Positions 1 to 48,504 of a stretch of 48,504 bases of DNA are shown here, in pieces. Under the pieces are notes generated by a model. It made no database searches. It was not told where the DNA came from and saw only the letters and a list, made by a program, of their open reading frames with translations. Positions within the stretch are counted from its first letter, which is position 1; each line of letters starts with the position of its first letter. A program made the position numbers and the translations under genes. The DNA is from Gammaproteobacteria bacterium (GTDB lineage Bacteria; Pseudomonadota; Gammaproteobacteria; Pseudomonadales; Azotimanducaceae), in contig VXSY01000152.1 in the NCBI GenBank assembly GCA_009837725.1, positions 1 through 48,504 of the forward strand, written 5' to 3'.

Positions 1-47
1 CCCCTACGAGGCCCTCGGGTACACATCGGCCCCTCCCCACCTCCTTG

Positions 48-1079
48 ATGCCCGGCTCGGGCGGCGCTATGGTCGCGCGCCCCCGTTTCCCGGAAGGCCC
101 CCCAGCCGTGCCGCAAATCACTGTGCGCCAGCTTGAGAAGGTGTTTCGCGTGGCGGAGCGGCAGCCTGGGTTCTGGGGCGCGGTGCGTTCGCTGGCACAC
201 CGGCGCTACCGTGAGGTGAAGGCGCTTCACGGTGTTGATTTCGATATCGAGCAGGGCGAGCTGGTGGGCTACATCGGGCCCAACGGCGCCGGCAAGTCCA
301 CCACCATCAAGATTCTCTCCGGGATCCTCACGCCCTCCGGCGGTGAATGCCGAGTCAATGGCCTGTCGCCCTGGCGCGACCGCGCACGCCATGTGGCGCG
401 AATTGGCGTGGTGTTCGGGCAGCGTTCGCAGCTTTGGTGGGACTTGCCGGTGATCGAGTCGTTTGACCTGCTGCGAGACATCTACGCCACGCCACCGAGG
501 CAGCACGCCCGAGTCCTGGAAGAGCTTGCAGACCTCCTGCACCTCGAGCCCCTCTTCGACGTGCCCGTACGCCAGCTGAGCCTCGGCCAGCGGGCGCGGT
601 GCGATTTGGCGGCTTCGCTCTTGCACCGGCCCGACATCCTGTTCCTCGACGAACCCACCATCGGCCTCGACGCCCCGTCGCGACTCGCCGTGCGCGAGTT
701 CATCCGTCGGCAGAACCGCGAAAGCGGCATCACCGTGCTGCTCACCAGCCACGACATGGGGGACATTGAGGCGCTTTGCGAACGGGTGATGGTCATCAAC
801 GACGGCATGCTGCTGCTCGACGGGCCGATGGATTCCCTGCGCTCGCGCCGCTATCGCGAAAGGCGGGTCATCGTCGAGTTCGAAGAAGGCGAAACGCTCT
901 CAGCCCAGCATCGAGCACTGGCCGAAGGCGACGGCAGTCGGGCTGAGTTCCGGGTGGCGGAGAACGCACCGGCGTTCGTGGCCGAACTCTCAGCCCGCTA
1001 TCGCATCCGCGACCTGATCGTCGAGCACCCTCCCATCGAGGAGATCGTCCGCGACCTCTATCATTCGGCCAGCGCCTGA
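48..1079 (+). CDS. ABC-2 type exporter, ATP-binding subunit
   Basis: This is the cytoplasmic ATPase of a three-gene export system of the uncharacterised COG4586 type. Visible motifs are a Walker A GPNGAGKST at about residues 77-85, an ABC signature LSLGQ near 177, a Walker B ILFLDEP near 198, and the H-loop TSHD. A C-terminal domain of about 90 residues follows the ATPase core. The length of about 340 aa fits this family, which is longer than simple ABC ATPases because of that tail. The start is uncertain: TTG at 45, ATG at 48 and ATG at 69 are in frame, none has a clear ribosome binding site, and recognisable homology begins only after residue 20. The two permease genes follow at once, so the three genes form one operon. 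The substrate cannot be read from the sequence; related systems export drugs or unknown compounds. Confidence 0.9.
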   Translation: MPGSGGAMVARPRFPEGPPAVPQITVRQLEKVFRVAERQPGFWGAVRSLAHRRYREVKALHGVDFDIEQGELVGYIGPNGAGKSTTIKILSGILTPSGGECRVNGLSPWRDRARHVARIGVVFGQRSQLWWDLPVIESFDLLRDIYATPPRQHARVLEELADLLHLEPLFDVPVRQLSLGQRARCDLAASLLHRPDILFLDEPTIGLDAPSRLAVREFIRRQNRESGITVLLTSHDMGDIEALCERVMVINDGMLLLDGPMDSLRSRRYRERRVIVEFEEGETLSAQHRALAEGDGSRAEFRVAENAPAFVAELSARYRIRDLIVEHPPIEEIVRDLYHSASA

Positions 1080-1083
1080 CCCC

Positions 1084-1902
1084 ATGCTGCGCCCGTATCT
1101 GGCCGTGCTCGGCGCACGCTACCGCGAGGTGCTGCAATACCGCTCGGCGGCGGTCGCCAACTCCGTCGTGCAGCTCTTCTGGGGCGGCATCCGGTTGATG
1201 GTGCTGGCGGCTTTCTTTGCCTCGGCCAGCACCGAGCCGCCGATGGCCTTCGCCGCCGTGGTGGCGTACATCTGGCTGGGGCAGGCGTTCTTTGGCCTTC
1301 TGCCCTACTCCCTCGATCCCGACATCCAGCGCAAATTCCTCGAAGGCAACGTTGCGTGGGAACTGCTTCGCCCCGTGAATCTCTATGCCTTCTGGTACGC
1401 AAGGACGTTTGCACACCGGGTGGCGGACACGACCATCCGCATGCTGCCGCTCTTGTTCGTGGCGCTTTGGGTGCTGCCGTGGGTGGGGCTCGATGCGTGG
1501 GCACTGAAGCCGCCGCCAAGCCTTGCGAGCGGCATTGCCTTTGCCGTTGCGCTGTTTGGCATGGCAGCCCTCGCAACCGCAGTGACCATGCTGTTCCAGA
1601 CGACCCTGTTCTGGCTCGTTTCCGGACGCGGCCTGCAGGCGTGCATGTATGGGCTCATCTCGCTGCTGTCCGGATTGGCGGTGCCGTTGCCACTCTTGCC
1701 TGCATGGCTTCAGCCGGCGCTGTATTGGCAGCCGTTTCGCGGGCTCGGCGACACGCCGTTTCGCATTTACAGCGGCGACATCGCGGCATCGGCGGCGCCG
1801 GTGGAGATCGCATTGCAGTTCGGCTGGACGGCGGTGTTCGTCGGCATCGGCTATGCCGTGCTGAGCCGGGGCCGTGGTCGGCTGGTGATTCAAGGTGGAT
1901 AG
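1084..1902 (+). CDS. ABC-2 type exporter, permease subunit 1
   Basis: This 272-aa integral membrane protein has about six hydrophobic segments and the layout of COG4587-type ABC-2 permeases. It begins four bases after the stop of the ATPase gene and overlaps the second permease gene by eight bases, so the three are translationally linked. In known systems of this kind the two different permeases form a heterodimer that binds the ATPase. The substrate is unknown. The assignment rests on topology, size and the conserved ATPase-permease-permease order rather than on a catalytic motif. Confidence 0.82.
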   Translation: MLRPYLAVLGARYREVLQYRSAAVANSVVQLFWGGIRLMVLAAFFASASTEPPMAFAAVVAYIWLGQAFFGLLPYSLDPDIQRKFLEGNVAWELLRPVNLYAFWYARTFAHRVADTTIRMLPLLFVALWVLPWVGLDAWALKPPPSLASGIAFAVALFGMAALATAVTMLFQTTLFWLVSGRGLQACMYGLISLLSGLAVPLPLLPAWLQPALYWQPFRGLGDTPFRIYSGDIAASAAPVEIALQFGWTAVFVGIGYAVLSRGRGRLVIQGG

Positions 1903-2767
1903 GGCGCCGTCCGGAACCGCATCTCGCGAGGCCACGCTCGCGGACGACCGGCACCCGCGCAAGCCGGGCACGGTGGGGCTGTACCTGCGGCTCATCGGCG
2001 TCAGCGTGCGCGGGCAGATGCAGTATCGCGGCACCTTCCTCGTCATGTCGTTCGGTCAGCTGCTGACCCACTCGTTGGAGCCGTTCGCCATCTGGGCGCT
2101 GTTCGACCGTTTCGGCAGCCTTGCCGTATGGACGCTGCCGCAGGTCGCCCTGCTCTACGGCACCGTCAGCGTCGCGTTCGCCTTCACCGACGCCCTCGCC
2201 CGCGGCTTTGACCTCTTTGGCGACCAGTTCATCAAGACGGGCAACTTCGACCGCATCCTCCTGCGGCCACGGCCCTTGGTGCCACAGGTGGCAGGGCACG
2301 AGTTCACGCTGTTTCGGGTCGGTCGGCTGCTTCCGGGTCTGGTGGTGCTCGTGTGGGCGCTGTGGTCGCTCGACATCGACTGGAATGCGGCGCGCGTGCT
2401 CCTGCTCGCGCTGTCGCTTGCAGGCACCTTCCTCTTCTTCTACGGCCTCATCATCCTGCAGGCGACGCTCGCCTTCTGGACCACCGAAACGCTGCACATC
2501 TTCAACCTCCTCACCTACGGCGGCGTGGAGACGGCGCAATACCCGCTGGCGATCTACGCCCGCGACTTCCGCCGCTTCTTTACCTTCGTGGTGCCCTTGG
2601 GTTGCGTCACCTACTTCCCACTCGTCGGCGTCATGGGAGTCGCCGATCCGTTGGGCAGCACCGCCTGGATGCAGTTCGCCGCTCCACTCGCCGGATTCGC
2701 TTTCTTCGGCGCGTCGTTGCTCGCCTGGCGTACGGGTGTGCGTCATTACACATCGACGGGTTCGTAA
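1895..2767 (+). CDS. ABC-2 type exporter, permease subunit 2
   Basis: This 290-aa membrane protein resembles the COG3694/PF06182 family that pairs with the upstream permease type. The GTG start at 1895 overlaps the end of the preceding gene by eight bases, which is typical of translational coupling. About 35 mostly polar residues precede the first membrane segment. The gene closes the exporter operon and is followed directly by repeat DNA. Its partners are the two preceding products; the transported molecule cannot be inferred. Confidence 0.82.
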   Translation: MDRAPSGTASREATLADDRHPRKPGTVGLYLRLIGVSVRGQMQYRGTFLVMSFGQLLTHSLEPFAIWALFDRFGSLAVWTLPQVALLYGTVSVAFAFTDALARGFDLFGDQFIKTGNFDRILLRPRPLVPQVAGHEFTLFRVGRLLPGLVVLVWALWSLDIDWNAARVLLLALSLAGTFLFFYGLIILQATLAFWTTETLHIFNLLTYGGVETAQYPLAIYARDFRRFFTFVVPLGCVTYFPLVGVMGVADPLGSTAWMQFAAPLAGFAFFGASLLAWRTGVRHYTSTGS

Positions 2768-2947
2768 TTCAACACGGGCGGGGACGAGCCGCGCCCCTAC
2801 GAGGCCCCGACACGTTGATCGTCCGAGGATTTGATCGCGAGGTATTCCCGACACACAAACATTTCGTCTCACAGGCTGCGTGGCCGATGTCTCACGGACT
2901 CACCGGCACCATTCGACACGGGCGAGGACAAGCCTTGCCCTACGAGG
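2768..2947. repeat. Two family A intergenic repeats (GGGACAAGCCCC type)
   Basis: Two copies of the same short repeat lie at 2768-2803 and 2911-2947. Each reads roughly ACACGGGCGGGGACAAGCC followed by a C-rich arm and CCTACGAGG, so the core can form a hairpin. The first 12 bases of the window match the CCCCTACGAGG end of the family. Other copies lie at 3990-4020, 19917-19946, 43636-43668 and 44314-44346, in both orientations, always outside genes. The family resembles REP-type elements in size and placement. Confidence 0.7.
2846..2895 (+). repeat. Left copy of 50-bp inverted repeat flanking the nucleotidyltransferase gene
   Basis: The 50 bases starting TCCCGACACACAAACATTTC recur as an inverted copy at 4037-4086 with about four mismatches. 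With the family A repeats just inside each copy, the inverted symmetry covers roughly 100 bp on each side. The enclosed segment of about 1.24 kb holds a single gene and no transposase. Confidence 0.8.
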
Positions 2948-2952
2948 ACCTG

Positions 2953-3867
2953 TCAGGACGCGAAAAAGGCCAGTTCCTCCACCTCAATCTGGCTGCGGGT
3001 GGTGAGCTTGACGGGCGTCGATGCCTTCTCGATCACGCCGATGTCCGACAGCCACTCGCAGGCGATGAGGATGTGCTCCACGTCGTGGTTGCGGGCGAAG
3101 TGGTGGGATATCTCGGTGGTGGAGCGGGGCTCGCCGCCCGACGCTTCCAGATATTCGAGCAGCGGGGCGAAAATCTGCCGAGCGCGGGGTTCGAGCCAGG
3201 CGTCGATGGCGTCGAGCGCGACGCCATTGGCCGGCGCCGTGGCCGGTCGCTCCAGCAGGTCGAGATAGATGGCGCCATAGAGCGCGGGGTTCAGGCGCAC
3301 CGCGTCGGCGAGCGCTTCGCGGCCGACGATTTCGCCGGCCAGGCCCACCTCCGCCTCCGCCAGGGCTCGTGCCGTTTGCAGAATCCAAAGCGCCGTGTAT
3401 GCCGCATCGTCCTTCACCTCGTGCCACTTGCGCGCCTTGTAGTGGGTGGTGAGCGCGTGCAGGACGCTGTTCATCACCTGGATCTGCGTGTCGCGGGCAC
3501 CGATGTCCTGGAGCTGGGCGAACAGGCGGTCGATGGACGGGTCGCGACTGAAAAGCAGGCGTCCCTTGGCATACATCGAGTGGCCGAACATGTTGCGCGT
3601 GGATGCCTCCAGACGACGCCGGAACTCCGCCCGCGGCTCCACGGAGGTGTGGATGTTGATGTCGTCCATCGTCAGCGCCACGCCATGGACGCCAGTTTTC
3701 TGATCGTCGGTGCAGATCAGCACGAGGTCGATGTCGGACTTGTCCCACACCTCGTCGTGGGAAAGGCTGCCGCAGAGGATGCCGGCGAGGATGTGGCGAT
3801 CCTCCTGCACCTCCTCCATGAGGTCGGCAAGCGCCTGCTCGAACCGTTCGCGTGTGGTTGACGGCAT
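2953..3867 (-). CDS. Nucleotidyltransferase-fold (Pol beta superfamily) protein
   Basis: This 304-aa cytoplasmic protein has an N-terminal nucleotidyltransferase motif at about residues 33-51: GSLSHDEVWDKSDIDLVLI. The GS and the paired aspartates of DxD are the residues that bind metal and nucleotide in the MNT/aminoglycoside nucleotidyltransferase group. The C-terminal half is helical, and its last 80 residues resemble a winged-helix fold. The ATG at 3867 was chosen because GGGAG lies seven bases upstream; the frame stays open further but without conserved content. The acceptor substrate is unknown. The gene stands alone between inverted repeats, suggesting it moved as a unit. Alternatives are an antitoxin-like MNT protein or an antibiotic-modifying enzyme. 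Confidence 0.75.
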   Translation of the reverse strand: MPSTTRERFEQALADLMEEVQEDRHILAGILCGSLSHDEVWDKSDIDLVLICTDDQKTGVHGVALTMDDINIHTSVEPRAEFRRRLEASTRNMFGHSMYAKGRLLFSRDPSIDRLFAQLQDIGARDTQIQVMNSVLHALTTHYKARKWHEVKDDAAYTALWILQTARALAEAEVGLAGEIVGREALADAVRLNPALYGAIYLDLLERPATAPANGVALDAIDAWLEPRARQIFAPLLEYLEASGGEPRSTTEISHHFARNHDVEHILIACEWLSDIGVIEKASTPVKLTTRSQIEVEELAFFAS

Positions 3868-3989
3868 GAGCGTCTCCCGAGGCTTGGCAAAGCTCGCGAC
3901 GAAGTGTAGCCACCGAATGGCAGCCATGAGAAGGCAAGCCGAGCGCGGGCGACCACAAGGGTCGCCTTCGGGAGAGGGGAGGGGAACGC

Positions 3990-4020
3990 CTAGCGGGGCT
4001 TGTCCCCGCCTGTTTTGAAT
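3990..4020 (-). repeat. Family A repeat, reverse orientation
   Basis: The sequence AGCGGGGCTTGTCCCCGCC followed by TGTTTTGAAT is the reverse complement of the family A repeat at 2768-2803. It contains a CGGGG/CCCCG hairpin. It lies just inside the right 50-bp inverted repeat, mirroring the copy at 2911-2947. Confidence 0.65.
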
Positions 4021-4036
4021 GCGTCGCGACAGACTT

Positions 4037-4086
4037 GTGAGACATCGGCCAGGTAGCCTGTGGGACGAAATGTTTGTGTGTCGGGA
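4037..4086 (-). repeat. Right copy of 50-bp inverted repeat
   Basis: This is the inverted partner of 2846-2895. It ends four bases before the -35 element of the promoter upstream of the DAHP synthase leader, so the edge of the repeat unit and that promoter are directly adjacent. Confidence 0.8.
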
Positions 4087-4089
4087 GGG

Positions 4090-4117
4090 TTGACATCCAC
4101 CCCCACATAGGGACAAT
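4090..4117 (+). promoter_or_regulatory. Predicted sigma70-type promoter for the DAHP synthase leader
   Basis: A perfect TTGACA (4090-4095) is followed after 16 bases by GACAAT (4112-4117), which matches four of six -10 positions. Transcription would start near 4124, only a few bases before the ATG of the leader peptide at 4127. Leader translation might therefore be nearly leaderless. Confidence 0.6.
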
Positions 4118-4126
4118 CGCCGCCCC

Positions 4127-4213
4127 ATGAATCCCCGAACGACATTCCAGCCGAGCCCAAGGCGCGCCGCAGCCGCGGCGACCACGGGCGGGTATTGGTT
4201 TTTCACGAGCTGA
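4127..4213 (+). CDS. Leader peptide with Tyr-Trp-Phe-Phe control codons
   Basis: A 28-codon open frame begins with ATG at 4127 and ends with TGA at 4211-4213. Its C-terminal part reads TTGGYWFFTS, so codons for tyrosine, tryptophan and two phenylalanines stand in a row (TAT TGG TTT TTC, 4193-4204). These are the three end products of the pathway opened by DAHP synthase, the next gene. The frame lies between a good promoter and an intrinsic terminator, as in classical trp and pheA attenuators. No strong ribosome binding site is visible; an AGGGA at 4108-4112 is rather far away, and the predicted transcript starts just before the ATG. The peptide itself probably has no function beyond being translated. 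Confidence 0.65.
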   Translation: MNPRTTFQPSPRRAAAAATTGGYWFFTS

Positions 4214-4263
4214 CGCGCACTCGAAATCGAGGGCGCAGGTGCCGCCCGTCGAAGAACCCCGAT
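4184..4263 (+). promoter_or_regulatory. Attenuator: alternative pairings between control codons and terminator
   Basis: Several mutually exclusive pairings can be drawn. A hairpin at 4215-4236 directly follows the leader stop. ATCGAGGG (4226-4233) can pair, with one bulged A, with CCCCGAT (4257-4263), the 5' arm of the terminator, which would be the antiterminator. ACGGGCGG (4184-4191), just before the control codons, is complementary to CCGCCCGT (4242-4249). GGTTTTTC (4197-4204), across the Trp-Phe-Phe codons, can pair with GAAGAACC (4251-4258). A ribosome stalled on the aromatic codons would mask the first region and favour the antiterminator. This is manual pairing, not a folding calculation. 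Confidence 0.55.
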
Positions 4264-4292
4264 TGGCGATGCCATCGGGGTTTCGTTTTTTT
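4255..4292 (+). terminator. Intrinsic terminator (attenuator) upstream of DAHP synthase
   Basis: AACCCCGAT (4255-4263) pairs with ATCGGGGTT (4274-4282), with an inner GGC/GCC stem and a GAT loop. The hairpin is followed by TCG and a run of seven T residues (4286-4292). A terminator between a promoter and its gene, only 48 bases before the start codon, is expected only if it is regulated. Confidence 0.85.
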
Positions 4293-4339
4293 AGGTGGGA
4301 CGAAGGCACGAGACAACCGGAAATGGGGAGCAAACCAAC

Positions 4340-5449
4340 ATGTCCGACCAAGCCGAACGAACGGAGAACCTGAACGTGCTGGCACACGAACTCTTGCCGA
4401 CGCCGCATGAGGTGAAGGTGGAACTGCCGGCCAGCGAGGCCGTGCTGCATGGCGTGGCGGTGGCGCGGGAGAGCATCCGCGCGATCCTCGAACGGCGCGA
4501 CCATCGGCTGCTCGTCGTCGTCGGCCCGTGTTCGATCCACGATCCCGAGGCAGCGCTCGACTACGCCGCTCGGCTTGCCGGCCTTGCGCGCGAGACCAAG
4601 GACTCGCTCTTGCTCGTGATGCGCACCTATTTCGAGAAGCCGCGCACCACCACCGGCTGGAAGGGGCTCATCAACGATCCGAGCCTCGACGACACTTTCC
4701 ACGTCGAGCGCGGCATTCGCGTGGCGCGGCAACTGCTGCTGAAGATTGCAGATCTCGGCCTGCCCCTCGCCACCGAGGCGCTCGACCCCATCATGCCGCA
4801 GTACTTGCAGGACCTGATCGCCTGGTCAGCCATCGGTGCCCGCACCACGGAATCGCAAACGCATCGGGAGATGGCCTCCGGGCTTTCCTGCGCGGTTGGG
4901 TTCAAGAACGGCACCGACGGCTCCCTCGATGTGGCCATCAATGCACTGCAATCGGTGTCGAGCCCGCATCGGTTCCTGGGCATCAACCAGCGGGGCCAGG
5001 TTTCCGTCGTCCATACGCGCGGGAACGCCTGCGGGCACATCGTCCTGCGCGGCGGCAGTTCCGGCCCCAACTACGACCGAGAGTCGGTGATTGGATGCGA
5101 GCAGGCACTAGCCGATGCGGGGCTCACCGCCAACGTCATGGTGGATTGCTCCCACGCCAACTCGAACAAGGACCACACCCGCCAGCCGCTGGTTGCAGAA
5201 TCCGTGGCAGAACAGATCGCCGCGGGCAACCGATCCATCGTCGGCCTGATGCTGGAAAGCAACCTCGGCGCCGGCAACCAGAAGCTCGGCGACCCGGCGA
5301 GCCTTGAATACGGCGTGTCGATTACCGATGCCTGCGTCGATTGGGAGGAAACGGAAACCCTGCTGCGATCGCTGGCGACAGGACTGGCCGCACCATTGCG
5401 AGATCGCTTGGGAGCCGAGAACCAGACGAACGCCATCGCTGCCGGCTAG
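4340..5449 (+). CDS. aroG: 3-deoxy-7-phosphoheptulonate (DAHP) synthase, class I AroF/G/H type
   Basis: This enzyme condenses phosphoenolpyruvate with erythrose 4-phosphate, the first step of the shikimate pathway to Phe, Tyr and Trp. The 369-aa product carries the family motifs GPCSIHDP, RTYFEKPRTTTGWKG, INDP, the metal/substrate segment GFKNGTDG and the DCSHANSNKD block. It is slightly longer than E. coli AroG (350 aa). The ATG at 4340 was chosen because GGGGAG (4325-4330) lies nine bases upstream; an in-frame upstream start at 4295 would lie beside the terminator T-run. Which amino acid inhibits the enzyme cannot be told by eye, so the symbol is used in a broad sense. The leader upstream suggests transcription attenuation by aromatic amino acid supply. 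Confidence 0.95.
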   Translation: MSDQAERTENLNVLAHELLPTPHEVKVELPASEAVLHGVAVARESIRAILERRDHRLLVVVGPCSIHDPEAALDYAARLAGLARETKDSLLLVMRTYFEKPRTTTGWKGLINDPSLDDTFHVERGIRVARQLLLKIADLGLPLATEALDPIMPQYLQDLIAWSAIGARTTESQTHREMASGLSCAVGFKNGTDGSLDVAINALQSVSSPHRFLGINQRGQVSVVHTRGNACGHIVLRGGSSGPNYDRESVIGCEQALADAGLTANVMVDCSHANSNKDHTRQPLVAESVAEQIAAGNRSIVGLMLESNLGAGNQKLGDPASLEYGVSITDACVDWEETETLLRSLATGLAAPLRDRLGAENQTNAIAAG

Positions 5450-5451
5450 GC

Positions 5452-5472
5452 AAGGAGGCAGATTGCCTCCTT
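5452..5472. terminator. Hairpin between convergent aroG and nfuA (family B repeat)
   Basis: AAGGAGGCA-GAT-TGCCTCCTT is a perfect nine-base-pair stem with a three-base loop, two bases after the aroG stop and 11 bases before the nfuA stop. It belongs to the short family B palindromes seen elsewhere in the window. It may stop transcription from both sides, although no T-run follows. Confidence 0.55.
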
Positions 5473-5483
5473 ACCAGCGTCCA

Positions 5484-6062
5484 TCAGCGGTAGTAGGCGT
5501 TCTCCCGCATCGTGTGGTCCGTCACGTCGCGGACTTCCGTGAGTTCCGGGATTCGCTCCGTGAGGGATTTCTCCACGCCCTGCTTCAGGGTGATGTCCAC
5601 CGCCGCGCAGCCTTGGCAGCCGCCGCCGAACTGCAGCACGGCAACGCTCTCCTCGACGATCTCCACCAGCGTCACCTGGCCGCCGTGCGCGGCAAGACCG
5701 GGGTTGATCTCGTTGTAGAGCACGTAGTTGATGCGGTCTTCCAAGGGCGAGTTTGCGTCCACGTTCGGCACCCGGGCGTTGGGCGCCTTGATGGTGAGCT
5801 GACCGCCCATGCGGTCTTCGCGGAAGTCCACCACCGCATCGAGAAGGTACTTCTCGCTGCGATCTTCCAGCCACGCCGTGAAGCCCTCGTACGGCACCGG
5901 GGTGTCCTCGTCCTGCTCCTCGCCGGGGCGGCAATAGGCGATGCACGTCTCGGCGTTGGGCGTGCCCGGCTCCGACACGAAGATGCGGATGCCACAACCG
6001 TCCTCCTGCTTCGCAAGCAGATCGCGCAGGTACGCCTGGGCGGCTTGGGAGATCTCGACCAT
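5484..6062 (-). CDS. nfuA: Fe-S biogenesis scaffold/carrier NfuA
   Basis: NfuA delivers [4Fe-4S] clusters to apo-proteins. The 192-aa product has the NfuA layout: an N-terminal degenerate A-type domain (about 1-95) and a C-terminal Nfu domain with the motif [12 protein letters not shown]. Its cysteines at residues 149 and 152 form the CxxC that bridges the cluster, in the same positions as in E. coli NfuA. ATG at 6062 was chosen over the in-frame TTG at 6065 because GAGG lies seven bases upstream. The gene is monocistronic and convergent with aroG. Repeat DNA fills its upstream region. Confidence 0.96.
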
Positions 6063-6125
6063 CAAGTCCTCAATTCAGGTGGCGATGACGCCTACTTTAC
6101 CGCGCAACGCCCCCGCACGCACCTT

Positions 6126-6360
6126 GGAGGGAAGGCATTCTGCCTTCCCTATCAGCCGTAGCTGCGAGCGAACGCGAGCACGAAGGCCAGCAGTTCGCGG
6201 CAGCGAACCGCCGACGCGCCCTTTAGGGGCGCGCCAGCGCGTGAGTAAGGCGGACTTTGGAGGGAAGGCATTTTGCCTTCCCTGCGCGCCTTCTGGCGCG
6301 CTGACCGCGACTTGCAACGAGAAGCGCCTGTCGGCACTAGGAAAGGCAGAATGCCTTCCC
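6126..6360. repeat. Three family B palindromic repeats
   Basis: Three copies lie in the 300-bp gap upstream of nfuA and downstream of the crotonase gene: 6128-6150, 6261-6283 and 6340-6360. The first two are perfect 10-bp palindromes of the form AGGGAAGGCA-N3-TGCCTTCCCT; the third has one mismatch. Further copies are at 5452, 13930, 14540, 43801 and 43875. Apart from these and the longer family C repeat, I see nothing else in the gap. Confidence 0.75.
6161..6238 (+). repeat. Family C interspersed repeat, copy 1
   Basis: About 78 bp beginning GCTGCGAGCGAACGCGAGCA and ending in a GCGCCC/GGGCGC palindrome. A second nearly full-length copy lies at 17538-17613, with shorter reverse copies at 32306-32342 and 40212-40256. 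The internal CAGTTCGCG...CAGCGAAC segment can also form a hairpin. Confidence 0.8.
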
Positions 6361-6366
6361 TCCGAG

Positions 6367-7272
6367 CTACTTCCGAGGCGCCTTGCGGTCCTTGTACTTG
6401 TACCAGTCGTTGTCGCGGAACAACCCGTCGCGCCAGCGCACGGCGTCCCTCATGCCGAGTTCGCGGTTCTTGTCCTGCCAGTCGTAGGAGAAGCCGGTGA
6501 ACTGGCCGGCGGCGTCGAGGTCGGTGCTGCTGTGTACCGACGAGTAGATGCCCATGTTCTCGTAGAAGCGGTTCATGTTCAGCTTCAGGATCGAGAGGTG
6601 GTCGGCGCTCATCACCGCGATGCGGTCGGCGAAGGCGATGGTGCGCTCTTCGAGCTCGTCCTTGGGCCAGGAGTAGTTGATCATGCCGATCTCCTCGGCC
6701 TCCTCGCCGGTGACGTTCTCGCCGGTGTAGTAGAGCTCCTTCGCCTTCCTCATGCCGATCACCAGCGGCCAGATGACCCCGGTGCGCGACGTGCCGAGGC
6801 CGCGCAGGCCCGGATGGCCGAGCTGTGCGTCTTCGGCAGCCACCACGAGGTCCGCCATCATGGCGAGCTCGCAGCCGCCGGCGATGGCATAGCCATGCAC
6901 CTGGGCGATGGTGATCTTCGCCATGTTCCAGAAGTACATGTGGATGTTGGTGATGGCCTGCATCCCGGTGCGGATGCCCATGAGCAGGCGGCGACCCTTG
7001 TCGTCCACCGCCTTGTGGCGCCGCACCACCGCGTCCGCGCCCTTGCCGGAGGCCGGCGTCAGGTCGTAACCGGCGCTGAAGGTGCGCCCGCCGCCGCGAA
7101 CGATGATGACGCGGCACGAATCGTCCGCTTCCAGGTCGTGCAGGGCGTCGTTGAGCTCGAACAGGAGCTCCTGCGACAGCGCGTTCATCTTCTCCGGACG
7201 GTTCAGGGTGATCCTGCCGACGCGGTCGTCGGTGCCGACGCGGTCGATCAGGACGTTCTCGAAATCGGACAT
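6367..7272 (-). CDS. Enoyl-CoA hydratase/isomerase family protein (crotonase fold)
   Basis: This 301-aa cytoplasmic protein belongs to the crotonase superfamily, whose members hydrate, isomerise or cleave acyl-CoA substrates. The oxyanion-hole segments are visible: GGGRTFSAGYDL at about residues 56-67 and HGYAIAGGCELAMMADLV near 125-142. The region after the second motif reads AQLGHPGLRGLG, where classical hydratases carry a catalytic Glu, so the exact reaction is uncertain. The C-terminal 60 residues are longer than usual and rich in Trp, Tyr and Asp. ATG at 7272 has AGGGAAG just upstream. It stands alone on the minus strand and is divergent from the DUF2961 gene across 97 bp. Its pathway cannot be inferred from its neighbours. 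Confidence 0.85.
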   Translation of the reverse strand: MSDFENVLIDRVGTDDRVGRITLNRPEKMNALSQELLFELNDALHDLEADDSCRVIIVRGGGRTFSAGYDLTPASGKGADAVVRRHKAVDDKGRRLLMGIRTGMQAITNIHMYFWNMAKITIAQVHGYAIAGGCELAMMADLVVAAEDAQLGHPGLRGLGTSRTGVIWPLVIGMRKAKELYYTGENVTGEEAEEIGMINYSWPKDELEERTIAFADRIAVMSADHLSILKLNMNRFYENMGIYSSVHSSTDLDAAGQFTGFSYDWQDKNRELGMRDAVRWRDGLFRDNDWYKYKDRKAPRK

Positions 7273-7369
7273 GGCTTCCCTCGCCCCTTGAAAAGCGCGA
7301 CACGTTACCACGGCACCCGGACGGCGCGCTTACACTTGCGCAGCAACACACCGCCACAAGACCCCAAGC

Positions 7370-8497
7370 ATGAACCTTGCAGAGCTCGCCACCATCCGCT
7401 CCGGCCGCACCGCCCGCGTCTCCTCCTGGGACACAACCGGCCGCAACAACGACGCCTGGAACATCGAGCCGGGCGAGCGCCGCGTGCTGGCCGACATTCG
7501 CGGCCCAGGCACCATCACCCACATCTGGATGACGCAGCCGAACCACTACCGGGAGTGCCTGCTCGAATTCACATGGGACAACGCCGACGCGCCCAGCATC
7601 CGCTGCCCCTTGGGCGACTTCTTCGGCTTAGGACACGGCATCGTCAACTCCTACCAGTCCCTGCTGTTCTCCGCCTCCACCCGCAACAACAACCGCTTCA
7701 ACCAAGGCTGCGCCCTCAATGCCTACTTGCCGATGCCCTTCCGAGAACGCGCCGTGGTCACCCTCGTGAACGAAAGCGGCGAACGCCATCGGCAGTACTT
7801 CTATGTCGATTACGAGCTCGGCGAAGTGGCACGCAACGCCGGCTTCCTGCACGCCGAGTTTCGCCGCGAGAACCCGTTCCCCGGCTGGGGCCACGAAATC
7901 CGCGTCAACACCCCGGAAGCCAACATCGCCAACCACGAACGGCTCGCGTGGGATAATAACTACGTCATCCTCGACGCCAAGGGGCGCGGCCACTACCTCG
8001 GTTGCAACCTCTCCGTCACCAACTTCCAAGGCACCTGGTGGGGCGAAGGCGACGACATGATCTGGGTGGACGGCTACAAGTGGCCGCCCGACCTGCACGG
8101 CACCGGCTCCGAGGACTACCTGAACCAGGCCTGGGGCATGCAGGACAACGCCTTCCTCCGCAACGGCTCGTCCATTCACGAGCGCAATACGGCCGGCTAC
8201 CAGACCAGCTACGTGCACCACATCGAGAACCCCGTGCGGTTCGAGCGCGAAATCCGCGTGACCATCGAACACGGCCACGGCAACCACCTCGCCAACGAGA
8301 TGTCGAGCGTGGCCTATTGGTACGCCGAGCAGCCGTCCCAGGTGCATCCCTGCCCGCCGGTCGATGCCCGCGCCGCAGTGCGCCGCGACAACGTCACCGG
8401 CACTTGGCAAACGGACCCCTCCCCCTCCCGCGAACTCCACATCACCGACGAGATGCGCGCCATGAAGGAAGGCTGGGCGCAACGGACCAAGCCATAG
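7370..8497 (+). CDS. DUF2961 family protein, probable GH172-type glycoside hydrolase
   Basis: This 375-aa protein has the DUF2961 (PF11175) pattern: an N-terminal beta domain with ADIRGPGTITHIWMT, a segment with PLGDFFGLGHG, and the conserved HGTGSEDYLNQAWG near residues 243-256. Members of GH172 act on alpha-D-fructofuranosides or D-arabinofuranosides, and an acidic residue of the GTGSEDY motif is likely catalytic. No signal peptide is visible, so the enzyme would be cytoplasmic unless the start is misplaced. It is a single gene, divergent from the crotonase gene. Family membership is clear; the substrate is inferred only from the family. Confidence 0.8.
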   Translation: MNLAELATIRSGRTARVSSWDTTGRNNDAWNIEPGERRVLADIRGPGTITHIWMTQPNHYRECLLEFTWDNADAPSIRCPLGDFFGLGHGIVNSYQSLLFSASTRNNNRFNQGCALNAYLPMPFRERAVVTLVNESGERHRQYFYVDYELGEVARNAGFLHAEFRRENPFPGWGHEIRVNTPEANIANHERLAWDNNYVILDAKGRGHYLGCNLSVTNFQGTWWGEGDDMIWVDGYKWPPDLHGTGSEDYLNQAWGMQDNAFLRNGSSIHERNTAGYQTSYVHHIENPVRFEREIRVTIEHGHGNHLANEMSSVAYWYAEQPSQVHPCPPVDARAAVRRDNVTGTWQTDPSPSRELHITDEMRAMKEGWAQRTKP

Positions 8498-8545
8498 CGA
8501 GCGCCGGTTGTTTCCGCGCCAGCAGGGGCGGAAAATCCACATTCC

Positions 8546-8630
8546 GCCCAGGTGCTGGAACTGGCAGACAGGCCGGATTTAGGTTCCGGTGTCGAAAGGC
8601 GTGAGGGTTCGAATCCCTCCCTGGGCACCA
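8546..8630 (+). tRNA. tRNA-Leu (UAG anticodon), intact copy
   Basis: The 85-nt gene has a fully paired acceptor stem, GCCCAGG with CCTGGGC, and an encoded CCA end. The anticodon stem is CCGGA/TCCGG with loop TTTAGGT, giving anticodon TAG. A long variable arm and the T arm GAGGGTTCGAATCCCTC follow. Bases 8552-8630 are identical to 11706-11784. Confidence 0.96.
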
Positions 8631-8646
8631 ACCTCGCGCGTTTGAA

Positions 8647-8669
8647 GACAACGGGAACAGGGCGTTGTC
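8647..8669. terminator. Possible terminator hairpin after tRNA-Leu
   Basis: GACAACG (8647-8653) and CGTTGTC (8663-8669) form a perfect seven-base-pair stem 16 bases after the tRNA and 14 bases before the stop of the convergent carotenoid oxygenase gene. No T-run follows, so its activity as a terminator is uncertain. Confidence 0.4.
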
Positions 8670-8683
8670 CCCCCCAACGACAT

Positions 8684-10189
8684 TCACGCCGCGGTGAACC
8701 TGCCGTGGAAGCCGAGCGGCAACGGGTATGGCAGCCAGGCCCGCGCCAAGGGGCCGTCGGCGATGTTGCCGGCATCGAAGATGCCGATGCCGCCCACCCC
8801 GCGCTCGTACGCCAGGAAGGTCCCCACGAGGTAGCCGTCGTCTTCGCTGCGCGCACGGGGAGACGGCACAAAGACATGCTCTTCGGCAACGATGCCGGCG
8901 CCGTAGTCGAAGCACTCGACGAAGCCGCGTTCGAGGTCGCGCTTGGCGACGGTGCGGAAGTACCAGCTCGCACCATCCGCAACGCCGAGCGTGTAAACGT
9001 AGCGATTGCGGCGACCGACCGTCGCCGGCGACACCGCCGGAAACTCGGCCGGCTCCGCCGTCTCGAAGACTTCGGTTCGGCCGCTACGGTGGAGCGCAAA
9101 TGAGGCGTAGCGCTCCGTCGTCAAGGCACCCAATGCGCCAGCCATGACGTCGCGCAGCCCTGCCGTCACCAAGCCGGGGTCCTCGGCGACGCAATGGTCG
9201 TAGCGGATCGTACCGTCCCGTTCTTCCCAGCCGTTGCCGTGATGGAATCCGAACGCGGCAGGCAGCTGATACCACCGGCGCTGGTCGAAGTCGTCCTTGG
9301 CCACGACCAGAACGCGGGTGCCGATGTCCGGCTGCCAGGCGTGGTTGCCGAGGAACGTCCCGGCGCGCTCCGGATCGTGAACGAACGGTGGCACGACGAT
9401 CACGAGATGCCGTTCGGTGACGACGAAGTCGTGCACCATCCCCATGGGCTCGAGCGGCACCAACGCCACTTTCACGAGCCTGCCGTCGGCGGCAATGCGA
9501 TAGAGGACGAGGGCGGGGCTTGACCCGGTGGCGCAGCCGAACGCCCACAGCGTGCCATCGGCTTCCACCTTGGGGTGCGCCGTGAACGGAACACCCGCGA
9601 GACCGTCGCCCCACACCTGGAATCCCTGCCATGCCAGCCGGTCGCGGTCGATGACGCTGGCGGAGCCGGCCTCCCACAGCGCCATCAGCTTGCCGTGGTG
9701 GTCAAGCACGGAGATGTTGGCGGGATTCACGTCGTCCGGTCGGCGCACAGGGGCCCCGTCGGCGATGTGGGTGTCAAAGGCATCGTAGAGACGGCGTCCC
9801 GCGGCGTCCTCGTGGGCCAGCTTGGGCGTCTGCAGCACACGCCCTCGATGGCTCACGTGCTGGCCATCGAAGCGGAACTCCTGAAGCATGGCGTCGCCGT
9901 CGAACCAATGCCGGTAGCGCAAGCCGTGGCGGTCGTGGATGGCGGGGCCGTTGCGGTACAACACGCCGCGCAAGTCCGGCGGGAGCGTGCCTTCCACGAC
10001 AAGCGAAGGACAGTCCAGCCGGTCGGCCGCCGGCGTCTTCCAGCCGAGCAACCGCGCATCCTGCTGCAATGCAGAATGGAACGCGTTGCCGCTGGACCCA
10101 TTGGCGAATGCGGCAACGAGCGGGGCGAGGCCGGCACACCCGCCAAGGGCCGCCGCCCCTGCAATCAAGCATCGTCTATTGAACATCAT
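8684..10189 (-). CDS. Carotenoid oxygenase (RPE65/CCD family), exported
   Basis: Enzymes of this family use a non-haem iron held by four histidines to cleave carotenoids, stilbenes or related alkenes. Candidate iron ligands are His205 in FTAHPK, His253 in MVHDF, His316/317 in FHHGNGWE, and His495 in PLGFHGRF near the C-terminus. The length of 501 aa is normal for the family. The N-terminus, MMFNRRCLIAGAAALGGC, combines an RR pair with a hydrophobic stretch and a possible lipobox, suggesting Tat and/or lipoprotein export. Two adjacent ATG codons (10189, 10186) are possible; GAGGAG inside the end of the upstream gene suits the second better. It lies eight bases downstream of the DUF2141 gene in one operon, divergent from a LytTR regulator. 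The substrate is unknown. Confidence 0.9.
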   Translation of the reverse strand: MMFNRRCLIAGAAALGGCAGLAPLVAAFANGSSGNAFHSALQQDARLLGWKTPAADRLDCPSLVVEGTLPPDLRGVLYRNGPAIHDRHGLRYRHWFDGDAMLQEFRFDGQHVSHRGRVLQTPKLAHEDAAGRRLYDAFDTHIADGAPVRRPDDVNPANISVLDHHGKLMALWEAGSASVIDRDRLAWQGFQVWGDGLAGVPFTAHPKVEADGTLWAFGCATGSSPALVLYRIAADGRLVKVALVPLEPMGMVHDFVVTERHLVIVVPPFVHDPERAGTFLGNHAWQPDIGTRVLVVAKDDFDQRRWYQLPAAFGFHHGNGWEERDGTIRYDHCVAEDPGLVTAGLRDVMAGALGALTTERYASFALHRSGRTEVFETAEPAEFPAVSPATVGRRNRYVYTLGVADGASWYFRTVAKRDLERGFVECFDYGAGIVAEEHVFVPSPRARSEDDGYLVGTFLAYERGVGGIGIFDAGNIADGPLARAWLPYPLPLGFHGRFTAA

Positions 10190-10197
10190 GCCGCTCC

Positions 10198-10644
10198 TCA
10201 GTACGAAAGCGAAATGTCAGCAGTGCCGCCGTCTTCACCGACTTCCACGGCGGCAGCCCCAAAACTCGGCGGCCCCATGCGGCCGAAAGCGTCGTTGGCG
10301 AAGCCGTAGCCCTCGGTGGGGATGCCGAGCATGTTGGCGTCCAACTCGCCGTTGCCGTTCTCGTCGTGATACGCCGTCACGGCGTATCGGCCGGGCGGCA
10401 GCTCCGCGAACACGAAGCGGCGGCTGCCCGCGCTGGCTATGCGCCAAGCACCCGCGATGGCATCGCCTGCATCCGGAAAGGTCTTGCTCGCCGACTCCGG
10501 GAACACGGCGACGTAGATGCGCCCTTCGTCCGAGCGCACGGCGCCAAGTTCAACCGTCAGAGTCGTGAGAGTCGCGGCCCAAGCTGGCATGACGGCGGCC
10601 AGCGCGAGGCCGACCGCGAGGCAGAATCGGGATCTTCGGTCCAT
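10198..10644 (-). CDS. DUF2141 secreted protein
   Basis: This 148-aa precursor has a signal peptide (RR, hydrophobic stretch, AWAA cleavage region) and a DUF2141 beta-sandwich domain. The domain shows its hallmark sequence PPGRYAVTAYHDENGNGELD, then GIPTEGYGF and GPPSF. The HDENGNGELD segment looks like a metal-binding loop. ATG at 10644 has AAGGAG seven bases upstream and gives a proper signal peptide; the longer open frame does not. It is the first gene of an operon with the carotenoid oxygenase. DUF2141 proteins often neighbour carotenoid or lipid genes, but their biochemical role is not established. Confidence 0.9.
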   Translation of the reverse strand: MDRRSRFCLAVGLALAAVMPAWAATLTTLTVELGAVRSDEGRIYVAVFPESASKTFPDAGDAIAGAWRIASAGSRRFVFAELPPGRYAVTAYHDENGNGELDANMLGIPTEGYGFANDAFGRMGPPSFGAAAVEVGEDGGTADISLSY

Positions 10645-10677
10645 GAAGTGCTCCTTTTCGTCGATCGAGCATTCGCA

Positions 10678-10690
10678 ACGCACCATGCGT
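10678..10690. promoter_or_regulatory. Palindrome in the divergent DUF2141/LytTR promoter region
   Basis: ACGCA-CCA-TGCGT is a perfect inverted repeat in the 54-bp gap between the DUF2141 start (10644) and the LytTR regulator start (about 10699). Its position makes it a candidate operator, possibly for the divergent LytTR protein. LytTR sites are usually direct repeats, so this link is only a suggestion. Confidence 0.35.
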
Positions 10691-10698
10691 GCAATGGC

Positions 10699-11550
10699 AT
10701 GATGTGGAGCGGACAGGGCAGGCGCGAGCGCGAGTTCGTGAATCACTTCGGTTTTTCGCGGTTGGTCGGCGAAACGTCATTGGCGATTCGCCAATGGTTT
10801 GTCCCCGGACGGCTATCGCGGCACTTGCTCGCCCTCGCCGTCACCACGTTGCTGTTCGTTTGGCTGGCACCGTTCGGCACGGGGCAGCGATTCGATCTCT
10901 TGGCGAGAACCTTCTACGCGGCCACGGCGATCACGTTCAACTGGCTTCTGGGCGTGGCACTAGTACAGACAGCCGGGTCGATGGCGGCAAGTGCCGGCAA
11001 GCCGGTCTGGCTTGGCATCGTCGCCGGCGCACTGGCTGCCTCGGTGCCGGGTGCAGGTGTGGTCTTCCTGCTCGAGGCGTGGCTGGACGAAGCTCCGGCA
11101 CTGGCAGCCGACCTTCTCTACATCTATGCCAGCGTTGCACTGGTGCATGTCACGTTGGGGCTCGTCATGCGGCGGCTGCTGAGTACTGTGCCCACCAGCC
11201 CCCCAGACACTTCAAGTCGCGCCAATCAGGCTTCAAGCGCGCCGCCGTTCATGGCCCGCCTGCCGTCGCGCCTGGGACACGACCTGCTCCACCTAAAGAT
11301 GCAGGACCATTATGTGGAGGTCCACACGACGGAGGGCTCGGCACTCGTGCTGTTGCGCTTCCGAGACGCACTCCGAGAAGTGTCGGCGTTGCCCGGGATG
11401 CAAGTCCATCGCTCCCACTGGGTGGCCAAGCACGCAGTAGCCAAGGTGCGGCGGCGCGAAGGACGTATCCTTCTCGCGCTCACCAACGGCAACGAGGTGC
11501 CGGTGAGCCGCTCGTTCGCACCCACGCTGAAGCAGCACGGATGGGTCTGA
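10699..11550 (+). CDS. Membrane-bound LytTR-family transcriptional regulator
   Basis: This protein of about 283 aa has four predicted membrane helices in its N-terminal 160 residues. After a Ser/Pro-rich linker it has a C-terminal LytTR DNA-binding domain of about 95 residues. The domain is recognised by LKMQDHYVEVHTTEGSALVL, the VHRSHWV segment and the closing VPVSRSFAPTLK. No response-regulator receiver domain is present, so the membrane part may act as the sensor. The start is uncertain: ATG at 10699 or 10702, or GTG at 10738, none with a strong ribosome binding site. It is divergent from the DUF2141/carotenoid oxygenase operon, which is its most likely target. Confidence 0.85.
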   Translation: MMWSGQGRREREFVNHFGFSRLVGETSLAIRQWFVPGRLSRHLLALAVTTLLFVWLAPFGTGQRFDLLARTFYAATAITFNWLLGVALVQTAGSMAASAGKPVWLGIVAGALAASVPGAGVVFLLEAWLDEAPALAADLLYIYASVALVHVTLGLVMRRLLSTVPTSPPDTSSRANQASSAPPFMARLPSRLGHDLLHLKMQDHYVEVHTTEGSALVLLRFRDALREVSALPGMQVHRSHWVAKHAVAKVRRREGRILLALTNGNEVPVSRSFAPTLKQHGWV

Positions 11551-11699
11551 CGGCAGAGGTGCTGGACCAGCATCGTGCTGACGGGGCCTGTAGCGCAACC
11601 CAAACCACGCTCGATGGGGATTGCGTGCTCTGCCATCCTCAACGATTCAGCGGTCAAGGCCTCGTTTCGGTACAAGCAGGGGCAGACAATCCCTTCAGG

Positions 11700-11784
11700 C
11701 CCCAAGTGCTGGAACTGGCAGACAGGCCGGATTTAGGTTCCGGTGTCGAAAGGCGTGAGGGTTCGAATCCCTCCCTGGGCACCA
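11700..11784 (+). tRNA. tRNA-Leu (UAG), second copy with damaged acceptor stem
   Basis: From 11706 to the CCA end this copy is identical to the tRNA at 8546-8630. The 5' acceptor strand is CCCCAAG instead of GCCCAGG. Against the unchanged 3' strand CCTGGGC this leaves C1:C72 and A6:C67 mismatches. Upstream DNA of the two copies is still partly alignable without gaps (shared GTTTC and AGCAGGGGC), so the whole locus seems to have been duplicated. A scanner would probably call it tRNA-Leu; whether it is processed and charged is doubtful. The 149 bases before it, after the LytTR gene, show nothing else recognisable. Confidence 0.75.
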
Positions 11785-11941
11785 TCTGCCGAACCCACTG
11801 GTGGACGTGCCACCTAGGGAGCGCGTTCCCCATGTCGCCGAAGCAGAGCCGTGCCAAGCAACCTAAGTGGCGGCGAGGGGCGATATGGGGTTTACTGAAC
11901 CGGTCGGCCAAACGGGGGCCGGCGAAGGAGGGGTTCAAGAC

Positions 11942-12781
11942 ATGCGGTTCAATCGACTCCTGACGGTAGCTCCCGCCGCCGCGTGGCTGCTGGCCGCAAT
12001 GGCATGCCAATCGCCCCCACCTGCGCCAAGCGATGCCAGCGATGCGGTACCCCTGACGCCAGACGGGGTCGTGGACGTTGGTGGCATCTGGCAGGCGCTC
12101 GGCACCGCGCACTGGAATCTCGAGGCCCATGCAGCGAGCCACGGGCCCGTCCCGGCGCTCGGCGCGCTCGGTGCGATTCCCGCCGGCATGGGTGTGGTGG
12201 TCGGCGGCACCATTCCTTACCAGCCTTGGGCCGCCGAGCAGCGCGACGCCAACGCCGCTGATTGGGTGGCGCGAGATCCCGCCGTGAAGTGCTTCATGCC
12301 GGGCATCCCGCGCGCCGCCTACATGCCCTTTCCGTTCCAGATTGTGCAGGGCAAGGACAGCATCTTCGTCGCCTACGAGTTCACCAGTTCCACCCGCATC
12401 ATCCATCTCGACCGGCCCGGCACCGAAGCGCCGCTGCCGTCGTGGATGGGCTATTCCCTCGGCCATTACGAGGGCGCGAGCCTGGTGGTGGACGTGACGG
12501 CGCAGGTGCCCGACACCTGGTTCGACAGCGCCGGCAACTTCCACAGCGACGAGTTGCGCGTCACCGAACGCTACACGCGCGTGGGACCGAACCTCTTGCA
12601 CTACGAAGCGACCATCGACGATCCCAAGGTCTTCACCGAGCCGTGGAGCATCGCCATGCCGCTCTATCGTCGCCAAGAGGAAGGCGCGCGCCTGCTGGAA
12701 TTCAAGTGCGTCGAATTCGCCGAAGAGGCGGTGTACGGCCACCTCTATGCCACCGACGAAGACGAAGCCGGCGACGGTTGA
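11942..12781 (+). CDS. Conserved secreted protein or lipoprotein, paralogue of the next gene
   Basis: This 279-aa precursor begins MRFNRLLTVAPAAAWLLAAM followed by AC, a signal peptide ending in a possible lipobox. ATG at 11942 was chosen because AAGGAGGGG lies eight bases upstream. The mature part has GGIWQALGTAHWNLEAH near residue 45, a KCFMPGIPR segment and a C-terminal beta-rich domain with LGHYEGASLVVDVT. That domain aligns with the protein encoded immediately downstream, so the two are tandem paralogues. Such proteins are common in acidobacterial and marine genomes, but I know of no assigned function. The two genes are 40 bases apart and probably form one operon. Confidence 0.75.
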   Translation: MRFNRLLTVAPAAAWLLAAMACQSPPPAPSDASDAVPLTPDGVVDVGGIWQALGTAHWNLEAHAASHGPVPALGALGAIPAGMGVVVGGTIPYQPWAAEQRDANAADWVARDPAVKCFMPGIPRAAYMPFPFQIVQGKDSIFVAYEFTSSTRIIHLDRPGTEAPLPSWMGYSLGHYEGASLVVDVTAQVPDTWFDSAGNFHSDELRVTERYTRVGPNLLHYEATIDDPKVFTEPWSIAMPLYRRQEEGARLLEFKCVEFAEEAVYGHLYATDEDEAGDG

Positions 12782-12821
12782 CCCTCGGAGCCCCACAGCA
12801 ACGCTTGAGAGGAGACATGCA

Positions 12822-13907
12822 ATGCGATTGAACACGCATTTTGGAGCCGCCCTCGCGGCGGCAATCACGGCCGGCGTCGCGCTCGTGCCGGCAAATGCCG
12901 ACGAAGCCGCCGAACCCATGCGAACCTCCTGGGGAGTTCCGGACCTGCAAGGCAACTGGGATTTCCGCACCATCACCCCCTTCCAGCGCCCGGAGGAACT
13001 GGCAGACCGCGAGTTCCTCACCGCCGAGGAAGTGGCCGAGTGGGAGGCACGCGCCGCCGACAGCAAGGCCGAGCGCGACATCACGCCAAGCCCAGAGGCG
13101 GATGCCAGCCAAGGCGACCTCGATGTCGGCTACAACTCCTTCTTCATCGACACCGGCACCCAGACCAGCCCGCACATGCGCACTTCGCTGGTGGTCGATC
13201 CGCCGAACGGTCGCGCGCCGGCAAACACCCGTGACGCCCTCTGGCGCATGGCGGAGAATCGGGAGACGTGGAGCCGCTCGCCGCGCACGCCCGCCGACAG
13301 GCCGCCGGCAACCCGTTGCCTGATCGGCTTCAACGCCGGCCCGCCCATGGTGTCGAGCGCCTACAACAACATGATGAAGCTGGTGCAGGGGCCGGGCTAC
13401 GTCGCCATCCTGAACGAGATGGTGAACGATCACCGCATCATTCCAACCGGCGGTGGCGAGGCGGCGCCGGAGCACATACGCTTCTGGCAAGGCGATTCCG
13501 TCGGCCGCTGGGAAGGCGACAAGCTGGTGGTGGAAACCACCAACTTCCGCCCCGAAACCAACTTCCGCGGCTCCGGCAAGAACCTGCATCTGACCGAGAA
13601 GTTCAGCCGCGTCGATGCCGACACCCTGCGCTACGAATACACGGTGAACGACCCGGAGTCGTTCGAGGCGCCGTTCAGCGTCATCCATGACATGCGTCGC
13701 ACAGACGACGACGTGTACGAATACGCCTGCCACGAAGGCAACGTCGCCATGCACCTGATGCTGTCCGGCGCCCGGGAACAGGAACGCGAGAATCCAGACG
13801 CCGTGGACGACACTTGGTTGCCGACCTGGTTCAAGGGCCTGCCGAAGAAGGAAGACCTGCTCGCCGCAGCGGAGGCGGAGGAAGGTTCGGCCGACGAAGG
13901 CGAATAG
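12822..13907 (+). CDS. Conserved secreted protein, paralogue of the preceding gene
   Basis: This 361-aa precursor has a clear signal peptide (MRLNTHFGAALAAAITAGVA, then VPANA). The mature protein opens with WGVPDLQGNWDFRTITPFQR and continues with LIGFNAGPPMVSSAYNNMMK, IRFWQGDSVGRWEGDKLVVE and a C-terminal YEYACHEGN. The GDSVGRWEGD block and the following 60 residues match the preceding protein. GAGAGGAG lies about eight bases before the ATG at 12822. The protein is probably periplasmic. No catalytic motif is recognised and the function is unknown. Confidence 0.78.
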   Translation: MRLNTHFGAALAAAITAGVALVPANADEAAEPMRTSWGVPDLQGNWDFRTITPFQRPEELADREFLTAEEVAEWEARAADSKAERDITPSPEADASQGDLDVGYNSFFIDTGTQTSPHMRTSLVVDPPNGRAPANTRDALWRMAENRETWSRSPRTPADRPPATRCLIGFNAGPPMVSSAYNNMMKLVQGPGYVAILNEMVNDHRIIPTGGGEAAPEHIRFWQGDSVGRWEGDKLVVETTNFRPETNFRGSGKNLHLTEKFSRVDADTLRYEYTVNDPESFEAPFSVIHDMRRTDDDVYEYACHEGNVAMHLMLSGAREQERENPDAVDDTWLPTWFKGLPKKEDLLAAAEAEEGSADEGE

Positions 13908-13929
13908 GAGTCGCGTCTATCGGCGCGCT

Positions 13930-13952
13930 GGGGAGGGCAGAATGCCCTCCCC
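13930..13952. repeat. Family B palindromic repeat
   Basis: GGGGAGGGCA-GAA-TGCCCTCCCC is a perfect ten-base-pair palindrome 22 bases after the stop of the preceding gene. It may serve as its terminator. It matches the family B pattern with G/C-rich flanks. Confidence 0.65.
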
Positions 13953-14031
13953 GCAAAGGAACGCATCCTCTTCCTCGGGGGAGGGCTGATAGACTGCGCC
14001 GCTTTCCGGCAAGGCACGCGAGAACCAAGGC

Positions 14032-14499
14032 ATGGCGATTGAGGAAGGCAAGGCGGCACCGCTCTTCACCCTGAACGACGCAGACGGCAACAAGGTCGCG
14101 CTCAAGGACCTCAAGGGCAAGCACGTCGTGGTGTACTTCTACCCGAAGGACGACACCCCCGGCTGCACCAAGGAAGCCTGCGGCTTCCGCGACAACTGGG
14201 GCGACATCGAGAGAATCGGTGCCGTCGTGCTAGGCGTGTCGCCAGACTCCGAAGAGTCGCACCAGAAGTTCCGCGACAAATACGACCTCCCCTTCACCCT
14301 CCTGTGCGACCCCGATCGCAAGGTGATGACCAAGTACGGCGCCTACGGCGAGAAGATGATGTACGGCAAGAAGGTGATGGGCGTGATCCGCTCCACCGTG
14401 CTGATCGGCCCGAACGGCAAGGTGGTCAAGCACTGGCGCCGAGTCTCCCGCGCCGCCGACCACCCGACCAAGGTGCTAGAGGTCCTCTCCGCCGCCTAG
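14032..14499 (+). CDS. bcp: Thioredoxin-dependent peroxiredoxin, Bcp/PrxQ type
   Basis: This enzyme reduces hydrogen peroxide and organic peroxides, using thioredoxin as reductant. The 155-aa product has the PrxQ signature TPGCTKEACGFRD, with the peroxidatic Cys45 and the resolving Cys50 five residues on. YFYPKDDTPGC and GVSPDSEESHQKF are further family blocks. It is full length and cytoplasmic, with no signal peptide. The ribosome binding site is weak (AAGG close to the ATG). It stands alone, preceded by a family B repeat and followed by a repeat-rich gap. Confidence 0.95.
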   Translation: MAIEEGKAAPLFTLNDADGNKVALKDLKGKHVVVYFYPKDDTPGCTKEACGFRDNWGDIERIGAVVLGVSPDSEESHQKFRDKYDLPFTLLCDPDRKVMTKYGAYGEKMMYGKKVMGVIRSTVLIGPNGKVVKHWRRVSRAADHPTKVLEVLSAA

Positions 14500-14786
14500 G
14501 AAGTCTCTGCACAAAGTCCCGTTTTCGCGAACTCTGGAGGGAGGGCGTCTCGCCCTCCACACGCGCCCGCGAGGGCGCAGCACTTAGTAGCTCTTCTGCA
14601 CAATCTCCTCAGAGGACGCGCCCTTGCGGGCGCTTGGAGGGCGAGCGCCGCCAACCCCCTCGCGAATCTCGGGGTCTGGCCCCAGCCCCCACCTCCCCAT
14701 GACCTTGCACCGCATGCGCGGTGTTTCCGTCGCTCCTGCGGTGCAAGGCAAGCTCTTGGTGCCCTCCCTCCAGAGCGCACCACGCT
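14500..14786. repeat. Repeat-rich gap between convergent bcp and SDR genes
   Basis: This 287-bp gap contains a family B palindrome at 14540-14558 (GGAGGGCG-TCT-CGCCCTCC). It also has a GGGGTCTGGCCCC motif at 14671-14683, seen again near 47867. Finally there is a 12-bp perfect inverted repeat, CCTTGCACCGCA at 14703-14714 and TGCGGTGCAAGG at 14737-14748, with a 22-nt loop. No gene is visible. The hairpins may end transcription from both sides. Confidence 0.6.
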
Positions 14787-15533
14787 TCAGCCGCGGCCGA
14801 TGAAGGGCATGGACGAGGCCATCACCGTGATGAATGGGACGTTGGCGTCCAAGGGCAAGCTGTCCATATACACCACCGCTCGCGCCACGTTTTCCACGTC
14901 CATGGTCGGTTCGGCCTTGCGGGTGCCGTCGGGTTGCGGGACGCCGCCGCCCATGCGGCCGGTCATGTCGGTGAGGGCGTTGCCGATGTCGATCTGGCCG
15001 CAGACGATGTTGTGGCTGCGGCCGTCCAGGAAGGTGGAGCGGGTGAGGCCGGTGAGGGCGTGCTTGGTGGCCGTGTAGGGCGCCGAGTTCGGGCGCGGCA
15101 CGTGTGCCGAGATCGAGCCGTTGTTGATGATGCGGCCGCCCATGGGGTCCTGCTCCTTCATCAAGCGAATGGCGTGCTGGGTGCAGAGGAACGTACCGGT
15201 CAGGTTGATGTCCACGACCCGCTGCCACTGCTCGAGGGAGAGGTCTTCCAGGGGCACGCCCGGGGCTCCGGTGCCGGCGTTGTTGAAGAGCAGATCCAAC
15301 CGCCCGAACCGCTCTTTCGTCTGCGCGAACAGGTTGGCCACCGAATCGGCATCGCGCACGTCGGTGCGCACGACGAGCGTTCGCTCCGGGGCGCCGGCCT
15401 CCTCCGCCACCGCTTCGAGCAGTTCCTCCCGCCGACCGGCGAGCGCCACCGAGTACCCCTCGCGCACCAAGGCAAGCGTCGAATACTTGCCTATGCCGGT
15501 TCCAGCCCCCGTAACGATGGCTACCTTGCCCAT
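14787..15533 (-). CDS. Short-chain dehydrogenase/reductase (SDR)
   Basis: This 248-aa cytoplasmic oxidoreductase is of the classical SDR type. The nucleotide-binding motif TGAGTGIG is at residues 7-14, NNAG near 88, and the active-site YTATK after a serine-containing [10 protein letters not shown] segment. ATG at 15533 was chosen because GGAGGG precedes it at normal distance and the cofactor motif then sits at the usual position. It lies 40 bases downstream of a 2-hydroxyacid dehydrogenase gene on the same strand, so the two are probably co-transcribed. The substrate is unknown; coenzyme preference was not determined. Confidence 0.9.
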
Positions 15534-15573
15534 TGCCCTTCCCTCCTGATGGTTTCGTTTTCCGTCGCCAGCC

Positions 15574-16623
15574 TCAAACCGCAAGCGCGGTCGAGAAATC
15601 CGGCACTCCCTCCCAGCGCCCCGGATCGTTGGAACGCATGACCGCGATGGTCTTGATGACTTCCGGATTCGCGAGGCCATGCGGCGCCTTGCCGCCGAGC
15701 ACGCGAATGATGTTCTCGGCCTGACGGATCGGACACTCTTCCAGGAACACCGGCGAGAAGCCGGCGATGTGCGGCGTGACGATGCAGTTCGGCAGCTTCA
15801 GGAGGGGATCGTCCGATTCGATCGGCTCGATCTCCGTCACGTCCAGCGCCGCCGCTTCGAGCTGCCCTGCCTCCAGGGCCTCTGCCAGTGCCTTGCCGTC
15901 GATGATGGGGCCGCGCGCCGTGTTCACAAGCAATGCCGTCGGCTTCAGCTTGCCGAGCGCATTGGAGTCGAACATGTGCCGCGTTTCGCTGGTGGCCGAG
16001 CAGTGGATGGTGATGTAGTCCGCCGACTCGAGCAGTTGCTCGAACGAGACCATGCGCACGCCATAGAGGTCGCCCGCGGTTTGCGGCACGTAAGGATCGT
16101 AGGCCACGACCTCGAACGGGCCGAAGCCGCGGATGCGGGTGGCAAAGGCGCGGCCGATGTTGCCGAAGCCGACGATGCCGACCGTGTGACCGGCGATGCG
16201 GCGCACACTGCGCTGGAACTCGCCCGCCTTCCGCGGCGTCTCGCGCCAGCCGCCGGCGCGGATGGTGTTGACGGCATCGGGAATGCGTCGCGTGAGCGCG
16301 AGCAGCATGGCGACGGCGTGATCCGCAACCTCGGTGGTGTTGACTCCGGGCACGTTGCAGGCGAGCACGCCAAGCTCCGTGGCGGCATCGAGGTCGATGG
16401 AATCGACGCCAACGCCCAGCCGGCTCACCACCTTCAGCTTCGGGCAGGCTTCGAGCACCTCGCGCGAAGTCAGCGGCATCACGCCCACCTGGGCACCGTC
16501 GGCGTCGCGCAAGAGGTCGATGAAGTCCTCCTTGCTCCGCACCGGCGCCTCCACCACTTCAAGGCCAGCGGCCTCGAACAGGTCAACGCGGTTGTAGGGG
16601 CTCTGCGGCAGCGCGACTTTCAT
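15574..16623 (-). CDS. D-isomer specific 2-hydroxyacid dehydrogenase family protein
   Basis: This 349-aa NAD(P)-dependent oxidoreductase resembles phosphoglycerate and glyoxylate/hydroxypyruvate reductases. It shows the cofactor motif [13 protein letters not shown] near residues 149-161, the arginine-containing VNTARGP and the catalytic histidine segment TPHIAGFSP. These are the Arg-Glu-His residues of the family. A C-terminal extension of about 30 residues ends FSTALAV. It is the first gene of a probable two-gene unit with the downstream SDR, which might act on a related hydroxy or keto acid. The physiological substrate cannot be told. Confidence 0.88.
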
Positions 16624-16716
16624 GGGCGTTCCTGGCTGTGGGCAAACCCGCGCATTATCCCCGATAGAGCGTGGGCGAAGAAAACCTCGCCGCCTGTCCG
16701 CTCAGCCGAAAACGTC

Positions 16717-17487
16717 CTACCTCTCGAGATACGCCCGCATCGCCGGCCAGATCGGAGGACTGTCGAGCTGCACGTTGTGCGGGCCGTTCCAAATGACAAC
16801 CTGCGGCTCACGCAGCAACCCCACGAGTGCCTGCGACTCCGCCGTCGGCACCACGCGGTCGTCCAGAGCATGAATCACCAGCACCCCGACCGGCAGCTTC
16901 GCGGCAACCTCCGCCACGTCGATGTTGTGCCTGAGCAGCCAACGCACGGGCACAAAGGGGAAGCGCGACGAAGCGATGCGCGCGATGCTCCGATACGGGC
17001 TCACCAACACCAGCCGTTCCACGCCAGCCTCGGCCGCAGCGCGGGCCGCAATGCCGCTGCCGAGACTGCGTCCGACAATCGCAAGCTCCCGGCCGGCAAA
17101 CCGCTCTCGCACCCACTCGACGACGAACGTGGAGTCCTGCAAGAGGGCCGCCGCCGAGGCGGTGCCCTCGCTCTCGCCAAAGCCGCGGTAGTTGACCAAG
17201 ACGCTGGTGGCGTCGAGCTTGGCAAAGGGTGCAACGAGATGCGAAACCTCCTCCGCATTGCCGCCGAAGTACACGCTCACCACCCCGCCGCGATCCGGAT
17301 TCACGACCCAACCCCGCAGCAACGCCTCGCCCGCGTGAATCGCCAGCGGTTCCACATCCGGTCCGCTTGGCCGTCCGTCCAAGGGCCTCGGGAAGAAAAT
17401 CATCCGGTCCTGAAGGAAGAACAGGAGCGCACAGAAGGCGACGTAGGCAAGCGCGGCCACGACCAGCAGGCGGATGAGCACTTCCAT
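16717..17487 (-). CDS. Membrane-anchored alpha/beta hydrolase (Bem46/ABHD13-like)
   Basis: This 256-aa protein starts with one hydrophobic anchor (residues about 5-25), followed by the IFFPRPLD segment typical of Bem46-like hydrolases. The nucleophile elbow is GRSLGSG, the acid lies in HALDDRVVP and the histidine in GPHNVQL, which completes a Ser-Asp-His triad. The VNYRGFGESEG motif supplies the oxyanion region. It is probably anchored in the inner membrane with the catalytic domain on one side; orientation cannot be told. It stands alone, and a family C repeat lies in its upstream region. The substrate is unknown. Confidence 0.88.
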   Translation of the reverse strand: MEVLIRLLVVAALAYVAFCALLFFLQDRMIFFPRPLDGRPSGPDVEPLAIHAGEALLRGWVVNPDRGGVVSVYFGGNAEEVSHLVAPFAKLDATSVLVNYRGFGESEGTASAAALLQDSTFVVEWVRERFAGRELAIVGRSLGSGIAARAAAEAGVERLVLVSPYRSIARIASSRFPFVPVRWLLRHNIDVAEVAAKLPVGVLVIHALDDRVVPTAESQALVGLLREPQVVIWNGPHNVQLDSPPIWPAMRAYLER

Positions 17488-17537
17488 GCAAGAAAGGTCC
17501 TTTGGATGAAAACGAAAAGGCCAACGCCGCCCTAGGA

Positions 17538-17613
17538 GCTGCGAGCGAATGCGAGCACGAAGGCCAGCAGTTCGCGCAGCGAACTGCCAACGCGCCCGTC
17601 AGGGCGCGCCAGC
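17538..17613 (+). repeat. Family C interspersed repeat, copy 2
   Basis: About 76 bp starting GCTGCGAGCGAATGCGAGCA and ending in GCGCCCGTCAGGGCGCGCC. It is close to copy 1 at 6161-6238 in both sequence and extent. It lies in the divergent gap between the alpha/beta hydrolase and the PnuC-like gene. Confidence 0.8.
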
Positions 17614-17670
17614 ACCGGGCGCGCGCATTATGCTCGCACCTTCGCCCGAGCCTTGAGGCCTGCCCAACCC

Positions 17671-18270
17671 ATGTCGCAACTGATCGATGCCTGGCTTGTC
17701 GCCGACGAGTGGATCGGCCTCGTGCTGGGGCTCCTCGTCGTTCTGCTCCTGATCCGGCAAAGCCTGTGGGCGTGGCCGCTGGGCGTCGCCTACGTGCTGG
17801 TCTCCATCACGCCGCTTTGGGAGGCGCGGCTCTACGCCAACCTGCTCCTGCACGTGGTGGGCTTCCTGCCACTCAACCTCTACGGCTGGTACTTCTGGAT
17901 CGCCGGCAAGGACGAGGACGACGAACTGCCGGTCACGCGCGCCTCGCCAAGGACCCTCGCGATGCTCGCCGGCCTGTGCCTCGTCGCGACGGCGGCCCTT
18001 GGCTGGTACTTCGACACCGCCACCGACGCCGCCTGGCCTTATTGGGACAACGCCGTGTTTGCCGCAAGCCTCGCCGCCATGTGGCTCACCGCCCGCAAGA
18101 AGCTCGACAACTGGGTGGTCTGGTTCGGCGTCAACATCGTCTCGGTCGCCCTCTACTACACCCAGGGCATCCTCCCTTACGCGCTCCTCTACCTCATCTA
18201 TCTGGCCATGGCGGTGACCGGGTTCCTCGCCTGGCGCCGAACCATGCACGCGAACTCCACAACACCGTAA
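17671..18270 (+). CDS. pnuC: PnuC-family nicotinamide/vitamin precursor transporter
   Basis: PnuC proteins carry nicotinamide riboside or related vitamins across the inner membrane by facilitated diffusion. The product of about 199 aa has seven hydrophobic segments and family-typical features. These are WAWPLGVAYVL near residue 30, LYGWYFW in the fourth segment, NWVVWFGVNIVSVALYYTQG and a final LYLIYLAMAVTGFLAWR. The start is either ATG at 17671 or TTG at 17653; neither has a strong ribosome binding site. There is no linked nadR, thiamine or riboflavin gene, so the cargo is undecided. Confidence 0.85.
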   Translation: MSQLIDAWLVADEWIGLVLGLLVVLLLIRQSLWAWPLGVAYVLVSITPLWEARLYANLLLHVVGFLPLNLYGWYFWIAGKDEDDELPVTRASPRTLAMLAGLCLVATAALGWYFDTATDAAWPYWDNAVFAASLAAMWLTARKKLDNWVVWFGVNIVSVALYYTQGILPYALLYLIYLAMAVTGFLAWRRTMHANSTTP

Positions 18271-18575
18271 GGCACCGAAGAACAAGGGAGCCCACCAAGA
18301 AGGGATCCTCGAGGAAGGCGCGCCGCACTACCTGCCGCTCGGGTTTGCAGTCGGCACGCCTGGTGAAGCGTTGCGTCTGCCGCACAGGCACCTGACCGAA
18401 CCCCTGGCGAGGACGGGAGTCAGTTGATCGCGTTCGCCCCCGACGCCGTGAGAGAGCGGGGTGGATGCTCCCTCGAACCTTCAGCAGTTCCGGGCCTATG
18501 CGGGCGAATACACGGCGCCGGCCACCCACGGGGACCTTGCGTCTGGCCCCACGGGCACCGGTGCGACGAGGCGCG
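18271..18575. other. Gap of about 300 bp without a recognisable gene
   Basis: The region lies between the convergent PnuC-like and monooxygenase genes. Both strands have short open frames, but none has a ribosome binding site or a recognisable sequence. I see no strong hairpin or repeat here. Confidence 0.5.
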
Positions 18576-19832
18576 TTAGTCTGCGCCTTCCCCGGCCTCT
18601 GCCGCCGCCTTCGTTGCCGACGCCGAATGCGCCCCCAGCGCCGTTCGCACCGGCTGTCCTTGAGCCGCCTGCATCGCCTCGGCAGCGCGCTTGTTCTCCT
18701 GGATCTTGCTCATGATCGCCTCGCCGGCGCGCATCCACGTGTCGCGCGCCTCGATCACCCACTTGTTGGACTCGCGGTAGCTGTCGAGCATGCCGTTCAC
18801 TTCCGGGATGACGTAGCGCGCCACCAGATCCCAGCTTTCCGACATGTCGGCGCGGTTGGCCCAGTCGTGGACGAAGCCGATCACGCAGCCGAACCCGCCG
18901 GTGAGCTGCATCATCTTCTCGATGCGGTCGCAGAGGTCCCGGGGCGTGCCGATGGTGGCGACGCTGTCTTCGCTGAAGGCGGTGGCGTCCACCGCCTCGT
19001 CCGGGGTCTTGTAGATGGTGCCGACGCCGGCCGCGAGGGTGCCGACGGTGTAGAGGTTGTTGTGCGCGAACAGTCCCTCCTTCGCCTGCGCCCGTGCCTT
19101 GTCCCGGGTCTCGGCAATGTGCCAGCTCATGACGATGCGCCACATGGAGCGATCCACGGTGCGATCGTGCTTGGCGGCGGACTCCTCGGCAAAGCTCCAC
19201 TGCAGCGGCAACGCCTGAATGCCGGCGTTGGTCATCGAACCGATGGAGAGGACACCGGCGCCGTGCTTCCCGGCCAGCGTCATGCCGGAAGGGCTCACCA
19301 TCGACGCCACGGCGAACTCCATGTCGCGCTGCAACGGCAGCAGTTGCAGCTTGGCGTCCTTCAGCGTGAACCATTCGCTCTCGGCGCTGAACCGTTCGCC
19401 GCCCTGAAACAGCCGCCGGATGATGCCCATCGCCTCGTCTTGCCGGTCGCGCAGCACCATCGGGTCCACACCCAGCGTGTGCGCATCCGACGGCAGCGCG
19501 CCCGGCCCGGAGCCAAAGATGAGGCGGCCACGGGTTTGGTGGTCGAGCTGCACCAGCCGCTGCGCCACCATGAACGGATGGTGGTACGGCAAGGAAACCA
19601 CCCCAGTGCCGAGCCGAATGCGATGGGTGCGCTCCGCCGCGGCGGCGAGGAAAAGCTCCGGTGACGCGATCACCTCCCAGCCCGTCGAATGATGCTCGCC
19701 ACACCAGAACTCGTCGTAGCCGAGCCGATCTAGCTGCGCCACGAACTCCAGGTCGTTCTGCAACTGCAATGTGGGGTGTTCACCGATGGGGTGGTGCGGC
19801 GCGAGAAACGCACCAAATCGAAGGTCGGGCAT
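18576..19832 (-). CDS. LLM class flavin-dependent monooxygenase (limonene monooxygenase-like)
   Basis: This 418-aa protein of the bacterial luciferase superfamily would use reduced flavin and oxygen. Typical blocks are FGAFLAPHHPIGEHPTLQLQ at the N-terminus, DEFWCGEHHSTGWE, RIRLGTGVVSLPYHHPF and GRLIFGSGPGAL. These match limonene 1,2-monooxygenase-like members. The last 45 residues form an Ala/Glu-rich tail of low complexity. ATG at 19832 starts exactly at the conserved N-terminus but has no clear ribosome binding site. It is divergent from the demethylation cluster, whose first gene lies 330 bp away. The substrate is unknown. Confidence 0.88.
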   Translation of the reverse strand: MPDLRFGAFLAPHHPIGEHPTLQLQNDLEFVAQLDRLGYDEFWCGEHHSTGWEVIASPELFLAAAAERTHRIRLGTGVVSLPYHHPFMVAQRLVQLDHQTRGRLIFGSGPGALPSDAHTLGVDPMVLRDRQDEAMGIIRRLFQGGERFSAESEWFTLKDAKLQLLPLQRDMEFAVASMVSPSGMTLAGKHGAGVLSIGSMTNAGIQALPLQWSFAEESAAKHDRTVDRSMWRIVMSWHIAETRDKARAQAKEGLFAHNNLYTVGTLAAGVGTIYKTPDEAVDATAFSEDSVATIGTPRDLCDRIEKMMQLTGGFGCVIGFVHDWANRADMSESWDLVARYVIPEVNGMLDSYRESNKWVIEARDTWMRAGEAIMSKIQENKRAAEAMQAAQGQPVRTALGAHSASATKAAAEAGEGAD

Positions 19833-19916
19833 GAGGAGCACCAAAGGACGCTTGAGGAACGACGATTGTACGCCCCAATCCCGCGCTGCACGATTGCCCA
19901 CATCACGATGCGCCCC

Positions 19917-19946
19917 GGCGGGGCTTATCCCCGCTCGTCTTGAACG
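19917..19946 (-). repeat. Family A repeat in the divergent gap upstream of the demethylation cluster
   Basis: GGCGGGGCTTATCCCCGCTC followed by GTCTTGAACG matches the reverse form of the family A repeat. A GACAG/CTGTC hairpin at 19951-19973 followed by TGCATTCTTTT lies next to it. The rest of the gap up to 20159 has no recognised riboswitch or promoter. Confidence 0.6.
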
Positions 19947-20159
19947 CACCGACAGACTCGCAGCGCGGCTGTCTGCATTCTTTTCTGCATCGCCGTGGTG
20001 CGATTTCGCAACGGGTTGGGTGCTTCCCAAGGGGGAATCCTCCGTGCCATATTCGCCGCGCATCGCATTGGGTCGGTGGGCGAGAAGGGCTACCGGCGAG
20101 AGGACATTCCAAGGGAACAAAGGGCGTGGGCAGTGCCCAGCGCTGGAGAGGAGCGAGAG

Positions 20160-21500
20160 ATGAGCGCAGTCGCGGGGGTGCGTGGTTACGCGGGGGCTGG
20201 GCAGTGCACCACGGTGGATCAATCCGACCGTCTTGTGCCCATCAATTTGCGTCAGACCGGACCCACTCCGGTGCAGATGCTCATTTCCACCCGGGTGCGC
20301 AAGTCGCCCTTCTGGCATCTTTCCGTGGAAGCCGGTTGCTGGCGTGCCACCGTGTACAACCGCGTGTATCACCCGCGCGGGTATGTGCGGCCCGAGGACG
20401 GCGGCGCGATGGTGGAATACGACGCCCTCGTCAACCACGTCACCATGTGGAATGTCGCCTGCGAGCGGCAGATTTGCGTGAAGGGGCCGGACGCGGAGGA
20501 TTTCGTCAACTACGTCATCACCCGCAACGCGGCGCGCATCGAGCCGATGAACGGCAAGTACGTGATTCTGTGCAACGAATCGGGCGGCGTGCTGAACGAT
20601 CCGGTGCTGCTCAGGGTGGCGGAGGACGAGTTCTGGTTCTCGCTCTCCGACAGCGATCTGGAGATGTGGCTGCGCGGCGTCAACGTGGGGCTGAAGCGCA
20701 ACGTCTCCATCGGCGAGATCGATGTGGCACCGGTGCAGATCCAGGGGCCCAAGTCCGAGGCGTTGATGGCGGATCTCTTCGGCCCCGGCGTGCATGACGT
20801 GCCCTTCTACGGCCTCATGGAAGGCCAGGTGGCCGGCCACGACGTGGTGATCTCGCAGACGGGGTTCACCGGCGAGAAGGGCTACGAAATCTACCTGAAG
20901 GACGCGAGCCTGCACGCCGAAGACATGTGGTACGCGGTGCTGGAAGCCGGTCGCGCCCACGACCTGATGGTGATCGCCCCAGCGCACCACCGCCGCATCG
21001 CCGCCGGCATCCTCTCCTGGGGACAGGACATGGATCAGGAGACCCTGCCCTTCCAGTGCAACCTCGGCTACCAAGTGCCGCGCAAGAAGCGGGCGGACTA
21101 CATCGGCCGGGAAGCACTCGAACGCGCCCGAGCCGCCATCGAGGCCGGCAATCCGCCATTCCGCAACGTGCTGGTGGGTCTCACCTTCGGCGGTGCTCCG
21201 GTAACCGACTACGCGAACGACTTCTGGCTGGTCACCGGAGAAGACGGCGACGACGCCATCGGCTATGTCACTTCGCCGTGGTTCTCGCCGGAACTCGAAA
21301 CCAACATCGCCCTTGCCTATGTGCCGTGGGAAAGCCGAGCCATCGGCACAAGGGTCGGGGTTCGACTGCCGCAGGAATACGCCGGCGACCTTGAGGACGG
21401 CTTCGCACCAGCGCAGGTGGTGGATGTGCCGTTCCGTGCGTCCGTCAATCCCAACGCCCGCGAAGTGGCGCACAGCAAAGGTCGGGACACCGCCGAATGA
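20160..21500 (+). CDS. GcvT-family folate-dependent demethylase, DmdA/LigM-like
   Basis: This 446-aa cytoplasmic protein belongs to the aminomethyltransferase fold that transfers a methyl or one-carbon unit to tetrahydrofolate. The block MWNVACERQICVKGPDAEDF and the stretch through ILCNESGGVLNDPVLLRV, SDSDLEMW and APVQIQGPKS resemble DMSP demethylase DmdA and, more loosely, LigM-type O-demethylases. It is about 75 residues longer than DmdA. ATG at 20160 has GAGGAG just upstream. The MetF-like gene overlaps its stop by ATGA, so the methyl-folate formed may be passed on to that product. Whether the donor is DMSP, a methoxy-aromatic or a methylamine is open. Confidence 0.78.
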   Translation: MSAVAGVRGYAGAGQCTTVDQSDRLVPINLRQTGPTPVQMLISTRVRKSPFWHLSVEAGCWRATVYNRVYHPRGYVRPEDGGAMVEYDALVNHVTMWNVACERQICVKGPDAEDFVNYVITRNAARIEPMNGKYVILCNESGGVLNDPVLLRVAEDEFWFSLSDSDLEMWLRGVNVGLKRNVSIGEIDVAPVQIQGPKSEALMADLFGPGVHDVPFYGLMEGQVAGHDVVISQTGFTGEKGYEIYLKDASLHAEDMWYAVLEAGRAHDLMVIAPAHHRRIAAGILSWGQDMDQETLPFQCNLGYQVPRKKRADYIGREALERARAAIEAGNPPFRNVLVGLTFGGAPVTDYANDFWLVTGEDGDDAIGYVTSPWFSPELETNIALAYVPWESRAIGTRVGVRLPQEYAGDLEDGFAPAQVVDVPFRASVNPNAREVAHSKGRDTAE

Positions 21501-22492
21501 ACGCTGCCGGGCGTGCCGAGGGCGTGTCGAACGCCGACTCGGTGATGCAGGAACTCGCGGTCGGAGCGTCCGTGGAGGTGACGCCGCGCCAGTTGCCGGC
21601 GGCGGATGCGCTGGCGCGCCTGCTGCCACGGGGCGCCACCGTGTACATCCCGTTCCCGCCCAAGGCCAGGCGCGGCCAGACCATCGAGGCCTGCGCCCGC
21701 TTGCTGGAAGCGGGAATGCAGCCGGTGGCGCACCTGCCGGCGCGCAGCCTAGAAGGCGCCCGCGAACTTGCCGCGTGGCTCAGGGGCCTTGCCGACGTGG
21801 GCGTGGACTCGCTGATGCTCGTCGCCGGCGACGGCACGCCGAAAGGGCCCTTTCCGGACACCCTCGGCGTGCTGGATTCGGGCCTCCTTGGTGAGTTCGG
21901 CTTTCGGCGTCTTGGTATCACGGCCTATCCCGAAGGCCACCCCGCCATCGCCGACGATGCCTTGGAGCGGGCGCTCTGGTACAAGGCGGAGTACGCGGCC
22001 GAAACGGGCACCGAGATGTGGATCGTCACGCAGTTCGTGTTCTCGCCGGAGCCGGCGCTTGCGTGGCTCGGGAGGTTGCGCGATGTGGGGCCAAGGCTAC
22101 CGGTGCGGGTCGGCATGCCGGGGCCGGCCAAGGCCAGCACGTTGGTTGCATACGCGGCTCGCTGCGGCGTTGGCGTATCCGCCAAGGCACTGTCTCGCCG
22201 GCCCGCGGTGGCGCGCATGTTGGGAGGCTGGTCACCAAATGCAGTCGTGCGGGGATTGGCGCGGGAGCGGGCGAGGGATCCGAAGACACCCTTGGCCGGC
22301 GTCCACCTCTTCACCTTCGGCGGCCTGACTGCGACGGCGGAATGGCTGCGCCGCCGACGCAGGATAGGCGGGCAGGAACCCGAGAGCGGCCGCTACGGCG
22401 AGTTGCTTCAGTTCCCGACTGCAGATAGTCCGGAGACAGTCTCGGGCGAGCAAGCGTTTTCCCTAGCAAACGAACCGCTACGGAACCTTTGA
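21497..22492 (+). CDS. Methylenetetrahydrofolate reductase-like protein
   Basis: This protein of about 331 aa has the barrel pattern of MetF-type flavoproteins, which interconvert 5-methyl- and 5,10-methylene-tetrahydrofolate. Recognisable pieces are ASVEVTPRQLPAADALA, the GITAYPEGHP motif near residue 139, TQFVFSPE near 178 and VHLFTFGGLTAT near the end. It is more divergent than a standard MetF, and the first 25 residues are unconserved. The start overlaps the stop of the DmdA-like gene (ATGA), indicating coupled translation. In this setting it may run in the oxidative direction to reclaim methyl groups. That direction is an inference. Confidence 0.72.
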   Translation: MNAAGRAEGVSNADSVMQELAVGASVEVTPRQLPAADALARLLPRGATVYIPFPPKARRGQTIEACARLLEAGMQPVAHLPARSLEGARELAAWLRGLADVGVDSLMLVAGDGTPKGPFPDTLGVLDSGLLGEFGFRRLGITAYPEGHPAIADDALERALWYKAEYAAETGTEMWIVTQFVFSPEPALAWLGRLRDVGPRLPVRVGMPGPAKASTLVAYAARCGVGVSAKALSRRPAVARMLGGWSPNAVVRGLARERARDPKTPLAGVHLFTFGGLTATAEWLRRRRRIGGQEPESGRYGELLQFPTADSPETVSGEQAFSLANEPLRNL

Positions 22493-22858
22493 GCAAGGGA
22501 TGGTCGGGGTGGTAGCGCTTCGAGGCAGGGCGCCTTCCGCCGGGGGAGCTTCCGGAAATCAGCCCGCTACAGGATTCGTTCCATGCGAGTTTTCCAACCC
22601 TGTGGGGACGCCGGGTCGACGCGCAGGCCACAGGGCGGGGTTCCCCGCCACCGACAGGGCCCGTCTCGCGGGGAGAGGGCCGGTTGCATATCCGGGCCCT
22701 TGGTTGCTTCGCCTTCGGCGCGAAGAGCGTGACGGGCCCTCGCTCCGATGCACTTCACACAGCGCCATCCGGCCGGCACGTTGGTGTTGGCTCGGCTTCG
22801 AGGCCCTCTCTTGCGAAATCCCCCGAGTTGAGCGATTTGCTCCATGCGAGGGTAGGGC
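22493..22858. other. 366-bp gap inside the demethylation cluster with repeats and hairpins
   Basis: No gene is visible. A 17-bp sequence, GATTCGTTCCATGCGAG at 22573-22589, recurs as GATTTGCTCCATGCGAG at 22834-22850, just before the next start codon. Between them lie a CTTCGC/GCGAAG hairpin (22707-22725), flanked by GGGCCC on both sides (22694-22699 and 22734-22739), and other G+C-rich palindromes. The region may hold a second promoter or a small inserted element. It does not match a riboswitch I recognise. Confidence 0.45.
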
Positions 22859-25312
22859 ATGACCGAGCACGCCCGCGTCGTGGTCATCGGTGGCGGCGTT
22901 GTGGGCGTCTCCACGCTGTATCACTTGGCGCGCAAGGGCTGGGACGACTGCGTTCTGCTCGAACGCAAGGACCTCACCTCCGGCGCCACTTGGCACGCCG
23001 CGGGGCTGTTGCCCCTTTTCAACATGAGCTACTCGGTCGGGCAGATTCACAAGTATTCGGTGAACCTCTACCGCACCCTCGAGGCAGAGACCGGCCAGGA
23101 CGTGGGCTTGCGCACCGTCGGCAACATCCGCCTCGCCATGACGCCGGATCGCATGGACGAATACCGCCAGTACGCCAGCGTAGCCCGCACCATCGGCGTC
23201 AACGTCGAGTTCCTCTCCCCCGAGGAAGTGCAGGAGATCTGGCCGCTCGCGGTCACGGACGGACTCATCGGCGCCATCCGACACCCGGACGACGGCTACA
23301 TCCAGCCGGCGGACCTCGCCCAGGCGCTAGCACGCGGCGCTCGCTCCCGAGGCGCAACCATCCGCGTGAAGACGTGCGTCACCGCCATCGAGCGTGCCGG
23401 CAGCGAGTGGCGCGTCTGCACGGATGCCGGCGACATCCTCTGCGAGCACGTCGTAGCCGCCACCGGCAGCTTCGCCCGCCACACCGGCGAGATGGTGGGC
23501 CTCGACATCCCCGTGCTGCCGGTGGAACACCAATACATCGTCACCGAGGCGCACGACGAGATCGTCAGGCGCCGCCGTTCGGGCCAGCCGGAAATGGGCG
23601 TGCTGCGCGAGTCCGATGGCTCGTGGTACATGCGCGAGGAAGCCGGCGGCCTCTTGCTTGGCCCCTACGAGAAGGGAGCGCCTGCGTGCTACCTCGACGG
23701 CCCGAACCCCGATGCCGAATACGAACTCTTCAACGCGGACCTGGATCGACTCACGCCACACATCGAATCTGCCATCCGCCGCGTGCCGGCCTTCGGTGAA
23801 CTCGGCATCAAGCAAACCTACAACGGCGCCATCCCCTACACACCGGACGGCAGCCCCATCATCGGCCCGGCATGGGATTTGCCGAACTTCTGGCTGAACG
23901 AAGGCCACAGCTTCGGCATCACCGCCGCTGGCGGCGCTGGCTGGCAGCTTGCCGAGTGGATCGTCGAGGGCGAACCCTCCATCGACATGCTGGGGGTCGA
24001 TCCGCGCCGCTTCGGCGACTACGCCACCCACGCCTATCTCAAGGCGAAGACGGAAGAGGCCTACGCCAACGTCTTCACGGTCCACTACCCCGACGAGGAA
24101 CGGCCGGCCGGACGCCCGCTTCGCACCGCGCCCTGCTACGGGCGCATGCGCGACCTAGGCGCAGTGTTCGGGCAGAAGTTCGGCTGGGAGCGCCCCAACT
24201 GGTTCGTGCCGGCCGACTCGCGGAGGCTCCGGGGCAGAAACGCGGCGCAGGAAGATCACTGGTCGTTCCGCCGCTCACGCTGGTTCGAGGCGGTAGGGGC
24301 AGAATGTCGCAACGTGCGCGACAACGTGGGGCTCCTCGACATGACCGCGTTCGCCAAGGCGCGGGTCAGCGGGCCCGGCGCACGCGACTTCCTGAACCGG
24401 CTGGTGGCGAACCGCCTGCCCCGCGTCGGTCGCATCGCGCTCACGCACGCCCTGAACAAGCGGGGCGGCGTGCACTCGGAATTCACGATCTGGCGCGAGT
24501 CGCGAGATTCCTTCTATCTCGTTTCCGCCGGCGCGTTTCAGCGGCTCGACCACGATTTCTTGAGGCGCCAGATGCCCCGCGATGGATCGGTTCGCTTCGA
24601 GAACCTGACCGCCTCGATGGGTGTCCTGGTGGTGGCGGGGCCGAAGTCGCGCGAACTGCTCGCGAGGGTTTGCGATGCGAACCTCGGCACCGACTCCTTC
24701 CCGTGGCTGAGCGGGCGATCGGCCAACGTGGGCCTTGCCGAGGCCTGCCTCCTGCGGCTTAACTTCGTCGGCGAACTGGGGTGGGAGATTCACCACGGCA
24801 TCGAATACCAGAACACCATCTTCGATGCCTTGATGGACGCCGGAGAAGACTTGGGCCTCGCGCCGTTCGGCATCCGCGCCATGGACTCGCTCAGGATCGA
24901 GAAGTCCTATCGCATGGTTGGCACGGAGCTCTCCATCGAATACGCCGCGCTGGAATCGGGCTTGGACCGTTTCGTGCGCCTCGGCAAGGGTGACTTCCAC
25001 GGCAGGGTGGGCCTTGCGGCGTGGCAGCAGCGAGGGTTCGAGAACGCCTTTGTGACGCTGGAAGTGGATGCCCTCGAGGACGCCGATCCGATCGGCAACA
25101 ACCCGCTCTATCTTGGCCAGGAGATGGTGGGCCGGGCCACCAGCGGCAACTTCGGCTTTCGCGTCGGCAAGTCGCTGGCCCTGGCCATGCTGCGGCCGCC
25201 ACTGGCGGAACCAGGAACGGAGGTGGAGATCGACATCCTCGGCGAGCGCCGCCCGGCCAAGGTGGTTCCGGAAAGCCCGTGGGATCCGACCAACGAACGG
25301 CTCCGCGCCTGA
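22859..25312 (+). CDS. Dimethylglycine dehydrogenase-like FAD/GcvT protein
   Basis: This 817-aa protein joins an N-terminal FAD oxidoreductase (about 1-400) to a C-terminal folate-binding GcvT module (about 460-815), as in dimethylglycine and sarcosine dehydrogenases. It starts with the dinucleotide motif [28 protein letters not shown] carries the histidine that binds FAD covalently in dimethylglycine dehydrogenase. The GcvT part shows [15 protein letters not shown] and [15 protein letters not shown]. It probably converts dimethylglycine to sarcosine, giving 5,10-methylene-tetrahydrofolate. Its stop overlaps the start of soxB by one base, so its product sarcosine would feed the next enzyme. 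A sarcosine dehydrogenase role is the main alternative. Confidence 0.88.
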
Positions 25313-26562
25313 TGTCCCGCTACTCGGCCCTGGCGCTCGTCCGCCACGCCCTTAGCCGCCACCGCCGCTGGCAGCCGGCGTGGCGGGAGCCGGAACCGAA
25401 GCGGCACTACGACGTGGTCATCGTTGGCGGCGGCGGTCACGGCCTCGCCACCGCCTACTACCTGGCGAAAAACCACGGCATCAGCAACGTTGCCGTGGTG
25501 GAGAAGGGCTGGCTTGGCGGCGGCAACACCGGCCGCAACACCACCATCGTCCGCTCCAACTATCTGCGCGACGAGGCGGCACAGCTCTACGAGTTCGCCC
25601 TCAAGCTGTGGCCGGGGCTCAGCGCCGAGCTCAACTTCAATGTCATGTTCAGCGCCCGTGGCGTGCTCAATCTCGGCCACACCTTGCAAGACATGCGCGA
25701 CATCGAGCGCCGGGTGAACGCCAACCGTCTGGGCGGCATCGACGGCGAGGTAATGGATCGGACGCGTGTGCAAGAAATGGTGCCGATCCTGAACTGCTCG
25801 CCGAACGCTCGCTATCCCATCCTCGGCGCCTCGTGGCAGCCAAGTGGCGGCGTGGCCCGGCACGACGCGGTGGCGTGGGGATTCGCGCGGGGCGCCGACG
25901 CGCTGGGCGTGGACTTGCTGCAGCGCACCGAGGTGAAGGGCATTCGCTCAGCCGACGGTCGCGTGCAGGGCGTCGAAACGGACCGAGGCTTCATCGGCGC
26001 CGACAAGGTGGCGTGCGTGACGGCCGGGCATTCCGGCGTGCTGGCGGCGATGGCCGGGCTTCGGCTGCCCATCGAGTCGCGCCCGCTGCAAGCGCTGGTG
26101 TCGGAGCCGCTCAAGCCCTGCCTCAACACGGTGGTGATGTCCAATGCGGTGCATGGCTACGTCAGCCAGTCCGACAAGGGGGACCTCGTGATCGGCGCCG
26201 GCACCGATGCCTACAACGGCTACGGCCAGCGCGGGTCGTTCCACGTGCTTGGACATGCGCTGCAAGCCATCTGCGAGCTGTTCCCCTCCTTCAGCCGGGT
26301 GCGGATGAACCGCCACTGGGGCGGCATCGTGGACATATGCCCGGACGCCTGTCCCATCATCGGAGAAACGCCCGTGACCGGGCTCTACTTCAACTGCGGC
26401 TGGGGCACCGGCGGCTTCAAGGCAACGCCGGGCTCAGGCTACGTCTTCGCCGATACGCTGGCGCACGCCCGCCCCCATCCGCTGGCGGCACCGTTTGCGC
26501 TCGAACGGTTCGCACGGGGAGCGCTGATCGACGAACACGGCGCGGCAGGGGTGGCGCACTGA
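25312..26562 (+). CDS. soxB: Sarcosine oxidase beta subunit
   Basis: This flavin-bearing subunit of heterotetrameric sarcosine oxidase oxidises sarcosine to glycine. The 416-aa length is standard. [20 protein letters not shown] near residue 33 is the FAD site. [18 protein letters not shown] carries His184, equivalent to the histidine that holds covalent FMN in the Corynebacterium enzyme. [20 protein letters not shown] and the [16 protein letters not shown] block are also family-typical. It is fused by TGATG overlaps to the genes before and after, so dimethylglycine dehydrogenase, beta and delta are made in series. Confidence 0.96.
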
Positions 26563-26852
26563 TGCTGCTGATCCGCTGCCCTTATTGCTGCGAGGAACGG
26601 AGCGAAGAGGAGTTCACCTGCGCCGGAGAGGGGGGCATCCGCCGGCCGGCAAGCCCCGACGATCTTTCCGATGCGCAATGGGCCGACTACTTGCACTTCC
26701 GCACCAACCCCAAGGGTCTCCATCGGGAAATCTGGTGCCACACGGCCGGTTGCCGACGCTACTTCGATGTCGTGCGGGACACGGTGACCTATGCCATCCA
26801 CTCCACGACGCCCATCGGCGCGACACCCGCAACCCGTGAAACGGATGACTGA
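26562..26852 (+). CDS. soxD: Sarcosine oxidase delta subunit
   Basis: This small zinc-binding subunit is 96 aa long, the normal size. It shows the expected cysteine pattern: CPYCCEERSEEEF at residues 6-18 and a second set in EIWCHTAGCRRYF near 57-69. The start overlaps the soxB stop (TGATG) and the end overlaps the soxA start by eight bases. In known enzymes the delta subunit stabilises the alpha-beta complex. Confidence 0.95.
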   Translation: MLLIRCPYCCEERSEEEFTCAGEGGIRRPASPDDLSDAQWADYLHFRTNPKGLHREIWCHTAGCRRYFDVVRDTVTYAIHSTTPIGATPATRETDD

Positions 26853-29800
26853 CGTGACCCGAAGGCTGCCGGAAGGAGGCGCGATCGACCGTTCGCGGCC
26901 CCTTGCCTTCACCTTCAACGGCGTGACGCTAACGGGCTACGAGGGCGACACGCTGGCGTCGGCCCTGCTCGCGAACGGTGTCGATGTCGTGGGGCGCAGC
27001 TTCAAGTATGGCCGGCCCCGCGGCATCGTCGGCTATGGGGCGGAAGAACCCAACGCCATCGTCCAGGTGGGCGAAGGCAGCGCCCGCACGCCCAATCTGC
27101 GTGCCACGAGGGTGGAACTCGAAGACGGCATGGTTGCCACCTCCGCCGCGCGGGGACCAGGCACAGCAATGGGAGCTCTGGCAAGGGCGTTCGGACGGCT
27201 ACTGCCGGCCGGCTTCTACTACAAGACCTTCATCCGGCCCCAGGGGCTGTGGGGCTTCTGGGAGGAACGATTGCGCGAGGCCGCCGGGTTCGGCGACGTT
27301 CCGGACGGTGCCGATCCTGACATCTACGAAAGGCGGTACGGCCACGCAGACGTGCTGGTGGTGGGTGCCGGGCCGGCAGGGCTTGCGGCCGCACTCTCGG
27401 CCTCGCGTGCCGGGGCGCGAGTGTTTTTCGCTGACGAGAACTCGGCATTTGGCGGCACGCTGCGGTGGTCGTCGGTCGCCACCGATTCCGAGAGCGCCGG
27501 CGAGTGGTGTCGACACGCATTGGCTGAACTCGCGGACAATCCGGACGTCCACCTGCTCAATCGCGCCACCGCGTTCGGGCTCTACGACCACAACTTTGTC
27601 GGCATCCTGGAGCGATGTGTCGGCAATGCAGAGACCCCAGGCAAGGCCCCTCGGCAACGCCTGCACCAGGTTCGCGCCAAACAGGTGGTGCTCGCCTGCG
27701 GCGCCATCGAACGGCCCATCGTCTTTGCCGGCAATGACCTGCCCGGCGTGATGACGGCTTCTGCGGTATCCGGCTACACCATTCACCACGCCGTCGCGCC
27801 CGGAGAGCGGCTGGTGCTGTTCACCAACAACGACTCTGCGTACGACACAGCGCTGACTTGGCATCGCATCGGCCGCGAGGTGACGGTGGTAGACGTGAGG
27901 CCGACGGCCGACGGCGCGGGGCCTGACGCGGCACGGGCCGCCGGCATCGACATCCGTGTGGGTCACGTCGTGCAGGAGGCGCATGGCCGCCGCCGAGTGA
28001 ACGGCGTTCAGATCGCGCCAGTCGGCGGCGGCAAGATCGAGCGACTCGACTGCGATCTGGTCGCTTCCTCCGGTGGCTGGAATCCGCTGGTGCATCTGTC
28101 GGCACAGACCGGCGTGCGACCCCAGTGGTCGGAAGTCGCCCTCGCCTTTCTCCCCGGGTCCCCCCGCGACGGCGTGCATCACGCCGGCGCCATCAACGGG
28201 CACACATCCACCTCGGCGTGCATGCGCGAAGGCGCCCGCGTCGGCAACGAAGCCGCAAGGCTGGCCGGTTTCGATGGTCCCCGCGACGAGCCCGACTTGC
28301 CGGATGGCGACGACGGGCCATGCGCTCCACCCGAAGCGTTGTTCCTCGTGCCCCACCCGCGACCGAGCCGCGAATCGAGGCAGTTCGTCGATATGCAGCT
28401 CGACGTGACCGTCGCAGATATTGACCTCGCGGCGCGAGAGGGCTACCGCTCCGTCGAGCACGCCAAGCGCTACACGGCGCTCGGCTTCGGCACCGACCAG
28501 GGCAAGCTCGGCAACGTCAACGGCGTCGCCATTCTCGCGAGGGCCCTAGGGCAAGGCATCGACGAAACCGGAACCACCATGTTCCGCCCGCCGTACACGC
28601 CGGTGACCTTCGGCGCCGTGGCGGGCCGCGATGTGGGCGAGTTCTTCGATCCCGCGCGACGCACGCCCATGCACGAGTGGCACGAGACGCATGGCGCCGT
28701 ATGGGAGGACGTGGGTCGGTGGAAGCGCCCGCGCTACTACGCCCGTGGTGCCGACGAGCGCATGGACGAGGCGGTGCGCCGCGAGTGCCTGGCGGCGCGA
28801 GGTGGCGTTGCCATGCTGGACGCCTCGACGCTCGGCAAGATCGACGTGCAGGGACCCGACGCGGCGGTGTTTCTGGACCGCGTGTACAGCAACGGCTTTC
28901 GGCGCCTGGCGGTCGGTCGCTGCCGCTACGGTCTCATGCTGCGCGAGGACGGCACCATCCTGGACGACGGCGTGACGGTGCGCGTGGCCGACAACCGCTA
29001 CCTATTGCACACCACCACCGGCAACGCCGAAGCGGTCCTCTCTTGGCTCGAACTCTGGCGCCAGACCGAGTGGCCGGAGCTAAACGTGCATCTGACTTCC
29101 GTCACGGATCATTGGGCCACGGCAGCGGTGGTAGGGCCGAAGTCGCGAACCGTGTTGCGACGGGTCTGCACCGACATCGACCTGTCTCCAGACGCATTCC
29201 GCTTCATGGACTACCGTGCCGGCCACGTCGCCGGCGTGCCGGCGCGCGTCTATCGCATCAGCTTCAGCGGCGAGCTTTCGTTCGAGGTGAACGTCGCCGC
29301 ACAACACGGGCCGAGGGTATGGGAGGCGCTCATAGCGGCCGGTGATGACTTCGACATCACTCCCTACGGCACCGAGACGATGCACGTGCTGCGCGCCGAG
29401 ATGGGGTTCATCATCGTCGGCCAGGACACCGACGGCTCCATGATCCCGGACGATATGGGCCTCGCGGGCCTCGTGCGCCACGGCAAGCCGTGGGGTTTCC
29501 TGGGCGACCGTTCCCTCTCCCTGCCAGAGCACCAGCGGCCAGACCGACCTCAACTGGTGGGCCTCACGCCGCTGAACCCTGCCACCGTGCTGCCGGAAGG
29601 CGCGCAACTCGTCAAGGAACCGCGCCCGAAGTTGCCGGCGAAGATGCAGGGCCATGTCACATCGAGCTACCTGAGCGCCGCCATGGGCCACTCCTTTGCC
29701 CTCGCCATGGTCAAGGGCGGCCGCGAGCGCATCGGCGAGACCCTCTACAGCCCGCAGGCAGACGGCAGCGTCATTCCCGCGAAGGTGGTGCCGAGCGTGT

Positions 29801-30360
29801 TCTTGGAACCGGTGGTGGATGCGAACGAAGGCGAAAGCCAAGGTGCACCTCAGCCTCTGGCCCTCGCACCGCTACCTGCGGCGACAGCCCCAGCGATGCT
29901 GAACCTCTGCGGCGACGGCACGCACGAGTTCCGCAGGGCGGCTTCCGAGGCGCTCTGCCTCACACTTCCCGGAAGACCATGCACCACCGCCCGCGACACA
30001 AGCATCGCAATCCACTGGCTCGCCCCCGACGAATGGCTGATCGTCGCACCACCCGGCGAAGAGGCGGAGATCGAACGCCGCCTGCGCGAGGCCACGTCCG
30101 CCCCGGGTGCCGCCATCACCGACGTAACCGGCGCCTACATCCTCCTCCGGCTAAGCGGCCCCCAAGCCCGCGAAGCCTTGGCAAGCGCCACCCCGTACGA
30201 CCTCCACCCGCGCAACTTCCCCCCCGGTCGTTGCGTGCAGACCACCCTTGCCAAAACCCAGGCCCTCATAGCCGCCCCAAACGAAGACACCTTCGAAGTC
30301 ATCGTCCGTCGGAGCTACGCCCACTACGCCGAAGCCTGGCTCACCGACGCAAGCTCCTAG
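26845..30360 (+). CDS. soxA: Sarcosine oxidase alpha subunit fused to gamma subunit
   Basis: This 1171-aa polypeptide has a normal alpha subunit in residues 1 to about 995. That part contains an N-terminal ferredoxin-like domain with GRSFKYGRPRG, a dinucleotide motif LVVGAGPAGLAAALSASRAG near 171, a disulfide-reductase-like region with ACGAIERPIVFAGNDLPGVM, and a C-terminal folate-binding GcvT module. After a Pro/Ala-rich linker, residues about 1000-1171 match the gamma subunit (SoxG), with IAIHWLAPDEWLIVAPPGEE, AITDVTGAYILLRLSG and ATPYDLHPRNFPPGRCVQT. No separate soxG follows. The start is ATG 26845 or GTG 26854. The gene ends in a CTAG shared with the stop of the convergent peptidase gene. 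Confidence 0.93.
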   Translation: MTDVTRRLPEGGAIDRSRPLAFTFNGVTLTGYEGDTLASALLANGVDVVGRSFKYGRPRGIVGYGAEEPNAIVQVGEGSARTPNLRATRVELEDGMVATSAARGPGTAMGALARAFGRLLPAGFYYKTFIRPQGLWGFWEERLREAAGFGDVPDGADPDIYERRYGHADVLVVGAGPAGLAAALSASRAGARVFFADENSAFGGTLRWSSVATDSESAGEWCRHALAELADNPDVHLLNRATAFGLYDHNFVGILERCVGNAETPGKAPRQRLHQVRAKQVVLACGAIERPIVFAGNDLPGVMTASAVSGYTIHHAVAPGERLVLFTNNDSAYDTALTWHRIGREVTVVDVRPTADGAGPDAARAAGIDIRVGHVVQEAHGRRRVNGVQIAPVGGGKIERLDCDLVASSGGWNPLVHLSAQTGVRPQWSEVALAFLPGSPRDGVHHAGAINGHTSTSACMREGARVGNEAARLAGFDGPRDEPDLPDGDDGPCAPPEALFLVPHPRPSRESRQFVDMQLDVTVADIDLAAREGYRSVEHAKRYTALGFGTDQGKLGNVNGVAILARALGQGIDETGTTMFRPPYTPVTFGAVAGRDVGEFFDPARRTPMHEWHETHGAVWEDVGRWKRPRYYARGADERMDEAVRRECLAARGGVAMLDASTLGKIDVQGPDAAVFLDRVYSNGFRRLAVGRCRYGLMLREDGTILDDGVTVRVADNRYLLHTTTGNAEAVLSWLELWRQTEWPELNVHLTSVTDHWATAAVVGPKSRTVLRRVCTDIDLSPDAFRFMDYRAGHVAGVPARVYRISFSGELSFEVNVAAQHGPRVWEALIAAGDDFDITPYGTETMHVLRAEMGFIIVGQDTDGSMIPDDMGLAGLVRHGKPWGFLGDRSLSLPEHQRPDRPQLVGLTPLNPATVLPEGAQLVKEPRPKLPAKMQGHVTSSYLSAAMGHSFALAMVKGGRERIGETLYSPQADGSVIPAKVVPSVFLEPVVDANEGESQGAPQPLALAPLPAATAPAMLNLCGDGTHEFRRAASEALCLTLPGRPCTTARDTSIAIHWLAPDEWLIVAPPGEEAEIERRLREATSAPGAAITDVTGAYILLRLSGPQAREALASATPYDLHPRNFPPGRCVQTTLAKTQALIAAPNEDTFEVIVRRSYAHYAEAWLTDASS

Positions 30361-32267
30361 GCGCCGTCAGTCGAACGTGCTCCCGTGCTTTCGGCGAGAA
30401 AGTCGAGGACGCGCTGGTACATCTCGCGGCGCGGCTCGTTGCCGGCTGCCCCGTGTCCTTGCTCGATGTCGTATAGCCACTCGGCCGGGTTCCCGGCTTC
30501 CTCCAGCGCGGCACGCATCCTCCGTGCATGCTCCATGGGTGCGCGACGATCCTCACCACCGTGCATCAGCAGGACGCGGGCCTTGATTCGATCGGCGAGA
30601 TTCACCGGCGAGCGCTCCGGCTTGTCCTGGGCACCGCGAAGGATCTGGCGGATGTAGGTGATGCCGCCTCGCAGCGCACGGACATCCCCGGAGGATTCCA
30701 TGATCGACAGGTCGTACACGCCGGCGGCGCCGATTGCACAGCGATAAAGATCCGGCTCCCGCGCCACGCCCATGAGCGCTGAATAGGCACCGTAGCTGCC
30801 GCCGAAAATGCAGATGCGTTCTGCATCGGCGATGCCGCTTTCGACCGCCCAGCGGGTGGCGTCCGTGACGTCGTCCTGCATCAACGCGCCCCACTCGCCG
30901 AAGCCCTTTCGCAGATACTCCCGGCCGTAGCCGCCGGAGCCGCGGAAGTTGACGCCGAGCACGTGATAGCCACGGCTCGCCAGCAGTTGCACTTGGGTGT
31001 TGAAGCCCCAGAAGTCACGGATGCCGTGCGGGCCGCCATGCACCATCACCACCAAAGGCCCTGGCCGCTCGGCTGCCTCCGGACTCGTGACATAGGCATA
31101 GATCGTGTCGCCGTCGCGCACGCGGATCTCCACCGGATTCATGGGCGCAAGCATCTCGCGGGTGAGTTGCGGGCGGCGTTGCGCCAGAGGCTCGATCTTG
31201 CGGGTTTCGAGGTTCACGAGGACGTAGTCGCCGGGGCGGCGGTCGCCGGATATGAAGGCGACGGTGAGCCGGTGGTCGCGCGTGTAGTTGAGGAACTGCA
31301 CTTCGTCTTCGGGGAACATCTTGCTGATGGCGGCGTGCTGAGCAGCGAGTGGGTGGTTCTTGTCGAGATACTGCACAGCCGGGTAGTGGTGATCGAAACG
31401 CACCGCCCAGGCGTGGCCGTTGAAGTCCGCGAGCAGACCCGACACGTCCACTCTGGGATGGCGAATGATGAGTTCGTGGGTGTTGTCCTCGCTGTTGTAG
31501 AGGCCGAGGCCGGCGGTGGCAGCGCTGCGGTCGTCGAAGGTGTACCAGGTGTCCGGCGTCGGTCCGAAGTGCACAGGCGCCCAGCTTGCACCTGCGTATG
31601 GGGAGGAGTGGACCAACCGCCAGCGTTCGCCGTCCTTGCGATGGCGCACCTCGTACTCGAAGTCGCCGTTGACGCCATCGCTCATGGTGAGGCCGCCATT
31701 GATGTCGGCGAGCAAGTTGCCCGTGCGCATGGCACTGCGGGTGAGGCGCCGGGTGTGGCCGCTGTTGATGTTGAGCCGGTGCGCCTCGGCAAAGGCCTTG
31801 GCGCTGTAGCGGAGGATCAGGATGTGGTCGGGATCGTCGGGCAACAGGTGCAGCGGCGCGCCAATGCCGAGGGAACGCACCGAGCCGGTTTCGATGTCCA
31901 CCGTGTACAGCTCGCCGGTGGGCACGAGGAAGTCGAAGCCGATCAGATAGCGTCGTGGCGACGTGAGCACGCGGGTGTCCGACAGCCACAGCATGTTGCC
32001 CACTTGCTGGCGCTCACCGAGGTTGAAGTTGATGACGGGTTCGCGGCCCGGATAGGTGAGCACCTGGAATCGCCCGATGCCATCGACCCGCATGAACTGC
32101 GCAAGGTGCTTGCCGTCTGGTGAGATGGAGACGTAGCCGAACTCCGCTTCGTCCATGAAGGCGCCGATGGGCGGCAGTTCGGCCGGGCCGGTTGCCGTCT
32201 CATTCGCATGGGCCACGCAGCCGAATCCGATGACCAACGCCATGCCCAGTCCCTTGCGCCACACCAT
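30357..32267 (-). CDS. S9 family prolyl oligopeptidase-like peptidase, exported
   Basis: This 636-aa serine peptidase has an N-terminal signal peptide (GLGMALVIGFGCVAHA) and probably acts in the periplasm. A beta-propeller region of about 350 residues precedes the C-terminal alpha/beta hydrolase domain. The catalytic serine lies in FGGSYGAYSALM, the aspartate in HGGEDRRAPMEHA and the histidine in IEQGHGAAGN. ATG at 32267 has GGAGGGAAGG just upstream. The gene converges on the sarcosine oxidase operon and the two stop codons overlap. It probably acts on short peptides. The exact cleavage preference (dipeptidyl or acylaminoacyl) is unknown. Confidence 0.92.
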   Translation of the reverse strand: MVWRKGLGMALVIGFGCVAHANETATGPAELPPIGAFMDEAEFGYVSISPDGKHLAQFMRVDGIGRFQVLTYPGREPVINFNLGERQQVGNMLWLSDTRVLTSPRRYLIGFDFLVPTGELYTVDIETGSVRSLGIGAPLHLLPDDPDHILILRYSAKAFAEAHRLNINSGHTRRLTRSAMRTGNLLADINGGLTMSDGVNGDFEYEVRHRKDGERWRLVHSSPYAGASWAPVHFGPTPDTWYTFDDRSAATAGLGLYNSEDNTHELIIRHPRVDVSGLLADFNGHAWAVRFDHHYPAVQYLDKNHPLAAQHAAISKMFPEDEVQFLNYTRDHRLTVAFISGDRRPGDYVLVNLETRKIEPLAQRRPQLTREMLAPMNPVEIRVRDGDTIYAYVTSPEAAERPGPLVVMVHGGPHGIRDFWGFNTQVQLLASRGYHVLGVNFRGSGGYGREYLRKGFGEWGALMQDDVTDATRWAVESGIADAERICIFGGSYGAYSALMGVAREPDLYRCAIGAAGVYDLSIMESSGDVRALRGGITYIRQILRGAQDKPERSPVNLADRIKARVLLMHGGEDRRAPMEHARRMRAALEEAGNPAEWLYDIEQGHGAAGNEPRREMYQRVLDFLAESTGARSTDGA

Positions 32268-32305
32268 GCCCTTCCCTCCCACAACCGAACGGCGGCGCGA
32301 TGTTA

Positions 32306-32342
32306 GCGCGCCCTGAAGGGCGCGTCGGCAGTTCGCTGGCGC
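32306..32342 (-). repeat. Family C interspersed repeat, short reverse copy
   Basis: GCGCGCCCTGAAGGGCGCGT followed by CGGCAGTTCGCTGGCG is the reverse complement of the distal half of family C copies 1 and 2. It lies between the divergent peptidase and LemA genes. Confidence 0.7.
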
Positions 32343-32474
32343 AAACGGCTAGTGCCGCCGTTGCGGCCACTGCACGGATCGAATGGCCTCTTCCGGCTTG
32401 AATCTGCGGCTGCCCGCACGCATAGTCTCCGCCGCGTCCCGCATTCGTGCATTGCCACAAGAGGAGTCGGATCG

Positions 32475-33071
32475 ATGGGCAGGAGGAGCCGGTTGCCGGC
32501 AATGGTGGCGGTGGTGGTCTTGGCGCTATCGCTCGCAGGTTGCGGGATCAACAACATCCCCACCATGGACGAGGGCGTGAAGGCGGCCTGGGGGCAGGTG
32601 CAGAATCAGTACCAGCGTCGGGCGGACCTCATTCCAAACCTCGTCAACACCGTGAAGGGCTATGCCGAACACGAGCGCGAGACCCTTTCGGCGGTGACCG
32701 AGGCGCGCGCCAAAGTGGGGCAGATGCGACTCGGAGCGGACGTGATCGACAATCCCGAGGCCTTGCGCACGTTCGAGCGCAACCAGGGCCAGCTTTCGAG
32801 TGCCCTGAGCCGTCTGATGGTGGTGGCGGAACGCTATCCCGACCTCAAGGCCAACCAGAACTTCCTCTCCCTGCAGGCGCAGCTCGAAGGAACCGAGAAC
32901 CGCATCGCCGTGGCGAGGCGCGACTTCGTCCAGGCTGTGCAGGTCTACAACACCGAAATCCGCACCTTCCCGGGCCTCATCTGGCACGCCATTCTCCACG
33001 GCGACATGGAGGTGCGAGAGTCCTTCCAGGCCGCAGAAGGGGCCGACGTGGCGCCCACGGTAGAGTTTTGA
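32475..33071 (+). CDS. lemA: LemA family lipoprotein
   Basis: This 198-aa precursor has a lipoprotein signal with lipobox LAGC and then the LemA coiled helical bundle. The conserved segments are WGQVQNQYQRRADLIPNLVN near the start and FVQAVQVYNTEIRTFPG near the end. ATG at 32475 has GAGGAG nine bases upstream. It is the first gene of a LemA-TPM-TPM set found in many bacteria. The role of LemA is unsettled; a place in envelope maintenance is commonly suggested. The lipobox suggests attachment to the inner or outer membrane. Confidence 0.95.
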   Translation: MGRRSRLPAMVAVVVLALSLAGCGINNIPTMDEGVKAAWGQVQNQYQRRADLIPNLVNTVKGYAEHERETLSAVTEARAKVGQMRLGADVIDNPEALRTFERNQGQLSSALSRLMVVAERYPDLKANQNFLSLQAQLEGTENRIAVARRDFVQAVQVYNTEIRTFPGLIWHAILHGDMEVRESFQAAEGADVAPTVEF

Positions 33072-33130
33072 CGACCTTGAGAACGGACGGAGGGCAACCC
33101 ACCCTCCCCCCAGAGCGAGCCTTTGGTTGG

Positions 33131-33862
33131 ATGCGGGCGTTGCTTGTCACGTTCGCCGGCGTCCTGCTCGCCACTGCAACCAGCGCTGCCGAGTTCCCGA
33201 AGCTCACCGGCCGCGTCGTGGACGAGGCCGGCATTCTGCACCCCAACACCGTTCGCGCACTGTCACGTCAGCTCGAAGCGCACGAGAACGCCGGCGGCAA
33301 CCAAGTGGTGGTGGCCACCGTCGAGTCGCTACGCGGCGACAGCATCGAGAGTTACGGCGTCGATCTTGGCCGCGCTTGGGGCATCGGCCAGGAAGGCGAG
33401 GACAACGGCATCATCCTGCTGGTTGCACCGGCCGAACGAAACGTCCGCATTGAGGTGGGCTATGGGCTCGAAGGCGATCTGCCGGACGCCATCGCCTCGG
33501 CCATCGTCAACATGGATATCCTGCCTCGATTCCGCCAGGGCGACTTCAACGGCGGCGTGGCGGCTGGGGTCACTTCGATCATCTCGGCACTCGGCGGCGA
33601 ATACGTCGTGCGGGAGCCGCCGAGGCAGCAGCGAGACCGTCGCGGCGGCGGCGCGTTCGGCCTGATATGGCTGGTGTTGATTGGCTTCTTCGTCTTCCGC
33701 CGCGGCGGAGGTCTGTTGGGTGGTCTGCTGCTCGGCTCTGTGCTTGGCTCGGTAGCTCGAGACGCACACGGCTTTGGCGGCGGTGCGGGAGGAGGCTTTG
33801 GCGGCGGCTTCGGCGGCGGTGGCGGCAGCTTCGGCGGCGGCGGCGCCTCCGGAAGCTGGTGA
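33131..33862 (+). CDS. TPM domain protein, YgcG type
   Basis: This 243-aa precursor has a signal peptide (residues 1-22, ending TSAAE) and a TPM domain (about 25-150). The domain carries the motif GRVVDEAGILHPNT, GIILLVAPAERNVRIEVGYG and LPDAIASAIVNMDILPRF. A membrane helix (LIWLVLIGFFVF) and a glycine-rich tail follow. TPM domains have been linked to phosphatase activity and to repair of photosystem II, but the bacterial role is unclear. ATG at 33131 fits the signal peptide though the ribosome binding site is weak. It follows lemA by about 60 bases. Confidence 0.9.
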   Translation: MRALLVTFAGVLLATATSAAEFPKLTGRVVDEAGILHPNTVRALSRQLEAHENAGGNQVVVATVESLRGDSIESYGVDLGRAWGIGQEGEDNGIILLVAPAERNVRIEVGYGLEGDLPDAIASAIVNMDILPRFRQGDFNGGVAAGVTSIISALGGEYVVREPPRQQRDRRGGGAFGLIWLVLIGFFVFRRGGGLLGGLLLGSVLGSVARDAHGFGGGAGGGFGGGFGGGGGSFGGGGASGSW

Positions 33863-33886
33863 CGCGGCGGTGATGGAGAGGAACGC

Positions 33887-34516
33887 ATGAGTCTCGTGAC
33901 CGCGGAGCAGCAGACGCGCATTGCCGAAGCGATCGCGGAGGTGGAGCGCCACACCGACGCGGAACTCGTCACCGTCATCGCCGCGGCCAGCGACGATTAT
34001 CGCTACATCCCGCTCTTGTGGGCGGCGCTGGCGGCGCTGTTCGTGCCGGCCTTGCTGTACTTCACGCCGCTGTACGAACTCGATCCGCTCTATCTCTTCT
34101 GGGCGCAGGCTGGCGTGTTCGTGGTTCTGGCGTTGGCCCTCTCCATGAGCGCTTTCCGCGTGCGCCTCATCCCACGCGCAGTGCGCGAATGGCGCGCGTC
34201 GAACATGGCATGCCGCCAGTTCCTCGAACAGGGGCTGCACCACACCGAAGGCGAGACGGGCGTGCTCATCTTCGTCAGCGAGGCGGAGCACTTCGTGGAG
34301 ATTCTCGTGGATCGGGGCATCAGCGCGCTGGTGGAAGACGACGCTTGGCGGGAAATCGTGGCGGACTTCTTGGGCGAGGTTCGTGCCGGACGCGTGGAGG
34401 CTGGCCTTACCCACGCCATCGAGCGGTGCGGCGAGATTCTGGCCCGCACGGTGCCCAAGACCGAAGGCAACACCAACGAACTCGACAACAGGTTGATCCT
34501 GATCGGCTATGAATGA
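33887..34516 (+). CDS. TPM domain membrane protein (COG3762 type)
   Basis: This 209-aa protein has a TPM domain split by two membrane helices (about residues 42-60 and 72-92). The N-terminal part, IAEAIAEVERHTDAELVTVI, and the C-terminal part, TGVLIFVSEAEHFVEILVDR, together form the fold. GAGAGG precedes the ATG. It is the third gene of the LemA/TPM operon and overlaps the following methyltransferase gene by eight bases. The function is unknown but presumably linked to the two preceding products at the membrane. Confidence 0.88.
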   Translation: MSLVTAEQQTRIAEAIAEVERHTDAELVTVIAAASDDYRYIPLLWAALAALFVPALLYFTPLYELDPLYLFWAQAGVFVVLALALSMSAFRVRLIPRAVREWRASNMACRQFLEQGLHHTEGETGVLIFVSEAEHFVEILVDRGISALVEDDAWREIVADFLGEVRAGRVEAGLTHAIERCGEILARTVPKTEGNTNELDNRLILIGYE

Positions 34517-35600
34517 CACAGTGCAAGCGGGACAGCGCCCGCAACTGGATCGGGACCGACTCGAAGCCTTCATCAAGCAGATCGGCTCCCAAGTGGCGGC
34601 CGGCTTCAACTGCTCGCTTTCGCATCTCGGCGACCGTCTGGGCCTCTACCGCGCCTTGGCGGAGGCCGGTCCCATGGACAGCGACGAACTGGCAACACAC
34701 ACAGGCCTGCACGAGCGCTGGCTGCGCGAGTGGCTGCGGCATCAAGCTTGCGTGCAGCAGGTCGAATACGAGGACGGCCGCTTCTCGCTTTCGCCGGAGG
34801 CTGCGGCGGTACTGGCGGAGGAAGGCCACCCGTTCTTCTTCGCCAGCGGCTTCGGCGCGGTGACCGCAACCTACCCTTCGCTGCCGAAGATGCCGGAAGT
34901 GTTCGAGACGGGTCTCGGCCTCACTTACGACGACCACGGAGCCGCCTGCGCCTGCGGTGTGGAACGCATGTCATCCTTCGTGCAGAAGCACGAACTGGTG
35001 CCGAAGATCCTGCCGCAGGTGGAAGGCATGGTGGAACGCCTCGAAGCCGGTGCGCGGGTGGCAGACGTGGGCTGTGGCGCCGGCACGGCAACCGTGGCGA
35101 TGGCGGAGGCGTTCCCCAACTCGACGTTCGTCGGTTACGACACCTCCAAGCACGCCCTCAATCGCGCGGGCGCCAACTGCGCCGCCAGCGCGGCGACCAA
35201 TGTGCGGGTGGCAAACCCCGACGAGGAACCGATGGGCAACGGCCAGTTCGACCTCGTCGCCACCTTCGACGTGGTGCACGACACATCCTATCCGGACCGC
35301 CTCATCGCCGCCGTCTTCAACGCCCTCAAGCCGGACGGCGCGTGGCTCTGCGCCGACATCAACAGCTTCCCCACCTTCGAGCAGAACCTCGCCGAGCACC
35401 CCAACGCCGCCATGCTCTACGGCTTCTCCGTGCTGGTGTGCATGTCCGCAAGCCTGTCCACCCCCGACGGCGCCGGCCTCGGCACCTTGGGCTTCAACGA
35501 ACAGGTGGCCCGCGAAATGACCGCCGCCGCCGGCTTCCAGCACTTCACGGTCCTCGAATACGGCAACGCCATCAACAGCTACTACGACATTCGGCCTTAG
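34509..35600 (+). CDS. Class I SAM-dependent methyltransferase with N-terminal winged helix (Rv2258c-like)
   Basis: This 363-aa cytoplasmic protein has an N-terminal helix-turn-helix-like domain (about 15-95, HLGDRLGLYRALAEAGPMDS) and a Rossmann methyltransferase domain. The SAM-binding motif is VADVGCGAGTATVAMAEAFP near residues 183-202, followed by GYDTSKHALN and DLVATFDVVHD. This layout is that of the uncharacterised Rv2258c type of small-molecule methyltransferase. The start lies inside the TPM gene, so it may be co-translated with the LemA operon. The methyl acceptor is unknown. The 160 bases to the next gene hold nothing I recognise. Confidence 0.88.
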   Translation: MNDTVQAGQRPQLDRDRLEAFIKQIGSQVAAGFNCSLSHLGDRLGLYRALAEAGPMDSDELATHTGLHERWLREWLRHQACVQQVEYEDGRFSLSPEAAAVLAEEGHPFFFASGFGAVTATYPSLPKMPEVFETGLGLTYDDHGAACACGVERMSSFVQKHELVPKILPQVEGMVERLEAGARVADVGCGAGTATVAMAEAFPNSTFVGYDTSKHALNRAGANCAASAATNVRVANPDEEPMGNGQFDLVATFDVVHDTSYPDRLIAAVFNALKPDGAWLCADINSFPTFEQNLAEHPNAAMLYGFSVLVCMSASLSTPDGAGLGTLGFNEQVAREMTAAAGFQHFTVLEYGNAINSYYDIRP

Positions 35601-35760
35601 GTGGCGCGGTGCAAATGCCACCCTTGGCCCTATCGCCCCAAGCTGAATCGAAGCCGACGAACGCGCTGCGCATAGGATCACCCTAACAACGGTCGCCGGC
35701 GTTCGTCAGGGCGGAGAAACCTGGTTTCCCGACATCGCGTGGTGCCAAGCCTTCGCTCCC

Positions 35761-36855
35761 TCAGCCTCCCGCCGCGGCCCTCCCTTCGTAGCGGGCGGTC
35801 TTGGCGGCATAGTCGAAGTCGTCGATGCCGGTTTCCGATCGCATGGATACGGTTGACTCTTGCGTTGTGGGGTCTCGCGGGATGCCGGTCGCGTCTGCAA
35901 CCCGCGTGATGCCGTTGAAGCCGGCGGCTACGGTCAGGGCATCCACCATTGCCTGCTCGCCCATCGCGGCCGCTGCTGCGGCGCGGATGGATGTCAGTTC
36001 CTCCCAGCGGCTGCCGACTGCGGCTTCCGTCAGGGCGCGCAAATGGTCCGAGTGCTCAACGCCGGAATCCGAATCTGCCTCGTTCACCGCGTTCAGGTTG
36101 AAGTCCCGGTTCTCTCGCTGGCCGCTCGCCCGGAGCAGCATGGTGTGCGAGGTGGTTCAGTAGAAACACTCGTTGAGGGCGGAGACGCGGGAGGCGATGA
36201 ACTCGGCTTGGGGCTGCGACACCGCAAGCGGGATGTCGCGCAAGGCATAGTGGCCGCGGAACGCCGTGAAGAAGAGCTCCACCGCGGCCGGCACCGAGCC
36301 CATCGAGCGGGCGATGTTCGGTGCGCCCGGGAGGCCCGTGTCGCTGACGTTACGGTCCGAGACGCGGGTGATGGGCACCCAGGCGCCCTCCTCCACCACG
36401 TCCGGTGTCGGCTGCCCCGTCGGAAGCCCAGGTTCCGGCATCGGCAGTTCCGGCAGCGGCAAGCCCAGCGAAGCGTGCATGGTGTCCACGATCACAGAGG
36501 CGTTGACGACGCTCACGGCCTCGATGTAGCGCTCGCGGGGGATGCCGGCGGCAATCACGCTCGCAAAGACGCTGCGCGTGTAGCGCGCCGGATCGGTGCG
36601 GAGACGGTGAATCATGTCGATGAGCGCCGCCGGCAAGTCGGACACGGTGTCGTGACTGCCCTGCACGGCGAACGGCGACAGCGCCTCCTTGCGGCGCCGG
36701 CAGAGATCGCAGTGCATCGCCGCCCGCGCCTCCGCCACCATCTGCACCCGCTCGGCGCCGCTCCAGAACGGCCCAGGCGACGCGATCATGCGCCAAGCCT
36801 CGCCGTGACGTTCGAGCACGGCAGCGCTGATTGGGTAGCGCGTGTCGTCGTACAT
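35761..36855 (-). CDS. Predicted selenoprotein: double-domain AhpD/CMD-like protein with CxxU motif
   Basis: Read through one in-frame TGA (36159-36157), the frame gives a 364-aa protein with Sec at residue 233. Around it the sequence is NECFY-U-TTSHTMLLR, so Cys230, Sec233 and His237 match the CxxCxxxH redox centre of AhpD/carboxymuconolactone-decarboxylase proteins. Downstream residues continue the family fold (ALTVAAGFNGITRVADATGI). Both halves stay in one frame with no other stop, and the second half has no convincing start of its own. The N-terminal half is a second, degenerate copy of the fold with HCDLCRRRKEAL (Cys49, Cys52). ATG at 36855 has GGAGGAG upstream. A SECIS-like hairpin follows the TGA. 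It probably acts as a peroxidase or thiol-disulfide reductase. A pseudogene or a Cys-to-stop mutation is the alternative. Confidence 0.8.
36121..36139 (-). promoter_or_regulatory. SECIS-like hairpin downstream of the in-frame TGA
   Basis: On the minus strand GCTGCTC (36139-36133) pairs with GAGCGGC (36127-36121), seven pairs with one G-U, closing the loop CGGGC. The loop has G at its second position and starts 24 nt after the TGA. Both properties fit what is known of bacterial SECIS elements, which lie just after the UGA inside the coding region and bind SelB. Confidence 0.65.
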
Positions 36856-36989
36856 GGCGTCGCTCCTCCCTCGATCTGCGCATCATGCGCCGGCGCGTTG
36901 TCGGCAACAAGCACATATCTGCCCGTCCGTTGCATGTCCGGCGCGGAACGATGCTACGGTTGCACTTGGTCCATCAGGGGAAGCACTCC

Positions 36990-37829
36990 ATGCAGATCGG
37001 GACATTCATCTTCGCCACCGGCTATGCAATGCGCATTGACGACCTTGCACGTGAGGTGGAGGCACGCGGCTTCGAGTCGCTGTTCGTGCCGGAGCACACG
37101 CACATTCCCACCAGCCGGCGGAGCCCGTGGCCCGGCGGCGCGGACTTGCCAAAGGAGTATTGGCACACGCTCGACCCCTACGTTTCCCTCATGGCCGCAG
37201 CGGCCGCCACCACGACGCTGCGCGTTGGCACCGGCATCACGCTGCTCACCGAGCGGGATCCCATCGTGACCGCCAAGGAAATCGCGAGCCTGGACTTGCT
37301 CTCGAATGGCCGTGTGGAGATCGGCATCGGCGCCGGCTGGAACGCCGAGGAAATGGAAAACCACGGCACCGAGTTCGCTAGGCGCTTTCGCGTGATGAGC
37401 GAGCGCGCCAAGGCGATGAAGACGCTCTGGAGCGAGGAGGAGCCGGAGTTCCACGGCGAGTTCGTGGATTTCGACCCGGTGTGGTCCTTCCCCAAGCCCG
37501 TGCAACGCCCGAACCCACCCATCCTCATCGGCGGCGAATCCATCCACACCTTGCGCCGGGTGGTGGAGTACGGCGACGGCTGGTTCCCTCGGGCAAGGGG
37601 CGGCTTCGACGCCGCCGGCAATGTCGCCCGTCTGCGCGCAGTGGCGGACGAGGCAGGGCGCGACATGAGCACCCTTTCCATCACCGTCTTCGGCGCCCCG
37701 CCGGACGCGGCGGAACTGGCCAGCTACCGCGAAGCCGGCATCACCCGCGCCGTGCTGGCGTTGCCATCGGCTCCCGCCGACACGCTTCTGCCCCTCCTGG
37801 ATCGCAGAGCCACCCTCTTGTCGGGATAG
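36990..37829 (+). CDS. LLM class oxidoreductase, TIGR03619-like (putative F420-dependent)
   Basis: This 279-aa protein of the luciferase-like superfamily starts MQIGTFIFATGYAMRIDDLA and has FESLFVPEHTHIP, TTLRVGTGITLLTERDPI and SNGRVEIGIGAGWNAEEM, typical of the TIGR03619 group. Members are annotated as coenzyme F420-dependent, but flavin use is equally possible here and no F420 biosynthesis gene is in view. ATG at 36990 has AGGGGAAG upstream; further upstream codons are not conserved. It is divergent from the selenoprotein gene across 134 bp and might share its control. The substrate is unknown. Confidence 0.87.
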   Translation: MQIGTFIFATGYAMRIDDLAREVEARGFESLFVPEHTHIPTSRRSPWPGGADLPKEYWHTLDPYVSLMAAAAATTTLRVGTGITLLTERDPIVTAKEIASLDLLSNGRVEIGIGAGWNAEEMENHGTEFARRFRVMSERAKAMKTLWSEEEPEFHGEFVDFDPVWSFPKPVQRPNPPILIGGESIHTLRRVVEYGDGWFPRARGGFDAAGNVARLRAVADEAGRDMSTLSITVFGAPPDAAELASYREAGITRAVLALPSAPADTLLPLLDRRATLLSG

Positions 37830-37942
37830 CGAAGGACTGCGCCGCGCCCCAAGCCGTCCCACCATCCCATCGAACTTCGCCGAGACAACGAATTCCGATA
37901 GGATGCGCCCGCCCCAAAACTGGCGAATGGAAGGAACGATAG

Positions 37943-38974
37943 ATGCTGAAGGCCGTGCAGCTTGGCGAGAACGCCGGCATCAAGGTGTCGGAGCTTTGTC
38001 TCGGCACCATGAACTTCGGTGAGCCCGGCCGCGGCCATCAGGGCGACTGGACCCTCGGCCCGGACGAGGCCCGGCCCATCTTCAAGGCCGCCATCGACAA
38101 TGGCCTCTTCTATTTCGACTGCGCCGACACCTACGGCATCGGCGCCTGCGAAAAGGTGGTGGGCGCCCTGCTGCGCGAACTCTTGCCGCGCGACGAGTAC
38201 GTGCTTGCCACCAAGGTCGCCATGCCCATGGGCCGCGGGCCAAACCAGAGCGGCCTGTCGCGCAAGCACATCATGGAGGGCGTGGACGCGAGCCTTGCGC
38301 GCCTTGGCCTCGACTACATCGACCATCTCGTGATCCACCGCCACCCGCAAGGCGTGCCGGGACATCAAGACACACCCATTGACGAGACGATGGAGGCCCT
38401 GCACGACGTGGTGAAGGCCGGCAAGGTGCTCTACCTCGGCGCCTCTTCCATGTTCGCCTGGCAGTTCACCGAGCTGCAGATGCTTGCCGCCGCCAACGGC
38501 TGGACTCGCTTCGTCTCCATGCAGAACCACTACAACCTGGTTTATCGCGAAGAAGAGCGCGAGATGAACCCCTACTGCGCCCGCACCGGCGTCGCCCTCA
38601 CACCGTGGTCGCCGCTGGCCCGGGGAATCCTCACGGGCTCATACCGCGGCGGCTTCGACTCCGGTTCCACCAGCCGTTCCCAGGGCCGCGACCGGGACCG
38701 CACGGAGGGGCTCTACCGGGGCGAGAACGTCTTTGCCATCGCCGACCGCGTGGTGGAGGTGGCGGAACGCCTCGGCCACACCCCGGCGCAGATCGCCCTC
38801 GCATGGCTGCTGAACAAGCCCGAGATCACCTCACCGGTGGTGGGCGTGTCGAAGGTGAGTCAGGTGGAGCAACTCGTCGCCGCGGCCGAGATCGAGCTCG
38901 AGGATGCCGACATGACCTACCTTGAGGAACTCTACCAGCCAGTGGACAACCTGCTTTCCATCGGCTACTCGTAA
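37943..38974 (+). CDS. Aldo/keto reductase
   Basis: This 343-aa NADPH-dependent (beta/alpha)8-barrel oxidoreductase resembles YghZ/Tas-type aldo/keto reductases. It shows the GTMNFGEPG entry strand, the active-site FDCADTYGIGACE with Asp and Tyr, the lysine in LATKVAMP, and the histidine in VIHRHP. The cofactor segment is TPWSPLARGILTGSY and the C-terminal part contains SPVVGVSKVSQVEQL. GGAAGGAA lies just upstream of the ATG. It is probably a single gene, or co-transcribed with the preceding oxidoreductase 113 bp away. The substrate is unknown. Confidence 0.93.
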   Translation: MLKAVQLGENAGIKVSELCLGTMNFGEPGRGHQGDWTLGPDEARPIFKAAIDNGLFYFDCADTYGIGACEKVVGALLRELLPRDEYVLATKVAMPMGRGPNQSGLSRKHIMEGVDASLARLGLDYIDHLVIHRHPQGVPGHQDTPIDETMEALHDVVKAGKVLYLGASSMFAWQFTELQMLAAANGWTRFVSMQNHYNLVYREEEREMNPYCARTGVALTPWSPLARGILTGSYRGGFDSGSTSRSQGRDRDRTEGLYRGENVFAIADRVVEVAERLGHTPAQIALAWLLNKPEITSPVVGVSKVSQVEQLVAAAEIELEDADMTYLEELYQPVDNLLSIGYS

Positions 38975-39016
38975 GTGCTGCCCAAACCCCCCGTACAACC
39001 CTTGGAGAACCCGCCG

Positions 39017-39379
39017 ATGAAAACCGCCCGCGTCGTCCTCGCAACCACCATCGCCTTTCTCGCCACCAGCGCGCTTGCCGAAGGGCTGGCGGGAACCTGG
39101 ACCCTAACCCGCCAAACCGACGACGGCCCTGCCGAGTCCGAAATGACGGTGGTCGAAGCCGACGGCAAATACTCGGGCACCATCGTCGGCGCCCGCGGCA
39201 CCATGGAGGTGGAGTCCATTGCCGTTGACGGCGACAGCTTCGCCTTCACCGTCACCGTGGAAGGGCGCCTCTTCGACATGGACCTGGACTACAGCGGCAC
39301 CGTTTCCGGCGACGCGATGACCGGCAAGGTCGAAATGGCCATGGGCAGCGCCGAGTTCACGGGCGTGCGGAAGAAATAG
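39017..39379 (+). CDS. Small secreted beta-rich protein
   Basis: This 120-aa precursor has a signal peptide (MKTARVVLATTIAFLATSAL followed by AEG). The mature part of about 98 residues is predicted to be all-beta, with LAGTWTLTRQTDDGPAE, GKYSGTIVGARG and GTVSGDAMTGKVEMAMGSAE. The pattern of G-T/W and alternating hydrophobics resembles small lipocalin-like sheets that bind or sense ligands. GGAG lies nine bases before the ATG at 39017. No enzyme motif is present and the function is unknown. Confidence 0.8.
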   Translation: MKTARVVLATTIAFLATSALAEGLAGTWTLTRQTDDGPAESEMTVVEADGKYSGTIVGARGTMEVESIAVDGDSFAFTVTVEGRLFDMDLDYSGTVSGDAMTGKVEMAMGSAEFTGVRKK

Positions 39380-39434
39380 CAGGCGACCCCCGGTAGGCGG
39401 CGTCAAGCAGCCCTGAAGCGACGCACCTGCGCGC

Positions 39435-40193
39435 TCAGTAATCCACCACCGTGTTCTCGAACGAGAAGCCGCCCGCCGGCATGTTCAGGCGGTGGCGCGG
39501 GCCGGAAAGGTCCGCGTTCCAGTCGTCGTAGCCGGCGTCGCCAGTCCACATCGCCACGCGGACGCCGTCCGCCCGCTTGACCACGCGCGTCTGGTAAACC
39601 CGCGCCTCACGTCCAGCGAAATGCCCGAGCACGGCAGCCACCGAGTGCCGTTGCGAAAGGTGATAGAGCGTCACCCAAGTGGGCGGCACAAGGTCGATTT
39701 CTCCCTCGGCGTGCTTGGCGAGGGCGTCCCCCGGACGAATCCAGCGATGGTCCTCGATTTCGCCGCCGTCGATGCTGATGGCGTCTTTCCCGGCGCGGGC
39801 GGCGAAGAACCAGGTCGCGAAGCGCTTGGGCGTGCTCGGCGGCGGCGTCCAATGGGCAAACCACACGAAATCCTGCGGGTCGAGTTCCACGCCAGCTTCC
39901 TCGTGCGCCTCCCGCGCTGCAGCGTTGCGGGCACCGACGTCCTTGTTGCCGTCTTCCGGGTAGTCCTCGGGATCGATCCTGCCGCCGGGAAACACCCACA
40001 TGCCGCCGAAGGCGATGCGCGAGTTCTTGCGCAGCATCAGCACCTCCGGCCCTTGGTCGGTGTCGCGCAGCAGCACGACGGTGGCCGCCGGCACCGCCGG
40101 CGGCGCGTTCTCGATGGCGGCGGGGTTGTCCACGTCGCCGTACATGTCGTTCTTGTGCTTTTCCGTCAGGGTTTCGCTACCGATGTCCGCCAT
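39435..40193 (-). CDS. Nudix hydrolase, NUDT7/NUDT19-like
   Basis: This 252-aa cytoplasmic hydrolase belongs to the family cleaving nucleoside diphosphates linked to other groups. The Nudix box is stretched: FPGGRIDPEDYPEDG is followed by an insertion before AAAREAHEEAGVEL, where REAHEEAG supplies the catalytic glutamates. This arrangement resembles NUDT19/NUDT7-like enzymes that act on coenzyme A derivatives. ATG at 40193 has AGAGGA upstream. The gene stands alone and is divergent from the nitronate monooxygenase-like gene, with a family C repeat between. CoA hydrolysis is an inference that would suit the acyl-CoA enzymes nearby. Confidence 0.88.
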   Translation of the reverse strand: MADIGSETLTEKHKNDMYGDVDNPAAIENAPPAVPAATVVLLRDTDQGPEVLMLRKNSRIAFGGMWVFPGGRIDPEDYPEDGNKDVGARNAAAREAHEEAGVELDPQDFVWFAHWTPPPSTPKRFATWFFAARAGKDAISIDGGEIEDHRWIRPGDALAKHAEGEIDLVPPTWVTLYHLSQRHSVAAVLGHFAGREARVYQTRVVKRADGVRVAMWTGDAGYDDWNADLSGPRHRLNMPAGGFSFENTVVDY

Positions 40194-40211
40194 GAAGTCC
40201 TCTTTGGCTCG

Positions 40212-40256
40212 TGGCGCGCCCTGATGGGCGCGTAGGCAGTTGCTTCGCAACTGCTG
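40212..40256 (-). repeat. Family C interspersed repeat, short reverse copy
   Basis: TGGCGCGCCCTGATGGGCGC, then GTAGGCAGTTGCTTCGCAAC and TGCTG, is the reverse complement of the distal part of family C. GCAGTTGC/GCAACTGC forms a strong internal hairpin. Confidence 0.7.
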
Positions 40257-40362
40257 CTTTGCGGGTCGCTGTCGCTTGCCTCCGGGCTGCATTTTAGCCG
40301 CCGTTTGCCTTCCGTTCGTGCTAATTTAGCGGGCTTCCCGCCCAAGTTTCGGAGCCACGCCT

Positions 40363-41511
40363 TTGAACTCCCGACTCTGTCAGGAACTCGGCATCGAGTT
40401 TCCGCTGTTCGCCTTCAGCCATTGCCGCGACGTCATCGCTGCCGTTTCCAGCGCCGGTGGATTCGGCGTCCTGGGCGCCGCCGGACACTCCCCCGCCACC
40501 CTCGACATCGAGCTTTCCTGGCTCGACGAGAACGTGAACGGCAAGCCCTACGGGGTTGATCTCCTAGTGCCGACCAGCATGGACAGCAAGGACCACGCCT
40601 TGAGCGCCCACGAGCTCGAGGAGCGCATTCCCGAAGAACACAAGCGCTACATCGAGAACCTGCTGGCGCAGAACGACATCGACACGTCGGACCTCTGGGA
40701 CGCCATGCCCACCGAAGGCGTCGGCGACAGCATGCGCGAAGTCGGCGCGAGCAAGATTCTGGATGTCGCCTTCTCGCATCCCGTGAAGATGGTGGTGAAC
40801 GCGCTCGGCGTGCCGCCCTCCTTCATGTTCGACAAGGCGCAGGCGGCAGGTGTGAAGGTAGGGGCGCTCGCTGGCGCCCGCGAACATGCCATCAAGCACG
40901 CAGAGGCGGGCGTGGATGTCATCATCGTCGCCGGCACCGAAGCTGGCGGACATTGCGGCGAAGTCTCGACGATGGTGCTCGTTCCCGAAGTGCTGAATGC
41001 GCTCGAGCCGTGGCTCGGCGAGGACGACGGCCCCCACATTCTCGCCGCCGGCGGCATCGTCACCGGACGACAGATGGCGGCAGCCATGGCGATGGGAGCG
41101 GCCGGCGTCTGGACCGGTTCGGTCTGGCTCACGACGGCAGAGGCCGAGACCTCGCCTGTGGTGAAGGACAAGATGCTGGCTGCCAACTCCCGTCAGACGG
41201 TTCGCTCCCGCAGCCGCACCGGCAAGTACACGCGCCAGCTCAAGTCCGCCTGGACAGACGCATGGACGGCGGCAGATTGCCCGGATCCGCTCGCCATGCC
41301 GCTGCAGGGCATCCTCGCCGGCGCCGCCTTCCGCAAGATCGACAAGCTGGCGCAATCGGATCATCCCGGCGCCAAGCGGCTCGCCAACTATTACGTCGGC
41401 CAGGGCGTGGGGCTCATGAACGAGACGATCTCCGCCCGCTCGGTGGTGTATGAGTTCATGGAGGACTTCGCCAGCGCGGCCGACCGGCTCGCAAACACGG
41501 TGGAGGAGTAG
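40363..41511 (+). CDS. Nitronate monooxygenase-like FMN protein
   Basis: This 382-aa TIM-barrel flavoprotein is of the NMO/2-nitropropane dioxygenase group. CQELGIEFPLFAFSHCRDVI forms the first strand, VSSAGGFGVLGAAGHSP follows, and VIIVAGTEAGGHCGEVSTM carries the conserved His that contacts substrate. HILAAGGIVTGRQMAAAMAM and GAAGVWTGSVWL bind the FMN phosphate. An insertion of about 50 residues with many Glu residues (about 75-125) is unusual. The TTG start at 40363 is supported by GGAG nine bases upstream and by homology beginning at residue 2. Related proteins include enoyl-ACP reductase FabK; the NMO label is therefore approximate. Confidence 0.88.
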   Translation: MNSRLCQELGIEFPLFAFSHCRDVIAAVSSAGGFGVLGAAGHSPATLDIELSWLDENVNGKPYGVDLLVPTSMDSKDHALSAHELEERIPEEHKRYIENLLAQNDIDTSDLWDAMPTEGVGDSMREVGASKILDVAFSHPVKMVVNALGVPPSFMFDKAQAAGVKVGALAGAREHAIKHAEAGVDVIIVAGTEAGGHCGEVSTMVLVPEVLNALEPWLGEDDGPHILAAGGIVTGRQMAAAMAMGAAGVWTGSVWLTTAEAETSPVVKDKMLAANSRQTVRSRSRTGKYTRQLKSAWTDAWTAADCPDPLAMPLQGILAGAAFRKIDKLAQSDHPGAKRLANYYVGQGVGLMNETISARSVVYEFMEDFASAADRLANTVEE

Positions 41512-41561
41512 GCCGCACCGACAACCCAGCCACCACCACCTGCGAAGAAGAACGCCACTCC

Positions 41562-42365
41562 ATGCATTCGCTCACGATCGTTCACACCTCCGATGTCCAT
41601 CTCGACAGCCGCGCCGGCGACCCGCCCAAGGAGGACGGCTTCCGCAGCCGCGCCGAACGCGCCTTCTCCGGCGTCATGGACGTCGCCCTCGCCGAAGACG
41701 CAGACCTACTGCTCATCGCCGGCGACCTCTTTGACAACAACCGCGTGGACGACTCCAACATCGAGTTCGTCTATGCCCAGCTAGCCCGGGTCTCGTGCCC
41801 CGTCGCCATGATTCCCGGCAATCACGACATTCACGACCAGCGTTCGGTGTGGAACCGCTTCGACTTCGGCGCTTGCGGCAACCACGTGCATGGCCTGATG
41901 TCGCACGAGGGCGCCACCGTCGACCTGCCCCAAATCCACGCCCGCATCTGGGGCAAGGCCATGCTGGAGCACGCGCCCGAAAACTACCCGCTCGAAGGCG
42001 TGCCCGATCGCCACGAAACGTGGTGGAACATCGGCCTGGCGCACGGACAGGTGTGCGAACGGCGCATCGGTTGGGGCTCATCGCCCATTACCAGCGAGGA
42101 AATCCGCGCCTCGGGGCTCGACTACCTGGCGCTGGGCCACGTACACGTCCACGCCGACCACAGCGAAGGCGACACCGTGGCGCACTACTGCGGCTCTCCA
42201 GTAGCCCACTACGCCGGCTCCGAAGGCGGCAAGGTGGCGCTGGTGACCCTCTGCCCTGACAACGGCGTGGAAGTGGCCCACCGCCAGATCAGCCAGTGGG
42301 GCGAGGAGAGGGACGCACCCTCACCGCACGGCGCCTTCAACATGGTCGCCGGAGTGCCGTTCTAG
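41562..42365 (+). CDS. Metallophosphoesterase, SbcD/Mre11-like
   Basis: This 267-aa protein has all calcineurin-like phosphoesterase motifs: HTSDVHLD (Asp11, His13), IAGDLFDNN, IPGNHDIHD, LAHGQ and LGHVHVH. These are two-metal-site residues. The spacing resembles the DNA repair exonuclease SbcD/Mre11 group, but the protein is shorter than SbcD and no SbcC partner is adjacent. It may be a nuclease or a simple phosphodiesterase. It follows the flavoprotein gene by 50 bp on the same strand and may share its transcript. Confidence 0.88.
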   Translation: MHSLTIVHTSDVHLDSRAGDPPKEDGFRSRAERAFSGVMDVALAEDADLLLIAGDLFDNNRVDDSNIEFVYAQLARVSCPVAMIPGNHDIHDQRSVWNRFDFGACGNHVHGLMSHEGATVDLPQIHARIWGKAMLEHAPENYPLEGVPDRHETWWNIGLAHGQVCERRIGWGSSPITSEEIRASGLDYLALGHVHVHADHSEGDTVAHYCGSPVAHYAGSEGGKVALVTLCPDNGVEVAHRQISQWGEERDAPSPHGAFNMVAGVPF

Positions 42366-42458
42366 GGGCCAGTTGCGTAACGCGGCTACGTGTAGCTAAC
42401 GCGCCGATCGGCGCCTCGAGAAGGGGGCGCGAGCAAGGACACCAGGGAGGAAGATCCA

Positions 42459-43628
42459 ATGACCGCCGAGACATTCCGCGCCGAAGCCCGCGACTGGCTG
42501 GAAGAAAACTGCCCGCCCACCATACGCCGTGCCGGCGGCTACACGGCCGGCGGCCGCAAGGCCAAGTATCCGAACCCGGAAACCAAGCTCTGGCTCGACC
42601 GCATGGCCGAGCGCGGCTGGACGGCGCCGCATTGGCCGAAGGAGTACGGCGGCGGCGGACTTTCCACCGAAGAGCACCAAGTCCTCGCCGACGAGATGGG
42701 GCGCATCAACGCCGCAGCCCCGCTCTCCGGCCACGGCCTGACCATGATCGGCCCTGCCATCCTCGAGTTCGGCACCCATGAACAGTGCCTCGAACACCTC
42801 CCCCGCATCGCCCGCGGCGAAATCCGCTGGTGCCAGGGTTACAGCGAGCCCGGCGCCGGTTCTGACCTTGCGAGCCTGCAATGCCGCGCCGAGGAAGACG
42901 GCGACGACTACCTCGTCAACGGCTCGAAAATCTGGACCTCCGGCGCCGATCAGGCCGACTGGATCTTCGCGCTGGTGCGCACCGATTTCAGCGTCAAGCA
43001 CGAAGGCATCTCCTTCCTCGTGCTCGACATGGACACCCCCGGCGTCACCGTCTCCCCCATCGAACTCATCAGCGGCTCGTCCGAGTTTTGCCAGACCTTC
43101 TTCGACGATGTGCGAGTGCCCAAGCGCAACCTCATCGGCAAGCCCGGCGAGGGCTGGACGGTGGGCAAGCGCCTGCTGCAGTACGAGCGCAGTTCCATCG
43201 GCGGGCGCGGCAACGCGCGACAGAAGGTGAAGACCATCGATGAGACCGCAAGGGAATACGCCGGCGTGGAAGGCGGCAAGATCGCCGACCACGACCTCCG
43301 CAGCCGAGTCACGTCACTGCGCATCGACGAAACCGCCTACCAGTTCACCATCCGCCGCTCCATCGAGGAATCCACCAGCTCCCGCGCCCCGAGCTTCCTC
43401 TCCAGCTTCTTCAAGCTCTACGGCACCGAACAAAATATGCGCCGCCAGGACCTGACCATGGACATCATGGGCCTCAAGGCCCTTGGCTGGTCCGGCGACG
43501 CCTATGCCCCGGCGGAACTCGGCGCCACCCGGGGCTGGCTGCGCTCCAAGGCCAACTCCATCGAAGGCGGCAGCTCGGAAGTGCAACGCAACATCATCGC
43601 CAAACGGGTCTTGGGCCTGCCGGACTAG
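42459..43628 (+). CDS. Acyl-CoA dehydrogenase family protein
   Basis: This 389-aa FAD enzyme would introduce a double bond into an acyl-CoA. GYSEPGAGSDLASLQCRAEE near residue 128 is the conserved N-domain signature, and NGSKIWTSGADQADWIFAL follows. The C-terminal domain ends with EGGSSEVQRNIIAKRVLGLP, the family's FAD-contacting tail. The segment FPPKE-like WPKEYGGGGLS near residue 61 is typical of short-chain and branched or aryl-acyl members. It is probably part of a degradation route, but its partner enzymes are not adjacent. ATG at 42459 is preceded by GGGAGGAAG. Confidence 0.92.
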   Translation: MTAETFRAEARDWLEENCPPTIRRAGGYTAGGRKAKYPNPETKLWLDRMAERGWTAPHWPKEYGGGGLSTEEHQVLADEMGRINAAAPLSGHGLTMIGPAILEFGTHEQCLEHLPRIARGEIRWCQGYSEPGAGSDLASLQCRAEEDGDDYLVNGSKIWTSGADQADWIFALVRTDFSVKHEGISFLVLDMDTPGVTVSPIELISGSSEFCQTFFDDVRVPKRNLIGKPGEGWTVGKRLLQYERSSIGGRGNARQKVKTIDETAREYAGVEGGKIADHDLRSRVTSLRIDETAYQFTIRRSIEESTSSRAPSFLSSFFKLYGTEQNMRRQDLTMDIMGLKALGWSGDAYAPAELGATRGWLRSKANSIEGGSSEVQRNIIAKRVLGLPD

Positions 43629-43997
43629 CGCGGCACGGGACGGGCTAGTCCCCTCCCGTCTTGAACAAGCCGGGTAGGTGCATTCTGCGGCGCGAGACGC
43701 CGAGCGTAGCGAGGGGCTTTAGCGGCGCTAGAAGGCCGCGCCGTAGGGAAAACCGCAAGCGAGCGGATGCGTTGGCCTCTAGCGTCGCCGTCCTCTGGAG
43801 GGAGGGCGTCCCGCCCTCCATCGCGCCCGCATCCTTGTGGTGCAGCGAGTGTTCTGCGCGCCTTGCGGCGCGATGGAGGGCGTCCCGCCCTCCCTCCGAG
43901 GGCTCGCTAATGCTCGCTAGCGCGGCGCAGAGCGCGTTCTAATTGGCCGGCACGGGCTAAAGTTGCCCAAACTAGATCACTTGGACGAGGTGCTGCC
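43629..43997. repeat. Repeat-rich gap: family A and two family B repeats
   Basis: This 369-bp gap holds a reverse family A repeat at 43636-43668 (GACGGGCTAGTCCCCTCCCG then TCTTGAACAAG). It also holds two identical family B palindromes, GGAGGGCG-TCC-CGCCCTCC, at 43801-43819 and 43875-43893. The second pair is separated by GCGCC-rich palindromic DNA. I see no gene. A promoter for the antitoxin gene must lie in the last 60 bases, but no clear -35/-10 pair is visible. Confidence 0.65.
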
Positions 43998-44246
43998 ATG
44001 CGGGTCGTGTCGGCTTCAGAAGCCAAGCGACGGCTTGGAGCGGTATTGGACGCCGTCCAGCGGGAACCTGTCACCATTCGTCGGCAAAACCGCGAAGTAG
44101 CCGTCGTCCTGTCGCTCAGCGACTACCGTCGGCTAACCACGCTCAACGTCGCGGAGTTCCAACGGTTTTGCGACCGCGTCTCGGCATCGGCAAGGGCCAG
44201 GGGGCTCACCGAGGAGACGCTAAATGGCCTCCTTGGTCGCGACTGA
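43998..44246 (+). CDS. Phd/YefM-family antitoxin, apparently without toxin
   Basis: This 82-aa protein has the Phd/YefM N-terminal DNA-binding pattern: MRVVSASEAKRRLGAVLDAV, VTIRRQNREVAVVLSLSDYR. In type II toxin-antitoxin pairs this protein represses its operon and neutralises a RelE, Doc or PIN toxin encoded just downstream. Here the next 127 bp contain only a family A repeat, and the following gene is a transporter on the other strand. No toxin is present on either side. The gene may be a remnant or an independent regulator. Confidence 0.85.
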   Translation: MRVVSASEAKRRLGAVLDAVQREPVTIRRQNREVAVVLSLSDYRRLTTLNVAEFQRFCDRVSASARARGLTEETLNGLLGRD

Positions 44247-44313
44247 GCTACTTGAGTGGGGCCAGTCTTGCTTGCGTTTGCGCCCCCGTAGCCCGATTGC
44301 GTCGCAGTCCGAA

Positions 44314-44346
44314 ACAAGGGACGGGACAAGCCCTCCCCTACGACCC
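44314..44346 (+). repeat. Family A repeat
   Basis: AACAAGGGACGGGACAAGCC followed by CTCCCCTACGACC is a forward copy of family A. It sits where the toxin gene of the antitoxin pair would be expected. Confidence 0.6.
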
Positions 44347-44373
44347 TCGCGCCGCACATTGATTCGTCGGGCG

Positions 44374-46173
44374 TCAGAAGTACATGGACGCCAGCAGGAA
44401 GGTGAGCACGGCCCACATCAGGAACGTGAGCGGAGTGCCGACGCGGACGAACTCGCTGAAGCGGTAGCCGCCGGCGCTCATCACCAGGAGGTTGGTCTTG
44501 TAGGCCATTGGCGTCGCAAAGCTCATGTTGGCGCCGAAGAGGACCGCGAGCACGAACGGTTCCGGGGGCAGGTTTAGCTGGACGGCGATGCCGATGGCAA
44601 TGGGGGTGCCGATGACGGCGGCTGCGTTGTTGGAGACGACGTTGGTGAGGAGCGCCAGCAGCATCATCAGGGCACCAAGGATCACCGTGGGCGTGGCGCC
44701 GGCGGTGGCGAACAGGAAGACGTCAGTGAGATATTGGGTGGCGCCAGTCTTCACGAGGGCGTCGCCCAGGGCCAAGCTTGCCGCAACCACGAAGAAGACG
44801 GCGGGGCTGATGGCGCGGATGGCGACGCCGATGCGCAGGCAGCGCGTCGCCAACATCAACAGGGCGCCGAATACCGCGCTTACCGCGATGTGCATGACGC
44901 CGGTGGCGGCCAGCACGATGACGGCGGTGAGGATGGCGAGGGCCACCTTGGCCTTGCGGGTGCGGGGCAGTTCCATGGTGGCGTCGAGCACGAGGAACTC
45001 ACCGTTGCGCTTCAGGCGCCGAATCTGGTTGCGGGGGCCCTGCACGAGCATCACGTCGCCTTGCACGAGCACCACATCCTGGATTTCCTCATGCGGCTGC
45101 CAGATGTCCTTGCCCCGGCGGTGCAGGGCGAGCACGGCGAGTTCGTAGTCCCGCAGGAAGGAGGACGACTTGAGGTTGGCGCGGTCCAGCGTCGAGCCGC
45201 CGACCACCGCCACCTCCGCCATCGCAAGGCCCTCCGGCGTTTCGTCGCTGCCAGCGCTGTCGCGGCGCTGCAGCGTGCCCTTCATGGCGCGAGCGAAGTT
45301 GGCGAGATGGGTGGAAGTGTCGCGCACTCGCAGGCGATCGCCGGCGCGAAGGACTTCGTGCGGGCCGGCATAGAGCGACAGGTCATCGCGGCGAATGCGA
45401 ATGATCCTCATGCCGTCGCCCACCGCCTTGGTGGCTTCTTCCACCGTTTTGCCGACCACGCTGCTCGCCTCCGAGAGGGTGATGCGGGCGTCGAACAGGC
45501 GGGTGGAGGAGTCGGCCAGTTGAATGCCCCTCTCGGGCAGCATCCGCGGCGCCACCAGCCACAGGTAGAGGATGGCGATGCCGCCGGCGATGGCTGCCGG
45601 CACGGCGAAGTCGAACATGCCGAAGCGTTCAAGGCCGTAGTCGTTGGCCACCGCCACGACGAGCAGGTTGGTCGACGTGCCGATGGTGGTGGCCATGCCG
45701 CCCACCAACGTCGCGAAGCCCATCGGCATCAGCACCCGCGTGGGGGACGCGTTGGCACGCAGGCAGGCGCTGATGAGAATCGGCAGCAGCAGCACGACGA
45801 TGGGGGTGTTGTTGACGAAGGCCGACAGCACGGCGCCAACGACCAGCGTTGCGAACAGGGACAGGAACGGAAGACGCGCCCAGGCGCGGCCCAAGAGCCG
45901 CCCAACCGGTTCGAGGGCGCCAGTGACGACGATGCCTTGGCCGAGCACCATCAGGGCACATACGGAGATGAGCGCCTCGTGGCCGAGCCCGAAGAACAGC
46001 CCAGCCGGCTCGACCCCCTCGAAGGGGAACACGGAGAACCCGACGGCGAGAAGAGACAAGAGCCCTAAGCTCGTGATTTCGAGGCGGATCTTGTCTTGAC
46101 TAAAGAGATAGAGCGCCGCCGCCGTCACGAGCAAGAGCACGAGCGCGTGGGGATTCGGGATGGTGGGGAACAT
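44374..46173 (-). CDS. SLC13/DASS-type anion transporter with two RCK_C domains
   Basis: This 599-aa inner-membrane protein has two groups of about five to six membrane helices. Between them is a cytoplasmic region of about 190 residues with two TrkA-C (RCK_C) domains, near residues 225-300 and 315-395. The transport signature SAFVNNTPIVVLLLPILISA lies in the first half and LTNVVSNNAAAVIGTPIAIG in the second, the paired SNT-like motifs of the DASS family. Members carry sulfate or dicarboxylates with sodium; the RCK_C domains may sense a ligand. It is a single gene with ATG at 46173. The cargo is unknown. Confidence 0.92.
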   Translation of the reverse strand: MFPTIPNPHALVLLLVTAAALYLFSQDKIRLEITSLGLLSLLAVGFSVFPFEGVEPAGLFFGLGHEALISVCALMVLGQGIVVTGALEPVGRLLGRAWARLPFLSLFATLVVGAVLSAFVNNTPIVVLLLPILISACLRANASPTRVLMPMGFATLVGGMATTIGTSTNLLVVAVANDYGLERFGMFDFAVPAAIAGGIAILYLWLVAPRMLPERGIQLADSSTRLFDARITLSEASSVVGKTVEEATKAVGDGMRIIRIRRDDLSLYAGPHEVLRAGDRLRVRDTSTHLANFARAMKGTLQRRDSAGSDETPEGLAMAEVAVVGGSTLDRANLKSSSFLRDYELAVLALHRRGKDIWQPHEEIQDVVLVQGDVMLVQGPRNQIRRLKRNGEFLVLDATMELPRTRKAKVALAILTAVIVLAATGVMHIAVSAVFGALLMLATRCLRIGVAIRAISPAVFFVVAASLALGDALVKTGATQYLTDVFLFATAGATPTVILGALMMLLALLTNVVSNNAAAVIGTPIAIGIAVQLNLPPEPFVLAVLFGANMSFATPMAYKTNLLVMSAGGYRFSEFVRVGTPLTFLMWAVLTFLLASMYF

Positions 46174-46268
46174 GCGAGGATTTTACGGGGCTTCCGAGGG
46201 CAGGCAGGATGCCTTTCCGTTTGCGCGTCCTTGTTCCAGGGCTGCTGCGGAGGGCTCTGCTTGCGGCG

Positions 46269-46703
46269 CTACTTCCCGCGCCGCCGTCGAAACACGGGCA
46301 GGACGACTCCCTCGCCGACATCCAAGAACTCCACTTGCACTCGCTGGCCGATGGCAACTTGCTCCGGCGGCGTGTCGATGAGGTTGGAGGTGATGTGCAC
46401 GCCCTCGTCAAGAGCCACTTCCACAGTGGCGAAGGGCGTGTAGCCGCGCAGCGCCGGATGCACGGCTTGGTGGGTGATGACGTAGGAATGCACTTCGCCG
46501 CGGCCTTCGGACTCCTGCCAGACGAACTCCATGGCGCCGCAACTGCCGCACTTGGCGCGGGGCGGGTGGCTGATCGCGCCGCACGCAGCGCAGCGCTGCA
46601 CCACGAGGCGCCTTTCCTTCAGCGCTTCCCAGAACGGCGCCGACTCTTCCGACGGCTGTGGCAGCGGCAGCGCGGGGGGGCGCTCGAACGTCCAGCCGCT
46701 CAT
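46269..46703 (-). CDS. DUF35 OB-fold/zinc-ribbon protein, partner of the thiolase-like protein
   Basis: This 144-aa protein has an N-terminal rubredoxin-like zinc ribbon, RCAACGAISHPPRAKCGSCG near residues 37-56, followed by an OB-fold with VHSYVITHQAVHP and the tail FLDVGEGVVLPVF. DUF35 proteins bind acyl-CoA and pair with thiolase-like enzymes, as in the ChsH2/Ltp2 steroid side-chain aldolase complex. ATG at 46703 overlaps the stop of the thiolase gene (ATGA), and a GGAGCGAGG site lies in that gene's end. The two products are therefore likely made together and form a complex. Confidence 0.9.
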   Translation of the reverse strand: MSGWTFERPPALPLPQPSEESAPFWEALKERRLVVQRCAACGAISHPPRAKCGSCGAMEFVWQESEGRGEVHSYVITHQAVHPALRGYTPFATVEVALDEGVHITSNLIDTPPEQVAIGQRVQVEFLDVGEGVVLPVFRRRRGK

Positions 46704-47818
46704 GCCTCGCTCCGTTCGAGGATCACCGCGCCGGTGCCGATGCCCGTATCCACAAAGGAAAGCTGTGCGTTCGGCACTTGGCTCGTGGATTCGCCTCGGG
46801 CTTGGCGCACGCCTTCGATGAGATGGTTCATGCCCTGCAGATAGACCTCGGAAAGATGGCCGCCGGAAGTGTTCACGGGCAGCTTTCCCGAATCCCACAT
46901 CGTGCCGCCATCTTCCACGAAATGACCAGCATCTTCGACGAAACCGTAGTCCTCGAGCGCGAACAGGACGAACGGCCCGAAGTGGTCGTATATCTGCACC
47001 ACGTCGATGTCGGAACGCTCCACGCCACCCATGGCAAAGAGGCGCGCGGCGGTTCGACGCACCGGGGATGATTGCCCTGGTCCCGACTGCGCCGCGGCCC
47101 GGATCAGCGCCAGTGGCCGGTCCAGGCGACGTTCCCGCGCCAGTTCCGGCCGAGTCAACACCAACGCGCCGCCGCCGTCGCTTTCGAGGCAGCAGTCGAA
47201 GAGGTGGAACGGATCAACGATGAGGCGCGACTCCTGGTGATCCTCGAGCGTCAGCGGGCGATCGTGGAAGGTGGCGCGTGGATTGCGGTTGGCGTGCTTG
47301 CGCTGGATTACCGCCTGCTGGCCGAACTGGCGGCTCGTGACGCCTGTCTCAAACATGCGCCGCCGCGCCGACATGGCGAGGCCATGCTGCGGCGTCAGCA
47401 GGCCGAAGGGCTCTGTGAACGCGCCGGCACCGCGGCCGCCTTGACCGGTCACGTCGCCGCGGCCGTAGCGTCTTCCGGAACGGCCATTGACGCCGCGATA
47501 GATGACGATGGTGTTGGCAAGGCCCGCATGGATCGCTGCCGCGGCATGGGCCACGAGCGGCGCACCGACATTGCCGGCCTGATTGATCTCGCCGAACCAC
47601 GCGAGGTCGGGAATACCGAGATTGACGGCAACTTCCGCCTCGGAGCTGGTGTCGACGAACCACTTCATCAGGCCGTCGACCTCCGCCGCCGCGATCCCGG
47701 CATCGTCGAGCGCAGCGCCGATGGCCTGCAGCGAAAGAGCAAGCTCGGTGCGACCGCTATCGCGGGAGTAGTCGGTCTCACCGACGCCGGCGACGGCTAC
47801 GGCATTGGAAAAAGACAT
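46700..47818 (-). CDS. Thiolase-like (SCP2/Ltp2-type) protein
   Basis: This 372-aa protein has the thiolase fold: VAVAGVGETDYSR at the N-terminus, DDAGIAAAEVDG near 46, and the C-terminal NTSGGHLSEVYLQGMNHL carrying the family histidine. The nucleophilic cysteine of true thiolases is missing; the region reads NQAGNVGAPLVAHAAAA. Together with the adjacent DUF35 gene this suggests a retro-aldolase such as Ltp2, or another C-C bond enzyme on acyl-CoA, rather than acetyl-CoA acetyltransferase. ATG at 47818 has AAGAAGG upstream. It is the first gene of the two-gene unit. The substrate is unknown. Confidence 0.85.
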   Translation of the reverse strand: MSFSNAVAVAGVGETDYSRDSGRTELALSLQAIGAALDDAGIAAAEVDGLMKWFVDTSSEAEVAVNLGIPDLAWFGEINQAGNVGAPLVAHAAAAIHAGLANTIVIYRGVNGRSGRRYGRGDVTGQGGRGAGAFTEPFGLLTPQHGLAMSARRRMFETGVTSRQFGQQAVIQRKHANRNPRATFHDRPLTLEDHQESRLIVDPFHLFDCCLESDGGGALVLTRPELARERRLDRPLALIRAAAQSGPGQSSPVRRTAARLFAMGGVERSDIDVVQIYDHFGPFVLFALEDYGFVEDAGHFVEDGGTMWDSGKLPVNTSGGHLSEVYLQGMNHLIEGVRQARGESTSQVPNAQLSFVDTGIGTGAVILERSEA

Positions 47819-47866
47819 TGGGCCTTCTTGTGCGTTGCCTAGTGGCAGAGCGGCGAGAGCATACAC

Positions 47867-47890
47867 GGGGATGGGTCTGGCCCCGTCCCC
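47867..47890. repeat. GGGTCTGGCCC-type hairpin repeat
   Basis: GGGGATGGGTCTGGCCCCGT followed by CCCC forms a hairpin just after the stop region of the lipoprotein gene and before the thiolase start. The core GGGTCTGGCCCC recurs at 14671-14683, which suggests another short repeat family. Confidence 0.5.
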
Positions 47891-47899
47891 CCTTAGGCG

Positions 47900-48364
47900 T
47901 TACTGCTGCTGGGCGTGGTAGCCGGCGAGCGCCCAAGCACCGTTGGGCTGGCGCTGCATGGAGAGGTTCTCGTGGATGTTGCCGTTCTGCCAGTGGGAGT
48001 CGTAGCTGACGATCACGTATTCGCCTTCCGGGGCGCCCCAAGGGTTGTTGACGTAGGTCGTGGTGCCAACGGCGCGGGATTCGTGGGCGCCAAGCGGGTT
48101 GCGCAAAGCCTGCACCTGGGCGAGCCATTCGTCGCGCGACACCTGCTCCTTGAGGAAGGGGGAAGCGGTGGCACGCACCGCATCGTAGTCGCCGGCATCG
48201 AGCCGTTCGAGGATGGGCACAGTGGCGGCCACGGCGGCTCGTTCGGCCTCGGGATTGCTCTCCCCGCAGCCGGCGAGCGGCCACAAGAGGATGCCAAGAC
48301 TGGCGGCCATCAGCGTCTTCGCGCCCCGCCGACGGGCGACCTGCCGTACTGCAATCGGTTCCAA
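47900..48364 (-). CDS. Lipoprotein of unknown function
   Basis: This 154-aa precursor is proposed to start at TTG 48364, because GAGGTG lies six bases upstream and the result is a proper lipoprotein signal. That signal has basic residues (VARRRGAK), a hydrophobic stretch (MAASLGILLWPLAGC) and the lipobox LAGC. The next internal ATG (48310) would leave no basic N-region. The mature part of about 120 residues resembles a small cone-shaped DUF4019/DUF4878-like fold, with DAGDYDAVRATASPFLKEQV and EGEYVIVSYDSHWQNG. That resemblance is only by eye. It is probably anchored to a membrane. Confidence 0.72.
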   Translation of the reverse strand: MEPIAVRQVARRRGAKTLMAASLGILLWPLAGCGESNPEAERAAVAATVPILERLDAGDYDAVRATASPFLKEQVSRDEWLAQVQALRNPLGAHESRAVGTTTYVNNPWGAPEGEYVIVSYDSHWQNGNIHENLSMQRQPNGAWALAGYHAQQQ

Positions 48365-48504
48365 GCGACACCTCGCGCAACGCCAACGTACGCGGCATAT
48401 TTTGGTGGCGCGCGCAGGCGCTGACAACTCGCCGGTGTCGGCCTCACTGACTTCGCGCACCACGACAACGTTCCGCCCATTCCTCGAGGTCATCGAACTG
48501 CGGC
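48365..48504. other. Window end without recognisable gene
   Basis: These 140 bases upstream of the lipoprotein gene contain no feature I can identify. An open frame runs through them on the minus strand but has no conserved sequence. Confidence 0.4.

Follow-up and report, generated by a model that had tools for sequence, protein, structure and literature searches.

An alkylhydroperoxidase-related gene with an in-frame TGA very probably encodes a selenoprotein of the NF041238 family in a gammaproteobacterium

We report a gene that seems to be broken by a stop codon and that, judged from its own sequence and those of its relatives, very probably encodes a working selenium enzyme of an already recorded family. 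The gene lies on the minus strand of a stretch of gammaproteobacterial DNA of 48,504 nucleotides, which is called the window below (contig VXSY01000152.1 of assembly GCA_009837725.1); the genome to which it belongs (G000) comprises 4.66 Mb in 303 contigs. The gene, at positions 35761..36855, would specify an AhpD-related protein of 364 residues in which the in-frame TGA at 36157..36159, on the same strand, is read as selenocysteine (Sec) at residue 233, and its final stop is a TGA as well (35761-35763). A purine-rich stretch on the minus strand, GGGAGGAG (36863..36870, 8-15 nt before the ATG), is by its resemblance a likely ribosome-binding site. That the gene yields one continuous protein with Sec at residue 233 is a reading in which we place high confidence.

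The family has a curated model. The window protein matches NCBIfam NF041238 (AhpD_rel_CFYUT, product name alkylhydroperoxidase-related (seleno)protein) with 417.3 bits, the cut-off being 175, residues 10-348 aligning with model positions 2-356 of 357, and it shares the CFYUT motif of the model, as CFY*T, where the asterisk is the stop. The first-pass annotation had implied that the double-domain form was new, a claim that does not stand beside a curated, near-full-length model carrying CFYUT in its name. Furthermore, a table in a 2026 review (PMC13188914) maps NF041238 to 'AhpD-related protein (hypothetical protein 1, Sargasso Sea metagenome)', with the motif CxxU, and cites for it the work of Zhang et al. 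from 2005 (PMC1088965), where the family is first reported, from the Sargasso Sea, with four sequences, function unknown and a predicted SECIS element. The window protein is like this hypothetical protein 1 in its CxxU motif, in a predicted SECIS and in falling under the same model, and the four sequences published there compare with 51 copies read here. The window copy is thus a member of NF041238 that differs from it in nothing of kind and sits in one of two well-separated clades; because the model is curated and the family is in print, it is a correct finding, but not one of a new kind, and a modest discovery. The score against AhpD in the strict sense (TIGR00777) is 11.2 bits for a cut-off of 191.95, and that against TIGR01926 is 36 for a cut-off of 81.8, both below the thresholds. 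The AhpD-like 1 and 2 selenoproteins described from the marine GOS survey (PMC2398784) likewise carry CxxU in an AhpD/CMD domain, but are assigned there to COG2128 and PF02627, whereas the window protein stays under the cut-offs of PF02627 and TIGR01926; the two are set apart here by their descriptions. In the open-access literature we found no paper on the function of the protein.

Relatives were collected in two ways. A profile search, rather than a motif search, of 58 related genomes gave 63 rows, 51 of which span the Sec site, including the window copy, a second copy from its genome and two partial sequences (L030, 283 aa, and L073, 167 aa); the other 12 are three fragments that miss the site and nine part-length matches of at most 24.6 bits. 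The second collection was picked by the pattern C-[FY]-Y-stop-T-x-x-H, with 98 motif matches giving 80 distinct post-TGA stretches that align gap-free, and a 78-row protein alignment being left once two incomplete sequences (L030 and L120) are removed, so that the residues of the pattern are constant by construction in both. Since a stop at the motif was required for inclusion, the 80-sequence set is no evidence for the TGA itself.

The residues about the TGA are those of an AhpD active site. Translation places Cys230, the TGA and His237 on the CxxCxxxH motif, as the first-pass annotation had them. The codons of Cys230, Phe231 and Tyr232 (36160..36168, minus strand) precede the TGA in a C-F-Y-U motif whose C and Y are present in 51/51 profile-found rows, the codon of His237, assigned to the proton relay, lies at 36145..36147 (minus strand; H in 51/51), and that of Glu218, also of the relay, at 36202..36204 (minus strand; E in 78/78 rows). 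In the account of PMC3141380 the relay of Mycobacterium tuberculosis AhpD consists of Glu118, Cys130, His132, Cys133 and His137, and that of the AhpD-like protein PA0269 (2O4D) of Glu36, Cys48, Tyr50, Cys51 and His55, a common arrangement E-x11-C-x-Y/H-C-x3-H. The corresponding E218, C230, Y232, U233 and H237 of the window protein have the identical spacing (0, +12, +14, +15, +19); C, Y, U and H recur in all 51 profile-found rows and all five AhpD relay positions are kept. Where these two AhpDs have their second cysteine the window protein has Sec, and it carries in addition an N-terminal part of about 150 residues with a C-x-x-C of its own. A search for homologues with cysteine at the Sec position was also successful: the family profile aligns the site to Cys in the AhpD-like PDB chains 6k40 (E 3.3e-14) and 2oyo (E 1.4e-12), both from outside the family.

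On this basis the protein is probably a selenol-thiol redox enzyme whose substrates would be organic hydroperoxides or disulfides and whose redox pair would be C230 and Sec233. These residues lie in what would be an AhpD/CMD-type domain in the C-terminal part (roughly residues 180-330), where H237 and E218 activate the pair. The selenol or the thiol would attack a hydroperoxide or another oxidised substrate, Sec233 acting as either the attacking or the resolving residue; a C230-U233 selenenylsulfide would form, and either another thiol system or the N-terminal C49-x-x-C52, which is conserved, would then reduce it. Both the C230-U233 chemistry and the role of C49/C52 are drawn by analogy. We somewhat favour peroxidase or thiol-reductase chemistry.

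An activity other than peroxide reduction, for example a selenol thiol-disulfide or decarboxylase-like reaction on a metabolite, is possible for such a selenoprotein, if rather doubtful. The CMD/AhpD superfamily as described in PMC3141380 includes non-peroxidases, and no AhpC-like gene was found among the window neighbours scanned; against this, the five AhpD relay positions are kept here, whereas the gamma-CMD proteins are described in the same paper as being without C-x-x-C. The genes alongside give a hint of another pathway that does not extend far. A winged-helix/methyltransferase gene (34509-35600) and two TPM-domain genes, the row spanning 32447-35600, run convergently towards the selenoprotein gene. 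The methyltransferase and both TPM genes also stand beside the gene in two relatives (L017, L018) and in G465 (L169), and G476 (L168) keeps the methyltransferase alone, the matches in the latter two genomes being at 54-58% identity, but the methyltransferase is absent from L019, L020 and 18 of 20 wider stretches. As a convergent gene is no operon partner, we treat this neighbourhood as a lead only.

Other neighbours recur still less. On the far side, and divergent from the selenoprotein gene, lies an F420-dependent LLM class oxidoreductase (36831-37829; TIGR03619, 270.7 bits), for which only distant matches (28-33% identity) flank a few loci, at about 30% in L175 and L177, the upstream DNA of L017 and L018 being too short for a judgement. 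Weak matches are otherwise scattered, to an aldo/keto reductase (36%, in L170) and to a peptidase S9 (26%, in L020 and L173); apart from these and the methyltransferase/TPM genes, no window neighbour was found near the gene in the stretches compared. Elsewhere in the window a single frame (26791-30360) is an alpha-gamma fusion of sarcosine oxidase, matching TIGR01372 (alpha) with 1302.7 bits and TIGR01375 (gamma) with 144.6 bits.

The N-terminal half of the probable selenol-thiol enzyme is conserved in its own right. It holds a C49-x-x-C52 pair (36700..36711, minus strand), a possible second redox or metal site, with C49 in 76 and C52 in 75 of the 78 rows, together with H68 (76/78), H83 (77/78) and D124 (77/78); two of 49 sequences, L052 and L053, in which no C-x-x-C was seen, were left out of alignment A4. 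The first-pass annotation had called the protein double-domain, which would make this half a repeat of the AhpD domain, and here the comparisons are no more than suggestive: the repeat was not established by profile-profile comparison, family libraries or PDB sequences. Aligned with hhalign at two settings, the N half and the C half are related with probabilities of 0.2% (E 0.27) and 1.1% (E 0.047); among 48 N halves there is no CMD match and TIGR01926 is found in three (best E 0.0096); a PDB search with the N-half profile returned no AhpD chain; and the N part of a single relative (L050) matches TIGR04169 weakly (E 0.002). An AlphaFold model from five close sequences reached a mean pLDDT of 36.8, too poor for use. 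Sestrin 2, a longer protein with an active site of the AhpD type (PMC4674687), offers a parallel, with the differences that its two-fold pseudo-symmetry comes from a crystal structure, while the repeat in the window protein is suspected only, and that of the two cysteines Sestrin retains just the first, while the NF041238 family keeps the first Cys and has Sec as the second.

We turn to the reading of the TGA. Across the 364-codon minus-strand frame, from 36855 to 35761, the TGA at 36159-36157 is the sole internal stop, in the translated context NECFY*TTSHTMLLR. The first-pass annotation had described two same-frame open reading frames separated by this one TGA, a gene that ordinary gene calling would report as two; translation bears out the description, and a mechanical ORF listing does yield two ORFs. 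The joined protein matches the Pfam CMD domain (PF02627) with E 6e-4 and 20.1 bits, slightly under the gathering score of 23, and the domain was found in neither half when these were searched separately; since the match needs the joined protein, the frame with its TGA is more than chance. The two listed ORFs could in principle be two proteins, with termination at the TGA and re-initiation at an ATG 15 nt further on (36141), but this would split the protein inside its active-site motif and divide a domain that Pfam sees in neither part, and codon +6 is ATG in only 20 of the 80 sequences, being Thr, Leu, Val or others elsewhere. With the ATG mostly not conserved and the active site divided, we reject re-initiation as highly improbable.

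One continuous selenoprotein calls for a signal after the TGA, and the DNA there is constrained in a manner that suits one. In the proposed course of translation the ribosome would reach the UGA at codon 233, a stem-loop 18-36 nt downstream would recruit SelB and Sec-tRNA(Sec), and Sec would be inserted without termination. The window copy contains a SECIS-like hairpin at this place (36121..36139, minus strand), with 7 bp and the 5-nt loop CGGGC (36128-36132), in which G is at loop position 2. Throughout the 80 sequences the core is formed by nt 21-24 pairing with nt 30-33 about a 5-nt loop, the 4-bp core being intact in 78, and every one has G at loop position 2 with G or U after it. Positions 24 and 30 pair as C-G in 74 sequences and as U-A in the other six, with no broken pair; the U-A rows are found in both clades of the tree, L031 in one and L043, L055, L109, L115 and L117 in the other, so that, read by eye, the C-G/U-A double change arose at least twice. 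Compared with 500 shuffles, none was as good in the number of paired cells, none in the number of cells with double changes and one in the covariation score, although two of the five measures did not stand above the shuffles (pairs with double changes, 73/500; further pair types, 283/500).

Codon choice within the hairpin, at nt 20-34 after the TGA, tells the same story, in that the synonymous codons are fixed beyond what the protein needs. The Leu codon at +8 is CTC or CTT in 80/80 sequences, whereas these two make up 36% of the 2301 Leu codons in the rest of the frames; in the 78 rows where +11 is Ser the codon is always AGY, against 41% of 1744 Ser codons elsewhere; and the Arg codon CGC never occurs at +9, though it makes up 44% of 2121 Arg codons elsewhere, the binomial figures of these codon tests taking no account of relatedness. 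We also applied by script the bacterial SECIS criteria given in PMC13188914 (a loop of 3-9 nt with G at position 1 or 2, a stem of 4-16 bp, 16-37 nt from UGA to loop and an MFE of at most -7.5). The window copy fits this model, with a 5-nt loop, G at position 2, 7 bp, 24 nt and a local hairpin of -11.0 kcal/mol; in the family as a whole the loop and spacing fit, but the short 23-nt hairpins reach -7.5 kcal/mol in only 37 of the 80 sequences (median -6.6). Over a 64-nt region, the window sequence is no more stable than shuffled sequence (z -0.30, 72/200 shuffles as good). The search for a SECIS element after the TGA has thus returned a SECIS-like hairpin with compensatory changes, whose short form misses the energy threshold in most copies.

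A genome that reads UGA as Sec should carry selA, selB, selC and selD, and all four are present in G000, each above its curated cut-off. The tRNA-Sec (selC) scores 67.1 bits for a gathering threshold of 47 and has, by ARAGORN, the anticodon tca (TCA; UCA in RNA); selB scores 380 bits (cut-off 242), and selA, which immediately precedes it on the contig they share, 515.5 bits (cut-off 267.9). SelD (TIGR00476; 242-245 bits, cut-off 125) forms part of a 748-residue fusion (L074:1405-3651), in which it stands behind a pyridine nucleotide-disulfide oxidoreductase domain (TIGR03169); against TIGR04369, 'fusion_not_SelD', the fusion scores 464.6, which is under the cut-off of 700. The models for tRNA-Sec, SelB and SelD give weak matches in 14 of 14 control genomes, and only matches over the cut-off were used, which in the controls number 5/14 for tRNA-Sec, 2/14 for SelB and 2/14 for SelD. 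With these genes, the Cys of the outside homologues and the SECIS-like hairpin, the proposal of the first-pass annotation that Sec takes the place of the second redox cysteine in an AhpD-like selenoprotein is well supported.

The presence of SelB in the GTDB family does not follow that of the selenoprotein gene. Among the matches listed, with the classes assigned by eye, 111 of the 137 carriers and 50 of the 69 genomes without the gene have SelB over the cut-off (Fisher p 0.21); as SelB is widespread in the group, its distribution neither supports nor refutes Sec. Among the same listed matches, 26 of the 137 carriers are without a full SelB, several of them being fragmented assemblies. Two carriers of high completeness, G548 (96) and G031 (91), have SelB matches that reach only the level of the non-SelB rows.

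The frame would equally be open if TGA were a sense codon throughout this genome (code 4 or 25) or were read by a near-cognate tRNA without Sec. We give this very little probability: TGA is the final stop in 4 of 11 other window frames checked, which are free of internal stops by construction, and it also ends the selenoprotein gene; downstream of the internal TGA both codon choice and base pairing are constrained; and the Sec machinery of the genome is complete. As TGA terminates frames in the window and this machinery is present, general reassignment was rejected.

The reading of the TGA as Sec gains further from its conservation. The 51 profile-found rows that span the site have a TGA, 51/51, in C-[FY]-Y-stop-T-x-x-H, with Phe or Tyr in the second place; among four relatives from gammaproteobacterial MAGs, with 78-94% identity to the window copy, all four have it. 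Among the matches listed from 390 genomes of the order, 17 genomes are over the cut-off, 13 belonging to the same GTDB family, and the 20 over-cut-off rows listed (at least 352 bits, the next row being at 56.7) each have exactly one TGA. Of the 206 genomes of the GTDB family, 137 exceed the NF041238 cut-off in at least one row, and TGA is present in every such row among the matches listed, down to 367 bits. Two of the listed copies have an extra stop, a TGA in G486:C108 and a TAG in G504:C1. In the former (L120) it is in frame, roughly 100 codons ahead of the Sec TGA in the linker that joins the two halves, and is probably decay or a sequence error. That the window gene is a pseudogene or an assembly error, a sense codon having been mutated or misread to TGA and the halves being remnants, has almost no probability, for although there is a single in-frame stop in an otherwise open frame, and the extra stops of these two copies suggest that some copies may decay, the protein is conserved past the stop and the identical TGA recurs in 51/51 rows across two long-branch clades, and its presence in many genomes makes an assembly error very unlikely and in effect refutes both.

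Cysteine forms were sought directly. A scan of the 206 GTDB-family genomes for C-[FY]-Y-C-T-x-x-H, a pattern that a Cys form with other neighbouring residues would escape, gave one match, an 18-codon frame without family similarity and hence a chance match; the same scan with TGA, a control run on the 58 related genomes, gave 51 sites in 32 of them, and the reversed pattern gave none. For hypothetical protein 1 the row of PMC1088965 reads 4/7/0/5, in which 7 and 5 may be counts of Cys forms if the columns mean what we assume; in the GTDB family studied here no Cys form of the motif was found. In a sample of the phylum the family is over the cut-off in one of 398 genomes among the matches listed, the window's own, so that this sample did not bring up the Cys forms that the 2005 paper implies. 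Plasmid and phage collections gave no match to the family, and a scan of viral contigs gave 40 pattern matches and no relative.

The tree, rooted at its midpoint, consists of two clades divided by long branches. The genome of the window has a second TGA-bearing member (G000:C241:29647-30702; L051, L077) that falls in the other clade from the window copy, and single genomes hold up to five copies (G015). With two clades, up to five copies and no Cys form seen in 206 genomes, one may speculate that the family split early and became an obligate selenoprotein in this group and could be a self-contained two-site enzyme, in which an N-terminal C-x-x-C domain would be a diverged AhpD repeat that reduces the C-terminal C-x-x-U site; we consider this combination unlikely. 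If it were true, a separate AhpC/AhpD partner would not be needed.

The present work adds a dense set of sequences to this selenoprotein family, and the window gene is a clean example of what is one gene to evolution and two to mechanical ORF calling. The Sec codon is kept in all copies read, which raises the question of what keeps Cys from serving in its place. According to PMC13188914, selenoproteins nearly always have Cys homologues, and for this reason a group with Sec only would be of use in finding out what Sec contributes to an AhpD-type site.
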